DNA of 49,105 nt, taken from an uncultured Clostridia bacterium (GTDB lineage: Bacteria; Bacillota; Clostridia; Christensenellales; UBA1242). Made by a program: the position numbers and the translations under genes. Positions 1-49,105 of this stretch are shown here, one piece after another; positions within the stretch are counted from its first letter, which is position 1; each line of letters begins with the position of its first letter. Location of the stretch: assembly GCA_944377315.1 (NCBI GenBank), contig CALWEM010000018.1, forward strand, positions 1 to 49,105. Direction: 5' to 3'. Under the pieces are notes generated by a model. The model saw nothing but the letters and a program-made list of their open reading frames with translations, ran no database searches and was not told the origin of the DNA.

Positions 1-1178
1 GTAAATCTGTTCAAAAATGCGAGCATTTGCACGTTAATATTCGTAAATGTCTGCAAAGCGCAGTTAAGGCAAACTTAATTCCATATAATCCCGCAGATAG
101 AATTGATAGGCCTAAAAGTCCAATCCACATTTCTCAATTCTACAACAAAGAAGAACTTGAAGAATTTTTTGATTGTCTTGCCGATGATAACTACGCCTAC
201 ATCTACAAAATGACCGCCTATTATGGTTTACGTAGAAGTGAAATGGTGGGCATTAAATGGGATAGTATAGACTTTAAGAAAAATACTATAACACTAAAAC
301 ATTCGGTTATTCAAACGAGATTAAATGGAAAATCCGTCATCGTTGCAAAGGATAGATTAAAAAATTCGTCAAGTTTTAGAACCTTACCCCTTATCCCAGA
401 GATAAAGGATATATTGTTGGAACTTAAAAAGAAACAAGAGCGAAATATGGAAATGTATGGAAAACAATATTGCCACAAATATGATGAATACATTTGTGTT
501 GATGATTTAGGATACAGAATAAATCCCGAAACGGTTAGTTCTCACTTTAAGATTATTTTAAGAAAAAACAACTTGAAAAATATTCGTTTTCACGAATTAA
601 GACACAGTTGTGCAAGTTTACTTTTGGAACAAGGTGTTGCGATGAAGGAAATTCAAGAATGGCTTGGACACTCATCTTACACAACCACAGCAAACATCTA
701 TTCTCACTTGGACTCGAAAGCAAAAACAAAAGTTGCAAATGTGATAAGCAAGGCTTTTGGAATGGAAGAACTTGAAATTGAAGAAAGTGGACGAGATGAA
801 AAAATTACAGGAACTAAGCCAAGATATATTAGCAAAGTTAAACACAGAGATAACAGCACAACTGTTGAATTAGACTATAAACAAACGCCCGAAAATGTGG
901 AAGAAATTTTGGAAGAAAATCAAATAGAAAAGCCTATAAAAGAAAAATCCGTGAAAGTCTATGTGAATGTTGACACTGGATATTTAGGTGCAACTAAAAG
1001 ATTTAGTGACTTGGAAGATAACCATAAATTCTTAAAAGAAATCAAATCTGTTGACGAAGCAAATGACTTTATTGTTGAACTATTTTGTTCTGGTGAATAT
1101 GATAAAAATGATTTAAAAGAGTATAGAAGTAGACTGTTAAAAAAGGTTAAAGAAATATGCGAAGATAGTGAAATGTAA
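1..1178 (+). CDS. Tyrosine recombinase/integrase, 5' end cut by window edge
   Basis: Catalyses site-specific DNA integration and excision of a mobile element. The reading frame is open from base 3, so the start and part of the N-terminal DNA-binding domain lie outside the window; the TTG at 27 is not a credible start. Numbering from that TTG, the catalytic set of the family is present: Arg69 in GLRRSE, His189 and Arg192 in HELRH, His215 in LGHSS and Tyr225 in ANIYSH. The catalytic domain ends near residue 245. About 135 further residues, acidic and lysine-rich, form a C-terminal extension not usual for phage or ICE integrases. The gene points at tRNA-Ser, with repeat clusters between and beyond that look like arm-binding sites, so this is the terminal gene of an element extending to the left. 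The family call is firm; the type of element is unknown. Confidence 0.95.
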   Translation, partial: KSVQKCEHLHVNIRKCLQSAVKANLIPYNPADRIDRPKSPIHISQFYNKEELEEFFDCLADDNYAYIYKMTAYYGLRRSEMVGIKWDSIDFKKNTITLKHSVIQTRLNGKSVIVAKDRLKNSSSFRTLPLIPEIKDILLELKKKQERNMEMYGKQYCHKYDEYICVDDLGYRINPETVSSHFKIILRKNNLKNIRFHELRHSCASLLLEQGVAMKEIQEWLGHSSYTTTANIYSHLDSKAKTKVANVISKAFGMEELEIEESGRDEKITGTKPRYISKVKHRDNSTTVELDYKQTPENVEEILEENQIEKPIKEKSVKVYVNVDTGYLGATKRFSDLEDNHKFLKEIKSVDEANDFIVELFCSGEYDKNDLKEYRSRLLKKVKEICEDSEM

Positions 1179-1210
1179 ACTATTTTTTAATAAAATGCGT
1201 CGGTTTTTGC

Positions 1211-1284
1211 GGTAGACAAAAATTGTCAAAAGAAACTGGTGGATTTTGACGTAAAAATAGATGATGTCTACCAAAATGTCTACC
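1211..1284. repeat. Left cluster of GGTAGACA repeats (putative integrase arm sites)
   Basis: Three copies of the octamer GGTAGACA lie between the integrase stop and tRNA-Ser: one on the plus strand at 1211-1218 and two on the minus strand at 1265-1272 and 1277-1284, the latter pair exactly 12 bases apart. Short repeated sites flanking a tRNA core next to an integrase gene are the usual layout of arm-type binding sites for the integrase N-terminal domain. That role is inferred. Confidence 0.6.
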
Positions 1285-1394
1285 GCGAAAAAAGCCCATT
1301 TTTTGCCTATTTTTGCCAAAATTTAGCATTTTTGTGTTTAAATTTTAAACTTTTTAAAAATCAATATATAGTATGTAAATATATGAAATAAATG

Positions 1395-1420
1395 AAAAAA
1401 GCACTATATATAGTGCTTTT
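1395..1420 (-). terminator. Rho-independent terminator of tRNA-Ser
   Basis: A 10-bp stem (1397-1406 with 1411-1420) and a TATA loop lie just downstream of the tRNA 3' end on the minus strand, followed by a run of U. Confidence 0.8.
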
Positions 1421-1424
1421 GATG

Positions 1425-1512
1425 TGGCGGAGAGTGTAGGATTCGAACCCACGGAAGCTTTCACTTCAATGGTTTTCAAGACCACCGCTTTCGACCGCTC
1501 AGCCAACTCTCC
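1425..1512 (-). tRNA. tRNA-Ser (anticodon UGA)
   Basis: The minus strand folds as a complete class II tRNA. It has a GGAGAGT acceptor stem paired with ACTCTCC, a D arm with GGCTGAGCGGTC, an anticodon loop CTTGAAA giving UGA, a long variable arm, a T loop with GGTTCGAATCC, discriminator G and an encoded CCA at 1425-1427. It lies between two clusters of the GGTAGACA repeat and about 190 bases downstream of a broken tRNA-Ser copy, so it may be an element-borne replacement for the interrupted gene. No convincing promoter lies directly upstream. The promoter at 1786-1813 could read through to it. Confidence 0.95.
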
Positions 1513-1514
1513 AC

Positions 1515-1623
1515 GGTAGACATTTTGTGCAAAATGCCAAGTATTTAATTGTTGAACATTTGGTAGAATTTTCGGTAGACATTTTGGTAGACATTCCTAA
1601 AATTCTAAATTTTTTGGTAGACA
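1515..1623. repeat. Right cluster of GGTAGACA repeats (putative integrase arm sites)
   Basis: Four plus-strand copies of GGTAGACA start at 1515, 1574, 1586 and 1616, and a degenerate copy (GGTAGAAT) starts at 1562. The 1574/1586 pair has the same 12-base spacing as the left-hand pair. The cluster sits between the intact tRNA-Ser and the tRNA-Ser remnant, as expected for an arm of an attachment site whose core is the remnant. Confidence 0.6.
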
Positions 1624-1701
1624 CAAAAATGTTCTAAAAGTGCCTATTTATCGGTGATTTGGAGATAGGATAAAGGGAAATAAACTAACGCAATTCCACT
1701 T

Positions 1702-1742
1702 GTTTTCAAGACCGCCGCTTTCGACCGCTCAGCCAAACCTCC
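1702..1742 (-). pseudogene. 5' half of a tRNA-Ser gene, interrupted after the anticodon loop (putative attachment-site core)
   Basis: On the minus strand these 41 bases match the 5' half of the intact tRNA-Ser: acceptor strand, D arm and anticodon loop, differing at only a few positions. Similarity stops immediately after the anticodon loop (CTTGAAAAC). The next bases cannot close the anticodon stem, and no variable arm, T arm or CCA follows. The acceptor strand reads GGAGGTT rather than GGAGAGT, so this was a distinct gene. A break inside the anticodon stem-loop is a classic tyrosine-integrase crossover position. Confidence 0.75.
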
Positions 1743-1785
1743 ATATATTTTATCTGACAAGGCAAGGGTTTTGTCAGCAATATAT

Positions 1786-1813
1786 ATTATACATATTTTT
1801 TTGTTTTTTGCAA
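1786..1813 (-). promoter_or_regulatory. Promoter of the interrupted tRNA-Ser
   Basis: On the minus strand, TTGCAA (1808-1813), a 16-base spacer and TATAAT (1786-1791) point at the tRNA-Ser remnant, with a predicted start near 1779. Because the remnant has no 3' half, transcription from here could continue through about 190 bases to the intact tRNA-Ser. Confidence 0.65.
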
Positions 1814-2003
1814 GTGATTTCTCAAAATTATTTTGAGATTTACGAAACAATTTTGGAAAATTATAGATTTTTTTCATTCTTTCATTATTTTTATGGAAAC
1901 TTGGGTGGCAGGGGATTGATAAATTTTTAAAGGCAAGGGAGACAAATAAAAAAATCTTTCAAGTGACAAACGAGAAAGAATGGAAAAACTTGGCATATGT
2001 AAC

Positions 2004-2030
2004 ACCTGTGGAAATTACCACAGGTTTTTT
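2004..2030 (+). terminator. Rho-independent terminator, upstream gene unclear
   Basis: An 8-bp perfect stem (2004-2011 with 2018-2025) and a 6-base loop are followed by six T on the plus strand. No plus-strand gene is recognised directly upstream, so it may end a small transcript or insulate the collagen-like gene from antisense reading. Confidence 0.65.
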
Positions 2031-2115
2031 CTTGGCGATTATGAAACCGCAAAATAATCCAAATTTTAAGGTAATGAGTTAAATTAGTTAAGCAGTGTTT
2101 TAAATGTTTTATGGT

Positions 2116-2877
2116 CTAGAAATACAATTTTTTGATTTGGAAATACAGATGCCCATTGACAGTGCCATATGCGACGCCTTCATTTTTCACCTTTAAAACA
2201 TCGCCATTTTTAAGTTGGAAAATTTGACGAGTGGACAAAACGGCATACTTACTGTTTGGAATCAAGCATTCGCCATCTACTTGGTCAGCATCATTGATTG
2301 TCAAGATTATTCCGCCATACAAAGTTGAGCCCAGTTTGCTTGTGTCGCAGGTTGTGGACATATATATTTCATAGTAGCCAGCTTCATTGATGATGATACT
2401 TTCGTCATTGAAGGTGACATAGTTACTGTCGACTGGAGCTTTTAGGATGGTTGTTGGTGTGGTGTAGTGTGCGCCGGTGTTGCCGGTGTATTTCATTGAA
2501 TAATAGCATTCAGAAGCGGCAGGACCTGTTGGACCTATTTCGCCTTTTTCGCCCTTTTCTCCTTTCTCACCTTTTTCACCCTTGTCACCAGAATCACCTT
2601 TCTCACCTTTTTCGCCATCAGCACCCTTTTCGCCGGTCTTTCCACGAGGAATAACAAATTCCAAAAGGTGTTGTGTGCCAGTGCCGTGGTCGATGACAGA
2701 AGCTTCTTGTTCAGGAGTGCCAGTGGTGGTTTTTTGAATGGTGATGCTTTCAGAAACGCCGGTTGCACCGGTAGCGCCGGTTGCCCCACGAACTCCGGCA
2801 GACCCAGTTGGACCGGTTGAGCCTCGGATTAAAATTGTTGGATTATATGGGTCGCCAAACGAAAAAATATTACGCAT
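2116..2877 (-). CDS. Collagen-like repeat protein with C-terminal globular domain
   Basis: This 253-aa protein has two blocks of Gly-X-Y triplets: residues 19-40 (GPTG/GATG type) and 79-119 (GEKG type, highly charged). A short non-collagen spacer between them ends in IPRG, a junction common in clostridial collagen-like proteins. The C-terminal 130 residues are rich in beta strand and resemble the C1q/TNF-like trimerisation heads found after bacterial collagen stalks (for example BclA); that fold assignment is inferred. There is no signal peptide or membrane segment, as for many exosporium or surface-filament proteins of this type. The start is fixed by AAGGAGG eight bases upstream of ATG. Likely a trimeric surface or spore-coat filament; tandem triplets make length variation plausible. 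Confidence 0.85.
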   Translation of the reverse strand: MRNIFSFGDPYNPTILIRGSTGPTGSAGVRGATGATGATGVSESITIQKTTTGTPEQEASVIDHGTGTQHLLEFVIPRGKTGEKGADGEKGEKGDSGDKGEKGEKGEKGEKGEIGPTGPAASECYYSMKYTGNTGAHYTTPTTILKAPVDSNYVTFNDESIIINEAGYYEIYMSTTCDTSKLGSTLYGGIILTINDADQVDGECLIPNSKYAVLSTRQIFQLKNGDVLKVKNEGVAYGTVNGHLYFQIKKLYF

Positions 2878-2936
2878 TGCCTGTGCCTCCTTGGCACATT
2901 ATCATCATATTTTGAAAATGCGGACTTTGCCACAAA

Positions 2937-2967
2937 AAAATAACTCACTTTTTGTGAGTTATTTTTA
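2937..2967 (-). terminator. Terminator between the decayed region and the collagen-like gene
   Basis: A near-perfect stem of AAATAACTCAC with its complement around a short T-rich loop, followed by U on the minus strand. It lies just downstream of the open frame that ends at 2976. Confidence 0.75.
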
Positions 2968-2975
2968 AGTTTAAT

Positions 2976-3629
2976 TTAGGCGGTGACAGTCACATTGAAG
3001 GAATATTCATAAAGCCCGAAAGGAAGTCCAATGCCATTCAAGATTGAGTCGACTGAAGGAAGAGGCTTACCTATGATGCTTGCACCTGTTTTCAAAAATC
3101 TTGACACAACAATTTTCACTTTGGCAGTGCCGTTTTCATTGCTTACTATTTCTGCTTTTTTAACTTTGACAATCAAGGCTTGTTCTGACATATAGTCAAT
3201 GGTTGTGATGGTCGAACCGTTTGCCAAAATGCCTGTTGCATTGAATTCCATACCCACCAAGGAAGAGATAGACAGTTTCATTTTCAATCAAGAGATTTAG
3301 GTATTGTGAAACATTGTTATGGTCTTTGGAGAGTTCTCTTTTTGAATTTTCTTGGTCAAAACTTATTTTAAAACTCAAAAGTCCAAGGTTTTCCCAATCA
3401 ATCTTTTCCACAATTTCAAATTTTGGAAGAATGGTGTATGTTTTGGTATTTTCATCAATTGCTTCGAACGATAAGATATTGAGAATGTCGTTGTTTCCTT
3501 GCATTGAAGTGTCAAAATTGAGAATGCCGTCTTTTAATTCTGAACTTGTTGGCAGTAAAGAGAGATATTCGACAGTTTGAACAGTGATTTTCAAAAGGCT
3601 GGGAAATTGTTTCTCCGACTTGTGCCTGA
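2976..3629 (-). pseudogene. Degenerate coding region of unknown function in two overlapping frames
   Basis: Two minus-strand frames look coding but do not join. One runs from upstream of 3600 through about 3250 and contains a hydrophilic stretch (residue pattern LSFEAIDENT, ILPKFEIVEKIDW). The other covers 3281-2976 (about 100 aa) and ends FNVTVTA. The second has a stop immediately before its first possible start and no ribosome site, so it reads better as the frameshifted tail of the first than as a separate gene. No family recognised. The upstream neighbour in the same direction is an ABC ATPase remnant, and the whole stretch to 3861 appears to be decaying. Confidence 0.4.
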
Positions 3630-3861
3630 ATTTTGATTTTTGCTTCAAATGGGTGTTTCTTGATATCAATTCCGTCAATCAAAATTTCACCTTCGTCAAA
3701 CGGAAGAATTCCGCAAAGGCATTTTATTGTTGTGGTTTTGCCTGCGCCATTCGAGCCAAGAAAACCAAAAATTTCACCATCCTTAACTGAAAAGAAATAC
3801 CCTTAACTGTTGGAAGTTCGGCATTTCCATATCTTTTCACCAAGTTTTTTATCTCTAACAT
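3630..3861 (-). pseudogene. ABC transporter ATPase, N-terminal remnant with frameshift
   Basis: The start is intact: ATG at 3861 with AAGGAG seven bases upstream and the family opening MLEIKNLVKRYG. After about 24 codons (near 3790) the frame is lost. Shifting one frame restores GEIFGFLGSNGAGKTTT, a perfect Walker A for the drug- or antimicrobial-peptide-export ABC family, and continues through FDEGEILIDG to HPFEAKIKI. ABC similarity then ends without Q-loop, signature or Walker B, and unrelated sequence follows. About 70 of the usual 230-300 residues survive, and no permease gene adjoins. A sequencing indel could explain the frameshift but not the missing two thirds. Confidence 0.8.
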
Positions 3862-3933
3862 CAATAACTCCTTGTGCAATTTTTCAATATTTTTAATATG
3901 TATATATAGCACAATAAATATGTTATAATAGTT

Positions 3934-3963
3934 CATATATAACACACGAAAAAAATTTGTCAA
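3934..3963 (-). promoter_or_regulatory. Promoter of the ABC ATPase remnant
   Basis: TTGACA (3958-3963), an 18-base spacer and TATATG (3934-3939) on the minus strand, 73 bases before the ATG at 3861. The -35 is consensus, the -10 weaker. Confidence 0.5.
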
Positions 3964-4062
3964 GTTTAAAAGCGTCTGTGCAAAAAATAATAAATTAATT
4001 TTTTTTAAATATTTTTTATTGTTTTTTTAAGATTAAAAATGCTTTTATTTTTATTTTACTTG

Positions 4063-4071
4063 TGCTATAAT
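4063..4071 (+). promoter_or_regulatory. Extended -10 promoter of the ABC fusion gene
   Basis: TGCTATAAT, a consensus -10 with the TGn extension, without a clear -35. The predicted leader is a little over 100 bases and extremely AT-rich. Confidence 0.45.
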
Positions 4072-4185
4072 TATAAAAAAATACCTAAAAATCATATTTT
4101 TTTTGCATTTTTTTTGATTTTTTTAATGATTTTTTCGGTGTTTTTTGAAAATTTTAAATTTTTTATAATAATTAAGGTGAAAAAT

Positions 4186-6813
4186 ATGTTGGAATTAAAA
4201 GAAATAAAAAAAGAATACAAAGTGGGAAATGGAAAGGTGGAAGCCTTGAAAGGAATTTCTCTTCAATTTCGAGAGAGCGAATTTGTTTCCATTTTGGGCC
4301 AGTCTGGTTGTGGCAAAACCACCCTTCTAAACATTATTGGTGGACTTGACCATTCCACAAGTGGCGATTTGATTGTGGATGGTGTCAGCACGAAAAATTA
4401 CACGGACAGAGATTGGGATTCGTATCGCAACCACAGGATTGGCTTCATTTTCCAAAGCTACAACTTGATTCCACATCAAACCATTCTTGAAAATGTGGAG
4501 TTAAGTTTGACAATTTCCGGAGTTGGAAAAGCAGAGCGTGTGAAGCGTGCCAAAGAAGCCCTTGACAAAGTCGGACTTAAAGGGGAATATAACAAAAAGC
4601 CAAATCAACTTTCTGGCGGGCAATGTCAAAGAGTGGCAATCGCAAGAGCGCTTGTCAACGAGCCGGAAATTCTCCTTGCAGATGAACCGACAGGAGCACT
4701 TGACAGCGAAACCAGTGTCCAGATAATGGAATTAATCAAAGAAATTGCCAAAGAGTGCTTGGTTATTATGGTCACACATAACCCTGACCTTGCTGAAAAA
4801 TATTCGACAAGAATCATAAGACTTTTGGATGGAAAAGTTATTTCTGACAGCAATCCATTTGAAGCAAACGAGAAAAAACAAAAAGAGAAAAAAGAGAAGA
4901 AAAACAAAAAATCCAAACTTTCTTTTTGGACAGCATTCAAACTCTCGGCGAAGAATTTATATTCCAAATTTAAACGCACCTTTATGGTTTGCCTTGCAGG
5001 CTCAATTGGCATTATTGGCGTGGCAACCGTGTTGGCAATTTCAAGCGGTGTGTCTTCATATATTCAGTCGATGCAAAACGATATGCTTTCTGGCAATCCA
5101 ATAACAGTGAGTGAAACTGGCTATGACCTTTCTTCTTTTCTCTCGTCAATGTCCACTTCGGCACAAAAAGAAGTTTTGGAAGAAGCAACAAAAGACGGCT
5201 ATATCAATGTTGACTATTTTGTGGAGCAGTTGGTTTCAATGGGTGACGGGATGAATTCTTTGCTTCTTGAAAATGACATCACGCAAGACTATGTCGATTT
5301 TGTCTATCAAATGCCGGAAGAGTATTATGCAGAAATCGTGTCCTATTATGGGCTTGACCTTTCCAACAATCTATACACCACTTTCAAATTTGAAGGGCAA
5401 GAAAACAACAATATGTCGCTTGCTGTCGCCATTGAAATATACACTTCAATGCTTCAAAAAACAGAGTATAAAGACTATGCGCAATATATTTCGCTTTTCA
5501 CAGAAAGTTTTATGCAAGCACCTGACAGCGAAGAATTCATTTTGTCGCAATATGACATCGTTTCGGACGCAAATGAGAGCAAAATTGCACAAAACGCAAA
5601 TGAAATTATGCTCGTTCTTGATGAAGACAATGCGTTGACCGACCTTTTGCTGGCACAACTGGGTTATTACTCACAAGAGGAGTTTTTCAATATTGTTTAC
5701 AAGGCAACTGGCGATGAAAAATATGATGAGAGTCTTGACAAAGACCATTTTTCATATGACGAACTTTTGGGAAAAACCTTCACTTGGTATCCAAATGACA
5801 CAATTTTCACAAAAACCGAGACGGAAAACAACCCATTTGTTTATAGCGCATATGAAAATGCGTCTTGGGAGAATGGTATCGAACTTAAAATCACAGCAAT
5901 TTTAAAACCGAAAGAGAGTGTTTCATATGGAGCACTTGAAAGCGGACTTTACTACACATCGGCACTTGCAAAAGAGATAATCAAAGAAAATATTTCTTCC
6001 CAAACAGTTCTTTACCTTTTGGAGAGAGAACTTGAAAGTTTTGATGGTTATTCCATTTCAGGCACAAAAACAGGCATAACTTATGATTATCAATATTTTG
6101 TGGATGGCACAGCCTACAACGATGTGGGGATTTTGGGAGAGAAAAGTTCAATTATGGGCTCGTCCAGCACAGTGACAAGATACACTCTTTCTCTTCGTTC
6201 GTTGGGTGGTAAAAATATTCCAAATGAAATCGCCATCTATCCGACAGATTTTAACCAAAAAGACAATGTGACAAAGTATCTTGATCAGTGGAACAGTGAT
6301 GAAGATATTGTCGTTGGTGACAGAGTGATAACAAAAGAAGAGCGAACGGAAATAAATTACACCGACAATCTCGCTCTTGTCATCAGCATTGTCAACAATA
6401 TGATTAACATTGTCACCATTGCGCTCGTGGCATTTTCGGCACTTTCTTTGGTGGTTTCGACAGTGATGATTGCCATAATCACATATGTGTCAGTGATGGA
6501 GAGAGTGAAAGAAATTGGCGTTATTCGTTCGCTTGGTGGAAGAAAACGCGATGTGTCCAGTTTGTTTATTGCTGAAACTTTCATAATCGGCGGAATTTCT
6601 GGTGTGTTTGGTGTGGTGATAACATATATTTTGTCGCTCATAATCAATGCCATTGTGGGCAGTTTGGTGGGAATTTTCACAATTGCATCTTTGCCAATTT
6701 TAACTGCTTTCATAATGATTTTGATAAGCATTGTTTTGACGCTTATCTCCGGGCTTATTCCTGCAGTTTTGGCAGCCAAAAAAGACCCAGTCGAAGCACT
6801 TCGAAGTGAGTAG
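4186..6813 (+). CDS. MacB/FtsX-type ABC transporter, fused ATPase and permease
   Basis: An 875-aa fusion of a LolD/MacB-class ATPase with an FtsX-type permease. ATPase, residues 1-225: Walker A GQSGCGKT at 38-45, Q-loop Gln90, signature LSGGQ at 142-146, Walker B ending LLADE near 167, H-loop His198. A lysine-rich linker (about 228-245) leads to a transmembrane helix at about 267-288, a large external domain of roughly 430 residues, and three C-terminal membrane helices ending in the family motif KDPVEALRSE. In Bacillota such transporters export or sense antimicrobial peptides or surface molecules by mechanotransmission; the substrate here is unknown. In this class the permease more often precedes or is separate from the ATPase, so ATPase-first fusion is noteworthy. 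The start at 4186 follows AAGGTGA; longer upstream frames are non-coding. The gene stops with TAG. Confidence 0.93.
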   Translation: MLELKEIKKEYKVGNGKVEALKGISLQFRESEFVSILGQSGCGKTTLLNIIGGLDHSTSGDLIVDGVSTKNYTDRDWDSYRNHRIGFIFQSYNLIPHQTILENVELSLTISGVGKAERVKRAKEALDKVGLKGEYNKKPNQLSGGQCQRVAIARALVNEPEILLADEPTGALDSETSVQIMELIKEIAKECLVIMVTHNPDLAEKYSTRIIRLLDGKVISDSNPFEANEKKQKEKKEKKNKKSKLSFWTAFKLSAKNLYSKFKRTFMVCLAGSIGIIGVATVLAISSGVSSYIQSMQNDMLSGNPITVSETGYDLSSFLSSMSTSAQKEVLEEATKDGYINVDYFVEQLVSMGDGMNSLLLENDITQDYVDFVYQMPEEYYAEIVSYYGLDLSNNLYTTFKFEGQENNNMSLAVAIEIYTSMLQKTEYKDYAQYISLFTESFMQAPDSEEFILSQYDIVSDANESKIAQNANEIMLVLDEDNALTDLLLAQLGYYSQEEFFNIVYKATGDEKYDESLDKDHFSYDELLGKTFTWYPNDTIFTKTETENNPFVYSAYENASWENGIELKITAILKPKESVSYGALESGLYYTSALAKEIIKENISSQTVLYLLERELESFDGYSISGTKTGITYDYQYFVDGTAYNDVGILGEKSSIMGSSSTVTRYTLSLRSLGGKNIPNEIAIYPTDFNQKDNVTKYLDQWNSDEDIVVGDRVITKEERTEINYTDNLALVISIVNNMINIVTIALVAFSALSLVVSTVMIAIITYVSVMERVKEIGVIRSLGGRKRDVSSLFIAETFIIGGISGVFGVVITYILSLIINAIVGSLVGIFTIASLPILTAFIMILISIVLTLISGLIPAVLAAKKDPVEALRSE

Positions 6814-6822
6814 GAGGGGAAT

Positions 6823-7086
6823 ATGATTCATTCAACAGCGGGTGGAAGTTTGAAAGAATATGGTGTTTATGACTACGCCAAGGTGGAAACTGAATTTGGC
6901 GTTTCCTTTTTCCTTTCGCCTTTCAAAGAACTTAAAAAAGATGATATTGTGCTTGTGCCAATTCAAGACAAAATTATGGAAGGAAAAGTGCTTCGTGTGG
7001 ACAAAAACGTTAAAGAGCAAAATTTTCCAATTCCTTATAAAAGACTGAAAAAGATTATTGAAATAAAAAAAATTAGTCAAAATTGA
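6823..7086 (+). CDS. Small beta-rich protein, unknown function
   Basis: An 87-aa soluble protein starting ten bases after the ABC fusion gene, with GGAGGGG five bases before ATG, so likely co-transcribed with it. The pattern (VYDYAKVETEF, KKDDIVLVPIQDK, GKVLRVDKN) alternates short beta strands and resembles the N-terminal barrel of PriA-like proteins, where a GD-x-VxVP segment is followed by a GxVL strand. That resemblance is only suggestive. No catalytic motif, membrane segment or cysteine is visible. Its stop codon lies in the loop of the terminator that ends the operon. Confidence 0.7.
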   Translation: MIHSTAGGSLKEYGVYDYAKVETEFGVSFFLSPFKELKKDDIVLVPIQDKIMEGKVLRVDKNVKEQNFPIPYKRLKKIIEIKKISQN

Positions 7087-7101
7087 TTTGGCTAATTTTT
7101 A
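7072..7101 (+). terminator. Terminator of the ABC fusion operon
   Basis: A 10-bp stem with one G-U pair (7072-7081 with 7087-7096) and a 5-base loop containing the stop codon, followed by T. Confidence 0.75.
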
Positions 7102-7240
7102 TTTTAAAACGCCATTTGAATTTTTAAGAGTTGTTTTGATATCCTTTTATTATGTTTTTTATTTTGTTCATAAAATTAAAAATGTCACACAAAATATTTG
7201 AAGAAAACATCGAAAGGATGAAAAAAAACAAAAAAAGGTC

Positions 7241-7269
7241 TTGTTTTTTGTTTTCATTTGTTGTATAGT
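7241..7269 (+). promoter_or_regulatory. Promoter of the small ORF/PIN pair
   Basis: TTGTTT (7241-7246), a 17-base spacer and TATAGT (7264-7269), placed so that transcription starts almost at the AAGGAG of the next gene, leaving a very short leader. Confidence 0.6.
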
Positions 7270-7286
7270 ATTTGTAAGGAGTGCAT

Positions 7287-7493
7287 ATGAATTCAATGAT
7301 GATTGAAAATTTCAATTTTCTTATTAATTGTGACATATCCAATCTGTCCAAAAATGAAAAATTATCCTATTATCGAAGAATAAAAAGCAAAATCGATATG
7401 GTGATGAATGACAAAGACATAGACCTAAATTTCTATCAAAAACTGCTAATTTTGAAAAAGCGTGTGATGTCCAAAATTTTGAATGTGGATTAG
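7287..7493 (+). CDS. 68-aa protein upstream of PIN-domain protein
   Basis: A short, mostly helical and charged protein. ATG at 7287 has AAGGAG six bases upstream; a GTG six bases earlier overlaps the ribosome site and is unlikely. The body has the pattern KNEKLSYYRRIKSKID, then FYQKLLILKKR, consistent with two or three helices. The stop (TAG at 7491-7493) lies eight bases before the PIN-domain gene, and its last bases form part of that gene's ribosome site, so the two are translationally linked. Size, order and coupling fit an antitoxin-toxin arrangement, but no DNA-binding antitoxin fold (AbrB, RHH, MazE) can be recognised, so the role is inference from context only. Confidence 0.65.
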   Translation: MNSMMIENFNFLINCDISNLSKNEKLSYYRRIKSKIDMVMNDKDIDLNFYQKLLILKKRVMSKILNVD

Positions 7494-7501
7494 GAGTTAT
7501 G

Positions 7502-8305
7502 ATGGGAAGAGAGAAAGGTAATAAAGGTTTTTTGAAAAACAAAAGATCAAAGAAAATGGAAAGATACAGTTTTAAATTCTTTTTTAACAACGAGCAAAGA
7601 GAGTATAAAAAGAAGAGATATACATATGTGGCACTTGATTCCTGCATCTTGATTGATATGATGAAAGTTTTGACCGGAACGGCACAATTTAAAAAATCGC
7701 CACAATATTATTCAATGCTTTCAAAACTGATGAAGAGAAATATTTTCAACAAAGACCATTCCAAAAATCCGCGTGGTGATCTTGTTTTTTGTGTGTTGCC
7801 TCACGTTTTGCAAGAAATATCAAATGAAGATGGCGAAATTCACGCTTCGATGAAAAAATTTATTGAAAAACAAACGGTGATTTTGGATATCGCTCCGTGT
7901 AACCAAAAGAATTTTGACAAGAAAATTTCACGATTGTCATCAGAGTATTGCAATAAAGGATTTTTCCTTGATGAAGAGAATGCTCCAACCGTGGATTCTT
8001 TGATTGTGGCAGAAGCTTCGTTTTTCAATTTGACACTTCTTTCTCGCGACCGCCATATTTGCATAAACTTCAAGGACAAGTCGCCAAAAGAAAAAATAAG
8101 AGTAATCAAAGAAATAAATCGCAAAGCCTTTTCCAACAATTTCGATGGTGCACAAGCAGAACCAAAAAGAATCGAACATTTTTTGAATGCACTTGAAAAG
8201 GGTGAAGATATGCCAAAATTAAGGAATGAAGACATCTTGATTTCGGACTTGCAACAATTTATTTGGGGAATTGACCATAATGGCATTGCCAAAGAAAAAG
8301 AATAA
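7502..8305 (+). CDS. PIN-domain protein, probable ribonuclease
   Basis: About 267 aa with a basic N-terminal extension (about 40 residues) before a PIN-like fold. Counted from the upstream ATG, acidic residues occur where PIN nucleases bind metal: Asp47 in VALDSCILID, Glu106 in VLQEIS, Asp166 in TVDSLIVAEA and Asp184 in LLSRDRH. The last follows the usual hydrophobic strand TLLSRD. PIN domains cleave RNA, many as VapC-type toxins. At about 267 aa this is roughly twice the size of VapC, so it could be a housekeeping or defence RNase instead. Two ATGs are adjacent (7499, 7502); the second has better spacing from GGAG. It is preceded by a coupled 68-aa ORF and followed by a strong terminator. 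Confidence 0.75.
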   Translation: MGREKGNKGFLKNKRSKKMERYSFKFFFNNEQREYKKKRYTYVALDSCILIDMMKVLTGTAQFKKSPQYYSMLSKLMKRNIFNKDHSKNPRGDLVFCVLPHVLQEISNEDGEIHASMKKFIEKQTVILDIAPCNQKNFDKKISRLSSEYCNKGFFLDEENAPTVDSLIVAEASFFNLTLLSRDRHICINFKDKSPKEKIRVIKEINRKAFSNNFDGAQAEPKRIEHFLNALEKGEDMPKLRNEDILISDLQQFIWGIDHNGIAKEKE

Positions 8306-8316
8306 ATTTTGATGAA

Positions 8317-8362
8317 AAAACTTATCCACAAAGACCATAAAATGTGGATAAGTTATTTTTTT
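8317..8362 (+). terminator. Terminator of the small ORF/PIN operon
   Basis: A perfect 12-bp stem (8319-8330 with 8343-8354) and 12-base loop followed by a T run. It ends transcription toward the convergent aconitase X operon. Confidence 0.85.
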
Positions 8363-8469
8363 AAGTTTTGATATTTTCAAACTTTTTTCTCAATTTTTAA
8401 GTTAAAAGACAGTTTTTCGCCCAAAATTCACTTATTCAAAGTGAGATAACCACAATTTGCCCAAACAAA

Positions 8470-8919
8470 TCACTTTTCTTCGACAACTTCCACAGTGCCG
8501 TCTTCACTCACTTTGATGATGTCGCCAGTTTTTATTTCGGTTAAAATTTCCTTGCCCAGTTTGTCAATGGCAATAATGTTGGAGTTTTCCCAGTTTTTTG
8601 CCAATATCACACCGCTTGCTGCAAGCGAATCAATTTCTTCACTGAACAAAAGAGCAGACGGATTGATACCCATTTGGCAGATGGTTTGAATGACAAGTCC
8701 GCCGGTTGTTGAGCCGATGGTTTGTGGCAAAATAAGAGCAACTCCGGTCAGATTTTTGCCATAGACATCTTTGTTGTTTTGGTCAGAACCAATAACTTTT
8801 TTCTTGTTCATAAGAGCAGATTTTTGAAAGGTGGCAAGAGTGTTGAGCCCTTGTTTGGAAACCACGCATTCACCTTCATATTTACCTTTGCAGATAACTC
8901 TTCCTTTAAATTTTTTCAT
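8470..8919 (-). CDS. Aconitase X small (swivel) subunit
   Basis: A 149-aa protein matching the stand-alone swivelling domain of aconitase X (the former DUF126). In two-subunit AcnX enzymes this domain closes over the Fe-S catalytic subunit. Recognisable segments are GRVICKGKYEGECVVSK at the start, LPQTIGSTTGG (substrate-binding loop) and NPSALLFSEEIDSLAASGVILA. Its ATG shares a base with the stop of the catalytic-subunit gene (TAATG at 8919), giving tight translational coupling and equal stoichiometry. Known AcnX activities are dehydrations: cis-3-hydroxy-L-proline dehydratase in bacteria and phosphomevalonate dehydratase in archaea. No proline or isoprenoid gene is in the window, so the substrate cannot be assigned. 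Confidence 0.9.
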   Translation of the reverse strand: MKKFKGRVICKGKYEGECVVSKQGLNTLATFQKSALMNKKKVIGSDQNNKDVYGKNLTGVALILPQTIGSTTGGLVIQTICQMGINPSALLFSEEIDSLAASGVILAKNWENSNIIAIDKLGKEILTEIKTGDIIKVSEDGTVEVVEEK

Positions 8920-10190
8920 TATTTCACCCCACAGATAATTTTGACAATGTCGTCATCTTTAAAGTATCGACTTTTTGAATATGTTCGAAGTTTGTTGCTG
9001 TTTGTGATGATTGGTTTGCTTCCAGCAAGTGGATTATTTGTATACATAAGTGGACAGATTGATGAAAGATTCACACCAAATTTTTTAAGTTTCAAGAAGT
9101 TTTCGGTTTCTTTGAATTTTGCAACAACATCAGGAGCGGCAGTCATCACAGTGCGCACACAAACTTTTCTTCTGCCAGAATGAGAAAGATTTTCTTCAAT
9201 TTTTTCTGTCCATTTGTTGAGTTGGCTGAAAGATAAGTGTGGGCAACCAATAAAGCAAAGAGTTGGTTTGGCGTTTTCTTTTTTCCACATCACTGGATAA
9301 CTTTTATACACTCTTTCAAGTTCTGCATCGTCAATTATGTATACTTTCGCATCTTTGTTGATGATTTTTTCGCCATATTTTTTGGCTTCCGGTGTCAGGT
9401 TCTCAATGTGATAAAGCCCAACAGCACCATTTGAAGCAGTGGCAGCTCCAAAATCTTTGAGATAGGAAATCACATCGTCATTGAGTTTTGTGCCAAGAAA
9501 TTTGTCCAAGCCTTGGACATATGGCACATCTTCCATAACCTTCATTCCAATTGCACTTCCGAGAATTTGTGCTTCTGGAAGGTGAGTGGTTTCAAGTTTA
9601 ATAATCCAATTTGCTTTTCTGCCTTCGTCAGTCAAAAGTCCAAAGTTTGGCACTTTGCCAATGAGAGCACCGAAGATATCCAGCATTCCGCTGTTACGAT
9701 TGCATCTTGCACCCAAAACAGAATTGGCAAAAACCACGGCGCTACTTTCCGCCCAAGAGAGAACATCGCCAAATTTTGGAGTGTTGCCCACTTCGTCAAG
9801 ATAGCAAGTGCAAGTGAAAGCATTTTTGTTTTTCAGTCCAATTTTTGACAACTGCTCTTCATAGTGCTTTTGTTTGGAATACATAATTTTGCTGAAAATG
9901 AGTTTATCCAAAACTCCGCATTTCACATTTTGATAGTCAATTGGTCTTGGGTCGACTGTGAAAGGGTATGGCGTTTTCAGTCCGGCGTTAATAATTTCGT
10001 CCATTGCGCGATAGACAGGTTTCAAAAGTCCAATCCCAAACGAAGTCACAAGGTGGCCAGAAGTTGTGACTGGAACAAGTTTGTCAGCACCAAAAAGGTC
10101 GCCAAACTCGACAAGGGTTTGCAAAATTTTGGCTTTGGTTTCGCCTTCTTTGCCAGCCAAAATATCTTGCTCTTCTTTTGTTAGTTTCAT
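8919..10190 (-). CDS. Aconitase X catalytic subunit
   Basis: A 423-aa protein of the former DUF521 family, which holds the Fe-S cluster and active site of aconitase X. Candidate cluster and active-site cysteines are Cys163 in GARCNRNSG, Cys316 in FIGCPHLS and Cys379 in SICPLMYTNNP; Cys127 and Cys129 lie in a TCTCYLDEVGNTP motif typical of the family. The TTSGH segment near 42-46 and the C-terminal TNSNKLRTY, family substrate-binding elements, are both intact. ATG at 10190 follows AAGGAGG. A promoter just upstream runs back to back with the one for the HEXXH gene. With the overlapping small-subunit gene it forms a two-gene operon. No transporter, epimerase or regulator is linked. Confidence 0.92.
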   Translation of the reverse strand: MKLTKEEQDILAGKEGETKAKILQTLVEFGDLFGADKLVPVTTSGHLVTSFGIGLLKPVYRAMDEIINAGLKTPYPFTVDPRPIDYQNVKCGVLDKLIFSKIMYSKQKHYEEQLSKIGLKNKNAFTCTCYLDEVGNTPKFGDVLSWAESSAVVFANSVLGARCNRNSGMLDIFGALIGKVPNFGLLTDEGRKANWIIKLETTHLPEAQILGSAIGMKVMEDVPYVQGLDKFLGTKLNDDVISYLKDFGAATASNGAVGLYHIENLTPEAKKYGEKIINKDAKVYIIDDAELERVYKSYPVMWKKENAKPTLCFIGCPHLSFSQLNKWTEKIEENLSHSGRRKVCVRTVMTAAPDVVAKFKETENFLKLKKFGVNLSSICPLMYTNNPLAGSKPIITNSNKLRTYSKSRYFKDDDIVKIICGVK

Positions 10191-10213
10191 ATTTCCTCCT
10201 TAAACATATTTTC

Positions 10214-10241
10214 ATTATACCAACAAACAAAAATTTTTCAA
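10214..10241 (-). promoter_or_regulatory. Promoter of the aconitase X operon
   Basis: TTGAAA (10236-10241), a 16-base spacer and TATAAT (10214-10219) on the minus strand, 23 bases before the start codon. Confidence 0.65.
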
Positions 10242-10263
10242 AACAAAATAACAAAATTTAATA

Positions 10264-10292
10264 TTGACAGTGCAATATAAGTGTGATAAAAT
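10264..10292 (+). promoter_or_regulatory. Promoter of the HEXXH protein gene
   Basis: TTGACA (10264-10269), a 17-base spacer and TAAAAT (10287-10292), divergent from the aconitase X promoter. The leader is only about 10 bases and contains the AAAGGAG ribosome site. Confidence 0.8.
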
Positions 10293-10307
10293 TTAAAAGG
10301 AGAAAAG

Positions 10308-11327
10308 ATGATAATAAAAAACGGCAACCGAAAAAATTTCATTGTGTGGAAAATAAGAGAAGTTTTGAGTCAAAAAAACATCGATATTGACAGGCTTATC
10401 TTATATTTCAGCGAGTATTGCCTATATGACCTAAAAATCAAACAAAGTGAACTTAAACGCCAAAAGAATGTTTCATATATTGGTGCATATCGCTCGGGCG
10501 TTGTTTATCTCAATGTCGACTTGAACAAAAAATCGCTCTATGAACTTTTGAACACTTTGGCACACGAATATAAGCATCAAGAGTGTGACATAAAAAAAGG
10601 AAAACGCTTCAAAACCTTGGAAAAAACAAAAGAAAAAAATTTTCCAATCAAAAAACTCAACACTCTTTTATACTATCTCTTGACTGATGATGATTATGAA
10701 AAACTGAATTTGTTTTTCCTTGATTATACTTCAAAAAATGAACAAATGGCGCGTGATTATGCCATAAAACTTGTTGACAGATTCATTGTTGACCTTGAAG
10801 AAAAGATGGATGAAAAAGATGTGAAACTGAAAAAAATGATAAAATATTTGAAAGTTCACAATTTGAAGAAAGAAACAAGTGAAGAATTTTTGTTGTCAAA
10901 AAGGCTTAATCCAGCGAAAAATTCATTGAATTATGCCAAGGAGCATATCCTTGAGTTAATCAGTTTGCCATATCAAAGTTTACGCTTGTCAAAGTCAGAC
11001 AAGTTTGGACAGTTTTATTCTCAATATGGCACTTTTGCACCGATTATTGATGCATATTTATCATTGTTTTGTGACGAAAAAACTTGTGAAAAAGTTTTGG
11101 AAAATGCTCAAAAATATGATGACAGAGAGTGCGTTTTGGAACTTCTTAATCACGAGAATTCCGAGCCTTCACTTTCATTAATTTGCAAGGGCTTGTCCTT
11201 TTTAAATAATGGTGAAAAAATAACATTTGAAAATATGAAAGAGCAACTTTATTCTTTCAAAGAAGATTCTGTCATCACCATTTTTCAAAATTATAATAAA
11301 CTTCACAAAGATGACAAAAGTTTGTGA
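10308..11327 (+). CDS. HEXXH-motif protein, putative zinc metallopeptidase
   Basis: A 339-aa soluble, lysine-rich protein. LNTLAHEYKHQ (HEYKH at residues 86-90) is a canonical HEXXH zinc-binding helix, preceded by the hydrophobic strand VVYLNVDL, as in gluzincin-type peptidases and in ImmA/IrrE proteases. A candidate third ligand is the Glu in SKNEQMARDYA about 55 residues later, resembling the ExxAxxFA helix of ImmA/IrrE. The C-terminal half is helical with no recognised domain. There is no signal peptide or membrane helix, so it acts in the cytoplasm if at all. The start follows AAAGGAG and a near-consensus promoter. No HTH partner gene is adjacent, so regulated repressor cleavage is only a possibility. 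Confidence 0.6.
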   Translation: MIIKNGNRKNFIVWKIREVLSQKNIDIDRLILYFSEYCLYDLKIKQSELKRQKNVSYIGAYRSGVVYLNVDLNKKSLYELLNTLAHEYKHQECDIKKGKRFKTLEKTKEKNFPIKKLNTLLYYLLTDDDYEKLNLFFLDYTSKNEQMARDYAIKLVDRFIVDLEEKMDEKDVKLKKMIKYLKVHNLKKETSEEFLLSKRLNPAKNSLNYAKEHILELISLPYQSLRLSKSDKFGQFYSQYGTFAPIIDAYLSLFCDEKTCEKVLENAQKYDDRECVLELLNHENSEPSLSLICKGLSFLNNGEKITFENMKEQLYSFKEDSVITIFQNYNKLHKDDKSL

Positions 11328-11384
11328 CAGTCGTCAAATTTCTCAAAATTTCGACACAAAAATTTTGCTTTCTTCTTAATTTGC

Positions 11385-11413
11385 TTGTAAAATGAAGTAA
11401 TTTAGTTTATAAT
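11385..11413 (+). promoter_or_regulatory. Promoter of the division-cluster transcript
   Basis: TTGTAA (11385-11390), a 17-base spacer and TATAAT (11408-11413), 30 bases before the CvpA-like gene. No further promoter is obvious until 18102, so this may drive five kilobases or more including rsmH and the PBP. Confidence 0.65.
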
Positions 11414-11443
11414 AAAATTAATATAAATATTCGGAGGAAAGAT

Positions 11444-14400
11444 ATGGCGACTTATTTTTTGTGGGGTAGCATCGGTCTTTTGGTGGTGTCGTTGGTCATC
11501 GGCTTTTTTGTCGGATTTGGCCGTGGCATCAAACGCTCGTCTTGTCACGTTCTTTTTCTTGTGGCAAGCATCATTATTGCGTTTTTCATAACCAAGCCTG
11601 TCACCAATGCCATAATGGGAATAAGTATTCCAGTTGATGGCGGTGCAGTGCCAATCAAGGACTATATTTTGCAAATGATACAAGAAAATATGATGGACTT
11701 GTCAAGTTTCGATTCGGCTTCGGCGTTTATTCAAAACTTGCCAACTGTAATTGCCAGTCCAATCATCTTTTTCATCTTGATGTTTTTGGTGTATATTGTT
11801 ATGGACATCATATATCTCGTGGTTGCTCGCATAAGTTTTGGCAAAAAGAGCAAAGATTTTGAAAATCACAAACCACATCGTCTTCCGGGTGCTGTTATCG
11901 GGCTTATTGAAGCGTTTATGTTTATTCTCGTTTTGTTTGCACCAATAACATCATTGACAAACACATATTCGGAAATTCTTTCGCTTTCAGAAGCGCAAGC
12001 ACAAACTTTGATAATTGAAAGCGAAGGTGGCGAAGGTGAAAGTGGGCAAAGCGAGAGAATGCAAACCATCGGCGAACTCGTTGGCTCAAACATACCTCAA
12101 GAAGTGAACGATGCGATAATGGCGTATAATAATTCTGCCATTGGAAAAATTTGTGCTTTGGGCGGATTTGATGACGCAATGTTTGACGGACTTTCAAGTC
12201 TGACCATTGACGGCGAAAAAATTTATATTCGTGATGAACTTGTTTCTCTTGCTGACACATACGATTCTTTCGTGGTGGTATATAATCAGGTGTATATCGA
12301 CAAGGACTATGCCAATATCAATGTTTCTACTTTGAAAAAAGCGGTGACTCACGTCATTGAGAACAATCTCTTTAAAACTGTGATTGCAAACACTCTTCAA
12401 GACCTTGTTTTGAACTATGATGAGATTTTCAACAATGAAGAAAATCCAATTGAAGTGCCAGCACCTTTCGATGAAATCATAAAGGCTCTTCAAACAAGAT
12501 TTGGTGGAGAAGACTTCAATCCATATGAATATCTCAAAAGCGACCTTCTCACAATTTTGGATATTGCAGAAGATGTGGTAAGTAACAACGGAATTGGAAA
12601 GATTGTGGATATCAATATGGAAGATATTTCCAGCATCTTGAACTATGCCACAACAGAAAATGCTCTTCTTTCTTCAAGTTTGAAATCTTTTGTTGGACTT
12701 AATCTTGTCACAGACACATTGCCAATTCTTCTTGAATATGCCAACGACCAATTGGAACCAAATTTTGCCAACGACCAAGGACTTGTTGTCGCTCTCAATG
12801 AAAACATCACAATTGAAGAATTGCAAGCGGTTATCACAGAACTTTTGGAAGGCGACAATGCCATCATAAGCCAAGTGAAAACTTTGGATGAAAACTATAA
12901 TGTTATTGATTTAATTTCAAGCGATGATATATTAAACGACATTTTGAACACAAAGGGAATTTCAAATGCTCTTGTCGACCTTGGCAAAATTGCTGACAAA
13001 GCAAACAACCTCAAACTTTTCTCATACACCACACAAAATGGTGAAGTGAAAGCACTTGAAAACTTGCTTGTTTTGAATGGTTTTGACATTTTGGATGACA
13101 AAGTGAACAAGAGAGATGAAAGTGGAGAAGTGACCGGCGAAGAAACGCTTGACACTTTTGAAAAAGTGTTCACATATCTCAAAGAACCAATTGACAACAT
13201 AATTAACAGCGGACTCACAAATCTTTTGAACAGTGAAGTGGACTTTGATGAAGTTTTGGACATAATGACAGAAAACATCAGTGGCACTGAAGAAAATGGC
13301 TTTGAAAAGAACTATGATTTCATCGCGGACATCTTGATGCCATTCTATGAACTTGACGAAATGACCATTCAAGGTCAAACAGTGAAGGCAATAGTGTTTG
13401 ATAATGTCAAGAATATGTTGGATAAGTCGCTCGGCGAATATATTGACCTTTCGACCACAGAAGAAACTGACAACTATGAAACTTGGCGTGAAAGATTTGT
13501 TTCGGTTGCCAAACTTCTTGACAGTTTGAATGACGGAGAGATGGAAGTTGAAGGACAACAAGCAAAACAAACCTATCTTGAATATATGCTTTCCCAAAAC
13601 GCTGACTATTTTGAACTTATCACAACGATGAACGAAGATGGTGCAGTGGATAATCTTTTGAATGTCATTTTTGGCAACAAAATGTATGCTCCAATCAATC
13701 AAATTCTCTTCTCCACTCTTGCCACAGAAGTTGGAGGTTTCACCGGTGTTGAGCCAGCGTCTGATTATAGCGAAGAGAAATTATACACACAAAGCGCTGA
13801 CTATATAAAAGTTATCAAGACAATAATCTCCAACCTTGAAACTCTCATCAATATGCCTGATGACATTTTCACAAACGCCGACAGTTTGAAAGAACCATTT
13901 GAAGCGATAGGCGAAATTCTCGACACTTTGAAAACCTCGGCAAAGAATGGAGTGTTCAAAGAACTTTATATCAATCTTGTTTGGTATGTGACAGGTGATG
14001 TCATTGAAATTGAAACGCACCCTACATATCAAGACCAAGTTTCACCATTTGAATATGCTGACAAAGTGAGTGAATTCTTGAAGGCTGATGAATTGAGCGA
14101 AGGATATTTTGATGATGAATTCTCGTTTGGTGACAAGATTGCTGACCTTGTTGACTTCATCAAGCTTGGCAATCAAATTGCCACAAGTTTGGGTGAAAAT
14201 GCTGGAAATTTAAACACTGAAGAAGGCATCAAGAATTTTGTGGAAGACATCAAAACCACACTTGAAGAGATTGAAGACCCTGTGGCAATTGTGGAAACTG
14301 CGGTTGACCTTGTTGATGTTGTTTTGACTGAAGAACAAAAGGCTGAAATAAGCGAAAAAGCAAGCGAAGTTAAAACGGCAATTGACAAATATATTGAAGA

Positions 14401-14497
14401 AAATGCAAGCACGCTTGATGAAAATATCAAGAATGCACTTGGCGCTCTCAAAGGACTTTTTGTGGAAAACACACAAGGAGCTGAAAGTGGAGTTTAA
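11444..14497 (+). CDS. Large membrane protein with N-terminal CvpA-like domain
   Basis: A 1017-aa protein. Four hydrophobic helices occupy about residues 4-27, 33-52, 103-128 and 147-170. The GFGRGIKRSS after helix 1 and the overall spacing recall CvpA (colicin V production) proteins, which are about 160-180 aa of just such helices. The remaining 840 residues are acidic, helical and low in cysteine, contain several approximate repeats of a dozen or more residues (for example INSGLTNLLNSEVDFDEVLD), and end without an anchor, probably outside the membrane. ATG follows CGGAGGAAAG. The gene overlaps rsmH by 11 bases, so it is the first gene of a division-cluster operon in the place where mraZ normally sits. 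No enzymatic motif seen; a scaffold or cell-surface role near the septum is inferred from context only. Confidence 0.8.
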   Translation: MATYFLWGSIGLLVVSLVIGFFVGFGRGIKRSSCHVLFLVASIIIAFFITKPVTNAIMGISIPVDGGAVPIKDYILQMIQENMMDLSSFDSASAFIQNLPTVIASPIIFFILMFLVYIVMDIIYLVVARISFGKKSKDFENHKPHRLPGAVIGLIEAFMFILVLFAPITSLTNTYSEILSLSEAQAQTLIIESEGGEGESGQSERMQTIGELVGSNIPQEVNDAIMAYNNSAIGKICALGGFDDAMFDGLSSLTIDGEKIYIRDELVSLADTYDSFVVVYNQVYIDKDYANINVSTLKKAVTHVIENNLFKTVIANTLQDLVLNYDEIFNNEENPIEVPAPFDEIIKALQTRFGGEDFNPYEYLKSDLLTILDIAEDVVSNNGIGKIVDINMEDISSILNYATTENALLSSSLKSFVGLNLVTDTLPILLEYANDQLEPNFANDQGLVVALNENITIEELQAVITELLEGDNAIISQVKTLDENYNVIDLISSDDILNDILNTKGISNALVDLGKIADKANNLKLFSYTTQNGEVKALENLLVLNGFDILDDKVNKRDESGEVTGEETLDTFEKVFTYLKEPIDNIINSGLTNLLNSEVDFDEVLDIMTENISGTEENGFEKNYDFIADILMPFYELDEMTIQGQTVKAIVFDNVKNMLDKSLGEYIDLSTTEETDNYETWRERFVSVAKLLDSLNDGEMEVEGQQAKQTYLEYMLSQNADYFELITTMNEDGAVDNLLNVIFGNKMYAPINQILFSTLATEVGGFTGVEPASDYSEEKLYTQSADYIKVIKTIISNLETLINMPDDIFTNADSLKEPFEAIGEILDTLKTSAKNGVFKELYINLVWYVTGDVIEIETHPTYQDQVSPFEYADKVSEFLKADELSEGYFDDEFSFGDKIADLVDFIKLGNQIATSLGENAGNLNTEEGIKNFVEDIKTTLEEIEDPVAIVETAVDLVDVVLTEEQKAEISEKASEVKTAIDKYIEENASTLDENIKNALGALKGLFVENTQGAESGV

Positions 14498-15422
14498 GCA
14501 CACACCAATAATGCTCAAGGAAGTTATTGACGGACTTGACATCAAAGAAAATGGCATATATGTGGACTGCACTGTTGGCGGAGCAGGACATTCCTATGAA
14601 ATCGCCAAAAGGCTCAAAAATGGGAAGCTATATGGCTTTGACAGAGATATTGAAGCGATTGAAGCAAGTCGTAAACGGCTTGGCGAATTTGGCGACAAAG
14701 TGGTTTTGACAGAGATGAACTATAAGGATGCGCCGGCATTTTTGCAAGCACAAGGCGTAACAGAAATTGACGGCGTGCTTATTGATTTGGGCGTTAGTTC
14801 GCATCAAATTGATGATGGTGAGCGTGGTTTTAGTTTCCTACATAACGGCAAACTTGATATGCGAATGGGACAAAGTGAAAACACTTTGACGGCGTTTGAC
14901 ATTGTGAATTCATACAGCGAAGAAAAACTCCGTGACATCTTCTTTCGATATGGAGAAGAAGAGTTTTCCAAACAGATTGCGAGAAACATCGTCAAAGCAA
15001 GGGAAAAGAAAAAAATTGAAACCACTTTTGAACTTCGCGATATCATTGAAAATAGTATGCCAAAAAAAGTGGTATTTTCGCGTGGCGGAGCAAGCAAGAA
15101 AGTTTTTCAGGCAATAAGAATTGAAGTGAATGGTGAACTTGACGGTTTGGACACACTGCTTGAAGATTTCATCAAACTCTTAAAGTCGGGTGGCAGAATG
15201 GCAGTTTTAACCTTTCATAGCCTTGAAGACCGAATTGTTAAAAATGTTTTCAAAAAAGAAAGCGTTGATTGTCTTTGTCCACCAAAAATTCCAATTTGTG
15301 TTTGTCATCACAAAAAAGTCGTTGAACTTGTGAACAAAAAACCGATATTGGCAAGCGAACTTGAACAACAAGAAAATTCTCGTTCCACTTCAGCAAAACT
15401 TCGAATTATAAAGAAAATATAG
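14487..15422 (+). CDS. rsmH: 16S rRNA (cytosine-1402-N4) methyltransferase
   Basis: Methylates N4 of C1402 in 16S rRNA, fine-tuning the ribosomal P site. The 311-aa product has the family opening HTPIMLKEV, SAM-binding motif VDCTVGGAGHS, DGVLIDLGVSSHQID, ERGFSF...LDMRM and the C-terminal AVLTFHSLEDRIVK. A long frame is open upstream to 14382, but the family N terminus places the start at GTG 14487 with AAGGAG six bases before it, inside the end of the CvpA-like gene; the 11-base overlap implies coupled translation. In most Bacillota rsmH follows mraZ and precedes ftsL, ftsI and the murein genes. Here mraZ is absent, and the cluster ends after one PBP. Confidence 0.95.
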   Translation: MEFKHTPIMLKEVIDGLDIKENGIYVDCTVGGAGHSYEIAKRLKNGKLYGFDRDIEAIEASRKRLGEFGDKVVLTEMNYKDAPAFLQAQGVTEIDGVLIDLGVSSHQIDDGERGFSFLHNGKLDMRMGQSENTLTAFDIVNSYSEEKLRDIFFRYGEEEFSKQIARNIVKAREKKKIETTFELRDIIENSMPKKVVFSRGGASKKVFQAIRIEVNGELDGLDTLLEDFIKLLKSGGRMAVLTFHSLEDRIVKNVFKKESVDCLCPPKIPICVCHHKKVVELVNKKPILASELEQQENSRSTSAKLRIIKKI

Positions 15423-15464
15423 AACGGCAGAATTCATATTTTAATTTGGAGGTTAATAAAATAT

Positions 15465-16199
15465 ATGGACAGGTTAGTTTTGGACACGGAAACCAAAAAA
15501 GAGCCGGCGAAAGTGAGCATAGAAAAAAAAGAAGAAAAAAAGGTTGTTTTGAAGAAGGAAAAATTGAAGCAACAAGTGGTCAGCGTGACATTTTCAGAAG
15601 AAAAACCAAAAGAAACCGAACCTTTAAAAGAGATGCCGGCAGTTGAGCAAGAAGAAAGTGTCAATCAATATGTTTCAAGTTTTGAAAATATGACCATTGA
15701 AGATATCAAAAAAGAACAATCACAAAAAGAAGTGGTGCAAGAAGAAATCGAAGACAAGATTGAAAATGAAGAATCTGCACCGGTTGAAGAAACAGAAGAA
15801 GAAATTGAAAAAGAGCCCGAAAAGCCTGTCAAAAAACTTGTGATTGAAAGACCAAATTATGATTTTATCAAGGAAAACAAAAAGGCAAAAAAAGAAAAGA
15901 AAAAACCAAAACTAAAAACGGTGGCAGTCGCGTGTGCTTTGGCAGTGGCAACGATTGGAACAGTGGCGGGAAGCGTTGCGGTGGACAATTTGTATAGTTC
16001 ATACATCGAACTTCAAGACGAATACACTCTCAATTTGTTGCAATATTTAAAGAATATAAACAACTTGAATGCCACAAATGGCAGTCTTGACTTTTTGGAA
16101 ACATATCCAGAAGACTTAACTTCGCCTTCAAATATTGGCGAAAGCACGAATTGGTTTGATAATTTGGCGAATTTCATAGCAGGAATATTCGGAGGGTAA
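15465..16199 (+). CDS. Single-span membrane protein in the FtsL position
   Basis: A 244-aa bitopic protein lying exactly where ftsL is found, between rsmH and the septal PBP. FtsL scaffolds the septal synthase complex with DivIC/FtsB. Residues 1-150 form a highly charged, Lys/Glu-rich cytoplasmic part; one transmembrane helix is at 151-173; about 70 external residues follow. This does not match typical FtsL (about 100-120 aa, short cytoplasmic tail, external coiled coil): the inside is far longer and the outer segment too short for a long zipper. GGAGG lies 12 bases before ATG, a wide spacing, but no better start exists. The PBP gene begins immediately after its stop. FtsL-like function is inferred from position only. 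Confidence 0.7.
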   Translation: MDRLVLDTETKKEPAKVSIEKKEEKKVVLKKEKLKQQVVSVTFSEEKPKETEPLKEMPAVEQEESVNQYVSSFENMTIEDIKKEQSQKEVVQEEIEDKIENEESAPVEETEEEIEKEPEKPVKKLVIERPNYDFIKENKKAKKEKKKPKLKTVAVACALAVATIGTVAGSVAVDNLYSSYIELQDEYTLNLLQYLKNINNLNATNGSLDFLETYPEDLTSPSNIGESTNWFDNLANFIAGIFGG

Positions 16200-18098
16200 A
16201 TGAAAAAGTCCTACACCTTATATTCAATGCAAAAGAGAATAATATCAGTTGGATTGGTTTTGATTATTCTTGCATTGACACTGGGTGCTCGACTTTTTTT
16301 TGTGCAGATAATAAATGGAAAAAATTTACAATCATTGGCACTTGACCAGTGGACGCGGGATTTGAGTTTGACTGCACCGCGTGGAACGATATATGACACC
16401 ACTGGTGACACCATTGCCGTGTCATACACCACATACAATGTCTATGTGCGAGGTAGAGAAGTTAAAGATGATGAAAGGACGGCACAAAAACTTTCCACAA
16501 TTCTCAATTTGAATTATGAAAGCACTTTGAAGAAAGTGAAAAACAAAAATATTTCTGAAAGTTTGCTCAAAATGCAGGTGGATGGCGAAATTGCTGAAAG
16601 AATATATGATTTGAAAATTGACGGTGTTTATCTATCCGAAAATGTTGGCAGACATTATGTCTATGGCGACCTACTCACACAACTCGTTGGCTTCACAAGC
16701 ATTGATTCCACAGGACAAGCGGGCGTGGAAGCATATTTTGATGAGTATCTTAAAGGAATTGATGGATATAGTTATGTTCAAAGCGACCTTCAAGGAAAAG
16801 AGATTGGTGGCAGTTTGCGATATTATGTTCAAGGCGTGGCTGGCGATGATATCACCTTGACAATCAACAGCAAAATCCAAATAATTCTTGAAAGAATTTT
16901 AAGTAAGGCATATGAAGAGCAAAAAGCGAAAGCGGTGACTGGAATTGTTATGGACGCCAAATTAGGCAAGGTTCTGGCAATTTCGTCCAAGCCAAGTTTT
17001 GACCTAAATAATGTTCCGCGCGATGACCTTGCAACTTTGTTTTCTTTTTCGAAAATGACGGCGGTGACTGACACATATGAACCGGGGTCAACTTTCAAAA
17101 TTCTCACCATTTCGGCGGCTTTGGAAGCGGGCGTGACATCGCTTGAAGACAGGTTTTATTGCCCGGGCTATCGAATTGTGGATGGACAGAAAATCAAGTG
17201 CTGGAAAACAACCGGCCACGGCTCTCAAACCTTGAGTGAAGCATTTGCCAATTCCTGCAATTGTTGCTTCATTGATTTGGCATTGCGATTGGGTGTTGAC
17301 AAATTCTATGAATATATGGAAAAATTTGGGATTGGTGAAAAAACTGGGATAACAGTGCAGGGCGAAAGCAGTGGAATACTCCGTGACAAAAAAGATGTGC
17401 AACGGGTGGACTTGGCGCGTATGGGTTTTGGTCACGCCATCGCGGTCACGCCCATTCAACTTTTGTCCATTGTGACAGGAATTGTCAATGGTGGAGTATA
17501 CAACACTCCAACAGTTGTGGAGAAAATTGAGAACACAAATGGCGACACCACTTTCACGCCAAAGGTGGAAACAAAACGATTGGTGAGCTCGTCCACAAGC
17601 GACATCGTCAATTCTCTTTTGAAACTCACCACCAACAAAACTGGCGACTATATCTTTGTCGAAGGCTACAATGTCGGTGGTAAGACAGGCACAGCGCAGA
17701 AGTATGGCGAAAATGGACAGATTGCACAAGGAAAATATATTTCAAGTTTCATCGGCACATATCCAGCAGACGAGCCGGAGTATATTTTTATGATAATGGT
17801 GGATGAGCCCAGTGCGGGCGGATACTATGGCTCGGTGGTGGCGTCACCATATGGCAAGGAGTTTTTCAGCGAACTTTTTGACTTTCTTGACCGACCAAAA
17901 GATGATGAAACAGCGGTGCGAAAAGAAGTGATAATGCCTTCTCTTGTGGGATTGAGTTTGTCAAATGCCACGGCAAAACTTAAAACTCTCAACTTGTTTT
18001 ATGAAGTTGAAGGAGAAGGTGGTTTTGTCACCGAGCAGTTGCCACCAGCCGGCACGATATGTTATGAAGGAGAAACAATTTTAATTTCCACCGCATAA
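16200..18098 (+). CDS. Class B penicillin-binding protein with one PASTA domain (FtsI/SpoVD type)
   Basis: A transpeptidase that cross-links septal or spore-cortex peptidoglycan; it acts outside the membrane, anchored by a helix at about 12-36. The 632-aa protein has the dimerisation domain with APRGTIYD (59-66) and the transpeptidase motifs in order: SxxK as S297-T-F-K300, SxN as S352-C-N354, KTG as K495-T-G497. A single PASTA domain fills the last 60 residues (MPSLVGLSLSNATAKL...), which favours SpoVD or PBP2b-like proteins over FtsI of Gram-negatives. The gene starts one base after the preceding stop; its ribosome site, GGAGG, lies in the previous gene's last codons. Following genes are not mraY or murD, so the cluster is truncated relative to the usual order. 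Confidence 0.95.
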   Translation: MKKSYTLYSMQKRIISVGLVLIILALTLGARLFFVQIINGKNLQSLALDQWTRDLSLTAPRGTIYDTTGDTIAVSYTTYNVYVRGREVKDDERTAQKLSTILNLNYESTLKKVKNKNISESLLKMQVDGEIAERIYDLKIDGVYLSENVGRHYVYGDLLTQLVGFTSIDSTGQAGVEAYFDEYLKGIDGYSYVQSDLQGKEIGGSLRYYVQGVAGDDITLTINSKIQIILERILSKAYEEQKAKAVTGIVMDAKLGKVLAISSKPSFDLNNVPRDDLATLFSFSKMTAVTDTYEPGSTFKILTISAALEAGVTSLEDRFYCPGYRIVDGQKIKCWKTTGHGSQTLSEAFANSCNCCFIDLALRLGVDKFYEYMEKFGIGEKTGITVQGESSGILRDKKDVQRVDLARMGFGHAIAVTPIQLLSIVTGIVNGGVYNTPTVVEKIENTNGDTTFTPKVETKRLVSSSTSDIVNSLLKLTTNKTGDYIFVEGYNVGGKTGTAQKYGENGQIAQGKYISSFIGTYPADEPEYIFMIMVDEPSAGGYYGSVVASPYGKEFFSELFDFLDRPKDDETAVRKEVIMPSLVGLSLSNATAKLKTLNLFYEVEGEGGFVTEQLPPAGTICYEGETILISTA

Positions 18099-18101
18099 AA
18101 T

Positions 18102-18130
18102 TTGCAAATAAAAGAAAATTGGTGTATAAT
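18102..18130 (+). promoter_or_regulatory. Promoter predicting a leaderless transcript
   Basis: TTGCAA (18102-18107), a 17-base spacer and TATAAT (18125-18130). Only six bases separate the -10 from the ATG at 18137, so transcription should begin at or next to the start codon. No ribosome site fits between. Confidence 0.75.
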
Positions 18131-18136
18131 ACTATT

Positions 18137-18859
18137 ATGTGGGTATATGTCGTTATCGGAGTTGGTGCGGTTTTGGTGCTTTTGGTTTGCTTTATGCTTG
18201 CCATTGCCAATTTTTCCTTTGACAATTTCCGCGAGAAAAGAGATGAAGCGATGCGATACTCTTGTTCGCAAAACTTGACAATCTATGATTTTGTGGAAGA
18301 AGTCAACGAAACAAAACTGAAAACCAAGCTTCAAGTGGAAAGATGTGAAGAATATCAAGACCACTTCTCAATCGGAACAATCTCATTGAGTGAAAGCACA
18401 CTTCGTTCAAACGGACTTGCTTCGTTTGCCACAGTGGGACACGAGTTGGGACACGCCGTGCAATATGAAAAAGGCGAACTCACAAAACATTGGCAACAAA
18501 GACGCAAAAACAGAATTTTGGGCAGATTTTTTCTCCCGCTCATTCTCATCGGTGTGGTGCTTGCAGTGCTGGGACTTTTCAGCGTCTTGCCATTCTATGT
18601 CGTATATATTGGAATAGCGTTTGCAGGAGTGAGTTTTCTCATATTTCTCATTGCCATATACACCAAGTTTATGGAAGTGAAAATTGAGAAAGGCGCATCA
18701 ACATACGCCATTATGTTACTCCGCGACTACCTAAACGATGCGGAACTGAAAATTTGCAAAGAGTTTTTGGATTCAGCACGCTTAACTTATTGGGGAAGTC
18801 TGTTCAGGACAATGCTGGGCTGGACATTCTTAACCAAAAAAGAAAGAATGTTTATATAG
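18137..18859 (+). CDS. YugP-type membrane zinc metallopeptidase
   Basis: A 240-aa integral membrane protein of the neutral zinc metallopeptidase family typified by B. subtilis YugP. An N-terminal helix (about residues 2-24) is followed by a cytoplasmic peptidase segment with VGHELGHAVQYEKG, the HEXXH zinc site, then two central helices (FFLPLILIGVVLAVLGLF and the next) and the EVKIEKGAS segment that usually contains the third ligand. Homologues in the family more often read FEREADAxA here; EKGASTYAI is an atypical variant. The start is taken at 18137 because upstream TTG lacks a ribosome site and the promoter's -10 ends six bases before this ATG. Substrate unknown; such proteases are thought to process membrane proteins. 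Confidence 0.88.
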   Translation: MWVYVVIGVGAVLVLLVCFMLAIANFSFDNFREKRDEAMRYSCSQNLTIYDFVEEVNETKLKTKLQVERCEEYQDHFSIGTISLSESTLRSNGLASFATVGHELGHAVQYEKGELTKHWQQRRKNRILGRFFLPLILIGVVLAVLGLFSVLPFYVVYIGIAFAGVSFLIFLIAIYTKFMEVKIEKGASTYAIMLLRDYLNDAELKICKEFLDSARLTYWGSLFRTMLGWTFLTKKERMFI

Positions 18860-18912
18860 GCATAAAAAACGCTGTTTCAACATATATAAAAAATTAAAAA
18901 GGAGGAAAAGAG

Positions 18913-19146
18913 ATGAAAGGATTAATTCGTGCGTTTGATGGATTACCAAAATGGGCAAAGGTGATTTTGGCTCTTCCTGTTCTTGACATCGTTTGGGCAA
19001 TTTATCGTCTTTGCAGATCTATCGACAAAGGAAATGCGTTGGGAATTGTTCTTGCAATCGTGATGCTCATTCTTTGTCCAGCAATTTTCTGGCTTGTTGA
19101 TATCATCACAATCATAGTTGCCGACAAAGTTCTTTGGATTGACTAA
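18913..19146 (+). CDS. Small two-helix membrane protein
   Basis: A 77-aa protein with strong AAGGAGG ten bases before ATG. A short amphipathic start is followed by two hydrophobic segments (about 17-34 and 43-68) separated by RLCRSIDKGN. Such small proteins resemble YqaE/Pmp3-like or hypothetical envelope-stress proteins in length, but no family motif is decisive. It lies 53 bases after the YugP-type gene without its own obvious promoter and is closed by a terminator. Confidence 0.75.
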   Translation: MKGLIRAFDGLPKWAKVILALPVLDIVWAIYRLCRSIDKGNALGIVLAIVMLILCPAIFWLVDIITIIVADKVLWID

Positions 19147-19155
19147 TATGATAAA

Positions 19156-19200
19156 AAAAACTTTACCAAAATTTCACTTTACTTTGGGTAAAGTTTTTTT
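19156..19200 (+). terminator. Terminator after the small membrane protein
   Basis: A long stem, AAACTTTACC-AAA with TTTGGGTAAAGTTT and one bulge, then seven T. It insulates the glycosyltransferase gene that follows. Confidence 0.8.
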
Positions 19201-19206
19201 ATTTAC

Positions 19207-19235
19207 TTGACAAAAGATTTATGAAGAAATAAAAT
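19207..19235 (+). promoter_or_regulatory. Promoter of the GT4 glycosyltransferase
   Basis: TTGACA (19207-19212), a 17-base spacer and TAAAAT (19230-19235). The gene therefore has its own strong promoter even though it is out of frame in this sequence. Confidence 0.8.
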
Positions 19236-19260
19236 AAAAAAAGATTAAAAGGAAGGTAAT

Positions 19261-20432
19261 ATGGAAAAAAGTTTGAACATCGCATTTTTCACTGACAACT
19301 TCTTTCCAGGCACTGGCGGAACAGAAAATGTCATCAGAATAATGTCGAAAATCTTGACAAGCGGGGGGGGAGTGACCGCGTAAAAATTTACTGCCCTGAC
19401 TATCATAAGAAAAATCAGAATGAAATTGACATTCCGGTTTTCAGAATACCGAGCATAAGATTGTCGGACAGTGACCATATTGCACTGCCAAGTTTATACA
19501 GAAAGAAACTTGAAAAAGATTTAAGAGAATTTAATCCAGACATCATATATTTCACCACCGGTTCGGGAATGGCGAAGTGGGCACTTAAAATGGGCAAGAA
19601 ATTGGATGTGCCAGTTGTTGCCACAATACACACAAAGTTTGATGAAGCGTGGTATGACTCTTGCAAAAGCCACTTAATCACTTTTTGTATGATAAAATCG
19701 CTGGCAAGAAAGATGAACAGAGCGTTTGCTGTGACAACCGTTTCCAAAGACGCAGCCAAAACTTTGCAAAGATATGGCTATAAAGGTGAGCCAAAAGTTC
19801 TTATGAATGGTTTTAATGCTTCCGAATTCTCTGTCACACCTTGTCTTGAAGACAAAAAAGGAAAGTTCACATTTTTGTTTTGCGGAAGATTAATCAAAGT
19901 GAAACAAATTCAATTTTCACTCAAATGCCTTGGAAATATCAAGAATAAATATAATTTCAACGACTTTAATTTCTGGATTGTGGGTGACGGAAACTATCGC
20001 AAAAAACTTGAAAAATTGGTGAAAAAATATAACCTTGAAGAAAATGTCAAATTTTTTGGTTATGTTGGCAATCGTGCACAACTCAATGGCATATATTCCG
20101 TTGCCGACCTATTTTTGTTCCCATCCAGTTTTGACACCGACAGCCTTGTTGTGTTGGAAGCCAAACCTTGTCATTTGCCAGTGCTTTCACTCAAAAATTA
20201 TGGCTGTGGTGAGAGAATTGAGGATGGCGTGACTGGATTCTTGAGCGATTTTGATGAAGAGAGTTTCACAAAGAAGATTTGGGAAATATTAAACAACAAA
20301 CCACTTCTTGAAAAGGTGAAAAAGAATGTCGACAAACTTCGAGCAGACACTTGGGAAGAAGTGGTGGCAAAATATCGTCAATTCTTCCTTGAAAAAATTG
20401 AAGAATACAAAAAATTGAAGAAAAAGAAATAA
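19261..20432 (+). CDS. GT4-family glycosyltransferase, out of frame at a G8 tract (probable phase-OFF)
   Basis: ATG 19261 follows AAGGAAGG. The first 34 codons give a textbook GT-B start (LNIAFFTDNFFPGTGGTENV), then the frame passes through eight G and stops at a TAA six codons later. With nine or six G the frame continues as SDRVKIYCPDYH and runs to 20432, giving about 390 aa, the normal length for GT4 enzymes. The C-terminal half has the expected FLFCGRLIKVKQ, WIVGDG, KFFGYV, and the E-x7-E region as DSLVVLEAKPCHLPVL. It would transfer a sugar from a nucleotide donor to a cell-surface glycan; donor and acceptor are unknown. Promoter, ribosome site and downstream reading frame are all intact, which argues for reversible switching rather than decay. 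A homopolymer sequencing error is the main alternative. Confidence 0.88.
19363..19370 (+). repeat. G8 homopolymer inside the GT4 gene
   Basis: Eight consecutive G in coding sequence of a genome where runs above G5 are otherwise absent from this window except at 31434. It falls 35 codons into the gene, between the first beta-alpha unit and the second strand, where a loop tolerates one extra glycine. One base gained or two lost restores the frame. Confidence 0.95.
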
Positions 20433-20449
20433 AAGGATTTTAATATAAT

Positions 20450-20474
20450 AAACCACCTAATTTTGGTGGTTTTT
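20450..20474 (+). terminator. Terminator between the GT4 gene and uvrC
   Basis: An 8-bp stem (20450-20457 with 20465-20472) and a TAATTTT loop followed by T on the plus strand. It is AT-rich on both flanks, so it may also serve the convergent uvrC transcript. Confidence 0.75.
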
Positions 20475-20550
20475 ATGTTTTTTTTGAAAAATTTGGTTAA
20501 GTGAATTTAAGTAACAAACAAAAAATGTGAACAAAATTGCATTTGAAAGG

Positions 20551-22359
20551 TCATTGTTTCTCAAAATATTTGACAATGCTTTCGGCAAGAGAAGAGTGAA
20601 TCCCTTTGACGAGTTTAAGTTCATCCACACTTGCTTTTTTGATATTTTCTGTTGTGCCAAACGCTTTCAAAAGGGCATCAATTTTCTTCTTGCCCAGCCC
20701 AGCGATATTTTCAAGTTCGGTTTTGGTTTGTTCTTTTGTGCGTGTTTGGCGGTGGAAGGTGATGGCAAAGCGGTGAGCCTCATCTCTTATTCTTTGCAAA
20801 AGTTTGAGTTCGGCACTGCCATATTTCAAAATAACCGGCTCGCTTCTGCCCACCAAAAAGACTTCTTCCAACTTTTTGGCAAGAGAAATCATTTCGATTT
20901 TATCTTCAAGGTGGAAGTTTTGAAGGATTTTGTATGTCGAAGACAATTGTCCTTTTCCGCCGTCAATAATGATGAGATTTGGCAATTCCTTGAAACTTTC
21001 GCCGTCTTTTTCTTGAAGGCGTTTCAATCTTCGCTCCAAAGTTTCTTGAAGTGAAGCAAAATCGTCCGAACCTTTCACAGTTTTGATTTTGAATTTTCGA
21101 TAGTCTTTTTTATATGGCTTGCCGTCCTTGAAAACCACCATTGAAGCCACCTTGTTTGTGCCACTGATATGAGAGATATCATAGCACTCCATCCTTTTTG
21201 GCAAGGATTTAAGTGATAAACTTTTTTGCAGGCTTTCAAGTGCACCGAGCGTCAAACTGTATTCCAATTTTTCCTTTTCAAGATGTTTTTCAAGATAGTC
21301 ACGAGCGTTTTCTTTTGCCATTTTGAGAAGGGTCAAATTCACTCCCTTTGGATTGGAGATGATTTTGATGTTTTTCTCCAAAAATTCACAAATCAAATTT
21401 TCGTCAACTGGATGACTGACAATAATTTCGCTGGGTGGAAGCAAATTTTGGTAGTATTGAATGATGAAATTGAAAATGGTGTCTTCTTCGCTCATATCTG
21501 TCTGTGAATAGTTTTGAATACCCAAAATCTTTCCGGCACGAATAACCATAATTGTCAAAACGCCGTTCAAGCCATCAGTTTCAAAGCCGATGACATCTTT
21601 GTCGACATTTTTCGGCAAGTTTGCGACAACGCGTTCTTTGAGTTTTGTCACCATTTTGAGTGCTTCACGCAGTTCAATTGCGCGTTCAAAGTTTTCAAGA
21701 TTGGAAGCGGTGACCATTTTTTCAAGGAGTATTTTCTCAATTTCTTCGTCATTGCCGTTAAGAAAATTTATGGCTTTTTTGACTTCTTCCATATATTCTT
21801 CTCTTGTCACGCGAAGAGTGCAAGGAGCAAGGCAGAGTCCAAGAGAAAAATTCAAACATTCTCGCTTCAAAGGTTTTTGAGAAGAAAATTTATGCGAGCA
21901 AGAACGAATTTTGAAGGCAGATTGAATGGTCTCCAAAATTGCCCGAGGGTCGATTCCGGCAAAATATGGACCGAAATATTTTGCTCCGTCATTTTTTTTC
22001 ACTTTTCGAGTGATTTCAAACTTTGGGAATTCGTCGTGCAAATTGATTTTAATATATGGAAATTGTTTTCCGTCTTTCAAAAGGATATTGAAAAAAGGTT
22101 GATATTTCTTTATCAAATTGCTTTCAAGAGCCAAGGCGTCCAGTTCACTCATAGTAATAAAATAATCAAAATCGTCCACATTATCGACCATAGTTTGCAC
22201 TTTGAGTGGTTTTTCGGAGTGGCGAAAATATTGAGAGACGCGGTTTTTGAGAATTTTTGCCTTGCCGACATAAATAACTTCGCCGTTTTTATCTCTCATC
22301 ACATAGACGCCACTTTTTTTTGGCAGAGTTTTCAATTTTTGAGCAATTTTTTCATTCAT
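20551..22359 (-). CDS. uvrC: Excinuclease ABC subunit C
   Basis: Makes both incisions in nucleotide excision repair with UvrA and UvrB. The 602-aa product starts with the GIY-YIG nuclease domain (KSGVYVMRDKNG...VIYVGKAK, for the 3' cut). The family's GPYF and the CxxxxCLxxxLxxCxxPC-like region (REC-LNFSLGLCLAPC) follow, then the UVR helix pair that binds UvrB (NFERAIELREAL). The RNase H-like domain for the 5' cut begins CYDISHISGT, and a tandem helix-hairpin-helix ends the protein (IAGLGKKKIDALL, VKGIHSSLAESIV). The frame is open 12 codons further upstream, but the promoter overlaps that stretch and the family start is MNEKIAQKL, so ATG 22359 is used. No proper ribosome site precedes it. uvrA and uvrB are not in the window. 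Confidence 0.97.
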   Translation of the reverse strand: MNEKIAQKLKTLPKKSGVYVMRDKNGEVIYVGKAKILKNRVSQYFRHSEKPLKVQTMVDNVDDFDYFITMSELDALALESNLIKKYQPFFNILLKDGKQFPYIKINLHDEFPKFEITRKVKKNDGAKYFGPYFAGIDPRAILETIQSAFKIRSCSHKFSSQKPLKRECLNFSLGLCLAPCTLRVTREEYMEEVKKAINFLNGNDEEIEKILLEKMVTASNLENFERAIELREALKMVTKLKERVVANLPKNVDKDVIGFETDGLNGVLTIMVIRAGKILGIQNYSQTDMSEEDTIFNFIIQYYQNLLPPSEIIVSHPVDENLICEFLEKNIKIISNPKGVNLTLLKMAKENARDYLEKHLEKEKLEYSLTLGALESLQKSLSLKSLPKRMECYDISHISGTNKVASMVVFKDGKPYKKDYRKFKIKTVKGSDDFASLQETLERRLKRLQEKDGESFKELPNLIIIDGGKGQLSSTYKILQNFHLEDKIEMISLAKKLEEVFLVGRSEPVILKYGSAELKLLQRIRDEAHRFAITFHRQTRTKEQTKTELENIAGLGKKKIDALLKAFGTTENIKKASVDELKLVKGIHSSLAESIVKYFEKQ

Positions 22360-22365
22360 ATTCCT

Positions 22366-22395
22366 ATTATACACGATATGGAGAAGATATTGCAA
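22366..22395 (-). promoter_or_regulatory. uvrC promoter predicting a leaderless transcript
   Basis: On the minus strand, TTGCAA (22390-22395), an 18-base spacer and TATAAT (22366-22371). The ATG at 22359 begins six bases past the -10, the same geometry as at 18102-18137. Confidence 0.7.
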
Positions 22396-22459
22396 GGGAA
22401 TAAAATCTTTTTATTTTCCTAAAAAAATAAAAAAATTTTGCAAAAAGGGGGAAAATTTG

Positions 22460-22488
22460 TTGTAAAATGTAATTTTATTTGTTATAAT
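22460..22488 (+). promoter_or_regulatory. Promoter of the VirB6-like gene
   Basis: TTGTAA (22460-22465), a 17-base spacer and TATAAT (22483-22488), divergent from uvrC. AAGGAGAGG precedes the ATG at 22519. Confidence 0.8.
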
Positions 22489-22518
22489 GAGAAAAATAAT
22501 TGTTAAAAAGGAGAGGGT

Positions 22519-24837
22519 ATGTTTGATTGGATTGGTGATTTCTTTTTAGAATTATTTAACTTAATTCCAAAGTTAATGTATCTAATGAACACTTCTCTTT
22601 TGAGTTTGGTTGATTTCCTTCAACTTTTGTTCAGAAAGTTGGCAGGTCTTGATATATATTATGTTGATGGAGAAAAGGTTAATGGTGACTTGTTGACCAA
22701 CTTTATTGGCGGGATTTTGGGTATTGACATCAACGGGCTGGGTGAAACGGCACAAAAGACAGATTATTCCATTCTCTCGACAGTTTTCTGGTCTTTTGTT
22801 ATTTTCGGTCTTATCATTCTTTTCATTTCCACCATTGTGGCGATAATAAAAAGCCATTATTCCTATAATGAAAAGTCAGCAAAAGGACCACTTCCAATCG
22901 TGGCAACAGCGGGCAAAGCGGTTATCAATATGGTTGCAGTGCCAATCATTGTGATTTTGGGGTTGTATTTAAGTCAGGCGATTTTGAACGCTCTTGACCA
23001 AATCACTTCAGTTGGTTCGGACGACTTATTAACCTTGTATGGCTCGTCAGAAGAGGGAGCGTCTCAAGAATATGGTGTGGCGCAACTTGTGCAGGGCATA
23101 ACCGATTCACAGGGTAATGAAACTTACATATTCTATGATATGTTTGGCTGGACAGGAAAAATTTGGTATGGACTGGGAGTGATTGACTTTGGAATTGCAA
23201 CAAGAGAAGAAATGAGTGGCGTGGCGGCAAGAACGCAACCATTCTCTGGCTCGATGTTCAAAGTGGCGGCGTATAATGCTAATCGTGTCAGAAAACATCA
23301 ATTCACATACAGCGACAAATTCACCGGAAATGGCGGTGGCGGGTTAAACCTTTTCATACAGCACGACAACAGTGACGCCAAACTTGCCACAATGGTGGAT
23401 GAAGCGTTTGCCAACTTCTTGCACCTTGACAAATCATATGATATGGTGTATGGTATCGGCAATTTCACATCGGAAAGATTTTTCACCACTTGGACAACCA
23501 CACACGCTTGTGCTTTTTCCAAGTTTAATGTCGGTTTGGTTTGGTATTATTATAATCTTTGGGACTATAACTTCGTTGTCGGCTTTGGTGCCGTGATTGT
23601 TTGCTTGTCCATTTTCTTGAACATCATAATGGGCTTGATGGCAAGACTTGTGATGGCACTTGTGCTCTTCCTTGTGATGCCACCACTTGCCGGTCTTGCT
23701 CCGCTGGATGACGGCAACGCCTTCAAGGGCTGGACGAAGAACTTTATGTCGCAAGCCTTGATGGCATATGGAGCGGTGGTCGGAATGAACCTTGTTCTGC
23801 TCATACTGCCGTATATAAATGGAATTGACTTCTTCAACATCCCGATGGTGGACATCTTGGTGCAAACACTCTTTGTCATTGTTGGTTTGGTCACCATCAA
23901 AGCGGTGATTGCAACATTGTCGCAACTCATTGGGGCAGCGGACGCCAACAAGACGGGTGCAGATATGCACGATGAAGTCAAAGGAACAATGATTAAGGCT
24001 GGTTTGCAAACAGCAAGATCAGCAATGGTGGCTGGTGGAGTAACCAAAAACCTTGTCCAAGGGGCAGGAAAACTTGCAATCGGAGCAGGAGCAGCGGTTG
24101 GAAATCTTGGAATCGCTGCAGGTAATGCCGTCAGAGGGGCTAGAGCCAACAGAGAAGCCAAAAAAGCAGAAAAAGAGTTGTCAGATGCACAACGGGCAGT
24201 CAAGAAAGACAAGATGATTCAAGAAATGTCAAGAAAAGATTTGTCACAAATTGACAAAAAAGAGTTTGACAAGATAGCAAGTGACAATGGCTTGTCAAGA
24301 AAAGAAGCAAAGCAAATGTGGGCATCAAAGAGAAGAGCAGAAAAGAATGCTAACTCTGCAACCGCTGACAAGACGAGTTACAAGAATCGTGCAGACTTTA
24401 TGCGACAAGATTTGGCAAAATCTGATGAAGCATACAAAAAAGAATATGACAGAATGCAAAGCTCACGAAACAACATTGAACTGGGCAGAGCAAGAAGGGC
24501 AAATGAAGCACTCTTGAAACAAAAAGCAGTTACTGCTCGAAATGAAGCCAAAATGAGAAATGAAAGAACAATGAGAAGACTTAATATGGCAAGAGATAAT
24601 GCTGTTGGCGGGTTGAGAGATGCATACACATATGGTGGCAGAGCTGTAAGAAGTTATACTGGAGGATTATCGCAAGTTACTAAAATGGGATTAAGTGCTA
24701 TATGGGATGAAAAGACCGAAGAAATGTTTAAAAAAGCAATAGTAGCTGTAGGAATAAAAGATAAAAAACCAGATTATTTGGAAGAGATCTATAGAGGCTT
24801 AAAAAATGCAGGAGTAATTAAGGTGGGGAAAAAATAA
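22519..24837 (+). CDS. VirB6/TrbL-like polytopic membrane protein with long basic tail
   Basis: A 772-aa protein. N-terminal hydrophobic segments occur near residues 90-113 and 130-155; an external loop of about 200 residues follows; four or five more helices lie near 350-480, including the stretch MALVLFLVMPPLAGLAPLDDG...FKGWTKNF, which resembles the conserved core of VirB6/TrbL conjugation channel proteins and the Mbov_0396-type ICE proteins of mollicutes. The last 270 residues are cytoplasmic, Ala-, Lys- and Arg-rich and probably coiled coil (AKKAEKELSDAQRAVKK...). In conjugative systems this protein forms the inner-membrane pore and would be flanked by VirB4 and coupling-protein genes. 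None is present; the gene has its own promoter and terminator. So either an orphan channel or a different membrane function; the family assignment is from pattern memory. Confidence 0.7.
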   Translation: MFDWIGDFFLELFNLIPKLMYLMNTSLLSLVDFLQLLFRKLAGLDIYYVDGEKVNGDLLTNFIGGILGIDINGLGETAQKTDYSILSTVFWSFVIFGLIILFISTIVAIIKSHYSYNEKSAKGPLPIVATAGKAVINMVAVPIIVILGLYLSQAILNALDQITSVGSDDLLTLYGSSEEGASQEYGVAQLVQGITDSQGNETYIFYDMFGWTGKIWYGLGVIDFGIATREEMSGVAARTQPFSGSMFKVAAYNANRVRKHQFTYSDKFTGNGGGGLNLFIQHDNSDAKLATMVDEAFANFLHLDKSYDMVYGIGNFTSERFFTTWTTTHACAFSKFNVGLVWYYYNLWDYNFVVGFGAVIVCLSIFLNIIMGLMARLVMALVLFLVMPPLAGLAPLDDGNAFKGWTKNFMSQALMAYGAVVGMNLVLLILPYINGIDFFNIPMVDILVQTLFVIVGLVTIKAVIATLSQLIGAADANKTGADMHDEVKGTMIKAGLQTARSAMVAGGVTKNLVQGAGKLAIGAGAAVGNLGIAAGNAVRGARANREAKKAEKELSDAQRAVKKDKMIQEMSRKDLSQIDKKEFDKIASDNGLSRKEAKQMWASKRRAEKNANSATADKTSYKNRADFMRQDLAKSDEAYKKEYDRMQSSRNNIELGRARRANEALLKQKAVTARNEAKMRNERTMRRLNMARDNAVGGLRDAYTYGGRAVRSYTGGLSQVTKMGLSAIWDEKTEEMFKKAIVAVGIKDKKPDYLEEIYRGLKNAGVIKVGKK

Positions 24838-24840
24838 CAT

Positions 24841-24882
24841 AAAACAAAAAACCAACTGAAAAGTTGGTTTTTTGTTTTGTGT
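24841..24882 (+). terminator. Strong terminator of the VirB6-like gene
   Basis: A perfect 17-bp stem (24841-24857 with 24862-24878) closed by a GAAA tetraloop. The 3' arm is itself T-rich, giving the U tract. Confidence 0.9.
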
Positions 24883-24927
24883 TTAGGTGGATTTTGTGGT
24901 AGAATGGGAATATACAAAGGAGAAAGA

Positions 24928-25221
24928 ATGTTCAAAGGAATCAAGTCAAGTGTGAAAAACAGCAAGAATGTGTATGCCATTTGCTTGGAAGACAAAGTGC
25001 TTCAAATGTTCCCAGAAAAATTCCAAATGGAAGAAGAGCGAGCGCTTTGAAATCTTTTTCGTGCGAAAAAAGTGTGCGTCAATGGAGTTGCTGTCTCTTT
25101 CAGCAGTGACTGGTTTGTTTTCCGCTTCGACATTCCTTATAAAGCATTTATATATCAACAATCAAACTCTCACCACCAACATCCAGCAGTGGTTGGAGTT
25201 TTTTTATTTTCCCAAAGCTGA
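24928..25221 (+). pseudogene. Small gene interrupted by an internal TGA (or by two indels)
   Basis: A promoter-like pair (TTGTGT 24877-24882, 17 bases, TAGAAT 24900-24905), AAAGGAG and ATG 24928 introduce a frame encoding 40 residues (MFKGIKSSVKNSKNVYAICLED...). It stops at TGA 25048-25050. The same frame stays open for 56 more codons with plausible composition (VCVNGVAVSFSSDWFVFRFDIPY) to TGA at 25219. Alternatively the neighbouring frame reads RFEIFFVRKK just after the break, which could mean a four-base duplication in GAGCGAGCGC plus an indel in the following A run. Product and family unknown. The signals upstream suggest a once-functional gene; selenocysteine insertion is possible in principle, but I see no clear SECIS-like hairpin. 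Confidence 0.45.
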
Positions 25222-25257
25222 CTAAACTTTTGAAACTCAAGAAGTCGCAAAAAAATA

Positions 25258-25302
25258 TGCAATATGTCGCTTTTCACATTTTGTCAAACACGACATATTG
25301 CA
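25258..25302 (-). terminator. Terminator of tRNA-Met
   Basis: A perfect 12-bp inverted repeat (25258-25269 with 25291-25302) around a 21-base loop, followed on the minus strand by TATTTTTTTG, just past the tRNA 3' end. Confidence 0.7.
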
Positions 25303-25322
25303 CACAAAACAAAATTTTCATT

Positions 25323-25399
25323 TGGTGGTGATAGGTGGGCTCGAACCACCGACCTTATGGGTATGAACCATACGCTCTAACCAGCTGAGCTACATCACC
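25323..25399 (-). tRNA. tRNA-Met (anticodon CAU, elongator type)
   Basis: A complete 77-base cloverleaf on the minus strand with encoded CCA. The acceptor GGTGATG pairs with TATCACC (one G-U), the D arm reads GCTCAGCTGGTTAGAGC, the anticodon loop contains CAT, and the T loop reads GGTTCGAGCC. A paired first base (G1-C72) excludes the initiator type. The body matches elongator tRNA-Met of Bacillota more closely than the lysidine-modified tRNA-Ile(CAU). Confidence 0.93.
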
Positions 25400-25415
25400 A
25401 TAGTAAAACGAGCAT

Positions 25416-25444
25416 ATTATACTATAATCAGATTTTTTTGTCAA
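25416..25444 (-). promoter_or_regulatory. Promoter of tRNA-Met
   Basis: Perfect consensus on the minus strand: TTGACA (25439-25444), 17 bases, TATAAT (25416-25421), starting transcription about ten bases before the mature 5' end. Confidence 0.9.
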
Positions 25445-25526
25445 TTATTTTTCTCCAATTTTTCCAAAATTCTCAATTTTTCCAGACCACTTTTTCATTA
25501 TTACTTTCAAAAGCGGGCTGTTTTGC

Positions 25527-25555
25527 TTGTGTTTTTTCTTTTTTTATTGTAAAAT
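25527..25555 (+). promoter_or_regulatory. Promoter of yqeY and the phosphoesterase gene
   Basis: TTGTGT (25527-25532), a 17-base T-rich spacer and TAAAAT (25550-25555), about 20 bases before the start codon of the next gene. Confidence 0.6.
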
Positions 25556-25580
25556 ATTTTTGTTCTAAAGGAGTTTATGT

Positions 25581-26006
25581 ATGATTGAAGATGAAATCAA
25601 AAAAGCAAATGTGGAAGCAATGAAAAACAAGGACACTGTGGCAAGAGCGTTCTACAGTGTTTTGATGAACAAAATTATGCTTGAAAAAATCAACAAGCGT
25701 GAAAAAGGACAGGAATTAACTGATGCCGACACTTCAAATATCATTCAAAAGATGATAAAAGAACTTGGCGATGAAAAAGAAAATTATCAAAAGGCTGGAA
25801 ATATGGCAGAAGTTGAGCATATTTCAAGACAACTCGAAATTGCCAAAACTTATCTTCCAAAAATGTTGTCAGAAGATGAAATCAAGGCGGAAATTAAAAA
25901 ATTGGGCGACAATTCCATTCCAGTCGTGATGAAACACTTCAAGCAAAATTTCAACGGAAAGGTGGATATGCGTCTTGTCCAAGAAGTTTTGAAAGGTATG
26001 CAATGA
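25581..26006 (+). CDS. yqeY: YqeY/GatB-tail family protein
   Basis: A 141-aa soluble helical protein of the YqeY family, which resembles the tRNA-binding tail of GatB in the Glu-tRNA amidotransferase; its own function is not established. It has typical length and pattern: an N-terminal helix pair with KNKDTVARAFYSVLMNKI, then DEKENYQKAGNMAEVEHISRQLEIAKTYLP and a C-terminal QEVLKGM. ATG has AAAGGAG nine bases upstream. Its stop overlaps the phosphoesterase start by four bases (ATGA at 26003-26006), so the two form one translationally coupled unit. In many Bacillota yqeY follows rpsU; here that link is lost. Confidence 0.93.
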   Translation: MIEDEIKKANVEAMKNKDTVARAFYSVLMNKIMLEKINKREKGQELTDADTSNIIQKMIKELGDEKENYQKAGNMAEVEHISRQLEIAKTYLPKMLSEDEIKAEIKKLGDNSIPVVMKHFKQNFNGKVDMRLVQEVLKGMQ

Positions 26007-26701
26007 GAGTCTTTGCGATAAGCGATTTGCATTTGTCGGTGAACAATCCAAAGCCGATGGATATTTTTGGTCCGGCGTGGGATAACTATGTCGACAAAAT
26101 TTTCACAGATTGGAAAGAAAAGGTGACAGACGATGACCTTGTCCTTCTTGCGGGGGATTTTTCGTGGGCGATGAAAATTGAAGACAGTGTTGCCGATTTT
26201 GAAATGCTCAAGGATTTACCTGGGAAGAAGGTGATAATCCGTGGCAATCACGACTATTGGTGGAAGAGTATCAGTGCGGTGCGAGCAATTTTGCCAGCCA
26301 ACTTTTTTGCCATTCAAAATGATGCAATGAAGTTTGGTGAATATATTGTTTGTGGCACTCGACTGTGGAATTTGCCGTATGACAACAAAAAATTCAGCGA
26401 AGATGATGACAAAATATTCAAGCGTGAGTTAATCCGACTTCAAATGACGCTCGAATCTGCCAAAAAACTTCAAACGGCGGATGAAAAAATCATTTGTATG
26501 CTTCACTATCCGCCATACACCTTCAAAGAAGAAGACAACGAAATCACGGCGCTTATGGAAAAGTTTGAAGTCAGTGCGGTTGTCTATGGACATATCCACG
26601 CCTACTTAAAACAAAATTTGGTGCTGAAGAAAAACGGAGTGGAATATTTTCTCACCTCTTGTGATATCGTTCAAAACAAACTTGTGCCGATTTTTGTTTA
26701 G
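26003..26701 (+). CDS. Calcineurin-like metallophosphoesterase
   Basis: A 232-aa dinuclear-metal phosphoesterase. All motifs are present in order: DLH (Asp8, His10), GD in LLAGDFSW near 51, GNHD near 81-84 followed by YWW, a His in MLHYPP near 172, and GHIHAY near 197. The family hydrolyses phosphate esters in nucleotides, proteins or lipids; this short cytoplasmic subgroup has no assigned substrate. There is no signal peptide. Translation is coupled to yqeY by the ATGA overlap, and no ribosome site other than that in the end of yqeY is apparent. Confidence 0.93.
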   Translation: MRVFAISDLHLSVNNPKPMDIFGPAWDNYVDKIFTDWKEKVTDDDLVLLAGDFSWAMKIEDSVADFEMLKDLPGKKVIIRGNHDYWWKSISAVRAILPANFFAIQNDAMKFGEYIVCGTRLWNLPYDNKKFSEDDDKIFKRELIRLQMTLESAKKLQTADEKIICMLHYPPYTFKEEDNEITALMEKFEVSAVVYGHIHAYLKQNLVLKKNGVEYFLTSCDIVQNKLVPIFV

Positions 26702-26752
26702 TTTTGGGGAAAAATATCTTTTTTAATCATTTTGAAATTATATAAATATTAT

Positions 26753-26781
26753 TGACAAAGATAACAATAATATTGTAAAAT
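26753..26781 (+). promoter_or_regulatory. Promoter of the lipoprotein gene
   Basis: TTGACA (26753-26758), a 17-base spacer and TAAAAT (26776-26781); the leader is about 38 bases, with TTGGAGAG before ATG 26826. Confidence 0.8.
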
Positions 26782-26825
26782 AGCGAGTAGAGAAATTTTC
26801 TTAATATTAACAACTTGGAGAGATT

Positions 26826-28319
26826 ATGAAAAAAATTTTAATGGCGATTTGTTGTTTTTTGACTTTGGGTTTTATTTTGGCAGGCTGTAACAGTGCCAAT
26901 TTATTGAAAAACAGCGAAGGTGGTTTGATTTATAACGGAAATGCGGGCGTTGTTGTGGACGGCTATCTTTATTATGGCAATGCGTTCTCTGATGTTTCTT
27001 CTTTCACTCAATTGAGCGAACTTAAATCCGCCAAAGGCACTTCCTATCTTGCACGCTACAACCTTAATAATAAAAGAGATGCGAAGGGGATTAATTTCAC
27101 CCCGAACGGAAATGAAAAATTGGTGGAAACAGTGGTGGCAAGTGATTATCAATTTATGTTCACGCTCGGCGATTATCTTTTCTATTTAAGACCAGATGAA
27201 CACAGATATGGCGCTGATGACGGCACTTCTTCACATCAATTCACATATCCAGTTTTGTGCTCAACCCGTGGCGACAAGGAAAAAGAACAATACACTTTTG
27301 AAAGCGAAGTGTCAAAGATTGAAGTTTTGGAATATGACGGCAACTACTATATTGTGGCTCTTGCTGGCGACAAACTTCTTTCACTCAAGGTGAATGGTGG
27401 CTCTGTCAGTGCCAAAACTTTGGCAGAAAATGTGTCAAGTGTGGCAATTCCAGAAACCACTTTGACAGGTGCGGTATCTCGTGAAGGCTGGAATGGCAAA
27501 ATTTATTATGTTGCCACTGACGAAGATGAAAAAACCGGTATTTATGAAATCAAAGTGAATGACGAAAATTCTGTAAAATCACTATACAACAAAAATAACG
27601 GGACAATTCAATTCTTGCAACGCCAAAGCGATATCATTGTGTATTCTTATCAAAATGAATTTTCTCAAACACAAATTTTCTATAATGATGTCAGCGTAAA
27701 TTCTTCTCGTGATGAAGTTATCTTGATTGATGATGCTCATCGCTTACCTTCCACTTCTGCCAGCGATATAAACATAATTTTTGGCAACATCGACACAGTT
27801 ATCTTTGAAGGTAGTAATGGAATGAAATACAAAAACGCTCGCGGGAACGGCTCTTTCGTTGTTGTTGATGAAGCAGGCACAGAAATTTCTGATTTTGAAA
27901 TTATGTTTATTGATGACAAACTCGGCTATCTTGTCACTTCCACAAATATATACGAAGTGGACTTCTCTCCACTCACTCACAGCGATGCCAGTGGGAAAAT
28001 CACTCTCACTGCCACAAATTCGCTTGAAACTGCAATGACTGCCATTCACACAACCGGTGAATTATATAGCTATGATGGCGAAAACATATATTACTACGCT
28101 CAACTTGAAGAATTAAGCGAACTTGAACAAGAGCTTATTGACAAAGAAAAAGAAGAAGCTGGCATTGAAGTTAGCGAAGATGAAGATTCTTCAACAGCAA
28201 TTGTCGACACCGATTCTGGTTACTATTTGTATAAACTCAACATCAACAGTTTCACATATGAACTTATCGGAAAAACAAGTTTTGAAGAAAGACATTCAGA
28301 TTATAAATATGAAGCATAA
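26826..28319 (+). CDS. Surface lipoprotein with predicted beta-propeller-like body
   Basis: A 497-aa protein with a lipoprotein signal peptide: KK, a hydrophobic core and the lipobox LAGC, giving lipidation at Cys21 after signal peptidase II cleavage. The mature part is acidic and beta-rich and repeats units such as DGYLYYGNAF, EYDGNYYIVALAGDKL and NGKIYYVATDEDE, the look of DUF5050-type or WD40-like propellers that sit outside the membrane. A Glu-rich linker (ELEQELIDKEKEEAG) precedes the C terminus. No enzymatic motif or substrate-binding-protein signature is recognised and no transporter genes adjoin. It has its own promoter and terminator, so it acts alone genetically. Confidence 0.85.
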   Translation: MKKILMAICCFLTLGFILAGCNSANLLKNSEGGLIYNGNAGVVVDGYLYYGNAFSDVSSFTQLSELKSAKGTSYLARYNLNNKRDAKGINFTPNGNEKLVETVVASDYQFMFTLGDYLFYLRPDEHRYGADDGTSSHQFTYPVLCSTRGDKEKEQYTFESEVSKIEVLEYDGNYYIVALAGDKLLSLKVNGGSVSAKTLAENVSSVAIPETTLTGAVSREGWNGKIYYVATDEDEKTGIYEIKVNDENSVKSLYNKNNGTIQFLQRQSDIIVYSYQNEFSQTQIFYNDVSVNSSRDEVILIDDAHRLPSTSASDINIIFGNIDTVIFEGSNGMKYKNARGNGSFVVVDEAGTEISDFEIMFIDDKLGYLVTSTNIYEVDFSPLTHSDASGKITLTATNSLETAMTAIHTTGELYSYDGENIYYYAQLEELSELEQELIDKEKEEAGIEVSEDEDSSTAIVDTDSGYYLYKLNINSFTYELIGKTSFEERHSDYKYEA

Positions 28320-28346
28320 AGAGAGATTGAACACTCTCTTTTTTTT
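28318..28346 (+). terminator. Terminator of the lipoprotein gene
   Basis: An 8-bp stem AAAGAGAG/CTCTCTTT (28318-28325 with 28334-28341) and 8-base loop, running into a T tract; the stem begins inside the stop codon. Confidence 0.8.
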
Positions 28347-28401
28347 GTTTTGTAAAGCCACATTTGAAGTGTGGCGAAAATCTTGATTATCATATTTTTA
28401 T

Positions 28402-28429
28402 TTGACTTTTTTTGGAAAGTAGATAAAAT
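28402..28429 (+). promoter_or_regulatory. Promoter-like sequence before the truncated GT4 copy
   Basis: TTGACT (28402-28407), a 16-base spacer and TAAAAT (28424-28429). It resembles the promoter of the full GT4 gene in type and position relative to the coding remnant. Confidence 0.5.
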
Positions 28430-28447
28430 TTAATAGACAGAAAGGTT

Positions 28448-28796
28448 TTGAATGGAATATACAAAACTGCCGATTTGGTGCTTTTTCCGTTAGATTTTGA
28501 AGCGGACAGTTTGGTGGTGCTGGAGTCAGCGTCTTGTGGTTTGCCAACATTGGCACTCAAAAACTATGGCTGTGGAGAGCGAATTGAAGACGGCGTGACT
28601 GGATTTTTGAGCGATTTTGATGAAGAGAGTTTTACAAAGAAGATTTGGGAAATATTAAACAACAAACCGCTTCTTGAAAAAGTGAAAAAAATGTCGACAA
28701 ACTTCGAGCAGACACTTGGGAAGAAGTGGTGGCAAAATATCGTCAATTCTTCCTTGAAAAAATTGAAGAATACAAAAATTTGAAGAAAAAACAAAA
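28448..28796 (+). pseudogene. Truncated copy of the GT4 glycosyltransferase (C-terminal third)
   Basis: It encodes only the C-terminal donor-binding part of a GT4 enzyme, from LNGIY (aligned to 20077 onward of the complete gene) through DSLVVLESASCGLPTLALKNYGCGERI to the end. From about 28553 the DNA is nearly identical to 20189-20430, with mostly silent or single-base differences, while the preceding 100 bases have diverged more. One base is missing in an A run near 28690 (GTGAAAAAAATGTC against GTGAAAAAGAATGTC), so the last 30 codons are out of frame. No N-terminal acceptor domain exists, so it cannot be an active enzyme. A promoter-like sequence and AAAGG lie just upstream. It is probably a duplication remnant or a silent donor for gene conversion. 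Confidence 0.85.
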
Positions 28797-28819
28797 AAGC
28801 AATCATTGATTGCTTTTTT
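28793..28819 (+). terminator. Bidirectional terminator
   Basis: Six A, GCAATC, a 3-base loop, GATTGC and six T (28793-28819). It works in both directions and separates the truncated GT4 copy from the convergent gene at 28825. Confidence 0.85.
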
Positions 28820-28824
28820 CAAAA

Positions 28825-29286
28825 TTATTTTTCTTTGTTGTCATTTTTGCGGAAAAAAGTTTTCACAAAGTTGTCGAACACATTTTCCTTTTTTGTTGCT
28901 CCTTTTGGAACAATTGATAATGGTGACACAGAATTATCTTTGTTAACAGCATACCACTTGATTTCATTTTGTTTTTCAACAGCGAATTCAAGAGTGTTAT
29001 CTTTGCCAAAGAGCAAGGTTTTTTTGACAACTTTCTTATGTCCATTAACATTGTATTTGATACATTCTTTGATGGAGTAGTTTTCATCAGAGTTTTCGGT
29101 TACAATTGTTTTGATGCAGTCCACAACTTTGTTTGACACGATTTTTGGGTCATAGAAAGTGTGTTTTGATGGTGTTTGAATTTGGTCAAATATTTCCTTT
29201 CGAGTCACAATATCAAAAACAAAACTTTTCAAATCGTTATTATTTGTCAAGGTCAAATTTTTAATTCTTTTCTTAATGTTAAGCAT
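28825..29286 (-). CDS. Hypothetical soluble protein
   Basis: A 153-aa basic protein with no signal peptide or membrane helix. Its start (ATG 29286) has AAAAGGAG 11 bases upstream. Visible segments are an N-terminal helix (IKKRIKNLTL), KNVSNKVVDCI-like beta-alpha elements, and paired strands KKVVKKTLLFGKDNTLEFAV and IKWYAVNKDNSVSPL, suggesting a small alpha/beta fold. No family recognised. It is convergent with the truncated GT4 copy, shares its terminator, and lies back to back with the T-box promoter of glyS. Confidence 0.7.
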   Translation of the reverse strand: MLNIKKRIKNLTLTNNNDLKSFVFDIVTRKEIFDQIQTPSKHTFYDPKIVSNKVVDCIKTIVTENSDENYSIKECIKYNVNGHKKVVKKTLLFGKDNTLEFAVEKQNEIKWYAVNKDNSVSPLSIVPKGATKKENVFDNFVKTFFRKNDNKEK

Positions 29287-29376
29287 AATTTTTTCTCCTT
29301 TTAAGATTATATATTATTTAAAAATATTTTTCAATACTTATTGCAAAAAAATATAAAAATTTTTTATTTGATATAA

Positions 29377-29405
29377 TTGACAATTGATATCTTTTGGCGT
29401 ATAAT
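29377..29405 (+). promoter_or_regulatory. glyS promoter
   Basis: Perfect consensus: TTGACA (29377-29382), 17 bases, TATAAT (29400-29405). Transcription would begin near 29412, directly into the T-box leader. Confidence 0.9.
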
Positions 29406-29411
29406 AAAATT

Positions 29412-29560
29412 GTTTAAGATTTTGGCAATGAAGGAATTGGCAACTCCCAAGCCAAACGCGTGGTCGGCGAACAGACTAGATAAGGCAAAGAGATTTGCAA
29501 ATTAGGGTGGAACAGCGGTCAGAAAATCGCCCCTATGCTTTTGTGAGCATAGGGCTTTTT
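29412..29560 (+). promoter_or_regulatory. Glycine T-box riboswitch with terminator
   Basis: A leader that senses uncharged tRNA-Gly and lets glyS be transcribed when glycine charging is low. The T-box sequence AGGGTGGAACAGCGG (29504-29518) is clear. Its TGGA (29508-29511) complements the UCCA end of tRNA-Gly with discriminator U, which supports glycine specificity independently of the downstream gene. A terminator hairpin follows: CCCTATGCT (29531-29539) with AGCATAGGG (29546-29554), then T5. The bases GCCCC before it can instead pair with AGGG to form the antiterminator. The specifier codon lies in the 29425-29490 stem I region; GGC occurs there several times and I cannot fix which is used. 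Known for the class: tRNA binding switches the terminator off. Confidence 0.92.
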
Positions 29561-29577
29561 AAAAAAAGGAGAGAAAA

Positions 29578-30948
29578 ATGGATAAAAATTTGACAATGGA
29601 CAAACTTGTTAATTTGTGTAAATCTCGCGGTTTTGTTTTTCAAGGCAGTGAGATTTATGGCGGTTTTGCAAACACTTGGGATTTTGGGCCAGTGGGCGTG
29701 GAACTGAAAAACAATATCAAAAAAGCGTGGTGGAAGCGATTTGTGCAAGAAGACCCGCAAACCTTTGGTGTGGATGCTGCCATACTTATGAATCCACGCG
29801 TGTGGGAAGCAAGTGGGCACGTTCAAAGTTTTTCCGACCCACAACTTGACTGCAAAAGTTGTAAATATCGTTTTCGTGCTGACAACTTGATTGAAGAGAA
29901 GTTCAAAGATGTTGATGTGGAAGTTATGACCACTGAAGAGATGCAAAATTTCATTGAAGAGCACAAAGTTAAATGTCCGCATTGTGGCAACTTCAATTGG
30001 ACGCCGGTCAGACAATTCAAGCTTATGTTTGAAACCAGTCGTGGAACTGTGGAAGGTGAGAAAGATGTGGTGTATCTTCGACCGGAAACCTGCCAAGGGG
30101 AATATGTCAACTTTTTGAATGTGCAAAGAACAATGCGTGCCAAAGTGCCTTTTGCGATTGCACAAATTGGCAAATCTTTCAGAAATGAGATAACACCGGG
30201 GAATTTCCTTTTCAGAACAGTGGAATTTGAGCAAATGGAACTTCAAAAATTCTGCCATCCAAAGGACAGTATGGATTTTTATAATGACTATAAAAAGCGA
30301 GCGATGGACTTTGTGTGCGACCTTGGGCTTGAAAAGGAAAATTTGCGTTTCCACGACCACGAAAAGTTGGCTCACTATGCCAAAGCGGCGTGTGACATTC
30401 AATATAATTTTCCAATTGGCTGGCAGGAGCTTAATGGCATTCATCATCGCGGTGACTGGGATTTGTCAAGACACAGTGAGTTCAGTGGTAAAAATATGGA
30501 ATATCTTGACCCGTTCACAAACGAAAAGTTTTTGCCAAATGTCATTGAATACTCCATTGGAGCTGACAGACTCACCCTTGCCATTATGAGTGAAGCGTAT
30601 GAAGAAGAAAAATTAGAAAATGGCGAAACAAGAGTGGTTATGCACTTCAAACCTTTCCTTGCTCCATTCAAAGTTGCAGTTTTGCCACTTCAAAAGAATT
30701 TGAGCGAAAAAGCAAAAGAAGTGTATGCTGTTTTGTCCAAAGAATTTATGTGTGACTATGATGAAGCGGGGTCAATCGGAAAACGCTATCGCCGTCAAGA
30801 TGAAATCGGCACACCATTCTGTGTCACCATTGATTTTGACACTTTGGAAGATGACACTGTGACGGTGCGCGACCGTGACACAATGGCACAAGAACGACTT
30901 AAAATTGACACGATTGTTTCATACTTTGAAAAGAAGATTAAATTTTAG
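29578..30948 (+). CDS. glyS: Glycyl-tRNA synthetase, homodimeric type
   Basis: Charges tRNA-Gly. The 456-aa class II enzyme is of the alpha2 type found in many Bacillota. Landmarks: LVNLCKSRGFVFQGSEIYGG near the N terminus; motif 1 region GVDAAILMNPRVWEASGH; a zinc-finger-like pair CKSCKYRF and CPHCG; motif 2 RPETCQGEYVNF...FAIAQIGKSFRNE; motif 3 IGADRLTLAIM; and a C-terminal anticodon-binding domain beginning PFKVAVLPL. ATG follows AAAAGGAGAG, 18 bases past the T-box terminator. The stop is TAG, and the GT2 gene begins nine bases later, so glycine-responsive transcription also covers that gene unless a hidden promoter exists. Confidence 0.97.
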   Translation: MDKNLTMDKLVNLCKSRGFVFQGSEIYGGFANTWDFGPVGVELKNNIKKAWWKRFVQEDPQTFGVDAAILMNPRVWEASGHVQSFSDPQLDCKSCKYRFRADNLIEEKFKDVDVEVMTTEEMQNFIEEHKVKCPHCGNFNWTPVRQFKLMFETSRGTVEGEKDVVYLRPETCQGEYVNFLNVQRTMRAKVPFAIAQIGKSFRNEITPGNFLFRTVEFEQMELQKFCHPKDSMDFYNDYKKRAMDFVCDLGLEKENLRFHDHEKLAHYAKAACDIQYNFPIGWQELNGIHHRGDWDLSRHSEFSGKNMEYLDPFTNEKFLPNVIEYSIGADRLTLAIMSEAYEEEKLENGETRVVMHFKPFLAPFKVAVLPLQKNLSEKAKEVYAVLSKEFMCDYDEAGSIGKRYRRQDEIGTPFCVTIDFDTLEDDTVTVRDRDTMAQERLKIDTIVSYFEKKIKF

Positions 30949-30957
30949 AGGTTTACT

Positions 30958-32259
30958 ATGGGAGCGTGGGATATTATCAATATTATTGTTGGAATTGTTA
31001 TGGGCTTACTTATGGCGTATCAGTTCTTATATATCATAATAGGGCTTTTCAAGAAGAAAAAATTTAAGGACACCAAAACAGAATCCACTTATGGAATACT
31101 AATTGCAGGAAGAAATGAAGAACTTGTGATAGGGCAACTTCTAGACAGCATCAAAAAGCAGAATTATAACCTTGAAAAAGTCAAGATTTTTGTGGTTGCC
31201 GACAATTGTGATGCTGGCGACAAAACTGCTGAAATTGCAAGAGAAAAAGGTGCGGTTGTCTATGAAAGACACAACAAAGATGAGATTGGAAAAGGTTATG
31301 CACTCAATTTCCTTTTGCAAAACATTGCGAAAGATTTTCCGGAATATGACCCGGATGGCTGGTTTGTTTTTGATGCTGACAACATTTTGGATAAAAATTA
31401 TATATACGAAATGAACAAGGCCTTCAATTTTGCGGGGGGGGGTAATGTTATAACCTCTTACCGAGCATCAAAAAACTATGGAAAAACTTTGTTCTCAATG
31501 GGTGCTTCTGTTGGTTTTGTGAGAGAATGTCGCTTTCTGCACACACCGCGAACGGTTTGCAATATGTCAACACATATTTCAGGAACAGGATTTTTAGCGC
31601 CAAAAGAAGTTTTAAATCCTAAATTAGGCTGGAAATACACCTGTATAACAGAAGATTTGGAATTTTCTTGCGACAATTTGACGAAAGGTAAAAAAATCCT
31701 ATATTGTGATGATGCGATATTTTATGATGAACAACCAGAAACTTGGAAACAAACATACAGACAAAGGATGCGTTGGCAAAAAGGTTCGTATTTATGCTGT
31801 AAGGCATTCACATTTTCGTTTTTGTTAAAATTATTCAAAACTTTGAAATTTCCATTTTATGATTTTCTTATGTTTTTTGCTCCGTTTCCAATTCTGTCAT
31901 CAAGTTGGGCGATTGTCAATGGTTTTTATGCAATTATCGAAAGTTTTATCAAACTTTTGATGGGCGCATCCTTTTTCCAAGAGATGGCATTTTTGCTTCT
32001 TGCTCTGGCACAGACTTTCATCCTTCTATATTTAGGGATGTTTGCATATGGCTCAATTGCAGTTTTGAAAGATTGGAAAAGAATAAAAGCAACCAAAAAA
32101 GAAAAAATTTTGTCGATGTTTGCATATCCAATATTTATGATTTGCCTGATTCCAATCTGTTTCCTTGCTTTATTTAAAAAAGTGGAATGGAAACAAATTA
32201 AACACACCAACAGTGTTGATATTGAAGACATAAATAAAAGTGCTGAAAAAACAAAATAA
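30958..32259 (+). CDS. GT2-family membrane glycosyltransferase with in-frame G9 tract (phase-ON)
   Basis: A 433-aa processive-type GT2. A membrane helix at about 8-30, then the GT-A domain: GILIAGRNEE (UDP-sugar-binding start), VVADNCDAGD, DADN with the metal-binding Asp pair near 141, a TEDLEFS segment containing the catalytic acidic ED, and QRMRW, the Q/RxxRW motif of synthases of beta-linked polysaccharides. Three or four C-terminal helices follow (about 290-415). It probably builds or exports a surface polysaccharide. Codons 159-162 fall in nine consecutive G; the encoded Ala-Gly-Gly-Gly sits in the loop before VITSYRASKN, where relatives have a shorter AGY-like turn. Losing or gaining one G truncates the enzyme within the catalytic domain. 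GAGG precedes ATG, and the gene lies nine bases after glyS in the same transcript. Confidence 0.9.
   Translation: MGAWDIINIIVGIVMGLLMAYQFLYIIIGLFKKKKFKDTKTESTYGILIAGRNEELVIGQLLDSIKKQNYNLEKVKIFVVADNCDAGDKTAEIAREKGAVVYERHNKDEIGKGYALNFLLQNIAKDFPEYDPDGWFVFDADNILDKNYIYEMNKAFNFAGGGNVITSYRASKNYGKTLFSMGASVGFVRECRFLHTPRTVCNMSTHISGTGFLAPKEVLNPKLGWKYTCITEDLEFSCDNLTKGKKILYCDDAIFYDEQPETWKQTYRQRMRWQKGSYLCCKAFTFSFLLKLFKTLKFPFYDFLMFFAPFPILSSSWAIVNGFYAIIESFIKLLMGASFFQEMAFLLLALAQTFILLYLGMFAYGSIAVLKDWKRIKATKKEKILSMFAYPIFMICLIPICFLALFKKVEWKQIKHTNSVDIEDINKSAEKTK
31434..31442 (+). repeat. G9 homopolymer inside the GT2 gene
   Basis: Nine consecutive G in coding sequence, the longest G run in the window. In this sequence the frame is maintained, so the gene is ON. 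It is the counterpart of the G8 tract at 19363. Confidence 0.95.
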
Positions 32260-32278
32260 ATAAAATTCAATAAAAAAA

Positions 32279-32310
32279 ACGCATAAAATTTGATTTTTAT
32301 GTGTTTTTTT
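32279..32310 (+). terminator. Terminator of the glyS-GT2 operon
   Basis: A 10-bp stem with one G-U pair (32279-32288 with 32295-32304) followed by seven T. Confidence 0.8.
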
Positions 32311-32381
32311 GATATTTTTTTGATATTTTAATTATATTTTTTATTATTTTTTAGTTTGTATATAAAGTTTTTTTCAAATTG

Positions 32382-33191
32382 TTATTTACAATAAAGTTTT
32401 CTGACAATAAAATTCACCATTTTTGTGGAGAGTATTCTTGGCAAGAAAACCACAAGTTTATATGAAAACCCCACGGTTTTTCGAAGTGGTGGCTTTTTCA
32501 TTTTGGCAATTTTTGTGACAACTTTGGCAACACTGTCAGGACTTTTGCCGGTCTGTTCGTCCTTTTCCACTTTTTTGATGGATTCTTCAATTTTTGCCTT
32601 GAAGTTTTTGTCAGTTGTGTCATTTTCAACAATTCGATTTTTGGTGAAAGAAGTTTTGGTGTCTCCAGGAAGTATGGCTGTCACACTGACACCGAATGGT
32701 TTAACCTCATTGGCAAGCGCTTTGGAAAAGATTTCCACGCCAGCTTTTGATGCACTGTATGTTGCTTGATATGGCAAAGGAATGATGCCACCAACCGAAC
32801 TTATGTTGATGATTTTGCCCTTACTTTCTTTGAGATATGGAAGAACAACGGATGAAAGAGCGATAACAGCCGACAGATTGGTTTCGATGAGTTTGTATAT
32901 ATTATCTTTGGAAGAGTTTTCAATGGCACCGGCTGTGCCAAATCCAGCATTATTGACAAAAATATCAATGTGTTTTTCTTTTTCATATATCTCTTTCAAA
33001 ATTTCGCTCACTCTTTCTGTGTCATTAACATCGCTTTGAAAGCAAACAATCGGGTCGAGATTGTCCACTTTGGAGCGAGAGATGGAAAAGACCTTCATCT
33101 CTTTTTCCAAAAATCTTTTGGCAATGGCAAGTCCAATTCCACAGTTTCCGCCAGTGATGATTGCCACTTTTCCTTTCAAATTATTTTTCAT
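32382..33191 (-). CDS. Short-chain dehydrogenase/reductase
   Basis: A 269-aa NAD(P)-dependent oxidoreductase of the classical SDR family. The Rossmann motif TGGNCGIG is at about 13-20; NNAG occurs in IFVNNAGFG; the catalytic Ser is in INISSVGG; the YxxxK pair is in TYSASKAGVE; and the PG motif is in LPGDTKTSF. An Arg in ISRSK after strand 2 suggests NADPH preference. The substrate cannot be told; family members reduce ketones, sugars or acyl groups. The GTG 12 bases upstream of ATG 33191 lies inside the GGAG ribosome site, so ATG 33191 is the start. The gene is followed by AT-rich sequence without an obvious terminator on its strand. Confidence 0.9.
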   Translation of the reverse strand: MKNNLKGKVAIITGGNCGIGLAIAKRFLEKEMKVFSISRSKVDNLDPIVCFQSDVNDTERVSEILKEIYEKEKHIDIFVNNAGFGTAGAIENSSKDNIYKLIETNLSAVIALSSVVLPYLKESKGKIINISSVGGIIPLPYQATYSASKAGVEIFSKALANEVKPFGVSVTAILPGDTKTSFTKNRIVENDTTDKNFKAKIEESIKKVEKDEQTGKSPDSVAKVVTKIAKMKKPPLRKTVGFSYKLVVFLPRILSTKMVNFIVRKLYCK

Positions 33192-33356
33192 ATTTTTCTC
33201 CACAAAATATTTTTTAATCGAAAAAATATTAAAAAATTAGTTAAAAATTCATAAAAAACAAGAAAAATTCAATTTTTTTGGTATTTTTTATTATTTTTTT
33301 AATTATTTTCCCTTTTTTTGTTTTATGCTAAAAAATTAAAAGAATTTTCAAGACAC

Positions 33357-34931
33357 TCACTTTGTGGACATATATTCTTCATAAGACATTTCTTTGTCAA
33401 TAATGGTGTTTTCATCGACAATGTCAATGATTCGGTTTGCCACGGTTTCAATGATTTCTTGGTCACCAGTTGTGAAAAGAATTGGTCCTTTGAAGTTAAT
33501 AAGTCCTTTGTTGAGTGATGTGATGCTTTCAAGGTCAAGGTGATTGATTGGTTCATCCAAAACGAGCAAATTACCACTTTCCAACATCAGTTTTGCGAGC
33601 ATACATCTCACTTTTTCACCGCCAGACAAAACGCTGACTTCTTTCAAACTTTCTTCACCTGTGAAGAGCATACGCCCAAGCCAGCCACGAACATAACTTT
33701 CGGTTTTGTCTTTTGAAAATTGTCTTAACCAGTCAACAACAGAAAGGTGGCAATCTTCAAAATATTCACGATTATCTTGAGGTAAATATGACGGCTTTAT
33801 CGTTTTTCCGAATTGCACAGTGCCACTGTCGGCTTGTTCTTTTCCCATAATAATGTTGAAAAGAGTGGTCAAAACAAGTGAGTTTGAAGACAAAAAGACA
33901 ATTTTTTGGTTTGGTTCAACATTGAAAGAAAGATTTTTGAACATACCTTTTTTCGTCAAATTTTCCACTTTCAAGATTTCTTTCCCAATTTGTTGTTCAA
34001 ATTTGAAGTCAACATATGGATATTTTCTTGTCGATGGTTTAAGGTCGTCAAGAGTCAACTTTTCAAGTTCTCTTTTTCTTGAAGTTGCTTGCTTGGATTT
34101 TGAAGCATTGGCAGAGAAACGAGCGATGAAATCTTTGAGTTCTTTTGCACGCTGTTCAGCTTTCTTGTTCTGTTCTTTTTGTTTACGTAGCAGAAGTTGG
34201 CTTGTTTCATACTAAAAATCATAGTTTGCCAAAAACATATTGATTTGACCATAGTCAACATCACAAATATGAGTGCAAACTTTGTTCAAGAAGTGACGGT
34301 TGTGCGAAACGATGATGACAATATTTTCAAAATCCAAAAGGAAATCTTCGAGCCATCTGATAGTTTTGAAGTCAAGGTTGTTTGTTGGTTCATCCAAAAT
34401 CAAAATGTCTGGATTGCCAAAAAGTGCTTGTGCCAAAAGGACTTTCACTTTGATTTTTGAGTCCATTTCGCTCATAAGTCGGTTGTAATCATCTTCTTTG
34501 ATGCCCATACTTTGAAGAAGGGTTTTGGCATTGCCATCAGCTTCCCAACCGCCCAATTCGGCAAATTCGGTTTCAAGTTCGCCGGCTCTGATGCCGTCTT
34601 CATCGCTGAAATCTTCTTTGCTGTATAGGGCGTCTTTTTCTTTTTGAATTTCCATCAGGCGTTTATGTCCCAAAAGCACGGTGTTCAAAACGGTTTCGTT
34701 GTCATACTTATTTTGATTTTGCTCCAAAACCGACATTCTTTCGCCGGGTGTTATAATCACTTCGCCGGTGTTTGGTTCAATTTCGCCAGTCAAAATTTTC
34801 AAAAATGTTGATTTTCCAGCACCGTTTGCACCAATGATGCCATAGCAATTCCCTTTTGTGAATTTCAAGTTTACTTCTTTATACAGAACTCGTCCGCCAA
34901 ACGCCAGCGACACATTTGATGTTTGAATCAT
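33357..34931 (-). pseudogene. ABC-F ATPase with internal amber codon and damaged motifs
   Basis: Reads as one 524-codon frame of the YkpA/YbiT type (cytoplasmic twin-ATPase proteins acting on ribosomes), broken by a TAG at 34212-34214. The TAG stands where relatives have Trp (ANYDF-x-YETSQ), a one-base change from TGG; the frame is otherwise continuous. Two further faults: the first signature motif reads MDSKIK in place of LSGGxK just before VKVLLAQALF, and the second Walker A reads SSNSLVLTTLF, lacking the Lys. The first Walker A (GANGAGKS), both Walker B regions (LILDEPTNNLD, LVLDEPINHLD) and the second signature (LSGGE) are intact. Promoter and AAAGGAG are intact. Three independent defects favour decay over readthrough. 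TAG is a normal stop elsewhere in the window. Confidence 0.88.
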
Positions 34932-35062
34932 CTTTCTCTCCTTTAAAATAAATTATTAAAAAATTCAAAAAAAGAATTAAAAATTAATTTTTTTTGATAT
35001 TTTTTTGAAAAAAACTTAAAATTTTGATGATTTTTTGAATTTTTATTATTTTTCTCATTTTT

Positions 35063-35092
35063 ATTATAGCCACAAAACACCTATTTTGTCAA
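35063..35092 (-). promoter_or_regulatory. Promoter of the ABC-F gene
   Basis: TTGACA (35087-35092), an 18-base spacer and TATAAT (35063-35068) on the minus strand. The long leader is typical of ABC-F genes, some of which are attenuated by antibiotics. Confidence 0.75.
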
Positions 35093-35229
35093 GGGTTTGT
35101 GTGAAAAAACAATATTTATAAACAATCTATTTTGGCAAGTTTTTTTGACAATTTTAAAATTATTTTTTTATTGAATTTTTTACTTTTAAAAAAATATTTA
35201 ATATATTTTTATAATATTGTTTTATTTGT

Positions 35230-35258
35230 TTGCGAAAAATCCAAAATAATTGTATAAT
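35230..35258 (+). promoter_or_regulatory. Promoter of the giant surface-protein gene
   Basis: TTGCGA (35230-35235), a 17-base spacer and TATAAT (35253-35258); the transcript would start near 35265, 34 bases before the ATG. Confidence 0.75.
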
Positions 35259-35298
35259 TATCTTGTTTAATATAACAAATAATTATGAAGGGGTAGGT

Positions 35299-38200
35299 AT
35301 GAAAAAGAAAAGAAGAGCATTAGCAACTTGGAAAGTTGTCCTAATAACTATCGCAGCCATAATTGGTCTTTTGGGCGTTTCTATCTTTGTGATGTTCCTT
35401 TTGGGATATTTCAATGAAGAAACGATAAATCCTGAAAGTATAAGTTATGTTCAAGATGAGAATTATAATGAAGCCACTGGACTTTATGAAGTTTCAGATG
35501 ATTTTTATATGACCATCACAACTGCGACTGAAAATGTCACAACAAAAAAGATAACCCTTTCTCTTGGTAACACTGTGGCAGAAAATGGTTATCTTGACAA
35601 CGGCATTATCAAAGTGCCACAAGTTGTTTATCTCAACACCCCTTTTCTTGTTGAACTTTCCACCTCTTTTAATGATGAAATTGGAATGGAATACATAAAT
35701 GGCGGGGTTGCTTCTCTTTGTGCAACTTCTGACTATCGCTTGATTCGTCCGATATATGCCAGCATTGCAGTCGATGTTCCGGTTGAGAGTGTTACTGGTT
35801 ATATTTATGACACTGGTGACGGCGAAAAAACTGAAATTGGAGATAACCAAGTCGTTGTCGGCTCAAACTTCAAAGTGGAAGTGGAATTTTCTCCTGAAAA
35901 CAGTGGATATATGTTCAGTAGTGACAGCGACCAAAAACTTGTTTTCTATGAAACAACTTCAAGTTACATATCCTTTGACTATGAAACACAAACTTTCACT
36001 GCAGACAAAGTGACCGCACTGGGCTATAATGACACCATTGCTGTCTACACCTTCTCTTCTGCCAAATATCAAAATGAGTTTTTGAGTCAAAATGGTGATT
36101 TTGAAAGTTTTGAAGAGATGAATGAGTCCGCTTTGAGATATTTCAAGAGTGAAGAAAACCAAGGGCGTGATGTATACAAAACTTTCAGTGTCGATGTTGT
36201 TGTGAAAGATGTCACAGTGGACAGTTTTGAAATTGCAAATGATGACTTCACTGGAATTGTGGACAGATATTTGACTCTTGCTTCAAGTTCCACATCGTCA
36301 ATATTTGACGGAAATTTGGGTGTGGTTATCAAAGATAATGAAGGGACAAACATCAACTCTGTTTATGCCGGGAATGTGGGTATTGCTCTCACAAGCGACA
36401 TTTCAAACACCAAAATTGTGGGCGAAAATGTGATGCGTGTCCAAGTTGTCACAAATCAAGAAACTGGCGAAGTGACATATCAAATTTTTGAAGAAAAATA
36501 TGACAGCTCAAAGTCATATTTGCCAACAATTGAAGAGTTTGAGAAAAATTATTATTTCATTCTTCCAAACACTTCAGCTTCAACAAGTGCTTCAAACTTT
36601 AGTTATAAAATATCTTCAAATGTTGAAGAAGTGACAGAGTTTAAGCTGGCACTTTTTGTGGAAAGTGAAGACGGTTGGGATGTTTTGGGTGGAAATTTTG
36701 ATATCAATTCTCTTCAAACTTTAACCATCACTTTTGAAGAAAATGCTGAAAAAAATGTCTATTGGAAAGATAATGAAACTGAAAGATTTATGCTCTTCTT
36801 CGACAGTGACGAAAATGTTTCTGACTCCATTGAACTTTCCGAGCAAATCAATGTGCCAAGTGAAAATGTCTATCAAGAAGTGAGATATTTCTTCTATTCT
36901 CCAACTGGCGGAAGAATTGATGGAATTGAAAATGTTTTGAGTTATAAGAGTGTTGTGCAATATAATGTGGGCGAAGATATCACACTTTCAATGCTTGACT
37001 CGTCTGCCACAACGGTGTATTTGTATGAACTTTCCAGCACCGCACTGACTGTTTTGAATGCAACAAGCGAAGATATCTATATCATTTTTGCCACAGTGAA
37101 GTCGAACGCTGATGAAGTGGTGTATGTTGACGAAGACGGAAAATATGAAATTGTTTACACCAGCAGTCCTCGCGCGCTTGTGGTTTCACCAACTTTGAAG
37201 TTTGATGATTTGACTTCCAATGTTTCCTTCTCTTCGGCAATGGAAAATAACAGATTTAATATTCAAGATGAAGAAGAAAACAATTATCTTTATGTTCCAT
37301 CAATTTTGTATACAACAGAACAAGAAAGTGACACATTTAATATCACCATAAGCTTTAACAATCAAAGCGGAATGTTCACAGCAAATGACCTTCAAGATTT
37401 ATATAATGCTGGAACAAGCGATTTGAGCGAAACAGATGCGGGTTATATCAAAGTTGAATTCCGAGATAGAGATGGAAATCTTGCGACCTACACTGATGAA
37501 GGTGGGAATTTGTTAAACTACTTTGAAATCGGCGCAATGGAATTTAGCGATGTCAATGGAACGATAAGTGGCACTGCGAGTGTTTCAATTTCTCGAAAAT
37601 TTGAAAATACTGACGGCAATCAATTCACGCCACACCTTGTTTACAACAATGGCAGAACGACCAAAACAAAGGCAATTGAAATTTCATATAACAATGAAAC
37701 ATACTCGAATTTCACTTTGTATGCTCAAAAAGCGGAATCTTCACAATATCAATTTATCTATGACAACGACACGAGATACAGTTTGGATTCCATAATTTCT
37801 GTCAAAATTGACAGTTCTGGCATTCAAACCATCACTTGGGGCAACACTCAAATTCTTGATGAACAAGACAGTTCTGCAGTTTCAAAACTTTCTCAACTTT
37901 TGAACACTGTTATCTTTGACCAATACGGCAAAATTATATACACAGAAGCTGCATCGTTTAGTTTGGTGGAAGAAACTAACAAAAATTATATAAACATTGT
38001 GGACAATCAAATTCGAAGTTTTAATTCCACAAATTCAGCAAAAATATCCACATCTTTGAATGCTAACATCAATTCTCTTTTTGGGACTGTTCCAGATGAA
38101 GTGTCGCCAGGACAAGTGAATTTCGAAATTGAAAGTGCTGGCGTGACGAAGGTGGAATATGCCACAAGCGAATTTTTGACCGCAGAAGAAACCTATGAAG

Positions 38201-41200
38201 AAGGTGACAGAGCACAAGGTGTTGTCAGAAAATACTTAACTCTCAACGAAACTGTTTCACTCAACAGTTTAATCAAAGTGTATGTTGGCGACTCTGATGA
38301 TGCTTCTCAAAACCTTCAATTCTCACTTGCTGATGAGTTTTTGGCAGAATTTTCAAGCGAAGAACTTGACGCTTTATTCTCCAACCCAAATGTGACTGAT
38401 TCTGCTGGAATGTTAAATCTCTTAAATAATGGCGAAAAGGTGAGTTACACTTCTGCTCACATCTCACAAATCCAAATTGTTTCAATTTTTGCAAATGATT
38501 ATTTTGACCTTGTGTTTGATGTGACAGACCCAAATAATATTGTCAACATTCAATTGACTCTTCGAATTATGCCAAACATCAAAAGTCAAGATATCATCAG
38601 TGAATACTACACTCCATATATTGACTATTTGACCTATGGCAATGAATCGACCACCAAAAAACTGGCATTTGGAAATGATTATATTTCCTTGAACACATAT
38701 TTGCCAATCAGTTACGACAAGACAAGCAGTGGCGAGAACTCGCTTGAGTGGACACGAAATAACACAATTTTGGTGGTTAACGGCACAGTCGTTGGCGCAG
38801 AGTTTGTCAATAATGTTCGTTTGGCGGAAAATGATGAAGGAGAAATTTGCCTTCAATTTGCTGATGTCAAATCTTTGAGCACTGTGGAACTGACGATATA
38901 TTATAATCGTCAAAACAACTTCTCTCTTCGAATTGATTTGGGCTTTGTTGTCAATCCAAACTATTTGATGGTGCAAAAAGAAACAAATGTCTATCTTGAC
39001 GAACTTGCAGATGAAAGTAACACGACTGCAAAAAACCTTTCCACATATTATGATATTTATGTGGCAAAAGATTATATAAACAGATATATTCTTAACAGCA
39101 CAAACGAAGATGTTTCACCAATTGGCTTTACTGGCGTTTCCAATATTTCCTTTGTTCAAAATGGCATTTTGGCTGTGGAAAAAACTGCTGACGGACAAAT
39201 TCTTTCCAAAAATGGTGGATTTGTGGCAAACTTGGGCATCAAACTTGACTCATCAATTTCACTTCAATATCAAGAACAAGGTGCAGACAACACTTCTTGT
39301 CAATTCATCCTTCTTGACAGTGACAAAGAAATTTTGTCGCTTGCTTGCTCCACACTTGATTTCCAAGTGGGTTATGCTGAAACAGTGAGCAAAATTGTCA
39401 ATATGTTTTTCAGCGAAGAAGATGGTGTGAGTGACGAAGGAACAACCTATGATATTTTGGACAATAATGGCGAATATGTCCTTGTGCTTGTTGAAAATGG
39501 CAGTTATATGGTATACAACGACTGGTCGGTGGAAACTGCCAGTGATTTGATTATCTTCTCTGGTTCAAGAATCAGCATCAAACAATTGCCGGGATTCAAT
39601 ATCAACGCAAATCTAACTTTCAGCCGAATTGACCAAAACGAAAGTGGTGATGTCAATGATATCATTTATGTCGATGTGCGTTTGACGAAAGTTGGGTTAA
39701 TCTATGTTAACTATGAAAGAACAAATGAGGATGGCACAGCGTTTGGATTTGATGATATTGTCACAAATGCCACAAGCGAAGTGGAAATTCAAGAATTCAT
39801 CAACAATATGGCAGAAAAAGGAATTTATGATTCCTACAAAGCGGGCGGTGAATATCAAGTGGTGTATGTTGATGACGGCGAAAGCGAAGTGACAGATGAA
39901 GACTTTGGCTTCCACTATATTTCAAAACAAGGTAATACCATCCGCTCCACTCTTGACATATATTCAATAACAACTGGCTATGAAGATTTGGTGACACTTG
40001 GAAAAACTGGTGAAAGCATCACCGACAAAATCATCTTGAAATCTTTGGTTGAGCCAAATGAAGATGTTTATTTGGTTTTGCGACTCACACTCTCGCAAAC
40101 ATATCAAGGTAATAATATTACTTATGTTATGTATTATAGAATAAAGATAGAATCAAATTATCAACTTGCCGAAGTGACTTATCCATACAGCGATGGTGCA
40201 GAATATATCACCGAGCAGGAATTTGATATCGACTTTGAAGAAGTGTTCACCGACAAAACTTCTGCCACAGCAAATATCGGAAAGAAGAGATTTGACACTC
40301 TTCAAAATGTGGATGGCACTGAAATTGCCAACTTGTCAGCAAAATATACTATATATGATGTTGTCATCAATGGTGAAGGATTTGAAGACTATTCACAATA
40401 TTTGGAACTTAATCTTGATGAGGCAACTGGCGTTTTGAAAGCAAAAGTGCTGACAGCGGACGCTCAAATTGTTGTGAGAATTGCCAAAAATTATTATATT
40501 AACGACATTTTGGTGATAAGGTCGGAAAGACTTTACACAATTGTTTATAACGGCGAAATTCCAGAATATGTTTACTCTGCGACCGGTGGAAAGGTCAACG
40601 GAGATGTGACCATTCAAGAAGATGATGGCGATTATGTGGACGAAATTATGGTTGGCGGAGAATATGAATATAAAATTTCGGTTTCAGAAAAAATTGGCGA
40701 TGTAAACAACCCAATCAATGATGTTTATGCACACTTCACTTCCATCAAAGAAGGTTACAGCGAAGATGATTATTTCTATCAATTCACAAAACTTGTGGAC
40801 GGCAACAAACTTTATGAAGTGACGAAAGAAGAAGCATCTGGTGAAGTTAACTATATTCTTGGAGAAGAGATGACAGTTGGCTCTTTAGATGGAATCAAGA
40901 GCGGAAAATATATTCTTCTCAACGAAGAAAGTGACGAAATCACAAATTATGCTATTATTGACGCGGAAACTGATTTTGAAATTGGCGAAGAAAATGTGAG
41001 TGGTTATGTTGTCAAATTTAGTGGTCAAGAGATGTTATATTTCCTTCCAAAAGAAAATGTGGGATATTTTGATTTCAGAAATTCTGGCACAAATGGCGAA
41101 TTCATTCTTGCATTCTTCACAAAATCTTCTATTCTTGAAAATGGCGATTTCTCAATTGGAATATACACTCAATATCTCAATATCTTCAACATATATTTCA

Positions 41201-44200
41201 CTTTGGATGGCGGATATGATATCACATTTATCTCTGATATTAATGAAGCGAAAGCAAGCGGAACAAATTATGATATCAGCGACTTTATTTCAACCATCAA
41301 AGTGGGCGATGATGGTGCTGACATAAAGGATGAATTCAAATTCTCACTTTGCGATGACAGCCTTTCAAAATATATCAAAATTGAAGACAAGACTTTTATT
41401 GTGGCACACCTGCCAACAAGCCTTGACAATGTGAAGATAAAAGCAGAACACTTCAAATCTCACACCTATCCTGTTTTGAATTTGGAAAGTGGCGACAAAA
41501 TATATAAAGAAGGCGTGGATGCTGAAACAGACACAAATATTATGGAAGAGTGGCTTACGATTTCCGAAACTGACCTTGCAGGCGAAGAAGTTTTGAAAAT
41601 TTCTGACTTTGTGTTTGAAGAAGTTTCAGTTGGTGCTGGTGAAGAGGCAATCACATACATCAAAATTGTGCTCAACGAAGAGATAACAATCGGTGAAGAA
41701 TTGGTGACAGAATTCTTTGTCAACAAGGCAGAAAAGGGTGTTGAACAAGAAACTGTGACCGACACAAGCCCAAGTTATCAGTTCTATTTCACGCTCAATT
41801 TCCTTCCAACCACCAAACTCACACAAGATTCGCTTGTGAATTATCAAGAAAGCGAAGAAAAGGAAGGTAATCGTTATTCGCAAGATGTGATTGAACTTGA
41901 TTTGAGCAACACGGCTTCATACCTATATGAAGAAATTAGAAATCAATACACAAACTCAATAAGAGAAGGTGAAACCTTCACCTTTGAAGGCGGAGAGAAC
42001 AACAAATCAATCACTCTTGAAAACGTCGGCGAAGATGGTCAATATGAACAAAACTTTGTGGTGGAATATCGCTTCTATGGCGAAATTATCTACACTTTCA
42101 ATGTGAAATATATATACACAATTCACAAAAATGTTTCATTAACTCCAAACTATCCAACGCCAGACGGCAGGACACAACTTGAAGAAGAATATATCGACAA
42201 CAACACCACGATTGAAGATTTCTTCAACACACAAGCAAACTTCACAACAAAGGATGCAAAATCAAGAGTTTACATTGAATGCACAAACAAAGGCAATGGA
42301 GAAAATTATGTCTATGACTACACTCTTGACATCACAGAAATTGAAAATGTCACTTTGCTTGTCAATGATTCGACTTCTTTCTCTCAAACTGCACAAATCA
42401 AGACCGGCAAATTGGACTGTGAAAATGATGTTGTCAAAATGGAAAACTTCAAATTCAACTTCAAATTAAACAACACCGACAGAGCCGGCAGTGTTCTGTT
42501 CACACTTTTGGTCAACAATGTTCCAACCACCTACAAAGTTATGGTGAGTGGCAATGATGTGGTCACAGTGGAATCCAATTCAATTATTCGCGAACAAGAC
42601 TATGAAAGTGTGTTTGCAGAAGATATTGCAGGATATGAGACCAACAATTTGTTTGGCTATAATCGACTTTTGAAATATAATTTCCTTAACAGCGCAAGTG
42701 GCACATATTATTTGAGATTTACAAAAGGTGCGAACTACAAAATTCAATCAGTCACCGTTTCTTCAAAAGGCGTGGACAACATTTTGGATATGGGCAATTC
42801 ATATGAAGGCTACACTTTCCAAGGCGTTTATTCAAGTCAAGGTGATGCAGTTTCAGAATCAAAACCACTCAACTGGAATCAATACTTTAAATATGAGCCA
42901 TATTTGACCAACAGAATTGTTCTCTTATATTATGGTAACATTGTTTCAAATGATGTCGCATCAATAAAACTTGCCACAAGAAAAAATCCAAAACTTACTT
43001 ACCAAATCAAAGATGGCATAAAATTGCAAGAAAGTTATTTTGTGCGATTTGAAAATGGAAATGAGTTCAAAGTTTTGGAAGTTAAGTTTGAAGACTATGG
43101 CTCTCAAAAAGTGACAATTGAACTGGATGCAAATTTGCAAGGGTATTCCTATGTTGGAACATATACAAATGAAAGTGATGCAAATGAAGGACAAAATAAT
43201 GTTGGAATTGTCGGAGAAGGAAGTTGCATTTTTGAAGAAATTTCACTTTCTGACCAAAATGCTGGAATAACCTTTGAAGATATGAAAGATGTCAAATTTG
43301 ATTCAAACACAAAAGTTGACACCACAAATGAATATTACATCGGCTATATTCTCACAAGAGAAAAAGTTGCAAAAACAAGAAATGATGAAACAACAACTGA
43401 AGAGATAACTCACAGAACAAACTATTCATATCGTATGCAACTCAATGTCAGATTTGAAGTTAGACAAGATGCAAGAACAACATCAGAAGTGATTCTCGTG
43501 GGCAGTGGCAACAACGGCTACACAGCGATTTTGAGCCTTATGGGACTTGGAATCAGAGATGCAAAAACTGGCGAGTATCTCACTTCAAACGATATTGGAG
43601 CGACACGACGACTTAATATTAAAATTTATGGTATTGATATTGCACTTAAAGACAATCCGGCAGACCCATACAACAACTTGACTCAAGAAGCAATTGCAGT
43701 GCACAATGAACTTCTTGAAGATAACAAAACTGGACTTGCTCCTATATATATGACAGACAATGAATGGAAAGATTTTGGAAACAATGGCTATATTAACCCT
43801 ATTGACCAAACAAGAAACTATGCTTCTGTCAATGCGTATGATGATTATGGCAGTGATTACAGCATTCTCCCAAGAGGTTCAGGCGTGGACGGCAATGATG
43901 TTATGTTCCGAATTACTTACACAACCTATCTTGACAGTAAAGGAACGATTCCAATCACTGTGAGTGCAAACTTGAGATTCACAATCAAGCAAGATTATGA
44001 CATTGACTTCAGAAGAAGTGCCGACAGTGAGCAATATGGTCAAGGTGAGATTATTGAACTTGAAGACGGCACTCTTGCCGAATCTAACACATCAGCAAAC
44101 CCATACATCATCTCAAAAGACAGGACTGGTCAACACTATCTTTACAATTTTGGCAATAATGCTATTTATCCAATTTTGAAAGTGTTGAAAGGGCAAAATA

Positions 44201-47200
44201 ACATCAATGAAGCATACGCTTTTGATTATTCAATGGTGATAAATTCTGCCGAGTCTGAATATAACAGCAAGTTTGACAATTTGGTTCTGGATGGTTGGGA
44301 TAAAACTGAAAGCAAATATTCCCACGGAAAAGTGGCTCAAAATAGAGACATCTATTTTAAGGTTAACCCTTTGGCAATTGGCAACAGAAGTTATTATATT
44401 GACGCCATTGACAATTATGGCTACAAATTGAGAATATATTTCCAAGTTCAAGCAAGCATTGAACCGAATGTTAACAAAATTTCCAACACCATAATTTCTG
44501 AAGGATCAACCGCTCAAATTGGTGTGGCATTCAACAAAGTCGACTTTGCAAGTGGCGAAGTGACAAGTGAAAATTCTGGGGCGTTTGGATATGATTTTGC
44601 TTACACCATTGACTGTGGTGGACAAATTGCTAACGATGATAAACCAACTTTGAATATTTCAATCTTCAACGAACAATCTGGCTGGGGGTCAATGAAAACA
44701 CCCCTTGATTCTTCTGATAATAAATATTTTGATTATTATTATGGTTACACCATTCTTGAAAATGAAGGCGAAACTCAAGTCCAAAAAACTTATTTAACAA
44801 AGGATTTTAATACAGTTAAAGGACAGACAGGTCTCACATCATTCAATCTATATCTTAAAACAAGCTCACTTAACGGGAAGACGCAAATGGTGTTTGGCGT
44901 AATGCATCAAGGAAAAGTTGTTCAGCCAAATGGAATAAATCGTTCCACAGGCGAGACTCCGGAATATTCCGATGAAGCCGAACTTCAATTGACAATGGGC
45001 GGATTTTCAGTGAATGTTTATGAGAATTTAGGTGGAAATGTTGTGATTCCAGCAATATCGGATGCTTCGCTTAATAGTGGCGAATTCAGCGAAATTTCGG
45101 AAAGCAACATTCAAGATATTGTTGTTTCAAGAGTTTGGTTTGAATATAAAGGCGAAAAGGTTGAAGAAGCTGTCATTGAAGAAGGTGGAATAAAACTCAT
45201 TTCTGGTGACGCTTCATACAAGAACATATATCAAGACGGCGTTATTGATGTTGTTGAAACCAACAAAGATTTTGAAGTTCCACACTTCTCTGGTCAACTT
45301 TATGGCACTTCCTCAATGCTTGAAAATGTGGTTATGGTGGTTGAGCTTGAAAAAGTGAACGACACAACACAAGAAGGTGACACAACACAAGAAGGTGACA
45401 CGGCACAAGTCAGACAAACCATAAACATTCAAAGAAGCACATATGGCGCTTTGGAGAAAAATCAATTCAAAGACGAAGAAAAACTTGGACTTTCAGCGTT
45501 CAATTCTTCCTTCAATGAAGATGGCGATGACAGTGGGGAAAATTCAGGTTCAGTGACAATATATAACGACACGGTTGAAATTCAAATGGAAGCAAAATCT
45601 TCTCTTGAATATGCCATTGTGAAAGCGGGTGAAACTCAACCTACAGAATACACAAAACTTAACAACACAAGAGATTACGCTCACAAAGAGCAGATAAGAA
45701 TTTCCGACACAACCGACTATATTGAAAGTGACAAAACGCTTGCAACTCAATATAATGTTTATATTAGAAATAATACTGGTGAATATAAAGTTAAATACTT
45801 CAGCGATATTGTGGAAAAGGAAACAGGGCAAGATTATTATTCAATCACCCTTGGAGTGTTTGCAGAAAATGACCAAAATGGCATCGAACTCAACATTGAA
45901 GATGTGAGTGAAATCAGTGAGTCAACTGGCTACACCACAAGAAATATATACACGATTGTTGAAGTGGGGTATCCAACACAAGCACAAGAAAAAGAAACAG
46001 AGTATTACTTGCAACAAAATTCTGTTCAAGTTTATCCACTTTTCACTTCAATCACTTCCAACAGGCAAACAGCTTTTGAATATATCATTGATGACTATTA
46101 TCAAGTGGACACTGCGGACGGCACTTACTATGTCATTTCGCCAACAAGTTGGGCAAGTGATGATTTCTTAAATTATTTCCACAATAATGAAAGTGTTTCC
46201 CAAAGTGAAAACAAAATCAGTTCAAAACCATATTATTACACATATGAAATTGAAGCAGGTGCAACAATTGACGCCAATGGTGTCATCACAACAAGCACGA
46301 ACTTCAAAATCCAAGCGGACACAATTGTGCTTGATGTGTATATGCGTGTTTCCGGCGTTGACGGATTGTATGACGACCCAGACGGCAGATTGCTCACATC
46401 CATTCCGCTTCAATTCACCTTGAGAGCTTCGACGAATAGTGAGAATAATAATAAATATGAAGTAGGCACTGCCGGAGCGTATTTATTTGGAGGTGACATT
46501 GAATCTCTCATTGTTTTAAATGCGGGTGACATTGTCTATGGAAAGGGTAGAGCGAGTGCAAATAATCCAAGTGATCAATTAACTAATGCTGCTGATGCTG
46601 ACAGTCTTGGGACATATCTTGTTTCTCGACACTCCAAATTCACTTATGATGAGTGTTTTGGCGAAGTGGGAAAAGTGGAAAATTCTTCAAATCGCAGTTA
46701 CAGAATAATTAAAGAAGGCGATGATGATGAGAAGTATATCACTCACAACGCACTTGTTTCTCACACATATGATTCGGCTGGAAAATTCACAAGCGTTTTT
46801 GTGGAAAGTTATCGACTTGTTAATGAAAACAATGTGGACATCATTGAGTATGTGCTTAAAACGGCAGATATTATCGTCTATGACGCGACAATGCCGACTT
46901 TGAGAACAGCTGAATACACAAAGTCAACCGAAATTCAAACAACCGCTATTGATGGCAATTCGTCATTCGTTTATGACGCTGACATCCACACTTTGACATT
47001 GAACCATTCAGGATTAAGTGCAACGGAAGAGATAAGTGGTAATTTCTATGACCTTGAAACTGGCAAGCAAATTGTTGCTGACGGCACAAAAGATATAACC
47101 GCTCAACAGATAAAATTCAGTGACTATCTCAATGCAACCACTTCTTCAATCACAACAAAAGATATTATTGTTGAAAAAGATGGAACAATCACATATTATC

Positions 47201-48768
47201 GCATCAACTTCTTTGTCTACACAAAGACAATGGAAGAAAAGAATATTGCTTGGAGAACAAATGCATCCTATTATTTGTCTTCTCTCTTGGGTGCTGGCAA
47301 GTTCTATGAAATTGACAACTTCAAAGAAACAGAGTTGACTGCCAAGTTCTATTCTGTCAATGAAAATGAGAATGAAAAAGTGGAATACATTTTCGCTCTT
47401 CAAAACGGTAATCTTGTCAAATACAAACTCAATTTCTGGCTCTATTCGACTTCTTCCACATTGTCGACTTGGGTGACAAGTGGAGAGAATGCTGTGGGAC
47501 TTCAAGTGGCTGGCGAGAAAATTGAAGACGGTGAAGTGGCAACACAAACCAATGCGAACGCCACAATATTTGATATGCTGGGCATTAAAGATGTTGTCTA
47601 TGATGAAGAAAGTGGTGTCTTCACAAATGGTGATGTGACATACAAAATTTACACTGTTGAAAACGCTTCTGAACTTGAAGAAATAAGTGAAAATTCCTAC
47701 ACCCTTCAAGAATATGAAGATGGCGAAGAAATTGCTTGGAATTCTCTTTCTCGCATCTTCTTTGTGGCAACCACAAATGGCGGAAGAACCACATATCAAA
47801 GATTTGAAGTTCTCTTCTATAAATATGTGAAGGAAGTTGATGTCAATGCTGTGACGACATACAACAATCAATTTATGCTTCGAGAATTGGACAGCATAAT
47901 AAGAAAGGGAATTGTTGACAACACTGGCGAAATCACTTGGTGGAAATATAATGAAGCCAACAGAATCTTGACTCAAACTTCATATATTCAAATCAACAGT
48001 GACACAGTTCAAAATGGAAAATATATTGACAGCGAAAACTTCTTTGTGCTTGTTTCACAAAAATATTACAAAGTCAATTTGAATCTTGTTTGCGCACAAG
48101 TGAAAAACTCCTTCAATGTTTTTGTGGACACAACAGAAATGGAAGATTTGACCGCGGTTGCTTTCGATAATGTGAAACTTTTGACTTTTGACACAACCGG
48201 CGAAGTTGTGCAAGGCAACGAAAACTTGACGACATATCTTGCTGAAAGTTTGGGCTTTGGAGTTGTGGATGAAATTGTTTTCTATGACTATGACCCAAGC
48301 GGAGCAAACTATCAATTTGACAGAACAGAAGTTGAAAATGTTGACTTAAGTGGAGCAAACAAGCCATATGTTGTTTCAAAAGACTATCTCATCAAAGTTT
48401 CATATCAAGTCAACACGAGAAATGTTGAAGCGTATGCAATGGTGGAAATTAACTTCATTGTGCAGGAGAGTCCAATAAATTCAAACTATCTTTTCCTTGG
48501 TGAAGGAAGCGGAAGTTTTGACCTTAACACCATTTCTTCACAAGTGAGAACACGACTTCAAAATGTCATCATTCCAGTCGCTTTCTTTGAAGATGAAAAT
48601 GGAAACCAACTCTTGTCAAGTCTCACACTTGAAGATTCTGTTGAATATCTTTTGAAAGAAATCTATGTCAAAGTCAATTTTGAAGGCGAAATCAAATATG
48701 AGAAAATTTTGGTGCTTGTGAAAAACAATGGTTATCAGAAGACAACACAGGAGGGACAACTTGATTAA
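35299..48768 (+). CDS. Giant membrane-anchored surface protein (4489 aa)
   Basis: One uninterrupted 13.5-kb frame. ATG 35299 has GAAGGGGTAG before it; the frame upstream covers the promoter and is not coding. Residues 1-11 are basic (KKKRRA), 12-36 are hydrophobic without a lipobox, and the remaining 4450 residues are Asn-, Thr-, Ser-, Glu- and Asp-rich with dense beta-strand patterns, so a type II anchor or uncleaved signal with a huge extracellular part is likely. No LPXTG, S-layer homology, choline-binding or C-terminal membrane segment is seen, and no Ig-like or cadherin repeat is recognised with confidence. Cysteines are few. A short Thr/Gln/Glu tandem repeat lies near 45361. Probably a structural, adhesive or barrier protein of the envelope. 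Translation passes into a cardiolipin synthase gene through an 8-base overlap. Confidence 0.85.
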   Translation: MKKKRRALATWKVVLITIAAIIGLLGVSIFVMFLLGYFNEETINPESISYVQDENYNEATGLYEVSDDFYMTITTATENVTTKKITLSLGNTVAENGYLDNGIIKVPQVVYLNTPFLVELSTSFNDEIGMEYINGGVASLCATSDYRLIRPIYASIAVDVPVESVTGYIYDTGDGEKTEIGDNQVVVGSNFKVEVEFSPENSGYMFSSDSDQKLVFYETTSSYISFDYETQTFTADKVTALGYNDTIAVYTFSSAKYQNEFLSQNGDFESFEEMNESALRYFKSEENQGRDVYKTFSVDVVVKDVTVDSFEIANDDFTGIVDRYLTLASSSTSSIFDGNLGVVIKDNEGTNINSVYAGNVGIALTSDISNTKIVGENVMRVQVVTNQETGEVTYQIFEEKYDSSKSYLPTIEEFEKNYYFILPNTSASTSASNFSYKISSNVEEVTEFKLALFVESEDGWDVLGGNFDINSLQTLTITFEENAEKNVYWKDNETERFMLFFDSDENVSDSIELSEQINVPSENVYQEVRYFFYSPTGGRIDGIENVLSYKSVVQYNVGEDITLSMLDSSATTVYLYELSSTALTVLNATSEDIYIIFATVKSNADEVVYVDEDGKYEIVYTSSPRALVVSPTLKFDDLTSNVSFSSAMENNRFNIQDEEENNYLYVPSILYTTEQESDTFNITISFNNQSGMFTANDLQDLYNAGTSDLSETDAGYIKVEFRDRDGNLATYTDEGGNLLNYFEIGAMEFSDVNGTISGTASVSISRKFENTDGNQFTPHLVYNNGRTTKTKAIEISYNNETYSNFTLYAQKAESSQYQFIYDNDTRYSLDSIISVKIDSSGIQTITWGNTQILDEQDSSAVSKLSQLLNTVIFDQYGKIIYTEAASFSLVEETNKNYINIVDNQIRSFNSTNSAKISTSLNANINSLFGTVPDEVSPGQVNFEIESAGVTKVEYATSEFLTAEETYEEGDRAQGVVRKYLTLNETVSLNSLIKVYVGDSDDASQNLQFSLADEFLAEFSSEELDALFSNPNVTDSAGMLNLLNNGEKVSYTSAHISQIQIVSIFANDYFDLVFDVTDPNNIVNIQLTLRIMPNIKSQDIISEYYTPYIDYLTYGNESTTKKLAFGNDYISLNTYLPISYDKTSSGENSLEWTRNNTILVVNGTVVGAEFVNNVRLAENDEGEICLQFADVKSLSTVELTIYYNRQNNFSLRIDLGFVVNPNYLMVQKETNVYLDELADESNTTAKNLSTYYDIYVAKDYINRYILNSTNEDVSPIGFTGVSNISFVQNGILAVEKTADGQILSKNGGFVANLGIKLDSSISLQYQEQGADNTSCQFILLDSDKEILSLACSTLDFQVGYAETVSKIVNMFFSEEDGVSDEGTTYDILDNNGEYVLVLVENGSYMVYNDWSVETASDLIIFSGSRISIKQLPGFNINANLTFSRIDQNESGDVNDIIYVDVRLTKVGLIYVNYERTNEDGTAFGFDDIVTNATSEVEIQEFINNMAEKGIYDSYKAGGEYQVVYVDDGESEVTDEDFGFHYISKQGNTIRSTLDIYSITTGYEDLVTLGKTGESITDKIILKSLVEPNEDVYLVLRLTLSQTYQGNNITYVMYYRIKIESNYQLAEVTYPYSDGAEYITEQEFDIDFEEVFTDKTSATANIGKKRFDTLQNVDGTEIANLSAKYTIYDVVINGEGFEDYSQYLELNLDEATGVLKAKVLTADAQIVVRIAKNYYINDILVIRSERLYTIVYNGEIPEYVYSATGGKVNGDVTIQEDDGDYVDEIMVGGEYEYKISVSEKIGDVNNPINDVYAHFTSIKEGYSEDDYFYQFTKLVDGNKLYEVTKEEASGEVNYILGEEMTVGSLDGIKSGKYILLNEESDEITNYAIIDAETDFEIGEENVSGYVVKFSGQEMLYFLPKENVGYFDFRNSGTNGEFILAFFTKSSILENGDFSIGIYTQYLNIFNIYFTLDGGYDITFISDINEAKASGTNYDISDFISTIKVGDDGADIKDEFKFSLCDDSLSKYIKIEDKTFIVAHLPTSLDNVKIKAEHFKSHTYPVLNLESGDKIYKEGVDAETDTNIMEEWLTISETDLAGEEVLKISDFVFEEVSVGAGEEAITYIKIVLNEEITIGEELVTEFFVNKAEKGVEQETVTDTSPSYQFYFTLNFLPTTKLTQDSLVNYQESEEKEGNRYSQDVIELDLSNTASYLYEEIRNQYTNSIREGETFTFEGGENNKSITLENVGEDGQYEQNFVVEYRFYGEIIYTFNVKYIYTIHKNVSLTPNYPTPDGRTQLEEEYIDNNTTIEDFFNTQANFTTKDAKSRVYIECTNKGNGENYVYDYTLDITEIENVTLLVNDSTSFSQTAQIKTGKLDCENDVVKMENFKFNFKLNNTDRAGSVLFTLLVNNVPTTYKVMVSGNDVVTVESNSIIREQDYESVFAEDIAGYETNNLFGYNRLLKYNFLNSASGTYYLRFTKGANYKIQSVTVSSKGVDNILDMGNSYEGYTFQGVYSSQGDAVSESKPLNWNQYFKYEPYLTNRIVLLYYGNIVSNDVASIKLATRKNPKLTYQIKDGIKLQESYFVRFENGNEFKVLEVKFEDYGSQKVTIELDANLQGYSYVGTYTNESDANEGQNNVGIVGEGSCIFEEISLSDQNAGITFEDMKDVKFDSNTKVDTTNEYYIGYILTREKVAKTRNDETTTEEITHRTNYSYRMQLNVRFEVRQDARTTSEVILVGSGNNGYTAILSLMGLGIRDAKTGEYLTSNDIGATRRLNIKIYGIDIALKDNPADPYNNLTQEAIAVHNELLEDNKTGLAPIYMTDNEWKDFGNNGYINPIDQTRNYASVNAYDDYGSDYSILPRGSGVDGNDVMFRITYTTYLDSKGTIPITVSANLRFTIKQDYDIDFRRSADSEQYGQGEIIELEDGTLAESNTSANPYIISKDRTGQHYLYNFGNNAIYPILKVLKGQNNINEAYAFDYSMVINSAESEYNSKFDNLVLDGWDKTESKYSHGKVAQNRDIYFKVNPLAIGNRSYYIDAIDNYGYKLRIYFQVQASIEPNVNKISNTIISEGSTAQIGVAFNKVDFASGEVTSENSGAFGYDFAYTIDCGGQIANDDKPTLNISIFNEQSGWGSMKTPLDSSDNKYFDYYYGYTILENEGETQVQKTYLTKDFNTVKGQTGLTSFNLYLKTSSLNGKTQMVFGVMHQGKVVQPNGINRSTGETPEYSDEAELQLTMGGFSVNVYENLGGNVVIPAISDASLNSGEFSEISESNIQDIVVSRVWFEYKGEKVEEAVIEEGGIKLISGDASYKNIYQDGVIDVVETNKDFEVPHFSGQLYGTSSMLENVVMVVELEKVNDTTQEGDTTQEGDTAQVRQTINIQRSTYGALEKNQFKDEEKLGLSAFNSSFNEDGDDSGENSGSVTIYNDTVEIQMEAKSSLEYAIVKAGETQPTEYTKLNNTRDYAHKEQIRISDTTDYIESDKTLATQYNVYIRNNTGEYKVKYFSDIVEKETGQDYYSITLGVFAENDQNGIELNIEDVSEISESTGYTTRNIYTIVEVGYPTQAQEKETEYYLQQNSVQVYPLFTSITSNRQTAFEYIIDDYYQVDTADGTYYVISPTSWASDDFLNYFHNNESVSQSENKISSKPYYYTYEIEAGATIDANGVITTSTNFKIQADTIVLDVYMRVSGVDGLYDDPDGRLLTSIPLQFTLRASTNSENNNKYEVGTAGAYLFGGDIESLIVLNAGDIVYGKGRASANNPSDQLTNAADADSLGTYLVSRHSKFTYDECFGEVGKVENSSNRSYRIIKEGDDDEKYITHNALVSHTYDSAGKFTSVFVESYRLVNENNVDIIEYVLKTADIIVYDATMPTLRTAEYTKSTEIQTTAIDGNSSFVYDADIHTLTLNHSGLSATEEISGNFYDLETGKQIVADGTKDITAQQIKFSDYLNATTSSITTKDIIVEKDGTITYYRINFFVYTKTMEEKNIAWRTNASYYLSSLLGAGKFYEIDNFKETELTAKFYSVNENENEKVEYIFALQNGNLVKYKLNFWLYSTSSTLSTWVTSGENAVGLQVAGEKIEDGEVATQTNANATIFDMLGIKDVVYDEESGVFTNGDVTYKIYTVENASELEEISENSYTLQEYEDGEEIAWNSLSRIFFVATTNGGRTTYQRFEVLFYKYVKEVDVNAVTTYNNQFMLRELDSIIRKGIVDNTGEITWWKYNEANRILTQTSYIQINSDTVQNGKYIDSENFFVLVSQKYYKVNLNLVCAQVKNSFNVFVDTTEMEDLTAVAFDNVKLLTFDTTGEVVQGNENLTTYLAESLGFGVVDEIVFYDYDPSGANYQFDRTEVENVDLSGANKPYVVSKDYLIKVSYQVNTRNVEAYAMVEINFIVQESPINSNYLFLGEGSGSFDLNTISSQVRTRLQNVIIPVAFFEDENGNQLLSSLTLEDSVEYLLKEIYVKVNFEGEIKYEKILVLVKNNGYQKTTQEGQLD
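45361..45408 (+). repeat. 18-base tandem repeat inside the giant gene
   Basis: Two exact copies of an 18-base unit (45361-45378, 45379-45396) and a partial third encode DTTQEG twice, then DTAQ. It is in frame, so copy-number change would lengthen or shorten the protein by six residues. Confidence 0.85.
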
Positions 48769-49105
48769 TAATCCTTGGTTTTGGGTGTATATAAGTTCGT
48801 GGTTCATCAATTTGTTACTTTTGATTTCAATGATATTCTTGGAAAGAAAAAAATTCTCTTCCATTGTTTGCTGGATGACCGTTTTGACCGTTCTGCCGAT
48901 TGTCGGCTATGTCTTCTACATTGTTATGGGAAACGGACTTTCATACAGAACGCGAAAGATGATTAATAAGCATAAACTATACGAACTCGACTATAACACA
49001 GAGATAAAGACAATTTTGAAACTGCAAGAAGGATTGAGAGAAGAATTATATGAAGATGCCGGCATAATTAAATGTTGCTACAATCTTGGAAGTATTCTTT
49101 GCCCG
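48761..49105 (+). CDS. Cardiolipin synthase, N-terminal part (cut by window edge)
   Basis: The first 115 codons of a membrane phospholipase-D-type cardiolipin synthase, which condenses two phosphatidylglycerols. Two membrane helices (about residues 6-24 and 34-56) flank ERKKFSSIVCWMTVLTVLP and IVGYVFYIVMG, the N-terminal signature of bacterial Cls (RRxPxSTLAWLLxLxxLPxxGxxLYLxFG). The two HKD catalytic motifs lie beyond the edge. The start is TTG 48761, with AGGAGGG six bases upstream inside the end of the giant gene; the eight-base overlap makes translation coupled. No ATG alternative preserves the first helix. Confidence 0.88.
   Translation, partial: MINNPWFWVYISSWFINLLLLISMIFLERKKFSSIVCWMTVLTVLPIVGYVFYIVMGNGLSYRTRKMINKHKLYELDYNTEIKTILKLQEGLREELYEDAGIIKCCYNLGSILCP

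Follow-up and report, generated by a model that had tools for sequence, protein, structure and literature searches.

A poly-G tract in a GT4 glycosyltransferase gene of an uncultured Clostridia bacterium: a probable phase-variation switch among 16 such tracts in the genome

A survey of the poly-G/C phasomes of Campylobacter with PhasomeIt found tract lengths to peak at 9-10 Gs, with the fraction of ON genes in draft genomes lying near the neutral expectation (PMC6321876). The genome considered here resembles those of Campylobacter in that its poly-G tracts are found on the coding strand, mostly in genes for surface modification, and at many loci of a small genome. It differs in belonging to another phylum, in possessing mismatch repair genes, in having eleven genes with the putative switch that encode secreted surface proteins, and in having many relatives with tracts situated in promoter spacers. 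In Bifidobacterium breve, a Gram-positive gut commensal, replication slippage has been measured at a sortase-pilus G-tract that separates the secretion signal from the remainder of the surface protein (PMC9187656), an arrangement shared by the surface-protein genes described below. Unlike that high-GC member of the Actinobacteria, in which two pilus clusters are concerned, the present genome is of low-GC Clostridia and contains 16 tracts, among them tracts associated with glycosyltransferases and promoters.

The first-pass annotation of this locus had considered poly-G switches to be not commonly described in low-GC Gram-positives. This statement has to be trimmed, since gsmA of Mycoplasma agalactiae has been described (PMC12103780). 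According to that paper, which cites earlier work, gsmA carries a coding poly-G in a gene needed for surface polysaccharide, in a relative of the low-GC Gram-positives, but it is a single locus in an unrelated lineage, and the function of the GT4 gene examined here is deduced from its sequence. In Helicobacter pylori sabA (PMC2715451) and at Neisseria loci (PMC5953494), repeats in coding and promoter regions alter the expression of surface proteins in a similar manner, with the tracts of sabA being CT and T rather than G. Unlike sabA and the Neisseria loci, a single kind of protein is here found with the tract within the reading frame in some genes and within the -35/-10 spacer in others. Among the open-licence papers searched, none was found to describe poly-G phase variation in such Clostridia. 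While the mechanism is already known, its scale and its setting in a commensal-type Clostridia lineage appear to be unreported in the literature searched.

The window analysed (the whole stretch of 49,105 nucleotides) contains a GT4-type glycosyltransferase gene that includes a run of eight Gs (Table 1). The claim that this run places the gene out of frame was borne out by the sequence and its translation: when read with G8 from the ATG at 19261, the gene product consists of 34 codons followed by GGGVTA and a stop at 19381-19383, while the glycosyltransferase frame runs across and past the tract without a stop, terminating with its own stop at 20430-20432. The promoter, ribosome binding site and full-length frame were also found to be intact, as had been noted. 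Pfam comparison of 19461-20429 identified both the Glycos_transf_1 (E=1e-31) and Glyco_transf_4 (E=1e-12) domains, confirming membership of the GT4 family. No NCBIfam equivalog scored over its cut-off against the GT4 product, the top matches being BshA and glycolipid synthases, and thus of the earlier designation as a surface glycosyltransferase the family assignment stands, while the acceptor, and with it the word surface, is presumed. At 28494-28798 (+), 8 kb downstream, the 3' end of GT4 recurs over 305 bp at 88% identity, without the N-terminal part; this partial duplicate is possibly a remnant or a gene-conversion partner. Also present in the window, at 22519-24837, is an ORF for a protein resembling the MMCAP2_0566 / Mbov_0396 conjugation transmembrane proteins of integrative elements.

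Table 1. Features of the GT4 and GT2 genes of the window, and tracts of the same genome situated outside clear reading frames
Feature	Position	Strand	Basis or remark
Sigma-70-type promoter of GT4, TTGACA-17-TAAAAT	19207..19235	+	Consensus match at 11/12 positions
Ribosome binding site AGGAAGG, upstream of the GT4 ATG	19250..19256	+	Read directly in the sequence
5' part of GT4 as read with G8, 40 codons, then stop	19261..19383	+	Reading-frame translation
G8 tract, putative switch, at OFF length	19363..19370	+	Exact extent by direct sequence reading; the relative L065 has G9 here and is in frame
Remainder of the GT4 frame, open over 356 codons and closed by a stop	19362..20432	+	Translation; Pfam
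Terminator-like hairpin, 3' of GT4	20450..20472	+	Sequence
GT2-type membrane glycosyltransferase, ON, 10 bases past glyS	30958..32259	+	Translation, profile matches
G9 tract within GT2, in frame	31434..31442	+	Orthologue comparison
Promoter TTGACA-16-TAAAAT with G8 in the spacer	Contig C27, before a secreted-protein gene		GLUG-like sequence, by eye
Promoter TTGACA-15-TACAAT with C9 in the spacer	Contig C6, before a membrane-protein gene		
G8 of unclear placement	Contig C20, L020:2973-2980		Similar sequence about 150-350 bases away

The closest relative of GT4 found, L065 of MAG BRZ_BP__bin16 (counted once, as L181 from a second collection is the same genome), is 90% identical and carries G9 at the corresponding position, which puts it in frame. 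Distant homologues (48-63%) were found to be without the tract, its position being occupied by a short turn, KG-D or LG-H; in GT4 the tract codes for Gly-Gly-Gly, giving a loop two residues longer than these turns. In a predicted model of the GT4 relative (mean pLDDT 79), tract residues 35-37 are positioned between a helix (20-34) and a strand (40-46), and are predicted to form the loop leading from the first helix to the second strand of the N-terminal domain. The broken frame of GT4 could also be that of a plain frameshift pseudogene, the tract being merely the site of a fatal indel in a locus to which the partial 3' copy 8 kb away ascribes a history of rearrangement. This reading is very unlikely, however, given that the 356 codons contain no further stop or indel behind an intact promoter and ribosome binding site, that the break falls exactly within the tract, which the 90% identical relative has in frame, and that the same state is seen in eight of eleven surface-protein genes of the genome, all with long downstream frames.

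Orthologues of the GT2 gene in four species were compared at one site. The tract is G9 and in frame in both the window and genome G273, and is out of frame in G269 (G10) and G275 (G7), where the frame is open on both sides of the tract despite the OFF length. No tract was found at the GT2 site in more distant orthologues, and a GT2 homologue considered to be tract-bearing (L147) was rejected, as the tract counted for it is located away from the GT2 site, which has none. An automatic ON/OFF tally over the relatives was left out of the evidence, its start-codon rule being crude. Length at the same site was thus found to vary between related genomes with the frame kept on both sides, for GT4 (G8 and G9) as well as for GT2 (G9, G9, G10 and G7), so that one fixed in-frame length among relatives, which the first-pass annotation had named as evidence against switching, is refuted. 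These differences are between species; they establish that tract length moves and do not give the rate at which it does so.

Chance expectation was derived from a first-order Markov model built from the window, which predicts approximately 2.3 G/C runs of at least eight bases per Mb and 0.45 of at least nine. Runs of lengths 1 to 5 in the window numbered 12058, 2507, 280, 32 and 3, a fall of approximately five- to elevenfold per added base, with lengths 6 and 7 being empty before a single run of 8 and a single run of 9. The codon GGG accounts for only 8% of glycine codons in the window. On the genome (1.01 Mb), a survey by pattern searches and inspected stretches identified 16 tracts of at least eight Gs against about 2.3 expected, with Poisson probabilities of approximately 4e-9 for tracts of at least eight and 4e-15 for those of at least nine. 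Homopolymers therefore occur beyond chance, by this count and by the gap in run lengths at 6-7. The lone G8 is only mildly surprising and constitutes weak evidence, while the whole set of 16 tracts is strong evidence.

With respect to location, two of the 16 tracts are found in glycosyltransferase genes (both in the window: G8 of GT4 and G9 of GT2), eleven in genes of secreted surface proteins, two in promoter -35/-10 spacers, and one is unclear, meaning that 15 of the 16 lie where a unit change in length could switch expression (13 reading frames and two promoter spacers). The eleven tracts of the surface-protein genes are situated at codons 30-39, in genes whose products begin with a signal peptide (MKKFLLCLFSFLFISTATLGSGFLFAGCNQTHFEQ in the case of L016), and are followed by sequence for long proteins, several of which contain GLUG or Listeria-Bacteroides repeats. 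Among the 13 tracts within coding sequence, four preserve the frame and nine break it, which is the expectation of free drift among three frames. Eight of the eleven surface-protein genes are out of frame, each with a long open frame downstream; the downstream frames of OFF genes extend for 182-829 codons, with several being ended by a contig edge. Contigs C5 and C7 (L010 and L012) start at one shared point within near-identical surface genes and have the tract at the same coordinate; the assembly is therefore taken to have broken at a shared repeat, and the copy number of such genes may be underestimated. The window also includes a single open frame of 4512 codons at 35230-48768, and a link between this ORF and the switched genes was discarded, as its product (4512 aa) was found to be dissimilar to the switched surface protein with which it was compared.

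All tract lengths are those of consensus contigs, in which a short-read consensus can be off by one. As homopolymers of 8-10 are error-prone and the lengths are derived from such contigs only, the OFF length of GT4 could be a sequencing or assembly error, with the true tract being fixed and in frame. While the exact length at any one tract could suffer in this way, error is unable to account for the existence, location or excess of the tracts; it would have to strike most coding tracts (nine of the 13 being out of frame), and the GT2 orthologues of four separate assemblies have lengths of 7, 9, 9 and 10. Error is accordingly regarded as the least probable of the alternatives weighed here.

The two promoter-spacer tracts of the genome precede the genes given in Table 1, and the product of the C27 gene is, judging by its sequence, probably of the same kind as the frame-switched surface proteins. 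The tract on contig C20 has neither a clear reading frame nor a promoter, and there is no tRNA there. The idea that the unclear tract or those of the promoters belong to an RNA element was rejected, as comparison with Rfam returned no match for L011, L020 or L022. Long homopolymers can cause transcriptional slippage, and RNA polymerase slippage or programmed frameshifting on a fixed G8 could yield some full-length GT4 protein from an unchanged DNA sequence. The open frames retained by OFF genes are compatible with this, and it may occur as a minor leak atop DNA switching. As the main route it is disfavoured and judged to be unlikely, because the same tracts are found in promoter spacers, which are untranscribed, and because the DNA length itself differs among orthologues.

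A mismatch-repair-deficient, hypermutable genome was also considered as the source of instability. Profile search found mutS1 over its cut-off in 59 of 61 genus genomes and mutL in 60 of 61, with both present in the genome carrying GT4. This candidate was therefore ruled out, and the slippage rate is not expected to be raised by loss of mismatch repair. Slippage at the tracts would have to proceed without such loss, as is the case in Neisseria.

The G8 tract of GT4 is thus very probably a contingency (phase-variation) switch operating by slipped-strand mispairing, a reading favoured by the enrichment of tracts, their placement, the division of their frames into random thirds and the same-site differences in length between species. 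The first-pass description as a probable phase-variation switch is supported and had understated the case, as the genome contains 16 such tracts and the pattern extends across the genus. Random on/off switching of this type is best known from pathogens, Campylobacter among them. Single Gs would be gained or lost by the tract as it is replicated, through slipped-strand mispairing. With a fitting length GT4 would be read through, the tract then coding for a glycine-rich loop, while with other lengths, such as G8, translation would end after 40 codons; in the consensus cell of the assembly, GT4 would accordingly be OFF and its neighbour GT2 would be ON. The same mechanism would act in the genome-wide set, where the tracts of the eleven secreted surface proteins lie just past the signal peptide, and in two further genes the length of the tract in the promoter spacer would tune the distance between the -35 and -10 elements. 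From the sequence evidence, we infer that tract length changes within populations, that such change is reversible, and that expression of the glycan or surface antigen would track the tract.

Comparison across the phylum, made as counts of genomes with a match, identified tracts of at least nine Gs in 51 of the 61 genus genomes sampled and in 225 of 299 genomes of the phylum, indicating that their presence alone is nothing special. The lineage is set apart by how many tracts it has, where they lie and their occurrence in promoters. A poly-G run flanked by TTGAC and TANAAT was found in 27 of the 61 genus genomes (reversed-pattern control, 0), in 40 of 198 genomes of the order (control, 0) and in 12 of 298 genomes from elsewhere in the phylum (control, 2). 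Among 94 distinct sequences of this promoter-spacer set, with tracts of G8-G11, the spacer measures 15-20 in 91 and peaks at 16, and in nine flank-identical groups within genomes the number of Gs is the sole difference. The arrangement is porA-like, with a tract between the -35 and -10 elements and spacing around the 17-base optimum, and is a property of the relatives and of the C27 and C6 promoters, not of GT4 itself. In genome G043, promoter tracts are situated ahead of genes for proteins of approximately 600 aa or longer, and one of these proteins could be aligned with the frame-switched L016 at 32% identity (579 columns, E=4e-59). The same kind of surface protein thus carries the putative switch within its promoter in one species and past the signal peptide in another.

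Taken with the genome-wide set, these comparisons make it likely that an order of uncultured commensal-type Clostridia possesses poly-G phase-variation repertoires comparable in scale to those of Campylobacter, in genomes that are small and proficient in mismatch repair, with surface proteins having acquired the switch in two places, past the signal peptide or in the promoter spacer; the label commensal is drawn from the nearest MAG being that of an uncultured Clostridia bacterium. A 2025 review counted among the open questions why genomes rich in phase-variable loci seem to be restricted to pathogens, and whether this reflects database bias (PMC11868660). The lineage offers a ready test of this question, comprising dozens of species whose genomes measure about 1 Mb and contain anything from 0 tracts to dozens; switching could be seen directly in its metagenome reads. 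Genes for surface proteins and glycans in such bacteria would often be called pseudogenes in assemblies, and may only be switched off.

Variation is absent from some tracts. In genome G032, 17 promoter matches (L081) share a near-identical TTGACAAAAAATGC-G8-TANAAT with exactly G8 in every one, and are possibly a regulon or a dispersed promoter rather than variable switches. Poly-G was also observed 2-4 bases ahead of the start codon in some relatives (L029, L051 and L115); this is possibly a third placement, at which length could alter the spacing of the ribosome site.
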